29,647 bases of DNA. Source: a virus. The notes under the pieces were generated by a model. The model was given only the letters and a program-made list of their open reading frames with translations, had not been told where the DNA came from and did not search any database. Below, one piece after another: positions 1 through 29,647 of this stretch; position 1 is the first letter of the stretch; each line of letters opens with the position of its first letter. Both the position numbers and the translations under genes were made by a program. The stretch is from the IMG/VR virus record IMGVR_UViG_3300030451_002037, positions 1 through 29,647 of that record; one strand, 5' to 3'.

Positions 1-679
1 TGTCGTTAGAACCATCCTTCGGAAGTCCACCTTCATCACGATCACCAATCATGTGGATTTGGAAACCCATAAATGAATTTACCTCACCTCTGACTAATGC
101 CTGGACCTGAGCAAAGTCTGCTGAAATTGCTCTTTCATCGCCAAGCAATGATGCTAGTGAATTGGCATGGATAATCATATGACGATCTGTAGGTGGTACT
201 GATTTAGCATCCATTCCTTTTTTCGCTTCGATTATCTTTCCTACATTCAAATCTGATGCAGTTGCAGAACCTGAAGTCACAACAGTGTTAGCCACTGTAG
301 TTCCAGCAGAGCCAGCTATTAATGCATCAATAATGATTTGATCTTCTCTTCTACCTATTGCATTTCCAACTAACTTTGCAAGCTCTTGTCTTTCATCAAA
401 GTTAATCTTTGCCTGATTAAAAATGTCTGAATATTCAGAAGCAACATAATCAGTAAGAGTTGCAGTTACACTTGAAAATGTACCATTTAATGGAACAACA
501 TCAGTTGAAGGTGTTCTAACTGAAGCTGAACCTTTAGCCAAGATCGGAAACTTAGCAGTGCTACCTTCCACTCCAGTTCTCATACGAGCAACATTTCTTA
601 GAGTGGCAGAGCCTTGATAAGCTTGATGAACCTCAGCTTCAAACAGCGTTACAAACGCTGGACTTAAAGTTGTAGCCAT
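1..679 (-). CDS. Major capsid protein, N-terminal part (cut by left edge)
   Basis: This is the first 226 residues of a phage major capsid protein; the gene runs off the left edge. The reading frame begins ATG GCT ACA at 679, with GGAGAAG placed 6-8 bases upstream, and stays open to base 1. The protein starts MATTLSPAFVTLFEAEVHQA and continues through segments such as FNQAKINFDERQELAKL and GNAIGRREDQIIIDALI, which match the pattern of the Phage_capsid_2-type coat proteins of podoviruses related to Bordetella phage BPP-1 and marine podoviruses. It lies directly downstream of scaffold, Bbp19-like and portal genes, which is the usual head-module order. It would form the icosahedral shell around the scaffold. 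Only the family assignment is from memory; the position and frame are seen. Confidence 0.85.
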   Translation of the reverse strand, partial: MATTLSPAFVTLFEAEVHQAYQGSATLRNVARMRTGVEGSTAKFPILAKGSASVRTPSTDVVPLNGTFSSVTATLTDYVASEYSDIFNQAKINFDERQELAKLVGNAIGRREDQIIIDALIAGSAGTTVANTVVTSGSATASDLNVGKIIEAKKGMDAKSVPPTDRHMIIHANSLASLLGDERAISADFAQVQALVRGEVNSFMGFQIHMIGDRDEGGLPKDGSND

Positions 680-828
680 AAAAGCTTCTCCATAGTTAAA
701 TTATTACATCGTTTTGGTTACCGGAAAATCCGACCTCAACTTTTTTTAAAGTATGATCGGCTGACGAGAGTTATCGATCTAACTTGAAGATACACCAAGA
801 TATAGTAGTTTGTAAAGTCTTGAATACA
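680..828 (-). other. Leader between scaffold and capsid genes with small hairpin
   Basis: This 149-base gap is one of only three non-coding stretches in the window. It holds an imperfect hairpin at 716-735: arms GGT and CGGA pair with TCCG and ACC around an AAA loop, with a three-base bulge. On the capsid message this stem sits about 40 bases before the start codon, so it could stabilise or define the 5' end of a strongly expressed transcript. Read on the other strand it is followed by seven T residues, like a terminator, but no rightward gene ends there. A weak promoter-like pair (TTTACA, 18-base gap, TATCTT) is present leftward. I cannot say which role is real. Confidence 0.35.
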
Positions 829-1611
829 TTAAGTGCCATAGGCTTGTTCAAAAGCTTTTTCAACTTTCTTTCTATAAACCGGATCAGTTTGATATTTAGG
901 ATCAGCTACCATTGCCTGGAGTTCTGCTTTATCAGGCATATCACCTTCAATAGAAACTGTCGGTATCTCTTGCTTGCCGTTAATCAAACCTCTAATTTTT
1001 TGCATTACTCTTTGACCTTCGGCAGTACCACCAAGAACTTCAAGCTCTGCATAATCATCTTTGGTAAAGACACCATCAGCAACAAGTTTTTTGCTCCAGT
1101 TTATATTTGATTGAATTATCTCCTGAGCATTGACACCAAGTTTTTCTCTTTCTCTTGAAATATCAATCTCCTCTTCTTGCTGAACACCACCAGTGATTTC
1201 AATAACTTTATTTATCAAACCAGTAATAGATTTATTTGAAAGTTGTTTTTCTTTGCCAAACTCAAGAACGGCCTGGATAACTGCATCATCAGGATCGACT
1301 TGAACTTCAGACAAATCATATTGATCAGGTGCAGTCTCGCCTAGTTTCTTCTCCAGGTGATTAATGCTTTTAGCCATGTTCTCAATGTTTGGACCATCCT
1401 TTTCATCCCAAAATTTTTCCGGAAACCATTCAGGTCTTTCGTAGATTTCGCCTTCTCCAAGCTCCTCTTCTGCTCCAGCTTCTTCATTTTGGATGTGAGA
1501 GATTCCTTCTTCTTCGGCATTTTTCTCCTCGCTTTCTATGTTTTGTGCTTCGTCTGCCATAAGGCCAGCAGATTGCTGTTGTTCTTGCACTACATCTTTT
1601 TCATCATTCAT
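829..1611 (-). CDS. Capsid assembly scaffolding protein
   Basis: A 260-residue acidic protein. The first 65 residues are low complexity and rich in Glu, Ala and Gln, followed by RPEWFPEKFWDEKDGPNIEN, a segment typical of podovirus scaffold proteins (T7 gp9-like family), and then by predicted helices. Scaffolds nucleate procapsid assembly and leave before DNA packaging; the basic C-terminal part of such proteins usually contacts the coat. The gene sits between the Bbp19-like gene, which it overlaps by 8 bases, and the capsid gene, exactly where a scaffold is expected. The start ATG at 1611 is followed by AATGATGAA. T7 gp9 is longer by roughly 40 residues. The call rests on the PEW-PEKFW motif, composition and position. 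Confidence 0.85.
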   Translation of the reverse strand: MNDEKDVVQEQQQSAGLMADEAQNIESEEKNAEEEGISHIQNEEAGAEEELGEGEIYERPEWFPEKFWDEKDGPNIENMAKSINHLEKKLGETAPDQYDLSEVQVDPDDAVIQAVLEFGKEKQLSNKSITGLINKVIEITGGVQQEEEIDISREREKLGVNAQEIIQSNINWSKKLVADGVFTKDDYAELEVLGGTAEGQRVMQKIRGLINGKQEIPTVSIEGDMPDKAELQAMVADPKYQTDPVYRKKVEKAFEQAYGT

Positions 1612-1897
1612 TATTGCATCTCCTTATACGTTGAATAATTTCTCTTACAATTGAGTTCTGCCCCTCTCTTGCATAACCATAAGATGGTTCTGTACCAGGT
1701 GTCCATGCTGGCTGATCTATTGTTATGGATTGTAAGTGTTGTAAAACCTTTTGCCCTTCCTCACTAGAAAAACATCTATTGTAAATTTTATCAATTTCGC
1801 TTGGTTCGTTTTTGTAAACGACATAATCCTCATCAATACTTTCCCAACCACTATTGCTGTTGAGGTATCGGATCTTCTGTGCCTGGTCCTTGTCCAT
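1604..1897 (-). CDS. Bbp19-like small head-module protein
   Basis: A 97-residue protein whose central part, CFSSEEGQKVLQHLQS, followed by a PAWTPG segment and YAREGQNSIVREIIQRI, matches the pattern of the Bbp19 family found between portal and scaffold genes in BPP-1-like and marine podoviruses. The role of the family is not established. It starts inside the 3' end of the portal gene, overlapping it by 47 bases, with AAGGAATGATGG just before the ATG. The overlap is unusually long for this genome. The first 35 residues, which lie partly in the overlap, look less conserved than the rest, so a later start cannot be excluded, although no other ATG follows. Confidence 0.75.
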   Translation of the reverse strand: MDKDQAQKIRYLNSNSGWESIDEDYVVYKNEPSEIDKIYNRCFSSEEGQKVLQHLQSITIDQPAWTPGTEPSYGYAREGQNSIVREIIQRIRRCNNE

Positions 1898-3425
1898 CCA
1901 TCATTCCTTCTTGTTGTGCCATTTGTGCCATTTGTTGTGCTTGCTGTATCAAAGCTTGTCTTTCCTCAGGTGTTGTCCTGAGACTAGCTGGGATACCAAG
2001 ATTATCAGCTATAAAATCCATAGCCTTATCTTGATTTAAAAACAATTGACCTTGTGGTCCTAGCCCCTGAAGTATTTTCATATAGTTCAATACTTCGTTT
2101 ACCTTCTCCATGTTTTGGGCCATAGCAAGTGGTGCAGTAGGACTGATCTTTACTTGCAAGCCGTTAACCTTCAAAGGTAATTCTATCATGCCTAGTTCAT
2201 TCATAAGTTCTAAGGTTCTTCTAACTATTGGATACATAGTTTCAGAAATAAGCCTTCCGAATGCTGATCCTAGGTTTTGAGATAACTGTTTCATTCTTTC
2301 TTGAATCTCAGTAGCCGATCTAGCTGACATGTTGTCAGGTGGCAAACTTTCATCAAGCATGATTGTTTTTATTGATGCTATGAGATCATTACTTGTGAAT
2401 TGTGTAAGTTGTGGATCGCCTGATCTTGGTAAAGGTTTCAAGCTTTCGCCTTGTGGCCCACCATTTCTTGCTACTGGTATGATAGCACCTGGTACAATAC
2501 GAACTGTATTTGGATTAAGAACACCATCATCACTAGCAGTAAATACACCACCGATAGATAAACTTGCATTTTTCAAACCTAAATTTTTTGTTGTATTCAA
2601 ACTTTTTATATCAGGCAGTGCCAACAGCACCGGACCTCTTCCATATCTTTCACCAGCCGTTTTACTGTATCTTGATATAACCCAGGGAAAGCTTTTGAGT
2701 TCCCTATAAACAAGTTCTTCTTGTCCAGCATAATCAATAATCTGATAATGTATGTTGCCAGTTATCTTATCAAAGTATGTGCCTTCAATCATTTCTACTT
2801 CTTCAGTAGGATTTTGCTCATACCTTTTTGCCATGTTTGGTGGTATCTTGATATCAGGAAACTCCTGGTCTAAAACCTCATATGGCCTTTTCATTTTTCT
2901 ATAAACTTTTTCTACACTGCCATTTGGGCCTTCATCATACGATATAAGAAAAGTAGGTATGCAAGTGTACCTGATTGGCTCTACTTCATCTCCAGGCTGG
3001 ATCAACATAACGGCTGTTCCTATAGCAAGCTCTTGCAGAAACTCACCGATAGCAAGATCAAACTTAGATTGTCTCATCACTGAAAACATTTGATCAGCAT
3101 ACTTATCTAAAATTTGCTGTACTTCTATAGATCTTTCTTCAGGAATTTGTTCTCCAGGTTGCAATCGACACCAAGCTTGCTGGGGAGGAAATAGCCCTGA
3201 TTGGATTCTATTAGCGAACTTTTGTGTCGACTGCATAGCAGTGGAATCAAATACCTTGGACATCTTGTTTTGTCCTGGAACTGAACCCTCATAATACCCA
3301 TCATATAAATTTTTGTTTGGAAGAGCATATCTGTAAGCATCTTCGTATATTGCTCGCCAGTGTGCTTTCTGTCTTTCTGCTTGATCAAATCTTTTCTTTA
3401 AGTCTTTTGGATTTAATTTTGTCAT
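1851..3425 (-). CDS. Portal / head-to-tail connector protein
   Basis: At 524 residues this matches the length of T7 gp8 (536). The N-terminus has KRFDQAERQKAHWRAIYEDA and a later TQKFANRIQSGLFPPQQAWC segment, both characteristic of the phage head-to-tail connecting protein family. Twelve copies of such proteins form the ring at one capsid vertex through which DNA is packed and ejected, docking terminase outside and the tail tube later. The C-terminal 40 residues are Gln and Met rich, as in other T7-type portals, and include QQAQQMAQMAQQEG. The gene overlaps the upstream DUF6321-like gene by 4 bases and the downstream Bbp19-like gene by 47. Identification is strong. Confidence 0.93.
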   Translation of the reverse strand: MTKLNPKDLKKRFDQAERQKAHWRAIYEDAYRYALPNKNLYDGYYEGSVPGQNKMSKVFDSTAMQSTQKFANRIQSGLFPPQQAWCRLQPGEQIPEERSIEVQQILDKYADQMFSVMRQSKFDLAIGEFLQELAIGTAVMLIQPGDEVEPIRYTCIPTFLISYDEGPNGSVEKVYRKMKRPYEVLDQEFPDIKIPPNMAKRYEQNPTEEVEMIEGTYFDKITGNIHYQIIDYAGQEELVYRELKSFPWVISRYSKTAGERYGRGPVLLALPDIKSLNTTKNLGLKNASLSIGGVFTASDDGVLNPNTVRIVPGAIIPVARNGGPQGESLKPLPRSGDPQLTQFTSNDLIASIKTIMLDESLPPDNMSARSATEIQERMKQLSQNLGSAFGRLISETMYPIVRRTLELMNELGMIELPLKVNGLQVKISPTAPLAMAQNMEKVNEVLNYMKILQGLGPQGQLFLNQDKAMDFIADNLGIPASLRTTPEERQALIQQAQQMAQMAQQEGMMDGQGPGTEDPIPQQQ

Positions 3426-3694
3426 GTTTTTTTATGCCTATTCGCAAAGTTCCTAGCACTTTCTTTTGATCTAAACCCCCAAGCTTTCAAAGCCAGTGCT
3501 AGTCTAGTTGGCCTTCCTTTTTCATCTTTTTCAGGACCTTTCATACCAGCAAACCTGGAAGCAAATGATACTCTTCTAGGGCTTGTGCCAGTTTTTATTG
3601 GTCTCTTTAAATTAGCTCCTTCAGTTTTTTTAAAATGCTTTCTACCAGCTTCATTCAAACCACCTTTTGGATTTTGAAATTTTTTAGCTACCAT
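3422..3694 (-). CDS. Small basic DUF6321-like protein
   Basis: A 90-residue basic protein with a KGGLNEAGRKHFKK motif at the N-terminus, a central RRVSFASRFAGMKGP segment and a C-terminal LALALKAWGFRSKESARNFA helix. This pattern matches, from memory, the DUF6321 family often found in phage head modules. No biochemical role is known to me; the charge suggests nucleic-acid or capsid-interior contact. It lies between the zinc-ribbon microprotein (overlap 11 bases) and the portal gene (overlap 4 bases), so it is probably translationally coupled to the portal. Confidence 0.65.
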   Translation of the reverse strand: MVAKKFQNPKGGLNEAGRKHFKKTEGANLKRPIKTGTSPRRVSFASRFAGMKGPEKDEKGRPTRLALALKAWGFRSKESARNFANRHKKT

Positions 3695-3830
3695 CTGTTT
3701 TTACTTTGCAAGCTGGGCATTGAAACTTTAACTCTTTTTCTTTTTTTATTTTAGCCATAGCAATCTTGCAGATTGGGCATATAGGTAAACCCTTCTCAAA
3801 CTTTTTAGGATTGCGAGGGTATGATCTCAT
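3684..3830 (-). CDS. 48-aa zinc-ribbon microprotein
   Basis: A short frame, ATG at 3830 to TAA at 3684, encodes 48 residues. It reads MRSYPRNPKKFEKG, then CPIC at 18-21, a Lys-rich turn, and CPAC at 38-41. The two Cys-x2-Cys knuckles 16 residues apart are the hallmark of a rubredoxin-like or zinc-ribbon fold. Its start overlaps the stop of the upstream gene as ATGA, and its end overlaps the DUF6321-like start by 11 bases, so it fits the coupled operon exactly. Such ribbons bind DNA, RNA or protein; which one is unknown here. The four cysteines and tight coupling make it a real gene in my view. Confidence 0.7.
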   Translation of the reverse strand: MRSYPRNPKKFEKGLPICPICKIAMAKIKKEKELKFQCPACKVKTDGS

Positions 3831-4060
3831 GCTCTTGGATTTCTACCTGGTCCTAAAGTTCTTTGTACTGGATCAACTCCAGTAGCATCGCCTGACATAA
3901 GCATTCTGTTTCTTTTGCTTCTTGAGATTTGCCTTGAAGCTAGCTTTCTTTTCTCTTCGTTTTCTTTTGCTTCTGCTCTAGCTTCTCTTTCTGCTTGTCT
4001 TTCTAACTCATCTTCTGAAGGACCACTTGGGCCACCACCACCACCGAATAAACCACCCAT
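3827..4060 (-). CDS. Small Gly-rich/charged protein, unknown
   Basis: A 77-residue protein with a Gly-rich start (MGGLFGGGGGPSGPSEDELE), a highly charged helix of about 35 residues rich in Glu, Arg and Lys, and a C-terminal part with TGVDPVQRTLGPG. Similar short proteins with a glycine-rich head occur next to Gp13-like genes in podoviruses, where they are sometimes listed as virion components. I do not recognise a specific family. It shares TAATG with the upstream Gp13-like gene and ATGA with the downstream zinc ribbon, so it is part of one coupled chain. Confidence 0.6.
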   Translation of the reverse strand: MGGLFGGGGGPSGPSEDELERQAEREARAEAKENEEKRKLASRQISRSKRNRMLMSGDATGVDPVQRTLGPGRNPRA

Positions 4061-4545
4061 TAGAACAATCTCCCATAAACATAGTAGTCTTTGATATCAG
4101 GACCATATCGTTTCAACAATCCTTCTCTATCAAAATAACACATCTCCATCCATTTGATTGCTCTGTTATTTGTCTTACAAACGTATGTTTGCAGTCTGTG
4201 AAGATTGAGCTTCTGTGTTGCATACTCAAAAAATCTTAAACTGCCTTTATGAAAAATCATTTTGCTTGGTTCTAGATCGTGTGTTGGAAGCATCCAGGCT
4301 TCAGCTACTCCTTTCCACAATGGATACAATCCCCAAATGACTACTACCTTGGCATTTCTTATTCCGGTAAAAGACAGACCTTCAACTCCATAATCCTGGA
4401 TATGTGGTCTTCCATAGCCCTCGATAAGGTCTTGTTCAAATGTTCTGAAGTTTGCCATGTGCATATGTCTTGGATGAAATGGCACAACTCTATGTCTCAT
4501 GCCATCCAGTTTCATAACTTCCATTATTTCTTCTGATGTAAACAT
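4060..4545 (-). CDS. T7 gp13-like (GNAT-fold) protein
   Basis: A 161-residue protein resembling the T7 gp13 family (DUF2833), which adopts an acetyltransferase-like fold and is needed for correct virion assembly in T7. Visible features are the central AKVVVIWGLYPLWKGVAEAW strands, where GNAT proteins have their core sheet, and the C-terminal RLQTYVCKTNNRAIKWMEMC segment, which resembles the helix and strand after the acetyl-CoA site (neighbour N-x-x-A-x-x-W pattern). In T7 this gene lies after gp12; here it lies between terminase and portal. It ends eight bases after the terminase stop region begins its own leader. Catalytic activity is not shown. Confidence 0.7.
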   Translation of the reverse strand: MFTSEEIMEVMKLDGMRHRVVPFHPRHMHMANFRTFEQDLIEGYGRPHIQDYGVEGLSFTGIRNAKVVVIWGLYPLWKGVAEAWMLPTHDLEPSKMIFHKGSLRFFEYATQKLNLHRLQTYVCKTNNRAIKWMEMCYFDREGLLKRYGPDIKDYYVYGRLF

Positions 4546-4553
4546 ATCTCCCC

Positions 4554-6074
4554 CTATGCAAATACATTGAAATCTGTTTGTGCCACGACTGGCTGGCTAA
4601 ATGTTTTTGTTCCTCTAGTCATTCTTCTCATCTCGCCACCACCGAGCAAACAATACCCAAGACTATCACCAACATGCGAATGTTCATTTTTATTTGGTTT
4701 ATCTCTAAATCTTTCTTGACCAGCCCCTACAGCTACCCTGGTAAAGTGATAGCCACCGGACAGTGATTTTCTTAGCCTTAGACATTTTCTGTTTACCAGG
4801 AAGCCAGGCTTGCCTTGTATCAGTCTATTCATCGGCATAGCTACTGCTTCTCTTCTAACTTTAAAATCATTTGTTGCTGTAGGCCTTGCCAGTATCCCAT
4901 TTGTTTTTAAAAACTCAAAAGATGTTTGTTCATAAATACCTTCCCTAGAAGCACCAGCCGGATCACCCCAAACCATAAACTCATTGTTTTTTGGAAACCT
5001 GATTGCCATTTCTGATTTCAATAGATTCACAAATCTATCCAGGCCCATATCGAAAGTTACAATCTCATGTAAGACATGCCATGCACCATTAGGCATTTTT
5101 TGTGCAAAGACAGCCGAAGGTGTCAGACCAAAGTCCAGCCCTACTTGTACTGGTATATTCTCATCGACCTCTAGATCAGCAGACATTGTGCTATCATCAT
5201 ACTCAGGCCAAACTGGTTTTCCTTCCTGGACATAGGTATACTTGCCTTCTGCATAGCATCTAACCCAATCTAAATTTTTACCACCGAGTAGCTGGTCATA
5301 GTATCCATCAGGTAGGTTATGTAAGTTCTCAGCCTTTGGATTTGTTTTAAACCAGCGACCACCAGCCGATATATAACCCTGGGCTTCAGGTATTTCTTTT
5401 GGTACATCTTTCAATGGCACTTCTAAAACACCACCTGGTTGACGATAAAATCGCCAGGCAAACTTACCTTTTGGTTTTTCTTTCTCAGCTAATTTATACA
5501 TCCAGTGATCATCATCGCATGGGTTACTATCCATCCATATTCCTCGCCAGGTACATCCACCATCAGCCATAGAAGGATATCTTCCTACCCTATGAGACAA
5601 TCCATCTATAACAGCTTTTGGCAACTCACGAGCTTCATTGACGAATGCCCCAGTCAATTCAAGAGATAAAAGCTTCCTTGTATCTTTGGGCTGGTCTAAT
5701 GCAAGAAATATAACTTCACAATCTATACCGGATGCATTGCCCCTGGCTGGTAGTTTTAAATGATGTTTGATTGGTGGTGACCAGTGAAGCCCACCCCAAA
5801 TATTTTCAGGAAATAATTCTAACCAGGTTTTTATGGTAGTCGTTTTAAGCATAGGATAGCTGTTCCTAACAACAACAAATCTAGAATATCTAACACCATC
5901 CCTAGGTGACGGCTTTTGCTGTACTGCCCTTTTGAATACTTCAGCACAACTAGCATAGGATTTACCTGAGCCTACTGGCCCAATCAATCCTCTAACAAAG
6001 CTATCATCCTTCAAAAACTTCCACACTGTAGGTGAGGTACTAAAATCTAAATTTAATTTATCAGGTTTTTCCAT
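4554..6074 (-). CDS. Terminase large subunit (packaging ATPase-nuclease)
   Basis: A 506-residue DNA-packaging motor. The ATPase domain has a Walker A loop GPVGSGKS at residues 32-39 and a Walker B-type GAFVNEA with the catalytic Glu at 147. The C-terminal RNase H-like nuclease carries the three expected acidic sites: GLDFG with Asp314, WGDPAG with Asp371 and HVGDSLGY with Asp470. Both halves look intact. It cuts concatemers and drives DNA into the procapsid through the portal. The gene overlaps the small-subunit gene by 14 bases. The closest relatives that I recall are those of BPP-1-like and marine podoviruses rather than the classical T7 gp19. Confidence 0.95.
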   Translation of the reverse strand: MEKPDKLNLDFSTSPTVWKFLKDDSFVRGLIGPVGSGKSYASCAEVFKRAVQQKPSPRDGVRYSRFVVVRNSYPMLKTTTIKTWLELFPENIWGGLHWSPPIKHHLKLPARGNASGIDCEVIFLALDQPKDTRKLLSLELTGAFVNEARELPKAVIDGLSHRVGRYPSMADGGCTWRGIWMDSNPCDDDHWMYKLAEKEKPKGKFAWRFYRQPGGVLEVPLKDVPKEIPEAQGYISAGGRWFKTNPKAENLHNLPDGYYDQLLGGKNLDWVRCYAEGKYTYVQEGKPVWPEYDDSTMSADLEVDENIPVQVGLDFGLTPSAVFAQKMPNGAWHVLHEIVTFDMGLDRFVNLLKSEMAIRFPKNNEFMVWGDPAGASREGIYEQTSFEFLKTNGILARPTATNDFKVRREAVAMPMNRLIQGKPGFLVNRKCLRLRKSLSGGYHFTRVAVGAGQERFRDKPNKNEHSHVGDSLGYCLLGGGEMRRMTRGTKTFSQPVVAQTDFNVFA

Positions 6075-6471
6075 CTGTCGGTCCTACCATGTTAACTTCT
6101 ATCACACTCGGCTTTTCACTTTCATGTTCTTTGTCCAGGATGCCAGCACTCTTAGCTAGCATTTGCAGAACTCTTACTTTATCAATCATTTCAATCTCAA
6201 CTTCAAAACTTTCACCAACTGGCCTAGCTTTGATTTTCTTAATTGACTGCAATGCATGTTCAGGGATTTCATCCAAATTCTTAATACTAACTTTGCCTTG
6301 ATCATCCCAATCCACAACATCAGTAACTTTTGCCTGACTAATCGATAGTAAAGCTTCTGCAAGCTTATCCCTATTCTGAAAAATAACATCCGATCCTCGA
6401 AGCTTCTTTTTAATATCTCTTACACCACCCAGGTTATTCATCCTAGGTACTGCTCTATTCTTAGATGGCAA
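6061..6471 (-). CDS. Terminase small subunit (probable)
   Basis: The frame upstream of the large subunit encodes about 136 residues. The segment with LAEALLSISQAKVTDVVDWD, then SIKNLDEIPEHALQSIKKIK and DKVRVLQMLAKSAGI matches the C-terminal half of Terminase_2-type small subunits, which recognise the packaging site. I chose a TTG start at 6471 because GGAG stands 7 bases before it and the overlap with the gene before is then only 11 bases. In-frame ATGs at 6504, 6492 and 6441 are alternatives, with weaker or badly spaced ribosome sites. No helix-turn-helix is visible at the N-terminus, unlike most members, so the site-recognition part may be reduced or supplied by another protein. Confidence 0.7.
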   Translation of the reverse strand: MPSKNRAVPRMNNLGGVRDIKKKLRGSDVIFQNRDKLAEALLSISQAKVTDVVDWDDQGKVSIKNLDEIPEHALQSIKKIKARPVGESFEVEIEMIDKVRVLQMLAKSAGILDKEHESEKPSVIEVNMVGPTDGKT

Positions 6472-6715
6472 TATCACTCTCCAGGGTTGCATTATCAAAT
6501 CCATTTTCTTTATCAACAGCCTTGTAATCTTTTGGGAATATCTTTAGCCATACCTCGCCTTTATCGTCAGGTATAGGATAACAATCTAACTTCATTGAAC
6601 TTGGTATGCCCATCTTGGTGAACATCTTACCAATCTTTATCCATTGGGTTTTCTCATTGCCTTCTTTGTCAAAGTATTTTTTACCCTGAACTAAATCTAA
6701 AGTTTCTGTATCCAT
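6461..6715 (-). CDS. Small conserved phage protein, unknown
   Basis: An 84-residue protein just upstream of the terminase genes. The core TQWIKIGKMF, followed by SMKLDCYPIPDDKGEVWLKIF, looks like a series of beta strands with a turn at PIPDD. Short proteins with the same W-x-x-IG ... LD-x-x-P-x-P layout occur widely on phages and plasmids, but I know of no assigned function. The start at 6715 has AAAGGAGTTACAA before it, a good ribosome site. It is the first gene after the 150-base gap that holds the GC-rich hairpin, so it may lead the late packaging operon. A part in packaging or DNA binding is speculation. Confidence 0.65.
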   Translation of the reverse strand: MDTETLDLVQGKKYFDKEGNEKTQWIKIGKMFTKMGIPSSMKLDCYPIPDDKGEVWLKIFPKDYKAVDKENGFDNATLESDIAI

Positions 6716-6869
6716 TTTGTAACTCCTTTATGAAAAAGTGGAAAATATTTTTGTGAGACCCCCCGTACACCATAGGTGGCCAGGGGGAGGGTATGCTTGG
6801 TTTTGCAGTGTGTGCCTTTTTTATTTTTCTGTGTGTACATAATCTAAACGACCATCTAGTTCTTGTACA
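6716..6869 (-). other. Non-coding gap with GC-rich hairpin before terminase operon
   Basis: The longest non-coding stretch in the window, 154 bases. At 6759-6787 a run of C pairs with a run of G (five outer pairs), and an inner CACC pairs with GGTG around an ATA loop, with a mismatched internal bulge between. This is the most GC-rich patch in an AT-rich genome. It lies directly upstream of the packaging genes. The motif TGTAC recurs three times across the gap, and the preceding gene ends in a 13-base palindrome, TACACTTAGTGTA, that spans its stop codon at about 6867. Possible roles are a terminator, a transcript-start structure, or a packaging (cos or pac) site. None is proven. Confidence 0.5.
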
Positions 6870-7766
6870 CTAAGTGTATCTTTTATTCATTTTTTTTGCT
6901 AGGCCCTTAATAATATCCTTGGTATCCATTGGCTTCTGTTCCTGGTCTTGCTTCTGCCATATGCTTTTGAAGTATGCTATTGTGTATGGTGGTCTTGAAT
7001 AGTCCTTGTTACACTTCTTCAGCTTCTTGAATACCTCAGTGCTGAACTCATTCACTGTAACTCCCATATCGATTATCTGTTCTGCTATCGCTTCTTCCCT
7101 CTTGGTCCATCGCCACTGCCCTCTTGTCTTGCAGATATCGTCTAGTGCATGTGAATACACTCTTAACAATTCAAAAACTTTATCCTTAATAATATTATTA
7201 TTAGTTATAGAATTATAGTTATGTACAACATCATTGTGTTGTGTATCGGTACAACCTCTAGTGTTGTATACCTCACTCTTATTCACAACATCAGGTTGTA
7301 TCTTATTCAAAGTATCCACAGCCTTATTGTGTTCTACAATAGGGTCAGAGGTGGCTTTTATAAGCTCTGTATCGCTGATAGCTGGATCATAGATGATACG
7401 ATATGTAGCTGTCTTTTTGCCCTTCTGACGTAATGCATTTTCATTGACAATCTTCTTAATATATCCCCAGTCAATAAGCTTCACTATCTGCCTGGATATT
7501 GCTTGCTGAGATCGGCCCAGTCTCTTTGCCAGGAGAAGCTGTGATGGGAATGCTGTACCTGACTGACCTGATACATAAGAGCATAGAACACATAACACCT
7601 GGAGTGCTGATGGATTAGCTATGATACGTCTATCTGCCAAAGCTCTTGAAGGTATATTGATATATGGTGAAGGTGACTGCTCTTCTGTAATCCTATGCTT
7701 TTTAGGTGGCAGTGTAATCTCCCTTCTAGCTTTTAATATTTCTTCAGGTTTATTCATCATGTTCAT
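6870..7766 (-). CDS. Winged-helix replication initiator-like protein
   Basis: A 298-residue protein. Residues 40-125 form a winged helix-turn-helix: LPS-type helices, then FPSQLLLAKRLGRSQQAISR as the recognition part and DWGYIKKI as the wing, a pattern shared with phage and plasmid replication initiators. Residues 130-205 are a low-complexity Asn, Val and Thr rich linker. Residues 205-298 are helical, with QWRWTKREEAIAEQIIDMG and a final basic stretch, as in initiators that load host helicase. No polymerase, primase or helicase gene is present, so this protein probably recruits the host replisome. The DNA that encodes its linker contains the palindrome cluster listed separately. It starts at ATGA overlapping the upstream stop, with further in-frame ATGs at codons 3 and 4. 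Confidence 0.7.
   Translation of the reverse strand: MNMMNKPEEILKARREITLPPKKHRITEEQSPSPYINIPSRALADRRIIANPSALQVLCVLCSYVSGQSGTAFPSQLLLAKRLGRSQQAISRQIVKLIDWGYIKKIVNENALRQKGKKTATYRIIYDPAISDTELIKATSDPIVEHNKAVDTLNKIQPDVVNKSEVYNTRGCTDTQHNDVVHNYNSITNNNIIKDKVFELLRVYSHALDDICKTRGQWRWTKREEAIAEQIIDMGVTVNEFSTEVFKKLKKCNKDYSRPPYTIAYFKSIWQKQDQEQKPMDTKDIIKGLAKKMNKRYT
7185..7341. other. Candidate replication origin inside initiator gene
   Basis: Within the linker-coding part of the initiator gene lies an array of related palindromes. ACAACA and TGTTGT flank a 6-base spacer at 7225-7242. TACAAC and GTTGTA flank a 7-base spacer at 7250-7268. ACAAC and GTTGT flank a 5-base spacer at 7285-7299. The first and third share ACAACATCA as a direct repeat. 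A fourth, inverted version, TATTGT and ACAATA around five bases, lies at 7325-7341. Immediately beside them, 7188-7204 is pure A and T (TAATAATATTATTATTA), followed by more AT-rich DNA. Iterated protein sites next to an AT-rich unwinding element inside the initiator gene is the layout of the lambda origin in gene O. Function is inferred. Confidence 0.6.
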
Positions 7767-7957
7767 AAGTTCATCTCTAGCTGGTCATCATTGTTAGTCT
7801 GAAAATTTGTATCTGAAATAAATCCAGGTAATTCATTAGCTCGCAATCTTCTGTAAAGTTTTGGATCTATTTTCTTTACCTGGCCCATAAGCTCTTCATA
7901 CTTTGCATCAACATCGGCTTGCTGTTCAGGTGTCAATCCATTATCAAAAAGCATCAT
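7763..7957 (-). CDS. Short protein, unknown
   Basis: A 64-residue protein, start MMLFDNGLTPEQQADVDAKY, largely helical and charged, with no motif that I recognise. It begins at a tandem ATGATG preceded by GAGGAAGT, overlaps the zinc-finger gene before it by 4 bases, and its own stop overlaps the initiator start as ATGA. The coupling to the replication initiator suggests a replication or regulatory role, but nothing in the sequence shows one. The first or second ATG could be used. Confidence 0.55.
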   Translation of the reverse strand: MMLFDNGLTPEQQADVDAKYEELMGQVKKIDPKLYRRLRANELPGFISDTNFQTNNDDQLEMNL

Positions 7958-8146
7958 ACTTCCTCTAAAAATTCTTGAAAAAAACCAAATGCTTTTTTTG
8001 CAGTCGAGTTTTTATATTTTTCAAATGTATAAATTTTAAGACAATCCGTACCACAAAACTTTAAATATTTATTTTTACTTGTTTGCCACAATTTAAATTT
8101 TGCTTTTTCTTTTTTACAAACGACACAATTCATCATACTTCCTCTA
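7952..8146. repeat. 16-base direct repeats flanking the zinc-finger gene
   Basis: The 16 bases CATCATACTTCCTCTA occur at 7952-7967 and again at 8131-8146, 179 bases apart, with no mismatch. Read leftward each copy encodes the same gene junction: a ribosome site, the final EEV and stop of one gene, and the tandem ATGATG of the next. The DNA between them is exactly one gene (the zinc-finger protein) and is visibly richer in A and T than its neighbours. The arrangement looks like an inserted or duplicated single-gene cassette bounded by target-junction repeats. Confidence 0.75.
7954..8136 (-). CDS. 60-aa four-cysteine zinc-finger protein
   Basis: The frame starts at the tandem ATGATG (8136 or 8133) with GAGGAAGT upstream; the longer reading beginning ten codons earlier would overlap the DUF1064-like gene needlessly. 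The protein opens MMNCVVCKKEKAKFKLW, has CVVC at residues 4-7 and CGTDC about 22 residues later, a C-x2-C ... C-x3-C layout as in treble-clef fingers of the MYM or TRASH kind, followed by an aromatic and Lys-rich tail ending FFQEFLEEV. Function is unknown; DNA, RNA or protein binding is plausible. Codons are more AT-rich than in flanking genes and the gene is framed by exact 16-base repeats, which suggests recent acquisition. Confidence 0.65.
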   Translation of the reverse strand: MMNCVVCKKEKAKFKLWQTSKNKYLKFCGTDCLKIYTFEKYKNSTAKKAFGFFQEFLEEV

Positions 8147-8468
8147 TCTTTACACCGATATGGCAAGCTTCAACTAACTTCTTTTTGAGCTTGTATACTG
8201 GTGTCTTAAAACCTTTTACATCTTCTACGACACAATAGCCTTCCTGATTCTGTGGACCTTTACCATGGTGTATAAAATACTGAAAATCAGCTTTGTATGT
8301 GCAGACCTTCACCTGGTTTACAATACAATCAAATGATGGCTGAAGCTCCAGGTTAGATATAACACCGGATTTTTCCATCATCTTTAGTACACTGTACCTC
8401 TTTGCTTCTTTCATACTATCAAAAGTAATACCATCAACTACTGTTTTCTTTGCTCTATACTTCGTCAT
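8133..8468 (-). CDS. DUF1064-family nuclease-like protein
   Basis: A 111-residue protein with the DUF1064 pattern: FDSMKEAKRY near residue 16, TYKADFQY with Asp61, and VVEDVKGFKT with Glu82, Asp83 and Lys85, then YKLKKKLVEA. The D ... ExK arrangement is that of the PD-(D/E)xK nuclease fold, and the family is found in phage replication regions where a Holliday-junction or flap endonuclease would be expected. It follows the ribbon-helix-helix-like gene (overlap 14 bases) and precedes the zinc-finger gene (ATGA overlap). The catalytic residues look intact; the substrate is inferred only. Confidence 0.8.
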   Translation of the reverse strand: MTKYRAKKTVVDGITFDSMKEAKRYSVLKMMEKSGVISNLELQPSFDCIVNQVKVCTYKADFQYFIHHGKGPQNQEGYCVVEDVKGFKTPVYKLKKKLVEACHIGVKIEEV

Positions 8469-8718
8469 TTGCCTTCACCATTTTATCTACTTGTCTTGCT
8501 ATCTCAGCATCATGTATCTGCTCTTGTTGAAAATCATCTACAATCAACATCTTGTTACTAATACTTCCTGGCTGTCTTTTTCTAAGAGCATCCCTGAATA
8601 TAATCTCAGCCAATGCTGACATAGAAACCATTTCAATCTTTGATTGTGCCTTCAACATCGCATGGCATTCTTCAGTAATACGACAAAGAAAAGGCCTTAT
8701 CTTTATCTCATCCATCAT
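8455..8718 (-). CDS. Ribbon-helix-helix-like regulator (probable)
   Basis: An 87-residue protein and the first gene of the leftward unit. The N-terminal IKIRPFLCRI could be the DNA-contacting strand, followed by helix TEECHAMLKAQSK, a turn with SMS, and helix ALAEIIFRDALRKR, the order seen in Arc/CopG-type ribbon-helix-helix proteins. The C-terminal half is acidic and unassigned. Position beside the divergent control region fits an autoregulated repressor or activator. The start is one of two adjacent ATGs at 8718 and 8715, with AAAGG about 10-13 bases upstream. The fold call is from pattern only. Confidence 0.5.
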   Translation of the reverse strand: MMDEIKIRPFLCRITEECHAMLKAQSKIEMVSMSALAEIIFRDALRKRQPGSISNKMLIVDDFQQEQIHDAEIARQVDKMVKANDEV

Positions 8719-8756
8719 TTCAAATTAACCTTTTAAAAATATTTTTTGTAAAACAC

Positions 8757-8793
8757 TTGATATTACGATATCGAACTGATATATGTATATATG
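8757..8793 (+). promoter_or_regulatory. Divergent control region with promoter-like and operator-like elements
   Basis: This lies in the 111-base gap between the leftward and rightward units. Rightward, TTGATA at 8757 is followed 17 bases later by TATATG and an overlapping TATATA, an acceptable but imperfect sigma-70 pair. Between and around them GATAT occurs three times (8759, 8767, 8778), the middle copy being part of the 8-base palindrome CGATATCG at 8766-8773. Such repeats between -35 and -10 are where a small regulator would bind. The sequence TATATGTA is also directly repeated. Leftward promoter elements must overlap here, but I could not settle on one. Confidence 0.4.
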
Positions 8794-8829
8794 TAAAGAC
8801 ACTGTTAAGCATATTAGAAGGAGAAACTA

Positions 8830-9051
8830 GTGAGTAACATTGATTACGTTTATAAAAGAAAAGATGGTGGCACTATACATTGTTATGGTGTCATCGAAGA
8901 AGACAGCAACTTCCATGTTGTATGTGACAACGAAGAGTATGATGGGATTGCATGTGACATTGACGGCAGTGAGTACAACACCTGGAAAAAGGTTTGTGAC
9001 TACCTGGTTGTTAATTACAGACATGACATTGAACAAATAGAAACTTGTTAG
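8830..9051 (+). CDS. First rightward gene, 73-aa unknown protein
   Basis: A 73-residue acidic protein starting at GTG (8830), with AAGGAG six bases before it. No other start has a comparable site. It has alternating hydrophobic strands (TIHCYGVIEE, NFHVVCD) and a helix near TWKKVCDYLVVNY, with five cysteines. I do not recognise the family. As the first gene of an early-type operon and next to the serine recombinase (11-base gap) it could be a regulator or a host-takeover protein, but nothing shows that. Confidence 0.6.
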   Translation: MSNIDYVYKRKDGGTIHCYGVIEEDSNFHVVCDNEEYDGIACDIDGSEYNTWKKVCDYLVVNYRHDIEQIETC

Positions 9052-9062
9052 GGAGCAAAGTA

Positions 9063-9779
9063 ATGATCTATTGTGCATATGTAAGAGTATCAACAGATAC
9101 CCAGGATGTCGCAAGACAAGAGAATGAAATTAAGAAATGGCTTGGTGATACAGATCACCAGGTCATATGGTTTAAGGAACAAGGTGTTTCAGGTAAGGTA
9201 GCTCCTGAGCTAAGACCTGAGCTTTCCAAGTGTATTGATACAGTCAGGGCCAGCAAAGGCACATTGATTGTAGCTGACCTGGATAGATTTTCCAGGACTG
9301 ACTGGCATACTCTAAAGTTCTTTGACCAGGTATTGAAGAACGGCAAGGTAAAACTTGTTGTTTGTAATGATCCTACAATATCTGAAAGTAAAGATAAGTT
9401 TGCATTGAGAACTTTGTTTGCTCAGATGGAACAAGAAAAGATTTCAGAAAGAACCAGGTCTGCCCTTCAAAGAATTAAGGATGAGATCAAAGCTAATGGT
9501 ACATACAAAACTAAATCAGGTAAGTTAATTAGCTCACTCGGTTGTCATTCAAACATGGATTTTGCAAGGCAAAGAAGTGCCGAAGTTATCAAGCTCAAAG
9601 CAGATATAAGAGTTAAAGATATTGAATCAGTAATTCAAAAATTATTAAGTGTTGGTGATAGCTATCGACAGATAGCCAGCCAGCTTAATCAAATGGGTGC
9701 AAACACTGCTAGAGGTGGCAAGTGGTATGCATCTACAGTAAGTAATGCCGTAAAAAGATTGGAGAAAAATTATGGTTAA
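9063..9779 (+). CDS. Small serine recombinase (resolvase/invertase type)
   Basis: A 238-residue site-specific recombinase. The catalytic domain has YVRVSTDTQ with the nucleophile Ser10 and Arg8, then LDRFSR with Arg75 and Arg78, and the long E-helix around MEQEKISERT at 122-131. The C-terminal half ends in a helix-turn-helix, GDSYRQIASQLNQMGANTARGG (198-219), with KWYASTVSNAV. All active-site residues seen in gamma-delta resolvase are present. It is much shorter than the large phage serine integrases, so it is more likely a resolvase or invertase, although integration by small ones is known. I start it at ATG 9063, with GGGAG 7 bases upstream, rather than at the earlier TTG. No tyrosine integrase is in the window. 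Confidence 0.9.
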   Translation: MIYCAYVRVSTDTQDVARQENEIKKWLGDTDHQVIWFKEQGVSGKVAPELRPELSKCIDTVRASKGTLIVADLDRFSRTDWHTLKFFDQVLKNGKVKLVVCNDPTISESKDKFALRTLFAQMEQEKISERTRSALQRIKDEIKANGTYKTKSGKLISSLGCHSNMDFARQRSAEVIKLKADIRVKDIESVIQKLLSVGDSYRQIASQLNQMGANTARGGKWYASTVSNAVKRLEKNYG

Positions 9780-9918
9780 ATTTATAAAAAATTATGGAGT
9801 TTACATTGCAGAATGTATTCTCTTTTTAATACTGTGTGGCATGGCATACCTTGCCATATGGTTCTTTTGTCTCATCGATGATGTTTGTTATTATCGTAAT
9901 TTTGTAGAGGTGTTGTAA
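9772..9918 (+). CDS. 48-aa single-span membrane protein
   Basis: A short frame overlaps the recombinase end by 8 bases and shares TAATG with the exonuclease start. GGAG stands 7 bases before its ATG. The protein has a basic start (MVKFIKN), a hydrophobic span of about 22 residues from YIAECILF to AIWFFCLI, and a short tail with DDVCYYRN. It thus looks like a type-II or type-III single-pass inner-membrane protein. Because it sits between recombination genes, it may be a host-takeover, exclusion or toxin-like product; none of this is shown. Good ribosome site, TM segment and exact packing support it as real. Confidence 0.65.
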   Translation: MVKFIKNYGVYIAECILFLILCGMAYLAIWFFCLIDDVCYYRNFVEVL

Positions 9919-10841
9919 TGGCTAAGTATAGTAATGATGCAGTAGAGGTCGGAGCTTCAAGAGTTCCGGCTATCGTATTAGGTAAAACTAGTTTCTCAAC
10001 TAATGAAAGAGAAAGACAAAAGACACTTCATGCTAGGCAAGGTATCGAGACTATCGAGACTGAGTTTGGCAAGGATGCAAAAGAAAGAGGTAACTATCTC
10101 GAAGATGCCATAATCAAATGGGCAAGAGATAAGATTGCCAATATTGCACCTTCAGCAGAAGTAGAGCTTTGCAAGGTTACCCAGGGCTATAGAATAGATG
10201 AATTAGCATTGTGTGCTTCCCTGGATGCTATCTTGAATATCAAAGGACAAGTTACTATGAACAATCAATTGACTGGTGAACCAGTACTCTTGTCAGGCTT
10301 TGGTGCATTGGAAATCAAAACTACAAATACTGATGATCTTCCCAGGACTGATCAAATCATACAGCTACAAGCACAATTGTTATGCAGTGGTTTTAAGTGG
10401 GGAATCATTGCAGTGTTTGGTAAAGCTCAGAAACTTACACTTGTACCCTTTGAAGCTGATCAGGATATCTTTGATCAGATTATGGAAAAGGTAAATGAGT
10501 TTTGGCAAAAGGTGGACCTGGATGAACCTTATCCACCACTCGACAATGGGCCACCATCAATAATAAATCTAGATCATTTGGATATCAAAGATAGTCTTAT
10601 TGGTGTAGCTGAAGACTGGCTTATGTGTGATGCCGAGATCAAGAAGTGGACCAAGAAAAAAGAAGAGGATCAAAGACTGTTGCAAAGAATAATGGAACAG
10701 AACGAAGCAGAACATGCTGAGGTAGGTGATATCAATATATCCTATCCCACCATTACCAGGAAGGCACAGCCTGAGAAAATAGTGCCAGCAAAAGAAGCAA
10801 CATATTATCGTAAATTTAAAATAGAAAAGAAGGAGAACTAA
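9918..10841 (+). CDS. YqaJ-type viral exonuclease/recombinase nuclease
   Basis: A 307-residue 5'-3' exonuclease of the lambda Exo / YqaJ family. Key residues fall in order: GNYLED with Glu62, SLDAIL with Asp103, GALEIKTT with Glu132 and Lys134, and the helix QIIQLQAQLLCSGFKWG that follows in this family. These make up the metal site of the PD-(D/E)xK core. The C-terminal 100 residues are a charged helix and a basic tail ending in KFKIEKKEN. It would resect double-strand ends so that the adjacent RecT-type protein can anneal the strand. The two genes are one base apart, as in many phage exonuclease-annealase pairs. Confidence 0.88.
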   Translation: MAKYSNDAVEVGASRVPAIVLGKTSFSTNERERQKTLHARQGIETIETEFGKDAKERGNYLEDAIIKWARDKIANIAPSAEVELCKVTQGYRIDELALCASLDAILNIKGQVTMNNQLTGEPVLLSGFGALEIKTTNTDDLPRTDQIIQLQAQLLCSGFKWGIIAVFGKAQKLTLVPFEADQDIFDQIMEKVNEFWQKVDLDEPYPPLDNGPPSIINLDHLDIKDSLIGVAEDWLMCDAEIKKWTKKKEEDQRLLQRIMEQNEAEHAEVGDINISYPTITRKAQPEKIVPAKEATYYRKFKIEKKEN

Positions 10842-10842
10842 T

Positions 10843-11697
10843 ATGTCATTACCAACTTTAAATCCAACCAACCTGACTGAAGCAATGGAGTTTGCAAAGT
10901 TTGTTTCTACATCAGGTCACATTCCAAAACAGTTCCAGGGAAAACCAAATGATATCCTGGTAGCTATTCAATGGGGATATGAGATCGGCCTAGCACCTAT
11001 GCAAGCTCTTCAGAATATTGCAGTCATAAATGGTAGGCCTTCATTGTGGGGAGATAGTTTGATAGCTGTCTGCAAACACCATCCTGAATGGAGAGGTATT
11101 GAAGAGACCTATATTGAAGAAGAAGATAAGGCAGTATGCATTGTCAAAAGAAATGTTCATGGTGAGACTGAAGTAACCAGGGCAGAATTTTCTTACAAGG
11201 ATGCACAGAAAGCAAGACTGGCAAATAAACCAGGTCCTTGGCAAGACTATCCAAGAAGGATGATGCAACTTAGAGCAAGAGGTTTTGCTCTTCGAGATGC
11301 ATTTCCTGATGCAATCAAAGGTCTTATCACTACAGAAGAAGCTCAAGACTACCCTGACGAAAAAACAGAGCCAAAGAACGTCACTGAGGTAGGGCAAAGA
11401 CAAATTGTGGTACAAAACCTACAAGAAAAGCTAGACGAGCCTGACGGCCAGGAAAAGCCCCTTAAATACACAATGAACTTTATTGGTGAGCATAAACCTA
11501 TAATTTTTGGTACAGCCAGTGATTTTATCTTAAAATTTTCAGATACACTGCTGGCTATCGATAAATTAGAAAAACCTCAAGCACAAAAAGTAAGTTTGAT
11601 GCATGATCTTAAAGATAAAAATATTGAGACAATAAAACTTCTTGATGAAATGCAACAAGCACAAATAGAAACAGAGATAGGAAAGTACATTGTCTAG
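10843..11697 (+). CDS. recT: RecT-type single-strand annealing protein
   Basis: A 284-residue annealase. The recognisable core is PKQFQGKPNDILVAIQWGYE, followed by GLAPMQALQNIAVINGRPSL-type sequence, then PWQDYPRRMMQLRARGFALR and DAFPDAIKGL, all features of RecT-family proteins. Residues beyond 185 form a separate acidic and helical C-terminal domain without a match that I know, possibly for a single-strand-binding protein. AAGGAG stands 9 bases before the ATG. It coats single-stranded DNA made by the neighbouring exonuclease and anneals it to a partner strand. The gene overlaps the next one by 8 bases. Confidence 0.88.
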   Translation: MSLPTLNPTNLTEAMEFAKFVSTSGHIPKQFQGKPNDILVAIQWGYEIGLAPMQALQNIAVINGRPSLWGDSLIAVCKHHPEWRGIEETYIEEEDKAVCIVKRNVHGETEVTRAEFSYKDAQKARLANKPGPWQDYPRRMMQLRARGFALRDAFPDAIKGLITTEEAQDYPDEKTEPKNVTEVGQRQIVVQNLQEKLDEPDGQEKPLKYTMNFIGEHKPIIFGTASDFILKFSDTLLAIDKLEKPQAQKVSLMHDLKDKNIETIKLLDEMQQAQIETEIGKYIV

Positions 11698-11938
11698 TCA
11701 ACCAGTAAAATTTCCAATGACTGAAAAGCAAAAGAAAATTTTTTTGTTTATTCAAGATTATTTTAACAGTGAAGGTGTAATGCCAAGACAAATAGATATT
11801 GCAAACCACTTTGGAATTACTCAACAAACTTTGAAATCTCACTTGGATAATATTCAGAAAAGAGGATGGATTACCAGGTTACCAGGATTATCAAGAAGCA
11901 TACGATTAAACCTGGACAGCTTTCATCCTCTTAACTAA
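11690..11938 (+). CDS. LexA-like winged-helix DNA-binding protein without peptidase
   Basis: An 82-residue protein that resembles the LexA N-terminal domain: MTEKQKKIFLFIQDYF, then MPRQIDIANHFGITQQTLKS as helix-turn-helix, KRGWITRL as the wing and SRSIRLN at the end. The self-cleaving peptidase domain of LexA is missing. The likely start is TTG at 11690, which has AGGA 7 bases upstream and overlaps recT by 8 bases; the in-frame ATG at 11717 lacks a ribosome site. Its stop lies inside the lysozyme gene on the other strand (33-base overlap). It could sense nothing by itself but could bind LexA-box-like operators; its target is not known. Confidence 0.75.
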   Translation: MSSQPVKFPMTEKQKKIFLFIQDYFNSEGVMPRQIDIANHFGITQQTLKSHLDNIQKRGWITRLPGLSRSIRLNLDSFHPLN

Positions 11939-12352
11939 TCTTTCGGCTCTCGTTGTTACCTGATTGTACCAGCGAGAGTCTTTCATTTGATTACCAGCTT
12001 CTTCCCAGTCACCAGCATCAACTGCTCTTTTCATTTTATGAAACCTGGACAACCTGGGCCTACCCATATTGAACATCATGTTTGCTATTATCTGTTGAAC
12101 TTCTTCCGGTAACTCATCAAAGTTATTGTACAACAATTTACATTCATCGATTGTTACCTGGACATCCTGGTCAAACAATTCGTTTACTCTATCCTCAGAT
12201 ACTTCAGTGCCAACTGGTTTACCATACTCATCATCCCACTCAGTCACCAGGTGACCAATGCCTACTGTAGGCAAGTTTAGATGATCTAGATATACAGAAT
12301 TGACACAACCCTCATCTATCTTGAGTTGCTCCCTAAGCTTTTCTATATCCAT
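11906..12352 (-). CDS. Endolysin, T4-type lysozyme (GH24)
   Basis: A 148-residue lysozyme. Glu14, Asp23 and Thr29 in IDEGC, VYLDH and LPTVGIGH keep exactly the spacing of the Glu11-Asp20-Thr26 triad of T4 lysozyme. The rest follows the fold, with MMFNMGRPRLSRF and ERLVKRM near the end. There is no signal peptide, so it should depend on the holin two kilobases upstream in the same leftward unit. Its first base is shared with the stop of the small basic gene (TAATG). The 3' end overlaps the LexA-like gene by 33 bases tail to tail. Confidence 0.92.
   Translation of the reverse strand: MDIEKLREQLKIDEGCVNSVYLDHLNLPTVGIGHLVTEWDDEYGKPVGTEVSEDRVNELFDQDVQVTIDECKLLYNNFDELPEEVQQIIANMMFNMGRPRLSRFHKMKRAVDAGDWEEAGNQMKDSRWYNQVTTRAERLVKRMKAVQV
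11945..11980 (+). terminator. Hairpin terminator candidate of the rightward operon
   Basis: Seven bases past the LexA-like stop, an 11-base arm GGCTCTCGTTG pairs with CAGCGAGAGTC (two G-T pairs allowed) around a 14-base loop. It is followed by TTTCATTT, a weak T-tract. In rightward transcripts this looks like an intrinsic terminator, located within the lysozyme coding sequence of the opposite strand. The loop is larger and the T-run poorer than in strong terminators, so it may only attenuate. Confidence 0.45.
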
Positions 12353-12492
12353 TAGGCAGTCGCTGTTTTCTTTTTCTTTTTAGCAAACATTCTAAGCTTC
12401 TTAAAATCAGATGCTTCCATCTTCTTTTTATTGCCTGACATCTTTGCAATCTTTTTTTGTTTTGGAGAATAGCTCCCATAGTTACCTGGCAT
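12352..12492 (-). CDS. 46-aa basic protein
   Basis: A small frame coupled by TAATG to the lysozyme gene. It begins MPGNYGSYSPKQKKIAKMSG and ends in a run of five lysines before TATA. The Lys content is very high. Similar short basic proteins starting MPGNYG occur in marine podoviruses as I recall, of unknown function. GGAACTATT precedes the start. I include it because it fills the gap exactly in the operon; without the packing it would be weak. Confidence 0.6.
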   Translation of the reverse strand: MPGNYGSYSPKQKKIAKMSGNKKKMEASDFKKLRMFAKKKKKTATA

Positions 12493-12507
12493 AATAGTTC
12501 CTTTCTG

Positions 12508-12708
12508 TTAAGTTAAATCTTTATCTGCCTTCCTTGCCCCACCTTTGCCAGTGACAAAGGATCTCACACGGCCCATAGCCCATTGATGAGCCGATACCTT
12601 GGGCCTACTTCCTGAAGAATAGTATGCACCCATTCCCCTGGAATATACCTTATCTAATGTAGATTTACTGTACCTGGATGCACCAGGAATACTTTTATAC
12701 TTGCTCAT
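12508..12708 (-). CDS. Small DUF5824-like protein
   Basis: A 66-residue basic protein. TLDKVYSRGMGAYYSSGSRP, followed by SAHQWAMGRVRSFVTGKGGA and a final KADKDLT, matches the pattern of the DUF5824 family common in marine phages and found near structural or lysis genes. The function is unknown to me. It overlaps the next upstream gene by 4 bases (ATGA). Nothing in it suggests an enzyme. Confidence 0.65.
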   Translation of the reverse strand: MSKYKSIPGASRYSKSTLDKVYSRGMGAYYSSGSRPKVSAHQWAMGRVRSFVTGKGGARKADKDLT

Positions 12709-12914
12709 CCTTTGCTCCTTTGCTTGCTGATTCTATCCATCATAGCTGGTGTAAGTTTACCTTCCTTATATAACCTGGCAGTCCTCTTGATCTCAGCTTC
12801 TCTAGCTGAAGGGTTCTTTGCACCAGCTACATACTTCACTGGTACACCCTTTTTAGTCTTAGGAACTTTAGCAAATTTTCTCTTAAAATTTTTTTTGGGA
12901 TATGGCTTCTTCAA
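12705..12914 (-). CDS. Small basic conserved protein, unknown
   Basis: A 69-residue, strongly basic protein with a Lys and Pro rich N-terminus and a helical C-terminus: VPVKYVAGAKNPSAREAEIK and RLYKEGKLTPAMMDRISKQR. I recall similar proteins in marine phages but no function. The KKG-to-GKLTP region resembles a DNA-binding or ribosome-like tail. It overlaps the holin gene by 4 bases and the next gene by 4 bases, and so belongs to the lysis-tail operon. Confidence 0.6.
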   Translation of the reverse strand: MKKPYPKKNFKRKFAKVPKTKKGVPVKYVAGAKNPSAREAEIKRTARLYKEGKLTPAMMDRISKQRSKG

Positions 12915-13285
12915 TTTTTATCCTTTCCTTTAAGACGTTCTACAGTTCTCATAGTTCCAAGGCCTAGCATACCCATCAGAACTGGGAGCATTGTAGCTGT
13001 GTCAGCCTGGGGGATGATGATACCAAACCCAGCACAAATAGGACTGACTAAAAAATTGACCAGGAAACCCAGCACACATACCCAAGCTGTCGCTGGTCTC
13101 CAAGATGATTGAAACCAGTTACCTTTTGCTTCTGCTTCATTAACTTTGATTTGAGCGAGTGCCAATTCCTGGGCATGTTTTTCAGACATGGTGGCTATAT
13201 CGTGAGCCAACTTCGCCTTCTGATCTGCATCAGGTATAAACTTATCTAGTAGCCCAGTGACTGGACCTATCAATGCTTGTAACAT
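12911..13285 (-). CDS. Holin, GTA-type 3-TM family
   Basis: A 124-residue protein matching the 3-TM holin family: an amphipathic N-terminus (MLQALIGPVTGLLDKFIPDA), a charged helix with EKHAQELALAQIKVNEAEA, then NWFQSSWRPATAWVCVLGFL and two further hydrophobic stretches up to GMLGLGTMRTVERLKG. This WRPA motif and layout are typical of the holins of rhodobacter GTA and marine phages. It would open the inner membrane so that the lysozyme can reach the wall. It overlaps neighbours by 1 and 4 bases. Confidence 0.85.
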   Translation of the reverse strand: MLQALIGPVTGLLDKFIPDADQKAKLAHDIATMSEKHAQELALAQIKVNEAEAKGNWFQSSWRPATAWVCVLGFLVNFLVSPICAGFGIIIPQADTATMLPVLMGMLGLGTMRTVERLKGKDKN

Positions 13286-13608
13286 TATTTCACTCCATTC
13301 TTTGCCATGTATGCTGTTGTACCCATGTAAGTTCCTACAATACCAGCACCTGAAATATAAAAAAGATTTGATATATCCGACAATGCTTCCAGGCGATCAA
13401 GTGGTATGAAAAAACAAGCCACTGTAAATACACCCATACCAATCAATGTATATCTAGCCATACGAAGTTGAGCTAAATTTTTTCTGAGCTTTGTTTCTGT
13501 TTCTTGTATCTCTTTAGCATGAGCTATTTCCTCATCTGTAATTTCACCATCGTCATCCAAATCCCAGGCAGAAAACTTAGTCTTATCTTGGAATTTTTTT
13601 TGTGCCAT
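13285..13608 (-). CDS. Membrane protein with perfect EF-hand loop
   Basis: A 107-residue protein. Residues 16-27 read DLDDDGEITDEE, with Asp at loop positions 1, 3 and 5, Gly at 6, Ile at 8 and Glu at 12: a complete EF-hand calcium-binding loop. It is followed by a charged helix (about 28-50) and two hydrophobic spans at about 53-70 and 82-101. A calcium-responsive two-span membrane protein directly upstream of the holin (1-base overlap) suggests a lysis-control or holin-partner role. Only one EF loop is present, so it may bind calcium weakly or as a dimer. Confidence 0.7.
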   Translation of the reverse strand: MAQKKFQDKTKFSAWDLDDDGEITDEEIAHAKEIQETETKLRKNLAQLRMARYTLIGMGVFTVACFFIPLDRLEALSDISNLFYISGAGIVGTYMGTTAYMAKNGVK

Positions 13609-13769
13609 TACTTTCCAACTTGTTTTTGTGCTAGTTTGTGAGCTTCACCAAATGTCATTCCTTGCATCATCTTTGACCTCATTAGTCGCATATGCTTTGT
13701 TGAATGATGCTTTGAATGTTTCTTCATTGTATCTTCCTGACGTTTAGTCAGTTCTTTTTTATGTTTCAT
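13608..13769 (-). CDS. 53-aa His/Lys/Met-rich protein
   Basis: A short frame, ATG at 13769 to TAA at 13608, packed by TAATG overlaps at both ends. The protein starts MKHKKELTKRQEDTMKKHSK and continues HHSTKHMRLMRSKMM, then a TFGEAHKLAQKQ end. It is basic and unusually rich in His and Met. The helical repeat MRLMRSKMMQGMTFGEAHKLA resembles the C-terminal helix of small phage proteins with unknown roles. Function not recognised. Confidence 0.6.
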   Translation of the reverse strand: MKHKKELTKRQEDTMKKHSKHHSTKHMRLMRSKMMQGMTFGEAHKLAQKQVGK

Positions 13770-13966
13770 TAGTACACCCTCACTTTCTTATCATTCACAT
13801 AAGGCATCAATTTACAATAACAATCATATCTTTTTGTACCTTCTTCTGTCCTTACTTGTTGCCCACTCAGTTTGTCTGAATAGTATGTGCAATCATTTAT
13901 AGATTGAAAATATATACTCCCAACATTAGCTGTACCTAACAAACATGATAACATAAAAGCTGTCAT
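13769..13966 (-). CDS. Small exported or membrane-anchored Cys protein
   Basis: A 65-residue protein. The first about 18 residues (MTAFMLSCLLGTANVGSIYF) are hydrophobic, like a signal peptide or anchor. After that come DCTYYSDKL and YDCYCKLMPYVN with cysteines that could form a disulphide outside the cytoplasm. It ends in KKVRVY. I recall similar proteins in marine phages without a function. Placement among lysis genes makes an outer-compartment role, such as a spanin-like partner, possible but unproven. Confidence 0.55.
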   Translation of the reverse strand: MTAFMLSCLLGTANVGSIYFQSINDCTYYSDKLSGQQVRTEEGTKRYDCYCKLMPYVNDKKVRVY

Positions 13967-14433
13967 ATTATACCCTTCTTTTTTGCAATCATTACCAAGA
14001 TTGTAATCGCACCAGTAAGCATGGCTGTTAACAATATTCCTAGTATGATTTTCAAAGTAACTTCTATTATCTTTTCTTTTCTTTTTTCTTTGTCTATAAC
14101 AGCTTGTCTTCTTCTTTTACGAGCTTCAGCACAATGAGCAAGATAATCACTATACAAATTTGGTCTGCCGTATAACTGCATAAACTCTCGAAGTGTTTCT
14201 TTTTTACGTCTGATTTCTTCCAGGGCCATAAACTCTTCAAGATCATTATCTTGCTTGCCAAGGAAGTTAGTCCAAATACTACTTTTTCTTTTGTTTAGAT
14301 CTTGTTGCAGTTGTTCCTCAGCACCCACAAACTTTGCTATTGCTGAACCAGCACTTGATAGTTCTCTACCATTTTCAATTGTTTGTTTTATGATTGCATA
14401 AGCACCATTTGCTAATGCTAGTGCTTCAAGCAT
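13963..14433 (-). CDS. C-terminally anchored coiled-coil protein
   Basis: A 156-residue protein. The N-terminus is amphipathic (ALALANGAYAIIKQTIENG), then LSSAGSAIAKFVGAEEQLQQ, a middle with LEEFMALEEIRRKKETLREF and QLYGRPNLYSDYL, a charged helix, and one hydrophobic span (IILGILLTAMLTGAITILVM) at about 128-150. This pattern is common in marine phages next to tail and lysis genes; no role is known to me. It may be anchored in the inner membrane with the N-terminus inside. It overlaps the gene before by 4 bases. Confidence 0.6.
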   Translation of the reverse strand: MLEALALANGAYAIIKQTIENGRELSSAGSAIAKFVGAEEQLQQDLNKRKSSIWTNFLGKQDNDLEEFMALEEIRRKKETLREFMQLYGRPNLYSDYLAHCAEARKRRRQAVIDKEKRKEKIIEVTLKIILGILLTAMLTGAITILVMIAKKKGII

Positions 14434-14440
14434 ATCTCCC

Positions 14441-14581
14441 TCACAAAAACATTTGAGTTACAAGAAGCATAATAATAGAACCCATACCAGCAAATAACCA
14501 ACTCTCTATTCTTCTTAAAGAAGTTTTGAGTTCCTGGACAATCTCTTTTAGATTATCAATCTCAGCTTTCAGACTTGTCAT
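14441..14581 (-). CDS. 46-aa coiled coil plus TM protein (XhlA-like layout)
   Basis: A small frame ending at TGA 14441. Residues 2-27 form a heptad-like helix (SLKAEIDNLKEIVQELKTSL), followed by WLFAGMGSIIMLLVTQMFL as a membrane span to the end. This layout is that of haemolysin XhlA-type phage proteins that act with holins. It lies within 20 bases of overlap with the gene before it. No strong ribosome site precedes it, so it is likely to be translated by coupling. Homology is suggested by layout only. Confidence 0.6.
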   Translation of the reverse strand: MTSLKAEIDNLKEIVQELKTSLRRIESWLFAGMGSIIMLLVTQMFL

Positions 14582-14708
14582 TGTCGGCTTGCTCATCTTT
14601 CTCTTTCTTTGGTCTACCTTTTTTTACTGGTGGCTCAGGCTTTTCTTCGACAGCCTTTGGTTTTGGTTTAAGTTTTAAGTGTGGATTTAAATCATATATA
14701 TGTGGCAT
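14562..14708 (-). CDS. 48-aa Lys/Pro-rich AT-hook-like protein
   Basis: A small frame starting at ATG 14708 and coupled by TAATG to the gene before. It starts MPHIYDLNPHLKLKPKPKAV, then EEKPEPPVKKGRPKKEK, and ends in an acidic stretch. The GRP flanked by lysines at about 31-33 is the core of an AT-hook, a minor-groove binder; in an AT-rich phage this could be functional. A similarly built low-complexity linker protein is also possible. It overlaps the XhlA-like gene by 20 bases. Confidence 0.5.
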   Translation of the reverse strand: MPHIYDLNPHLKLKPKPKAVEEKPEPPVKKGRPKKEKDEQADNDKSES

Positions 14709-14878
14709 TATTCAGCTTCCTCTATTGTGTTGCCTTCCTTTACCCATTCTTGGATTGCTTGGTAGTGTCTGTTGTCAGGGTCTAGTGGTACAGATATTGT
14801 TTTACCATCTATGATAGCTTTTATACCATAATTTATATTTTCAAAACTTTGTTCATATTGTGCTGATGTAATATTCAT
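14708..14878 (-). CDS. Short fibre-associated protein
   Basis: A 56-residue protein after the last fibre gene. The segment VPLDPDNRHYQAIQEWVKEG, followed by NTIEEAE, is typical of short proteins next to tail fibre genes in many phages (XkdW-like layout), which are thought to attach to or assist the fibres. The start ATG at 14878 has TAGGAGATAGT just upstream. It shares TAATG with the AT-hook-like gene. Confidence 0.65.
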   Translation of the reverse strand: MNITSAQYEQSFENINYGIKAIIDGKTISVPLDPDNRHYQAIQEWVKEGNTIEEAE

Positions 14879-14886
14879 ACTATCTC

Positions 14887-16023
14887 CTATAACTCTGCAT
14901 CAAACATCATAAAAGCATTAGTGGTGTCTGCTCTTAGAAGAGCAGACCTTCTTCCATCGCCAAAACCGGCTGTTGAACCACTTGTCGCAGTAAATTTTGT
15001 TGAAAATCTTGAACGTTCATTTGTTGATATTGCAGTAGTATCTCTAAATGCTGTTTGTGGTTCTAAGACATCAAAATCAGTTGCATTACTAAATGAAAAA
15101 GATGGCACTGTTCTCATTTCAACTTGGGAATATAACACATGCTCACTTGTGGTAGTGCTTGTCCAATACCCGAATACCATTAGTGCATTAGTAGTATCAT
15201 CCCATCTAAAAACTTCTGTATAACGTTTGCATAAAATTAGTTCTTCCCCAAATGACCTATGTTCAAATGGTGTGGCTTTTCCAATCTCAAACTGGACTCC
15301 AGTAATAAAGAATGTTCTATCTGTGCTATCATAAAAAGATGTTTGATTATCTTGAAATAGTTTAGTGTAATCTCTATCTGCCCAAGCTGTATCTTGATGA
15401 GTGCCACTTGAAAAGTTTGTTCCACCATGCAACCAAAACATTATGTTTGCACCAGTACCATTGTTATCAGCTATACCATAATCAGAACCACTACTCGCTT
15501 GTGTATCACCTGGAATTTCAATAGTTACTTGTGTCCAAGATGTTGTAACTGCAAATCCTTTTGTAAACCAACGAGCAGTACCACCTGATAAATGATATTG
15601 TAAAGCAAATGTATATTGAGCAGAAGCATTACCTTTTACATAAAAACTAAGTGTAGTAGTTTGTGCAGTTGATTGATTGTATTTTAATTGCTGTAAATCT
15701 TGACCTTCTATTCTTTGCTCTAACAAAAGAAATTCACCTGATGCTATTGAGGTATCGGCAGTTGTGCAATCTAATTTTAATGAATTAGCAAACCCCACTG
15801 GAGCATCTGAATCTTGCGAAGATGTAAGTCTACCTGATGTACCACCACCACCAAATACTTTAAATCTATCTACAGCAGACATAGCTTCACCACCACCTTG
15901 ACCAGTCTGAGTTCCCCTTTGCGATATTTGCATTGCACCATTATACGCAATGTTTCTGCGACCCCCAATCTGACTATTGGTTAGGACTTCACCGAGCTTT
16001 GCTAATTCTCTTGCTTTGGTCAT
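14887..16023 (-). CDS. Receptor-binding fibre protein with CBM-like C-terminus
   Basis: A 378-residue fibre tip protein. After a short N-terminus comes IGGRRNIAYNGAMQISQRGT, a sequence often seen where carbohydrate-binding modules begin in phage fibres. Then follow beta strands with LSFYVKGNASAQYTFALQYH, TKGFAVTTSWTQVTIEIPGD and FFITGVQFEIGKATPFEHRS, a jelly-roll-like CBM pattern. It would bind host surface glycans. It begins TAATG-coupled to the preceding fibre gene. Gly-rich linkers are present near residue 55. The host receptor cannot be read from the sequence. Confidence 0.75.
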   Translation of the reverse strand: MTKARELAKLGEVLTNSQIGGRRNIAYNGAMQISQRGTQTGQGGGEAMSAVDRFKVFGGGGTSGRLTSSQDSDAPVGFANSLKLDCTTADTSIASGEFLLLEQRIEGQDLQQLKYNQSTAQTTTLSFYVKGNASAQYTFALQYHLSGGTARWFTKGFAVTTSWTQVTIEIPGDTQASSGSDYGIADNNGTGANIMFWLHGGTNFSSGTHQDTAWADRDYTKLFQDNQTSFYDSTDRTFFITGVQFEIGKATPFEHRSFGEELILCKRYTEVFRWDDTTNALMVFGYWTSTTTSEHVLYSQVEMRTVPSFSFSNATDFDVLEPQTAFRDTTAISTNERSRFSTKFTATSGSTAGFGDGRRSALLRADTTNAFMMFDAEL

Positions 16024-17246
16024 TATTCACTCTCTTTCTCTGGCTCAAGGATAACTTTACCATCACTGTCAGTCCAATCTGTACCACTATCTTTCATATG
16101 TGGGTCATTTCTCTCACCAATAACCATCCAAGATATTGTGTCTTTGCAAGAATTATCTTGTGCTGTAATTGTTAAAGTGTTGCCACTTACAGACCCTTTG
16201 ATTGCAGTCCAACCACTTTCATTACTTGTAAAACATTGCACGTCTGTGTTTAACGCTTCAAAAGTTCCTTCTGTCATTCCACTCACTGTATCAATATTTA
16301 TAGTAGCTGTCCCTGATGACAAAGTTACTTTACCTCTATAAATTAAATCTGCTTTCGGTCCTTCTATAAATGAGTGTACTAGATAGTGTGTATCCTTTTT
16401 AGACTCTAACGGATGGTTAATCTTAAAAGAACCAGATGTTTTTGATAAAGCTCCAGAAGCACTTATCTGTGCTGTTGGTACACCAGAACTTGTACTATAT
16501 ATTCTAAGTGCCGATGAACCACCAGTAATTAATATTCCACCTTCTCCGTTTACAATTATAACCCCATTTGACCCCGAACCTGGATTAGCACTTCCCTGAC
16601 TACCAGTTCTAAATGTTCCACCATCAGACATATCAAAAAACCCAGCAGTAACTGTTGAGCCACCATCATTTCCGTTAAAAACTATATCTTTATCTTGAAC
16701 ATCTGCATTAAACGTAAATTCTCCAGAGCTTGCATTTCTTATTCTTCCTATTTGTGTACCACCATCTTTAAATATTAAGTCACCACCATCAGCATCTAGT
16801 ATAATATCCCCGGCCACATCTATTGTTAAGTCACCACTTGATAAGTCAATCTCTGTACCATCTATTGTTATGTTATCTACTGTAATACCACCATCTGCGT
16901 CAAGCACACCTGATACACCACCTCCAAAAGTAACTGCACCATCAAACGTACCACCATTAGTCTTGCTTACTGTATCTGCCACTGAAAATACGTCATACAC
17001 AACAATAACAATCAAGTCATCAGCACTAGCTCCTTGTGCCAATACAACAGACGTACCACTGGTACTTGTATAGTCTGCACTACCTAGCAATACACCATTC
17101 TGAAATACATCTAAGTAGTTTGTATCTGCATAGGATAGAGTTACACCCTCGCTACTTGCACCACTAAATGTAGTCTGACTAGCAGTAGCTGTATAGGTAT
17201 GAACTCTTCTTACTCCGTTGCTTGGACTTGTTCCTATGTATGGCAT
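16023..17246 (-). CDS. Tail fibre protein, MPYIG family, long
   Basis: A 407-residue fibre protein. The N-terminus MPYIGTSPSNGVRRVHTYTA, and the following VFQNGVLLGSADYTSTS, is the attachment domain shared with the 293-residue paralogue. The middle is repetitive and Asp/Gly rich (DADGGITVDNITIDGTEIDL, SGDLTIDVAGDIILDADGG), as in beta-helical shafts of marine phage fibres. The C-terminus has KADLIYRGKVTLSSGTATIN and ISWMVIGERNDPHM. It would form a trimeric shaft with a binding end. It shares TAATG with the following fibre gene. Confidence 0.8.
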   Translation of the reverse strand: MPYIGTSPSNGVRRVHTYTATASQTTFSGASSEGVTLSYADTNYLDVFQNGVLLGSADYTSTSGTSVVLAQGASADDLIVIVVYDVFSVADTVSKTNGGTFDGAVTFGGGVSGVLDADGGITVDNITIDGTEIDLSSGDLTIDVAGDIILDADGGDLIFKDGGTQIGRIRNASSGEFTFNADVQDKDIVFNGNDGGSTVTAGFFDMSDGGTFRTGSQGSANPGSGSNGVIIVNGEGGILITGGSSALRIYSTSSGVPTAQISASGALSKTSGSFKINHPLESKKDTHYLVHSFIEGPKADLIYRGKVTLSSGTATINIDTVSGMTEGTFEALNTDVQCFTSNESGWTAIKGSVSGNTLTITAQDNSCKDTISWMVIGERNDPHMKDSGTDWTDSDGKVILEPEKESE

Positions 17247-17249
17247 TGT

Positions 17250-17753
17250 TTATATCCCTACCAATTTATAGCCACCAAAGTGGCAGTTACTTGCTTTAAA
17301 CTCCCAAAAAGAACTCTCTGTATCGTGAAATACTTGACACTCTAAATAATCATCTGCATCTAATTCTACAATCATTGAAATACTCACAGGCATAGTTGTT
17401 GGTTCAGCACTGTCTTGACCAGTACTAAAATCAAATTCACTTGTACTAGCTGGGTATTTACTGCCATTTTTAAGAAAACGTATAATAGTTCTTTCCCATT
17501 GAGTGGCTACACCACTTGTTACACTCATAGTTGCATAGCACCAATACTTTCCTGCGACAGCAGGAGTAAATCTTCCAGTAGATGTACTATAACAAGTATT
17601 TGTATTTATAGATGTTAAATTTCCTTTATAAATAACATTACTTTCATTACTTAAACCAGTTGTTACACCACTTACTACGCTTGTGTGATAAGCATGAAAT
17701 GCTGGAGCATTTAATGATCCTATACCTTCACCTATTACTTGTGTTAATGCCAT
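17250..17753 (-). CDS. C1q-like fibre tip protein
   Basis: A 167-residue protein, starting MALTQVIGEGIGSL at ATG 17753, which shares TAATG with the preceding fibre gene; the frame is open ten codons further upstream but that part would overlap. PAFHAYHTSV, TGRFTPAVAGKYWCYATMSV, LKNGSKYPAS and LECQVFHDTE match the C1q/TNF jelly-roll, a trimeric receptor-binding fold in many phage fibres. It ends FGGYKLVGI. It is almost all tip, without a shaft, so it may attach to the fibre made by the adjacent gene. Confidence 0.7.
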   Translation of the reverse strand: MALTQVIGEGIGSLNAPAFHAYHTSVVSGVTTGLSNESNVIYKGNLTSINTNTCYSTSTGRFTPAVAGKYWCYATMSVTSGVATQWERTIIRFLKNGSKYPASTSEFDFSTGQDSAEPTTMPVSISMIVELDADDYLECQVFHDTESSFWEFKASNCHFGGYKLVGI

Positions 17754-18634
17754 TATATCATATACCCCCCAAAGAAAGAACAAAACCCAGTAGTATCAAA
17801 ATCTGCATTTGCGTTCAAACCACCCATATTATGAGAAACATAATTTACATTATTGCCACTTACAGAGTTAGCAAAAACTCTTACTTTTACTACATCAGTT
17901 GCACTCAAAGAAAGTAATGCAGATAATGCTAATTGTGTTTGCCCTACATCATTAGTTGCATATCTTTCTAAAGTATTAGCTTTTGCACTACCATTTACTA
18001 ATATACCTATTCCAGCATCTCTTAAATCCGAGTCATCTCTTGTAATGGTAATATTTGTATAAAATAAATATAATCCTGTATGTGTAATAGTACATTGCCC
18101 ATTAGATGTATTATAACTCATTTGTATATCAAAATCTTTAGTATTAAATATAGCATCAGCATTTGAACTATCTGATTCACTTTGTGCAGAACCAGTTCTT
18201 CTTGCATGAAATCTTGGTTTAGCTGATTGTGTAACAACACCACTACTATTTATTGCAATAGCATCTGTATCACTTGCACTACCTATATTACCATCATTAG
18301 GTATAACTATGTTACCAGTAAACGTACCACTGGTAGCTTCCAAAGCATTACTGCTAGGGTGGCTTACTGTACCTACTGTTCTAAACAAGTAGTACACAAA
18401 GATGTTATTACCTGAGTTACTTGATGGTGCAGAAGTAAATGTAAGAGTTGTGCCACTTACTGAGTAACCTACAGAAGGTTCTTGAATAACACCATCTACA
18501 GATACAAGTATATCTTCATCAGAACCTACTCCATGATCTAGTGTAAATGCAGTAGTAGAACCATCACCTGAGAATACTGAAGCTGACTTTGATGCTACAA
18601 ATCTATTTGCTGAAGTATTTCCTATGTATGGCAT
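17753..18634 (-). CDS. Tail fibre protein, MPYIG family with C1q-like end
   Basis: A 293-residue fibre protein. The N-terminal MPYIGNTSANRFVASKSASV, followed by TTAFTLDHGV and ILVSVDGVIQEPSVGYSVSG, is the paralogue of the attachment domain in the 407-residue fibre. A short linker leads to a C1q-like end: KPRFHARRTGSAQSES, CTITHTGLYLFYTNITI, GILVNGSAKA and FGGYMI at the very end. The two MPYIG genes start with near-identical DNA (CCTATGTATGGCAT), a sign of duplication. It is leftward, and precedes the C1q-only gene. Confidence 0.75.
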   Translation of the reverse strand: MPYIGNTSANRFVASKSASVFSGDGSTTAFTLDHGVGSDEDILVSVDGVIQEPSVGYSVSGTTLTFTSAPSSNSGNNIFVYYLFRTVGTVSHPSSNALEATSGTFTGNIVIPNDGNIGSASDTDAIAINSSGVVTQSAKPRFHARRTGSAQSESDSSNADAIFNTKDFDIQMSYNTSNGQCTITHTGLYLFYTNITITRDDSDLRDAGIGILVNGSAKANTLERYATNDVGQTQLALSALLSLSATDVVKVRVFANSVSGNNVNYVSHNMGGLNANADFDTTGFCSFFGGYMI

Positions 18635-18642
18635 TTTAACTC

Positions 18643-18969
18643 CTACTCACTAATTGTATCAACTACTGATACCCAAACATCTACTGCATTAGCTACAGTG
18701 CTTTGTACTTTTAAAATATCACCTGATTGCATAACAATTTTTGCACCACCATCTAACAATGATAATGCACCACCATCAGGAATAGGAGCATTTTTAATTA
18801 AGTAAAAATCATTTGCTCCATCATTTATAAAAACATCTACATTTACTTGTGTGCCTTTTACATTGGCTATATTTATTCCTACTAGGGCATCATCTGAGTT
18901 TGCAGTTCTAACTGTAACAGCACTTGCCCCCACATTTCTCTGTTTATCTCTTTCAAAATCTTGTGCCAT
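18643..18969 (-). CDS. Small fibre/tail accessory protein
   Basis: A 108-residue beta-rich protein. It carries RNVGASAVTVRTANSDDALV, VDVFINDGANDFYLIKNAPI and KIVMQSGDILKVQSTVANAV, segments that I recall from a common marine phage protein located between the T7-type fibre and other fibre genes. It is probably a virion protein, perhaps a trimeric plug or fibre adaptor. No family name comes to mind. It sits 9 bases from each neighbour region, in the same direction. Confidence 0.65.
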   Translation of the reverse strand: MAQDFERDKQRNVGASAVTVRTANSDDALVGINIANVKGTQVNVDVFINDGANDFYLIKNAPIPDGGALSLLDGGAKIVMQSGDILKVQSTVANAVDVWVSVVDTISE

Positions 18970-18978
18970 ATTTTACTC

Positions 18979-20127
18979 CTATAAAGCTATAGCCATTGCA
19001 GTAGCAAATCCTTTTGTTGCTTTAGCTGATATCGTTCCAATGTTTGATGCTACTGTATTTACATCAGATATATTATTAGCAACTGTAGTTACATTACTTG
19101 CTATACCAGCTACTGACGTTACGTTACTAGAAACCCCAGCCACTGTTGTGACATTACTTGATATCCCAGCTACTGTTGTTACATTGCTAGACACACCAGC
19201 TACAGTAGCAATATTACCTACTACACCACTTGCACCTAGTGTTGCCATATTGGTAACATTATCTGATGTAGCCAATAAATTAAGATCAGTTACAATATCA
19301 CTTGTAGCTAAAGTATTTAAGTCTGAAACTATATCTGATGTGGCCAAAGTATTAAGATCAGCGACAACATCTGCTGTAAGTATAGTCATATCTGATACAA
19401 AATCGCTTGTAACCAAACTCATTTTTGAAACAAACGTACTATCAATCAGAGCCATGTCTGTCGCAAACTCTGATGTAATTAATGAAGCTTTACCAGCTAC
19501 AGTCGTAACATTACTAGCTATGCCAGCTACAGTTTGTATTGCATCAGTTGCATCTGTTCCATCTTCTATATCAGCTAGTGTAGCAATATCAGAAGCAATG
19601 TTTGATAATGTCTGTCCATCTGCTGTTGTAAATGTAGCTTCAGGATTACCAGTTGTTTCATTAAAACCTAGAAGCTTGCCTTTCCTGGTGTCTTTAACTG
19701 GCAATGTCATATCTGCACCTGATATAACATCATGTTCTGCTTGTCTTAAAGATCTATTTATTTCTTCGTTAGTTTGTTGGTGTACAAACATGTTGGTGTC
19801 AAAATCATCTTCTAAAGATGAAGCTGTAAGTTGACCACCTGATGTATATACTGATGTCCTGGATAAAGGTATATCACTTAATATAGTTATTGTTTGACTG
19901 CTCGTAGGATGATTGCCAGTTGTGAATGATATCGTTCCAGCACCAGTGCTAGAATTTAGAGATACTGTATAATGAGTTGTTTCTGTTTTTTCTGTTGAAT
20001 CTACATAAACCTTAACTTCACTTGTTGCATTTACCTGGAAAGTAAAAGCAAAAGGTCCAGCAGTGCCGTTTCCAGTAAACTGCACTCTTCTTGCTGTGGT
20101 TTGATCTGTTACATCATAAGTAGCCAT
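18979..20127 (-). CDS. Tail fibre with T7-type attachment domain and repeat shaft
   Basis: A 382-residue protein. The first about 130 residues follow the T7 gp17 N-terminal domain that attaches to the tail: TARRVQFTGNGTAGPFAFTF, KTETTHYTVSLNSSTGAGTI, LTASSLEDDFDTNMFVHQQT. From about 200 on it turns into short sequence repeats: 12-residue units (ATSDIVSDLNTL) at 259-294 and 10-residue units (GVSSNVTTVA) at 311-350. It ends soon afterwards with no tip domain, so the tip is likely supplied by neighbouring fibre genes. GAAAGGTATCGTGA precedes the ATG. Confidence 0.85.
   Translation of the reverse strand: MATYDVTDQTTARRVQFTGNGTAGPFAFTFQVNATSEVKVYVDSTEKTETTHYTVSLNSSTGAGTISFTTGNHPTSSQTITILSDIPLSRTSVYTSGGQLTASSLEDDFDTNMFVHQQTNEEINRSLRQAEHDVISGADMTLPVKDTRKGKLLGFNETTGNPEATFTTADGQTLSNIASDIATLADIEDGTDATDAIQTVAGIASNVTTVAGKASLITSEFATDMALIDSTFVSKMSLVTSDFVSDMTILTADVVADLNTLATSDIVSDLNTLATSDIVTDLNLLATSDNVTNMATLGASGVVGNIATVAGVSSNVTTVAGISSNVTTVAGVSSNVTSVAGIASNVTTVANNISDVNTVASNIGTISAKATKGFATAMAIAL
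19048..19353. repeat. Coding repeats in T7-type fibre (30-bp and 36-bp units)
   Basis: Within the fibre gene, 19078-19197 holds four consecutive 30-base units coding for GVSSNVTTVA-type decapeptides, and 19246-19353 holds about three 36-base units coding for NTLATSDIVSDL-type dodecapeptides. A degenerate continuation reaches 19048. The repetition is in protein and in DNA, so slippage or recombination could change the shaft length. The opposite strand has a long open frame here, an effect of the repeats. Confidence 0.75.
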
Positions 20128-20153
20128 TCACGATACCTTTCTTTTTTTATACA

Positions 20154-22997
20154 CTATTTTGTTTCACTTGCCAATATTTTAAGTCTGTCATCAGTCTGAA
20201 GCATAATATCCATAGCACTTTCTCTTGCATCAGTAAGTATGTCATTTAACATGTCATATTTTTTTTCGTCATCTACTTCTATTTTATATTCATTTGAATT
20301 TATCATAGCATTCAAGGCTGGCAACAAAGCTTGGGATGCATCGTATCCAGGATCACCAACAGTCAAACTATATTTAGAATTTATTCTATTTGAATTATTA
20401 ACAAGAGTTACATATCTGTTAAATTGTTTGTCAGATAACTCTATACCATTATATTTTTTTCTATGTGGCCCAAACACATGACCTCTTTCTGAAAGCCTTA
20501 TTAGTTCTCTGTCTAGATTAGTATATCCACCTTCCATAATTTTAAATGGACTAACATACTCATAAAGCTTACCACTTCCTTGTTCTTTTATATTACCCCA
20601 AAAATCTAATGCTGGTTCTAATTGACTGCTGAATCTTGGATTACCTGATTTAGCTTTGTTCAAGGCTAGATAGTAACCTTTCATTACTTCAGGAAAATAA
20701 AAATTATTTGCATCATCAATTTGTTCTGCTGATAACATAGTGTTACTTGCTTCAGGATTACCAACTCTTTCAAGTGTCCTGGTAAATGAACTTGCTCCTG
20801 GTAGCTCCATACTTTCAGGCAAGTAAGTGTTTATTTCACTTGTTACAGTCATACCTACGTTTGTTCCTAACTCACCGAATGTTTTTTGTAGCCTTGTAAA
20901 GAATGCATCTTTATCACCATATGGATTGCCAGCCATTTGAAATATGTCTGATACACCCTGAAGAAAAGGTAAATTCATTGCATATTCTGCTATAGCTAAA
21001 GAACCAGCCTTAGCCAAATTCATCAAGACACCCATATCATCTTCTTGTTTTGAATAGTAAGCATAATCAGATGCCATAGCTAATATTCCTGATAATGGAT
21101 CTAGCCTACTAAATGTAATAAATTTATATTCACCATTATCTTGTTTTACACCTATAGAATACTGTGGCACTTTGGCAGAGGTCATGTATCTTCTTGCTTT
21201 GAAACTTGTAGGACCTGAACCAGTTACAATGATATCATCGCCATAATCACCATTGGCTAAATGAACCATACTAGCAAACAAAGCATTTCCTAAAACTAAT
21301 TTTGATAAAGCCTTGTCAAACTCTCTTCCTGATATTGGCCCAGCACCAAAAGGATCAATGCCTTGTAAACTGTCAGGCAAGTTTTGTTTGAGAGCTTTGT
21401 ATATTGGTGAGTAATTAAATGTTCTATCAAAAACTTCTTTGACAATATTTGTTGGTGTTTTTGAAAAAGGCACAACTATTTTCATACCTGGTAGATTTGC
21501 TGTATTAACTAGTGTTGCCCATGCTCCTTTGGGATCATCAGTAAAAGTCATAACCTTTGCTTCTGATGCCATGATTTCAGCGACATCTGCTGGTGGGTCA
21601 AGAATAATTTCTGTGTATTTATTTTCAGCCATATCCTTAGCTGTTTCTTTATCAACACCACCTCTAATAGCTTCTTCATAAGTTATCATTTTTCTTCTAT
21701 ATGCTTCACGATAAAGAACTTTTCTTTTTGATATCACTTTGAAAAACTCATCTTCTGAAGCTAAAAATCTACCTGGCAATCTTGTTGCAACCCCAATCAT
21801 ATTTATTGCCATAGGTAAGTAATCGCCTTTGTTACCCATCTGTACTATATGAGCTAAGTTGTCTGTGTTGCCTATTGCAGTTTTTTGTTTCAAATCAATT
21901 TTTGTTGCAAAGTCTCCTGGCTGACCAGTTGCAAACAAAGTAGTACCCATAGATTTAACAGCATCAAACAATGCCATTCTAGCTCCATAAGCTTCTGCTG
22001 ATAGTTCTCCCAAGTAAACTCTATCACCAACTTGTCCAGTTCTACCACCCATTGTTCTTGCAGTGCCTATCAAACCAGCCAAACCAGTTTCTAGAGTTGA
22101 TGTAACCTGAAACAAACCATTACCAGCCATATTGACTATGTGTGTTACTGGCGAACTGAGAAGAGCATTTATGTAAATCTCCATAGCTACATCGTAACCT
22201 TTTTGAAATGCATTCCTCTTGACGTACTCTGCTCTACCGGTTTTTGGCAAGCTTAGAAAAGCTTGAGCATGATAATCAATCAAACCCTCATCTAAATTTT
22301 GGACAACTTCATTTAATCTTGTGCCATACTCACCTACATTTATATTTGCTAATTTTTGTATATTAGAAGCAACAGCACCACCTCTCATCATCTCCGAAAG
22401 GTTGCCTGATACTTGTGGAACTAAATTTGATTGTATAGTTGCTATTATACTTAGCTCTCTAAATATTTGTTGTTTTTCTCCCAGGTCATCTGTTTTTGTT
22501 ATAGCCAAAGATTTCTCTTGTATTTCTTGCCCAAACTTTAGCATCATTATCAAACCACCAACTAGATCATCAGATGGCAGTATCTCACCTGGTTTTCTTT
22601 TTAGAAATTTGTAAACTATATCACGATAGCCAGTCTGTTGTGCCATAGCTATCAACATTTCCATTGTTTGAGTTGGTCTTCTTAGGTGTTCAAATAATTC
22701 TTTATTTGATTCTTTGATGTTCTTGAACATAGATGTTAGATCGACTGTCTGCTCACCACCTTCTTCTTTGAAAATAAGAGCTACTCTTTCTAAATTTAGA
22801 CCAGGTCCTTTGTAACCAGTATCTTTGATTGCTTTGTTAAGGGCATCTATACCTGATTCATCCATGCCTTTGATAACAAGATTACCACGATCACCCTCAG
22901 TGATATCACTTTCAGGCATAGTTTCTTTGTGTATTCTTTGCTGATCTTTATCTAGTTTTTTTAGTAACTCTAAAGTTTTACCAAGAACATTAACCAT
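20154..22997 (-). CDS. Giant internal/ejection protein, Gp16-like (947 aa)
   Basis: I start this at ATG 22997, MVNVLGKTLELL, because GGGGGTG stands 6 bases before it; the GTG at 23006 is open but lacks a ribosome site. The protein has 947 residues, mostly helical, with a hydrophobic part around IYINALLSSPVTHIVNMAGN and FQVTSTLETGLAGLIGTART, then long charged helices. The position after Gp14- and Gp15-like genes and before the fibre matches the DNA-ejection protein gp16 of T7. It has no obvious transglycosylase motif. With the preceding 813-residue protein it may split the roles of a single gp16. The function is from position and size, with polyvalent-protein-like segments. Confidence 0.7.
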   Translation of the reverse strand: MVNVLGKTLELLKKLDKDQQRIHKETMPESDITEGDRGNLVIKGMDESGIDALNKAIKDTGYKGPGLNLERVALIFKEEGGEQTVDLTSMFKNIKESNKELFEHLRRPTQTMEMLIAMAQQTGYRDIVYKFLKRKPGEILPSDDLVGGLIMMLKFGQEIQEKSLAITKTDDLGEKQQIFRELSIIATIQSNLVPQVSGNLSEMMRGGAVASNIQKLANINVGEYGTRLNEVVQNLDEGLIDYHAQAFLSLPKTGRAEYVKRNAFQKGYDVAMEIYINALLSSPVTHIVNMAGNGLFQVTSTLETGLAGLIGTARTMGGRTGQVGDRVYLGELSAEAYGARMALFDAVKSMGTTLFATGQPGDFATKIDLKQKTAIGNTDNLAHIVQMGNKGDYLPMAINMIGVATRLPGRFLASEDEFFKVISKRKVLYREAYRRKMITYEEAIRGGVDKETAKDMAENKYTEIILDPPADVAEIMASEAKVMTFTDDPKGAWATLVNTANLPGMKIVVPFSKTPTNIVKEVFDRTFNYSPIYKALKQNLPDSLQGIDPFGAGPISGREFDKALSKLVLGNALFASMVHLANGDYGDDIIVTGSGPTSFKARRYMTSAKVPQYSIGVKQDNGEYKFITFSRLDPLSGILAMASDYAYYSKQEDDMGVLMNLAKAGSLAIAEYAMNLPFLQGVSDIFQMAGNPYGDKDAFFTRLQKTFGELGTNVGMTVTSEINTYLPESMELPGASSFTRTLERVGNPEASNTMLSAEQIDDANNFYFPEVMKGYYLALNKAKSGNPRFSSQLEPALDFWGNIKEQGSGKLYEYVSPFKIMEGGYTNLDRELIRLSERGHVFGPHRKKYNGIELSDKQFNRYVTLVNNSNRINSKYSLTVGDPGYDASQALLPALNAMINSNEYKIEVDDEKKYDMLNDILTDARESAMDIMLQTDDRLKILASETK

Positions 22998-25431
22998 CTT
23001 GATCACCCCCTACTTTTGGAGTGTTAGAAGCTACTCCTTCATTTCCTTGTTGTCCATCGCTTCGTCTGCTTGAAATGGTGTCACTGTCTTTGTTAGGCCC
23101 ATCAGTGCTTCTCGCAAAGTTTGGTTTTGCATTTTGTAATCGTCTTGCTGTGTCATCGAGTTTTTGTCTATCAATTCCTTCTCGCTCATACCAAGGTATC
23201 TCCTTCTCTTCTGTTACTTTAAAACCTTTTGGAACTATACCATTTTTTGGATTTTTTATAAAGGCTTCAAATTCTTTTTGCCTTTGTGGTGTCATAAATA
23301 CAGTTGTACCATCGGACAATGGATATTCAAAAACTGTTCCATCTTCTGTCTTTATATACTTAGCACCTGAAGAATATGTTCCTGGTTTACCTTCAGTAAC
23401 TGATAGACCTAAAGATTTTTGATCTGCTATACCTTTAAGTGTTGAATGAGAAACAACTTGCTCACCCTCTATTACCCAGTTTTCCCAATGCCACCTTCCC
23501 AAACTAGCATCTTGTGGCCTTCCAAGTATTTCATATGTTTGCTGTATATTTTTTCTTAGACCATCTTCTAATGCTTCTGTAAGAAGTATACCTCTAGGAC
23601 CTCTAAATATATTTACCAATCCTTCTTTTATGGTTGTACCTTCTTTTCTAATACCATCGTAAATGTTCTGCCCTTTGAATGTACCATCATCCCAAAGATG
23701 TCTACCTTGTATTCTATCCATAACTAAAACATCATCTCGGCCAGCAACAAGTAATATAAAACTTACAACTTTGTTATCTATACCAGCACCATCTGTTAGA
23801 TTGAGAAACTCTCTCCTAATTTGTTTTGCAGAAATATTTGGATCACTAATCATGTCATGTAATGTTTGTAAAACTGTCTTATCTGTGCCTTCAACTTTTT
23901 TGCCTAACTCAAACAATAACTGGCCAGTAGCATTTACATTTTGTGTTACTTGTTTCCCAGGAGATCCTTCAGGCAATAATTTTTTGACTGTTTGTTCCCA
24001 GGTCGTTTGATCTTGTTTTGTAAATGTTCCATCAACTGCTTTGTCAATCAAAGGTCTTGCACCATCAATAATATCAATAAAAGCACTCTCTTGCTGTACT
24101 GGGCCAGCACCTCTAGACAACATACCCCATATAAATAAATCTGCTGTAATTTTTGGATTTACATTATCTGCTTTGTATATATCTCTTATTTTACTTACAT
24201 AACTAAAACCTTCATCAACACCAGCCTTCATACTTGGTGTAAGCTGTTTTAACTTATCAGCCATCTTGTTGGCATCACTAGCATACTCAATCGCTTTTAG
24301 TGGTGGCACTGGTAGAAATTCACCACCCATTGTTTCATTTTGAAATTTTAGCCAGTTTGTTGAACTGCTCAATGCATCAGGATTATTTTCTAAAGCTGTA
24401 TCTATATTCTGAAAATTAGTAACTTTGTTTGAAGGAATAAAACTTTGTGTAACTGGTGTTATTAAATTTGATTGATTTGTATTTTTAACAAGCATTTGTG
24501 ATGGTAATTTATTTGCCCTTGTTCCTTCAGGAGCGAACTCTAATTTAGGTGCAAGCTTTGCTAAACCTTTATCTATCGCTTTGTCTATCTCACCACCACC
24601 CATAGCTGATAATGTTACACCACCAGTATCTTGATCTAATCTTTGTTGTGCTTTTGTACCTATACTCTGAAACTTACTTTTTATACCAGTCTTGAGACTA
24701 GTAAGCATTGGACTGTTCTTGCCGTACTTTATCAAAGCACCAAGGCCCTCTGAAATACTTTCACCTATGACACCACCTTCTAACATTAACAATGGTGTCC
24801 TCTGTAGCTTTTGTAACAAGTAAGGTAAATCTTCATTTGCTTCTAATGTTTCAAGCAATGCTTTTGTGGCTTCATCATCCTGGGCTAAAAAGCTTACTGC
24901 TGTTTCAATTAGGCCTTTATCTTTTGCTGGTATGACAAGAGCTTCTGTTGCACCATATCCTAAAACATTCGTAAGAAACCTACTTCCTATATTTGCACCT
25001 TGTAATGCTTTGGTTGCCATCGCACCAGGTAAAATAATTTGTGTTCCTACCTCACCTATCATACCTCCAACTTCTTGTGCTGTTCCTTTAGGCTTCAAGG
25101 CTTTGTTCATAGATTGATTTATAGATTTTAAACCTGGTATGTTTTCATTCATCCAAGGAACTGCAACTGTTGAATACCACTGGCCAGTCAAAGTATCAGC
25201 AATCTCCATACCAGCTTTGGATGCACCAGTAGGCAAGCCTTTCGCTACACCAACAGCAACATCTCCAGCACCTTCAATGATATCACCAGCTACATCTACA
25301 ACATCATCAAAGAATGTTGTTGGATAACCTATTGTAGATTTTGTGCCATCCCAGGACTGCTCATATTCCTGATCACCTGATCTAATATTATTTGATTTTT
25401 CTATTTCGGCATATAAGTCTATTTCTGACAT
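22990..25431 (-). CDS. Giant internal/ejection protein (813 aa)
   Basis: An 813-residue virion-type protein. The N-terminal 200 residues contain amphipathic hydrophobic helices (DVVDVAGDIIEGAGDVAVGV, GGMIGEVGTQIILPGAMATK) followed by mixed domains. Around residue 545-660 the sequence VAGRDDVLVMDRIQGRHLWD, then LVNIFRGPRGILLTEALEDG and YEILGRPQDASLGRWHWENW, looks like a conserved enzyme-like domain that I have met in marine phages without a function. The C-terminus is disordered and rich in Gly, Asp and Ser. No lysozyme or transglycosylase triad is seen. Position suggests DNA ejection or a head core. It shares TAATG with the Gp15-like gene. Confidence 0.65.
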   Translation of the reverse strand: MSEIDLYAEIEKSNNIRSGDQEYEQSWDGTKSTIGYPTTFFDDVVDVAGDIIEGAGDVAVGVAKGLPTGASKAGMEIADTLTGQWYSTVAVPWMNENIPGLKSINQSMNKALKPKGTAQEVGGMIGEVGTQIILPGAMATKALQGANIGSRFLTNVLGYGATEALVIPAKDKGLIETAVSFLAQDDEATKALLETLEANEDLPYLLQKLQRTPLLMLEGGVIGESISEGLGALIKYGKNSPMLTSLKTGIKSKFQSIGTKAQQRLDQDTGGVTLSAMGGGEIDKAIDKGLAKLAPKLEFAPEGTRANKLPSQMLVKNTNQSNLITPVTQSFIPSNKVTNFQNIDTALENNPDALSSSTNWLKFQNETMGGEFLPVPPLKAIEYASDANKMADKLKQLTPSMKAGVDEGFSYVSKIRDIYKADNVNPKITADLFIWGMLSRGAGPVQQESAFIDIIDGARPLIDKAVDGTFTKQDQTTWEQTVKKLLPEGSPGKQVTQNVNATGQLLFELGKKVEGTDKTVLQTLHDMISDPNISAKQIRREFLNLTDGAGIDNKVVSFILLVAGRDDVLVMDRIQGRHLWDDGTFKGQNIYDGIRKEGTTIKEGLVNIFRGPRGILLTEALEDGLRKNIQQTYEILGRPQDASLGRWHWENWVIEGEQVVSHSTLKGIADQKSLGLSVTEGKPGTYSSGAKYIKTEDGTVFEYPLSDGTTVFMTPQRQKEFEAFIKNPKNGIVPKGFKVTEEKEIPWYEREGIDRQKLDDTARRLQNAKPNFARSTDGPNKDSDTISSRRSDGQQGNEGVASNTPKVGGDQDG

Positions 25432-27254
25432 TACGGCAACCTCGTACTAGATAATATGTTATTCATAGATTGTATACCTGAATTTCTCATAGCTTCGTTT
25501 CTATATGTGCCTTTTCTTTGTTTTTTATTTTCGCTATCATTTAAGTATGTAAGAAACTGTTTTAGCCTTTCAAAGTTAGCTCTTGTGTAAACACCAGGCT
25601 GTATACCTTTATTTGGATAATCTTTTACAAACATATCAATAGCACTCTTTGCAGAGTTAAGTTTGCCATTATAAACTTCTACTTGTATTGCTTCTTTTTC
25701 ATTTGCCATCACTGCCCTTGCAACGGCAACAGCATCAAAGTTTTTGCCTTCTTTCTGTGCCTTTAACAATGCTTCCTGAACTCTACCTTTAATTCTTCTG
25801 TATACTTGTTGCTTTTCAAACATAGGATCTTTTTCACCTATGATATCTGCTTCAGGATTAAAACCTAACTCACCAGCTACAATTGTCATTGCATCAACAA
25901 ACTCAGCATCTTCACTTTGTGCAATACCATTAGCTATTTTTGTGTAATCTTCTACAGTAAGCTTATCAGAGTTATCTTTAAGATCGCCAAAACTCAATTG
26001 ATCGTTTGCAAGTTTTTTTTCTAGATCACCTAAAACTGATGCATCACTAACAGTTCTAAAACCACCAGCATTATCAAATTTAATTTTAAAATCAGCATAT
26101 AATTTTGGATCAAGAGTTTCTAATTCATTTAGTTCAGACTGATAGTCACTGCTACCATCACCTAGTTTTTTTGTTAGTGAAACAGTCAAGTTAGCTATTT
26201 TACCTTGTGCTTCTTTTTCTTTTCTGTCTTGTACTGTATTAAGAAAACTTATCTGTGCAGTTTTTTGTTCTCTAAGAGCTTTTGCAACACCAAGCTTTTC
26301 ATCCTGGCTCATGCCACTGAGAATAGCATCAATTTTTGTATTACCAGTTTTTTCTAAGTTAGCAATTTTTTGTGCAAATGTTGCTGAGTTTTTTGTTTCC
26401 AAAGCAATTTTTATGACACCATTTGTTCTAGTCTCTAACCATTTACTATCCCAATCATTAAGTGATGATTCTATCATTGTCTTGGTGTATTTACTTTTTG
26501 TAGCCTTGAAAATAAAATCTCTTTTTTTACTCAAACCAAAACCAGGATTTTTTACAAAATTATTTTTATCTCCATAAATTTTATTTGCCAAAGCATTCTC
26601 GTCACCTTCAAAATTTAAGACTGCATCTAATTCAATTTCTAAATTATTGAGATCCATATTTAGTGCTAATGCACCTCTTGTCTGTAAGGTATCAATGGCC
26701 TTGGCTGTGTGTATTTTTGAGTATGAACTATAATGACCAGCAGAAGCAGTACCTAGTTCTGCATATAATTTTTTTGCTAGTATCGGTGATGCAGTATTAG
26801 CAATCTTTATGTATTCATTTGATATTGCTTTTAGATCATTACTAACATCCTCAAGAGAAGTATCTCTTAGAGTAGCTGTGGCGATGATGTCAGCCATTTG
26901 TGTTTTAGCATTTAGAGCTAGTTCTGTTCCTAAACTTTCTAGGGCAATCTTTTTTGCCGATCTTCCAAAAACTGTATTCTCATCAAACTGAGCAGTAACA
27001 TCTGTTCCGGTTACTGAACTTTCTTTAATTTGTTCTATCGTAATAGGATTTTCTGCACCATACTCAGCACCTTCAATCTCAGCTTGCCTGACTGCCCTCT
27101 TCATAAAGAAGTCACCCATCTTGTTGAGTTCTCTTGTAAGTATACTAGTTGTTTGTGATGCTTCCCTTGCACCAATGCCTGATGGTCCACGAATACTGGA
27201 TAATCCTAGTCTTGATGTTAATGATGGATATCTTGTTCTAGCCAACTGTTCCAT
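25431..27254 (-). CDS. Internal virion protein, Gp15-like (607 aa)
   Basis: A 607-residue mostly helical protein that follows the Gp14-like gene as gp15 follows gp14 in T7. It begins MEQLARTRYPSLTSRLGLSS, then GAREASQTTSILTRELNKMG, and continues with long charged helices (KLYAELGTASAGHYSSYSKI, AKALREQKTAQISFLNTVQD). In T7 the protein is part of the internal core that is ejected and forms a channel across the envelope. No enzyme motif is visible. The start overlaps the Gp14-like stop by 17 bases; GAGG is unusually close to the ATG. Confidence 0.75.
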   Translation of the reverse strand: MEQLARTRYPSLTSRLGLSSIRGPSGIGAREASQTTSILTRELNKMGDFFMKRAVRQAEIEGAEYGAENPITIEQIKESSVTGTDVTAQFDENTVFGRSAKKIALESLGTELALNAKTQMADIIATATLRDTSLEDVSNDLKAISNEYIKIANTASPILAKKLYAELGTASAGHYSSYSKIHTAKAIDTLQTRGALALNMDLNNLEIELDAVLNFEGDENALANKIYGDKNNFVKNPGFGLSKKRDFIFKATKSKYTKTMIESSLNDWDSKWLETRTNGVIKIALETKNSATFAQKIANLEKTGNTKIDAILSGMSQDEKLGVAKALREQKTAQISFLNTVQDRKEKEAQGKIANLTVSLTKKLGDGSSDYQSELNELETLDPKLYADFKIKFDNAGGFRTVSDASVLGDLEKKLANDQLSFGDLKDNSDKLTVEDYTKIANGIAQSEDAEFVDAMTIVAGELGFNPEADIIGEKDPMFEKQQVYRRIKGRVQEALLKAQKEGKNFDAVAVARAVMANEKEAIQVEVYNGKLNSAKSAIDMFVKDYPNKGIQPGVYTRANFERLKQFLTYLNDSENKKQRKGTYRNEAMRNSGIQSMNNILSSTRLP

Positions 27255-27798
27255 ACCTCGCTTGATAATAACCTGGGCTTTGTCCTAAACTTGCTGTTCT
27301 TGTTGTTGATGCTGGTGGACCACCTACACCTGATAAAGTTGTAAATCCTTGTGCAATAGAACCTAAAGCAGTTATGTATCCTTGTTTTTGTGCTTGCCTT
27401 CCAGCAAAACGTAAATCTTGAGCCTGAGCATTTGCAGAACTTAGAGCCAAACTTGCATTGTCTCTAGCTGTAAAAAAGTCTGATGTACCAGGTCTGATAA
27501 CATTGAAAGTTGCAATATCTACTGGTGTACCAATATTTGGCTCTAGACCACCAGCCCTAGCAGATGCATTTACAGAAGCCAAAGCTCGCCTTGTATTCTC
27601 CAAAGCTTTTATCCCTTGTTCTTTAGCCTTTACTGCTTCAATACGGCCCTCAAGCTCTTTATATCGTGCCTGAGAGTAATATGCCTTTTTAGCATCTTGT
27701 CCTTGCTTGATAGCCATTACAGCAGTGACTGCTGATATTCCAGTTGAAACTAATGTTGCTGTAGATGCTGATGCCACTAAAGGAACTAAAAATGCCAT
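27238..27798 (-). CDS. Internal virion protein, Gp14-like
   Basis: A 186-residue protein. The N-terminus has hydrophobic, Ala-rich segments (FLVPLVASASTATLVSTGIS, AVTAVMAIKQGQDAKKAYYS), then a charged helix with KELEGRIEAVKAKEQGIKAL and an Arg and Ala rich part, ASVNASARAGG, and a Gln/Ala-rich end. This is the layout of T7 gp14, the ejection protein that goes into the outer membrane. It lies between the tail tube gene and the Gp15-like gene, as in T7. The call is from composition and position. Confidence 0.8.
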   Translation of the reverse strand: MAFLVPLVASASTATLVSTGISAVTAVMAIKQGQDAKKAYYSQARYKELEGRIEAVKAKEQGIKALENTRRALASVNASARAGGLEPNIGTPVDIATFNVIRPGTSDFFTARDNASLALSSANAQAQDLRFAGRQAQKQGYITALGSIAQGFTTLSGVGGPPASTTRTASLGQSPGYYQARYGTVG

Positions 27799-27799
27799 G

Positions 27800-29647
27800 T
27801 TACTGTCCAGTGCTTAGTTTGTACTCTACTCCTAACACAGTTGCGAATAGAGGTTGTGTTTGTGTAAATGTCAATTGTGCTGTGTCACTGTAGCCTAGTA
27901 AAGGTGCTACTCTTTTTCTTCCGGTAAAAGTTGTAGGAACAGAACCCATTGTGTAAGGCAATGTTTCTAATGGAACTTCAAAGCCGTTGATTGCAATATT
28001 TTGTGTACGATCTAAAACTGGGGAAGCTTCTAATATTCTTCTTTTTCTAGAAACAACTACACCGGATGATAACTTTGGTTCTGCTGGAAGTGTCTTAACT
28101 TCAACAGTGTAAGGAAGCCCAACCTCAACAAATGAAGATGGTGCTTCATCTATAGTTATAGCTCCACTCGATACAGTCTTGTCAGTCAAAACAAAGTTAT
28201 CTCTTACTACATCAACAGTCTTAGCTTCTAAGTGAGATAGGTTGGAGCAAGTTGTATTACTTGGTAAAGATTGATCAGGGCTGGTTGCCCCTGAAAAGTA
28301 TTGTATATTTGCATCTGTTGTTCTTTGATCATCAAACATCTCAACATATCTTTTTGTAGCACTATTAATTGTTCTTTCTGTAACAACATAGATATCTGTG
28401 ATATCAACAGCTACATCAAGAAACTTACCATCGGTTACAAACTCTGAAGGAGCTACAACATTCTGTGATCTAAGAATTGAGAATGCACCCATTGTGCCAT
28501 CAGTATCATTTGTTATTAATAATAAATCTCCATCATCTGTAGATGTTGCAACTCTCAAAGCCATTGATCTAGGAGACTTCAATAAGTGTGATGATAGTAA
28601 TGAAATATTATTTGCCTGATAGTTTAGATCAACATCACTAAATAAAAACTCTCTTAGGGCTTTGCCTTCTCTTTGAATAAATAATGTACCACCCTCAGCC
28701 GACACTGGCTTGATGCCTTCTTTTGATCCTCTTCTAGTTGCATTCTTAATAACAAGATTGCTTGGAGTTATAGGATCAAGATCAGCCTGGGGAACAAAGA
28801 ACTCTGCATCAGTTGTAAATATTTGTAGGTCTCTTCCTGATCTCATGGCTGTTATAGCATTCACACTGTCAGTAGCTATGGTCACAAACAAAGCATCATC
28901 ATCTAAAGCTTCATGTGCTTTGAATTTGAAAAAGTCACCTATCTTCGAGCCAAACAAACTATTAGGCAAAGATTTACTACCACCAAAAAATAATCTTCCC
29001 TCATGGAATGTACAAGTTCTTGGAAACCCTCTAGTGCTTGAAAAAACATCTTCATAACCAGTTTCTAACTCCCAAGCTCCTGATGCTATAGCTACATCTT
29101 TTTCAAAGAAAGGAAACTCAGTTACTACTTTTACTTCTGTTGATGATGGCTGTTCGACTATCCTTGCCCTACCAAAACCATTTAAAACATTTATGTATTG
29201 ATCAACATGACTTCCATTAAAGACGGCAGAAGAAGCTGTTATGTTTACTGTGCCATCGACAGCATCAGGAGTTATTGTAGCAGAAGGATTACTAGTAGAT
29301 AATGTAAAAGCATGTTTTGGAGATGTCAGGGATATTGTTGAGAATGTCCAGGTAGAATTGCTACCACCTCTAACTATTGATTTAGGAGACATATCTTCAT
29401 GGACCAGGATCAAAGTATCTGCACTTTGAGTAAAGTACATACGATCAAGATCAATATCACCCAAGGCACAAACAAGATAATCATTACCTGAACCATTGAT
29501 GTTGGTTATCTGTTGACCATTTGCAAAGACAAACATCCTGGTGTTGCTAGTTGTGTTTTTTACAAAGACCAGCATATAAGATTGTGTTGTTGAAAATTCA
29601 AAAGGAATTAATCTAATACCATCTAAGGTTGTGAATGATCCACCAAG
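27800..29647 (-). CDS. Tail tube protein B, Gp12-like (N-terminus off right edge)
   Basis: The frame is open through the right edge, so the protein has at least 615 residues of a T7 gp12-like tail tube protein; the ATG at 29575 is internal. The first visible residues include DGIRLIPFEFSTTQSYMLVF, typical of the family. Later comes RGFPRTCTFHEGRLFFGGSK, followed by PNSLFGSKIGDFFKF, the strongly conserved tail-tube signature. C-terminal beta strands end KLSTGQ. It forms the lower tail tube. The stop is one base upstream of the Gp14-like start region. Identification is strong. Confidence 0.9.
   Translation of the reverse strand, partial: LGGSFTTLDGIRLIPFEFSTTQSYMLVFVKNTTSNTRMFVFANGQQITNINGSGNDYLVCALGDIDLDRMYFTQSADTLILVHEDMSPKSIVRGGSNSTWTFSTISLTSPKHAFTLSTSNPSATITPDAVDGTVNITASSAVFNGSHVDQYINVLNGFGRARIVEQPSSTEVKVVTEFPFFEKDVAIASGAWELETGYEDVFSSTRGFPRTCTFHEGRLFFGGSKSLPNSLFGSKIGDFFKFKAHEALDDDALFVTIATDSVNAITAMRSGRDLQIFTTDAEFFVPQADLDPITPSNLVIKNATRRGSKEGIKPVSAEGGTLFIQREGKALREFLFSDVDLNYQANNISLLSSHLLKSPRSMALRVATSTDDGDLLLITNDTDGTMGAFSILRSQNVVAPSEFVTDGKFLDVAVDITDIYVVTERTINSATKRYVEMFDDQRTTDANIQYFSGATSPDQSLPSNTTCSNLSHLEAKTVDVVRDNFVLTDKTVSSGAITIDEAPSSFVEVGLPYTVEVKTLPAEPKLSSGVVVSRKRRILEASPVLDRTQNIAINGFEVPLETLPYTMGSVPTTFTGRKRVAPLLGYSDTAQLTFTQTQPLFATVLGVEYKLSTGQ

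Follow-up and report, generated by a model that had tools for sequence, protein, structure and literature searches.

A probable lambda-O-style replication origin inside a winged-helix initiator gene of uncultured marine phages

Background

In phage lambda, the replication origin is located centrally within gene O: palindromic iterons (with arms such as CCCTC-N5-GAGGG) are bound by the O protein, and A/T-rich DNA follows them (PMC7466680, PMC6022878). Four 18-bp iterons are annotated in O in the lambda record. The O proteins of hybrids between lambda, phi80, and 82 served to map the determinants of replication specificity (Furth and Yates 1978, cited in PMC6022878). An origin placed inside its initiator gene is already a known design. 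The locus described here encodes a protein outside the lambda O family by Pfam, and the comparative evidence for it is unusually clear.

We analysed a viral stretch of 29,647 nucleotides (IMG/VR record IMGVR_UViG_3300030451_002037), hereafter the window. Judging from the comparison of homologous sequences, the region from 7302 to about 7164 very probably serves as the replication origin of the phage, in the style of lambda O, inside the disordered linker of its own initiator gene. As in lambda and its relatives among the Stx phages, several palindromic iterons with arms of about 5 bp lie in the middle of the initiator gene and are followed by an A/T-rich stretch. The half-site is a different one, and there are three iterons with spacers of 5, 7, and 8 and starts 26–34 bp apart, whereas lambda has four of 18 bp with starts 20–24 bp apart. 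Unlike lambda O, the protein has an HTH_36 match and resembles the O-like PHROGs weakly, and no lambda-P-like loader gene was recognised beside it, the neighbouring small ORFs having no loader match.

The protein also resembles the DnaD-like loaders and HTH_36 phage initiators: PHROG 186 (DnaD-like loader) matches residues 28–270, i.e., most of its length, and a weak DnaD_N match occurs in 13 of the 22 aligned members. In contrast to the DnaD-like loaders, the DnaD_N Pfam match falls below the cut-off in the window protein, for which helicase loading is putative. The nearest cultured phage is Methylophilales phage MEP301, an OM43 podovirus whose TerL is 65% identical and whose early genes include, as here, a resolvase and a YqaJ exonuclease; no DNA polymerase was reported for it (PMC8024684). 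Its gp55 (L034, 34057–34662), annotated as hypothetical, is distantly homologous to the winged helix of the initiator, but this 202-residue protein is devoid of the linker, the C-terminal domain, and the array. Hence, the origin of MEP301 must lie elsewhere. We found no description of an origin for this initiator family in a literature search of partial coverage.

Results

The initiator and its array

The initiator gene (6870–7766, minus strand) encodes a winged-helix protein of 298 residues that matches Pfam HTH_36 (1.8e-9; residues 51–103) and the PHROGs of DnaD-like helicase loaders (1.8e-8), replication initiation (6e-8), and, weakly, O-like proteins (3.5e-4). The Pfam model of phage replication protein O matched none of the window proteins at E<=0.1 and is absent among the 25 families shown for the 22 aligned members. 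AlphaFold2, given an alignment of 22 relatives, produced a modest overall model (mean pLDDT 62.6) with two better-predicted blocks. The first is the winged-helix DNA-binding domain (residues 40–125; 7392–7649, minus strand), where the pLDDT is mostly 70–90 and lower near the wing. The second is a C-terminal helical domain (residues 185–275; 6942–7214, minus strand; pLDDT mostly 70–86), with a possible role in recruiting a helicase. Disorder is predicted at residues 138–191, which include the linker encoded by the iterons. A Foldseek search of the PDB with this model gave no match at E<=0.001; the nearest folds were winged helices of the MarR/ArsR type, with scores that are not significant. The window has no recognisable polymerase, DnaB-type helicase, or primase, in line with the initial annotation's picture of a phage dependent on its host for these functions, and neither DnaB nor polymerase A was recognised in six longer relatives; the records are linear and may be incomplete.

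The part of the gene that encodes the linker contains three palindromes of the same half-site: iteron 1 (ACAAC-N5-GTTGT, 7285–7299), iteron 2 (ACAAC-N7-GTTGT, 7251–7267), and iteron 3 (ACAAC-N8-GTTGT, 7225–7242), none of them assigned to a strand. The shared half-sites at spacings of 5–8 bases that the initial annotation described are thus present. These are the only ACAAC...GTTGT palindromes of the 29.6 kb window, in which 0.26 are expected, and none of 100 dinucleotide shuffles reached three. Synonymous-codon shuffles of the initiator gene never gave three palindromes of one half-site (0/20,000), and the other window genes tested (n=22) had at most two. We found no second array of a comparable kind in the window, and no such array in the genomes of the marine phages MEP301 and Hodr. 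The detector requires exact arms and failed on lambda O as a positive control; it is specific rather than sensitive because lambda's iterons, whose arms are imperfect, escape it.

A fourth palindrome, TATTGT/ACAATA (7325–7341), had been counted with these three. It is present in the window, but we dropped it from the array because it is not conserved: it is broken in the relatives (L003 reads CCCATCATCGAGAGTAAA), most of which show CAG instead of CAC. Most relatives also have an insertion of 74 residues at the left edge of iteron 1, between 7302 and 7303, which separates the 7325 pair from the other three palindromes; it is absent from the window and from L001–L004.

Past the last palindrome in the coding direction lies the candidate unwinding element (7164–7223, no strand), with 85% A+T over 60 nt against 61% gene-wide, which places it in the top 0.7% of the gene's 60-nt windows. 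The block of pure A and T reported earlier at 7188–7204 does exist, with corrected limits: the run extends from 7186 to 7203, and base 7204 is a G. The A/T-rich stretch also contains a repeat with a period of 14 bp (AACTAT...AACTAA, 7201–7220), parts of which recur in several homologues. GC skew, suggested as a marker of the origin, was set aside. It switches at ~8.8 and ~11.9 kb, where the genes change strand; these switches follow gene orientation and are uninformative on the origin.

Selection on the DNA of the linker region

We compared the gene with 17 clear relatives from IMG/VR, codon-aligned where their length sufficed. This alignment delimits a block without synonymous change in relatives, the candidate origin core (7191–7302, minus strand; 7191 is approximate). 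Within the block, the window and L003 agree at each of their 21 shared degenerate codons, against 95 of 178 elsewhere (p=5e-6); between L003 and L011, the figures are 23/23 and 92/174 (p=1.5e-6). The amino-acid identity of L003 and the window does not differ between the block (21/28) and the rest of the gene (185/265), so constraint on the protein does not explain the frozen block. Very strong as it is, the constraint has exceptions: L004 shows single synonymous differences within the block.

The changes that do occur leave the DNA elements intact. The spacer of iteron 1 reads CTGAT, GTCAG, or GTAAG among relatives while both half-sites are constant, a Gly-to-Cys codon change in L008 leaves the half-site unbroken, and N/I replacements in the A/T core of close relatives leave the bases A/T. 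In an independent clade with ACAAG-N6-CTTGT sites, synonymous variation affects 2 of the block's 25 degenerate columns, compared with 155 of 251 elsewhere. Selection at the DNA level across the coding sequence is therefore seen independently in the ACAAG clade too. The initial annotation had proposed that selection here could favour the DNA over a linker of low complexity and had asked for an alignment of relatives; this alignment supports the proposal, with palindromes and synonymous sites fixed while linker residues change at the gene-wide rate.

Persistence in distant homologues

Further scans retrieved homologues down to ~28% protein identity. Those at 28–58% identity have two to four palindromes, usually of the same half-site, in the same position and with an A/T-rich stretch downstream. 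Their linker peptides differ, and the palindromes are rebuilt there all the same. For instance, ACAAC/GTTGT palindromes with spacers of 5–8 number four in L029, three in L031, four in L042, and four in L052. At least two palindromes of one half-site lie inside the gene in 20 of 24 representatives at 80% amino-acid identity, and 13 of the 24 have three or four (each P<=0.002 against synonymous shuffles). The ACAAC pattern is nearly absent outside the initiator gene in the fetched loci. The A/T-rich stretch past the last iteron is found in nearly all classes, its 60 nt ranking near the top of the gene's windows in A+T content. Iterons played no role in the selection of the homologues; the last scan used a protein pattern built on the QQA/QPA helices, which makes the helix types a biased sample.

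The situation that the initial annotation had set against its own reading, a relative with the same initiator and neither palindromes nor an A/T block at this place, did not occur among proteins that share the whole architecture. Degenerate or different repeats were found in L018, L050, L051, and L098. L098 and L104 form a divergent clade with repeated GTAAC sites, which are palindromic in L104 and mostly direct (GTAAC...GTAAC) in L098; L104 has no significant HTH_36 match. A tblastn search with six family members revealed no phage isolate with the whole architecture, the only matches among isolates being the truncated homologue of MEP301 and one weak partial match in a Streptococcus phage.

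The winged helix and the half-sites change together

The class of half-site follows the DNA-binding domain of the encoded protein. Proteins with a QQA recognition helix (residues 87–100 in the window, 7467–7508, minus strand) have the ACAAC half-site. The six with a QPA helix and an Asp at the wing position of window residue 114 go with four ATAAC-N7-GTTAT sites and no in-gene ACAAC array. A clade with the helix CTQQAISQHM has the ACAAG half-site, and L104, with the helix TARTHVTNYM, has GTAAC-N7-GTTAC. L051, which is close to the ACAAC-bearing L050, has a different helix (KQTVGKH), has lost the ACAAC sites, and carries a CATAGTARC direct repeat instead. Residue 88, a Q in the window, is replaced by P in the ATAAC class. 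The one exception is L056, a metagenome-assembled contig, which combines a QPA helix with ACAAC iterons and has the wing of the other class. This breaks the Q/P correspondence and weakens a strict Q88/P88 rule. Wing residue 114 (codon 7425–7427, minus strand) separates the half-site classes in every full-length gene, the L044 fragment, which has no winged helix, being left out.

Mosaic genes show the same association at the nucleotide level. L030 and L039 are 75% identical in the winged helix, 97% in the middle, 54% in the iterons, and 100% in the C-terminal part. Similarly, L038 or L040 against L042 gives 69–72%, 91–92%, 52–54%, and 95–97% for the same segments. The picture is the opposite for L030 and L036, which belong to the same class (88%, 81%, 92%, and 93%). 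On segment trees of 15 genes, a small set with some weakly supported branches, the half-site class changes once for the iterons, twice for the winged helix, four times for the middle, and four times for the C-terminal part. These patterns support the view that the encoded initiator reads the sites of the array. The joint change of half-site and winged helix parallels the findings with lambda/phi80/82 hybrids, but here the mosaics are natural and the residue-level co-change was found in uncultured marine phages, from sequences alone.

With moderate confidence, we propose that non-lambdoid phages, mainly aquatic ones, form a broad family whose in-gene origins fall into at least four or five classes of half-site (ACAAC, ATAAC, ACAAG, GTAAC, and perhaps the CATAGTARC direct repeat of L051). 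A few residues in the recognition helix and the wing would determine the class, and the winged helix and the iterons would be exchanged as a pair across ~80–90 unrelated codons, forming a natural specificity-swap set for the recognition of origins by initiators.

Function of the array

The comparison thus supports the origin reading in three respects: the DNA sequence is itself under selection, the array persists in distant homologues, and winged helix and half-site change jointly. The palindromes in the linker of a winged-helix initiator and their A/T-rich neighbour, kept in homologues, favour the lambda O design that the initial annotation had recognised. The N-terminal winged helix of the initiator would bind the three iterons, presumably as a dimer on each ACAAC/GTTGT pair. 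Once assembled, the complex would strain and open the adjoining A/T-rich stretch, the C-terminal helical domain may recruit or load the replicative helicase of the host, and host enzymes would carry out DNA synthesis. Some observations sit uneasily with an origin: the spacers (5, 7, and 8) show a variability unusual for a rigid dimer, L056 pairs a QPA helix with ACAAC iterons, and the homologue in MEP301, the nearest cultured phage, has no array.

The co-change of protein and DNA suggests that the protein reads the sites, but not to what end. The array could accordingly be an internal operator or roadblock for repression of the operon by its own winged-helix protein, with the origin elsewhere, and the closest folds, MarR/ArsR-like winged helices with non-significant scores, would suit such a repressor. 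We regard this as improbable: the array occupies the middle of the gene, a long way from the start, and has an A/T-rich neighbour in nearly all classes, the protein matches families of replication initiators and loaders, and the window holds no further array of the same kind.

The remaining explanations are all highly improbable. Resolvase sites likewise consist of sets of inverted half-sites with unequal spacing, and the phage encodes nearby a serine recombinase (9045–9779) and an Arc-like protein (orf87, 8455–8718), both kept in most relatives, for which the array might be a res site or an operator, respectively. Sites of 15–18 bp are short for resolvase dimers, and the site sequence does not vary with the recombinase. 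L073 (on the contig of L038, ATAAC) and L077 (on the contig of L043, ACAAC) have recombinases that are 95% identical and orf87 proteins that are 100% identical, but their half-sites differ, which indicates that these two proteins are not the readers.

There is equally little reason to take the palindromes for RNA hairpins in the initiator mRNA. Both arms switch together between the ACAAC and ATAAC classes, so that RNA pairing would persist, and L030 folds better than its shuffles (z -3.5). However, the window block does not (z -1.3; 21 of 200 shuffles were as good), nor do L029 and L042; the stems are of 5 bp, and all copies in a gene have one sequence, which tracks the class of the winged helix. 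Rfam gave no match. Finally, a partition (centromere-like) site for the winged-helix protein is suggested by TubR and AspA among the weak structural matches, but these are not significant, no ParA- or TubZ-like gene was found among the scanned window proteins, and the A/T-rich neighbour would be left unexplained.

If the array is an origin, these data predict, with base precision, the origins of a set of uncultured marine phages and of their distant relatives, extend the lambda O design past the lambdoid phages, and suggest a likely name for the protein annotated as hypothetical in the isolate MEP301. With the natural mosaics at hand, short synthetic DNA could be used for a direct test of the residue-to-base code in such initiators.

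Other features of the window

Among the relatives for which flanking sequence was read, nearly all retain the small serine recombinase gene at 9045–9779, and MEP301 has a resolvase-domain gene at the same place. Between the initiator and the packaging genes (6717–6869), the relatives share a hairpin-like element, rich in G/C, whose arms (CCCCC...GGGGG) vary. After it comes the almost unchanging sequence TCTCACAAAAATATTTTCCA(C/T)TTTTTCATA(A/T)AGGAGTT; this region is possibly a terminator, a promoter, or a packaging site. Exact inverted repeats of at least 16 bases were not found in the window. Two adjacent genes of virion type (17250–17783 and 17753–18634) have a common PHROG 15750 domain.
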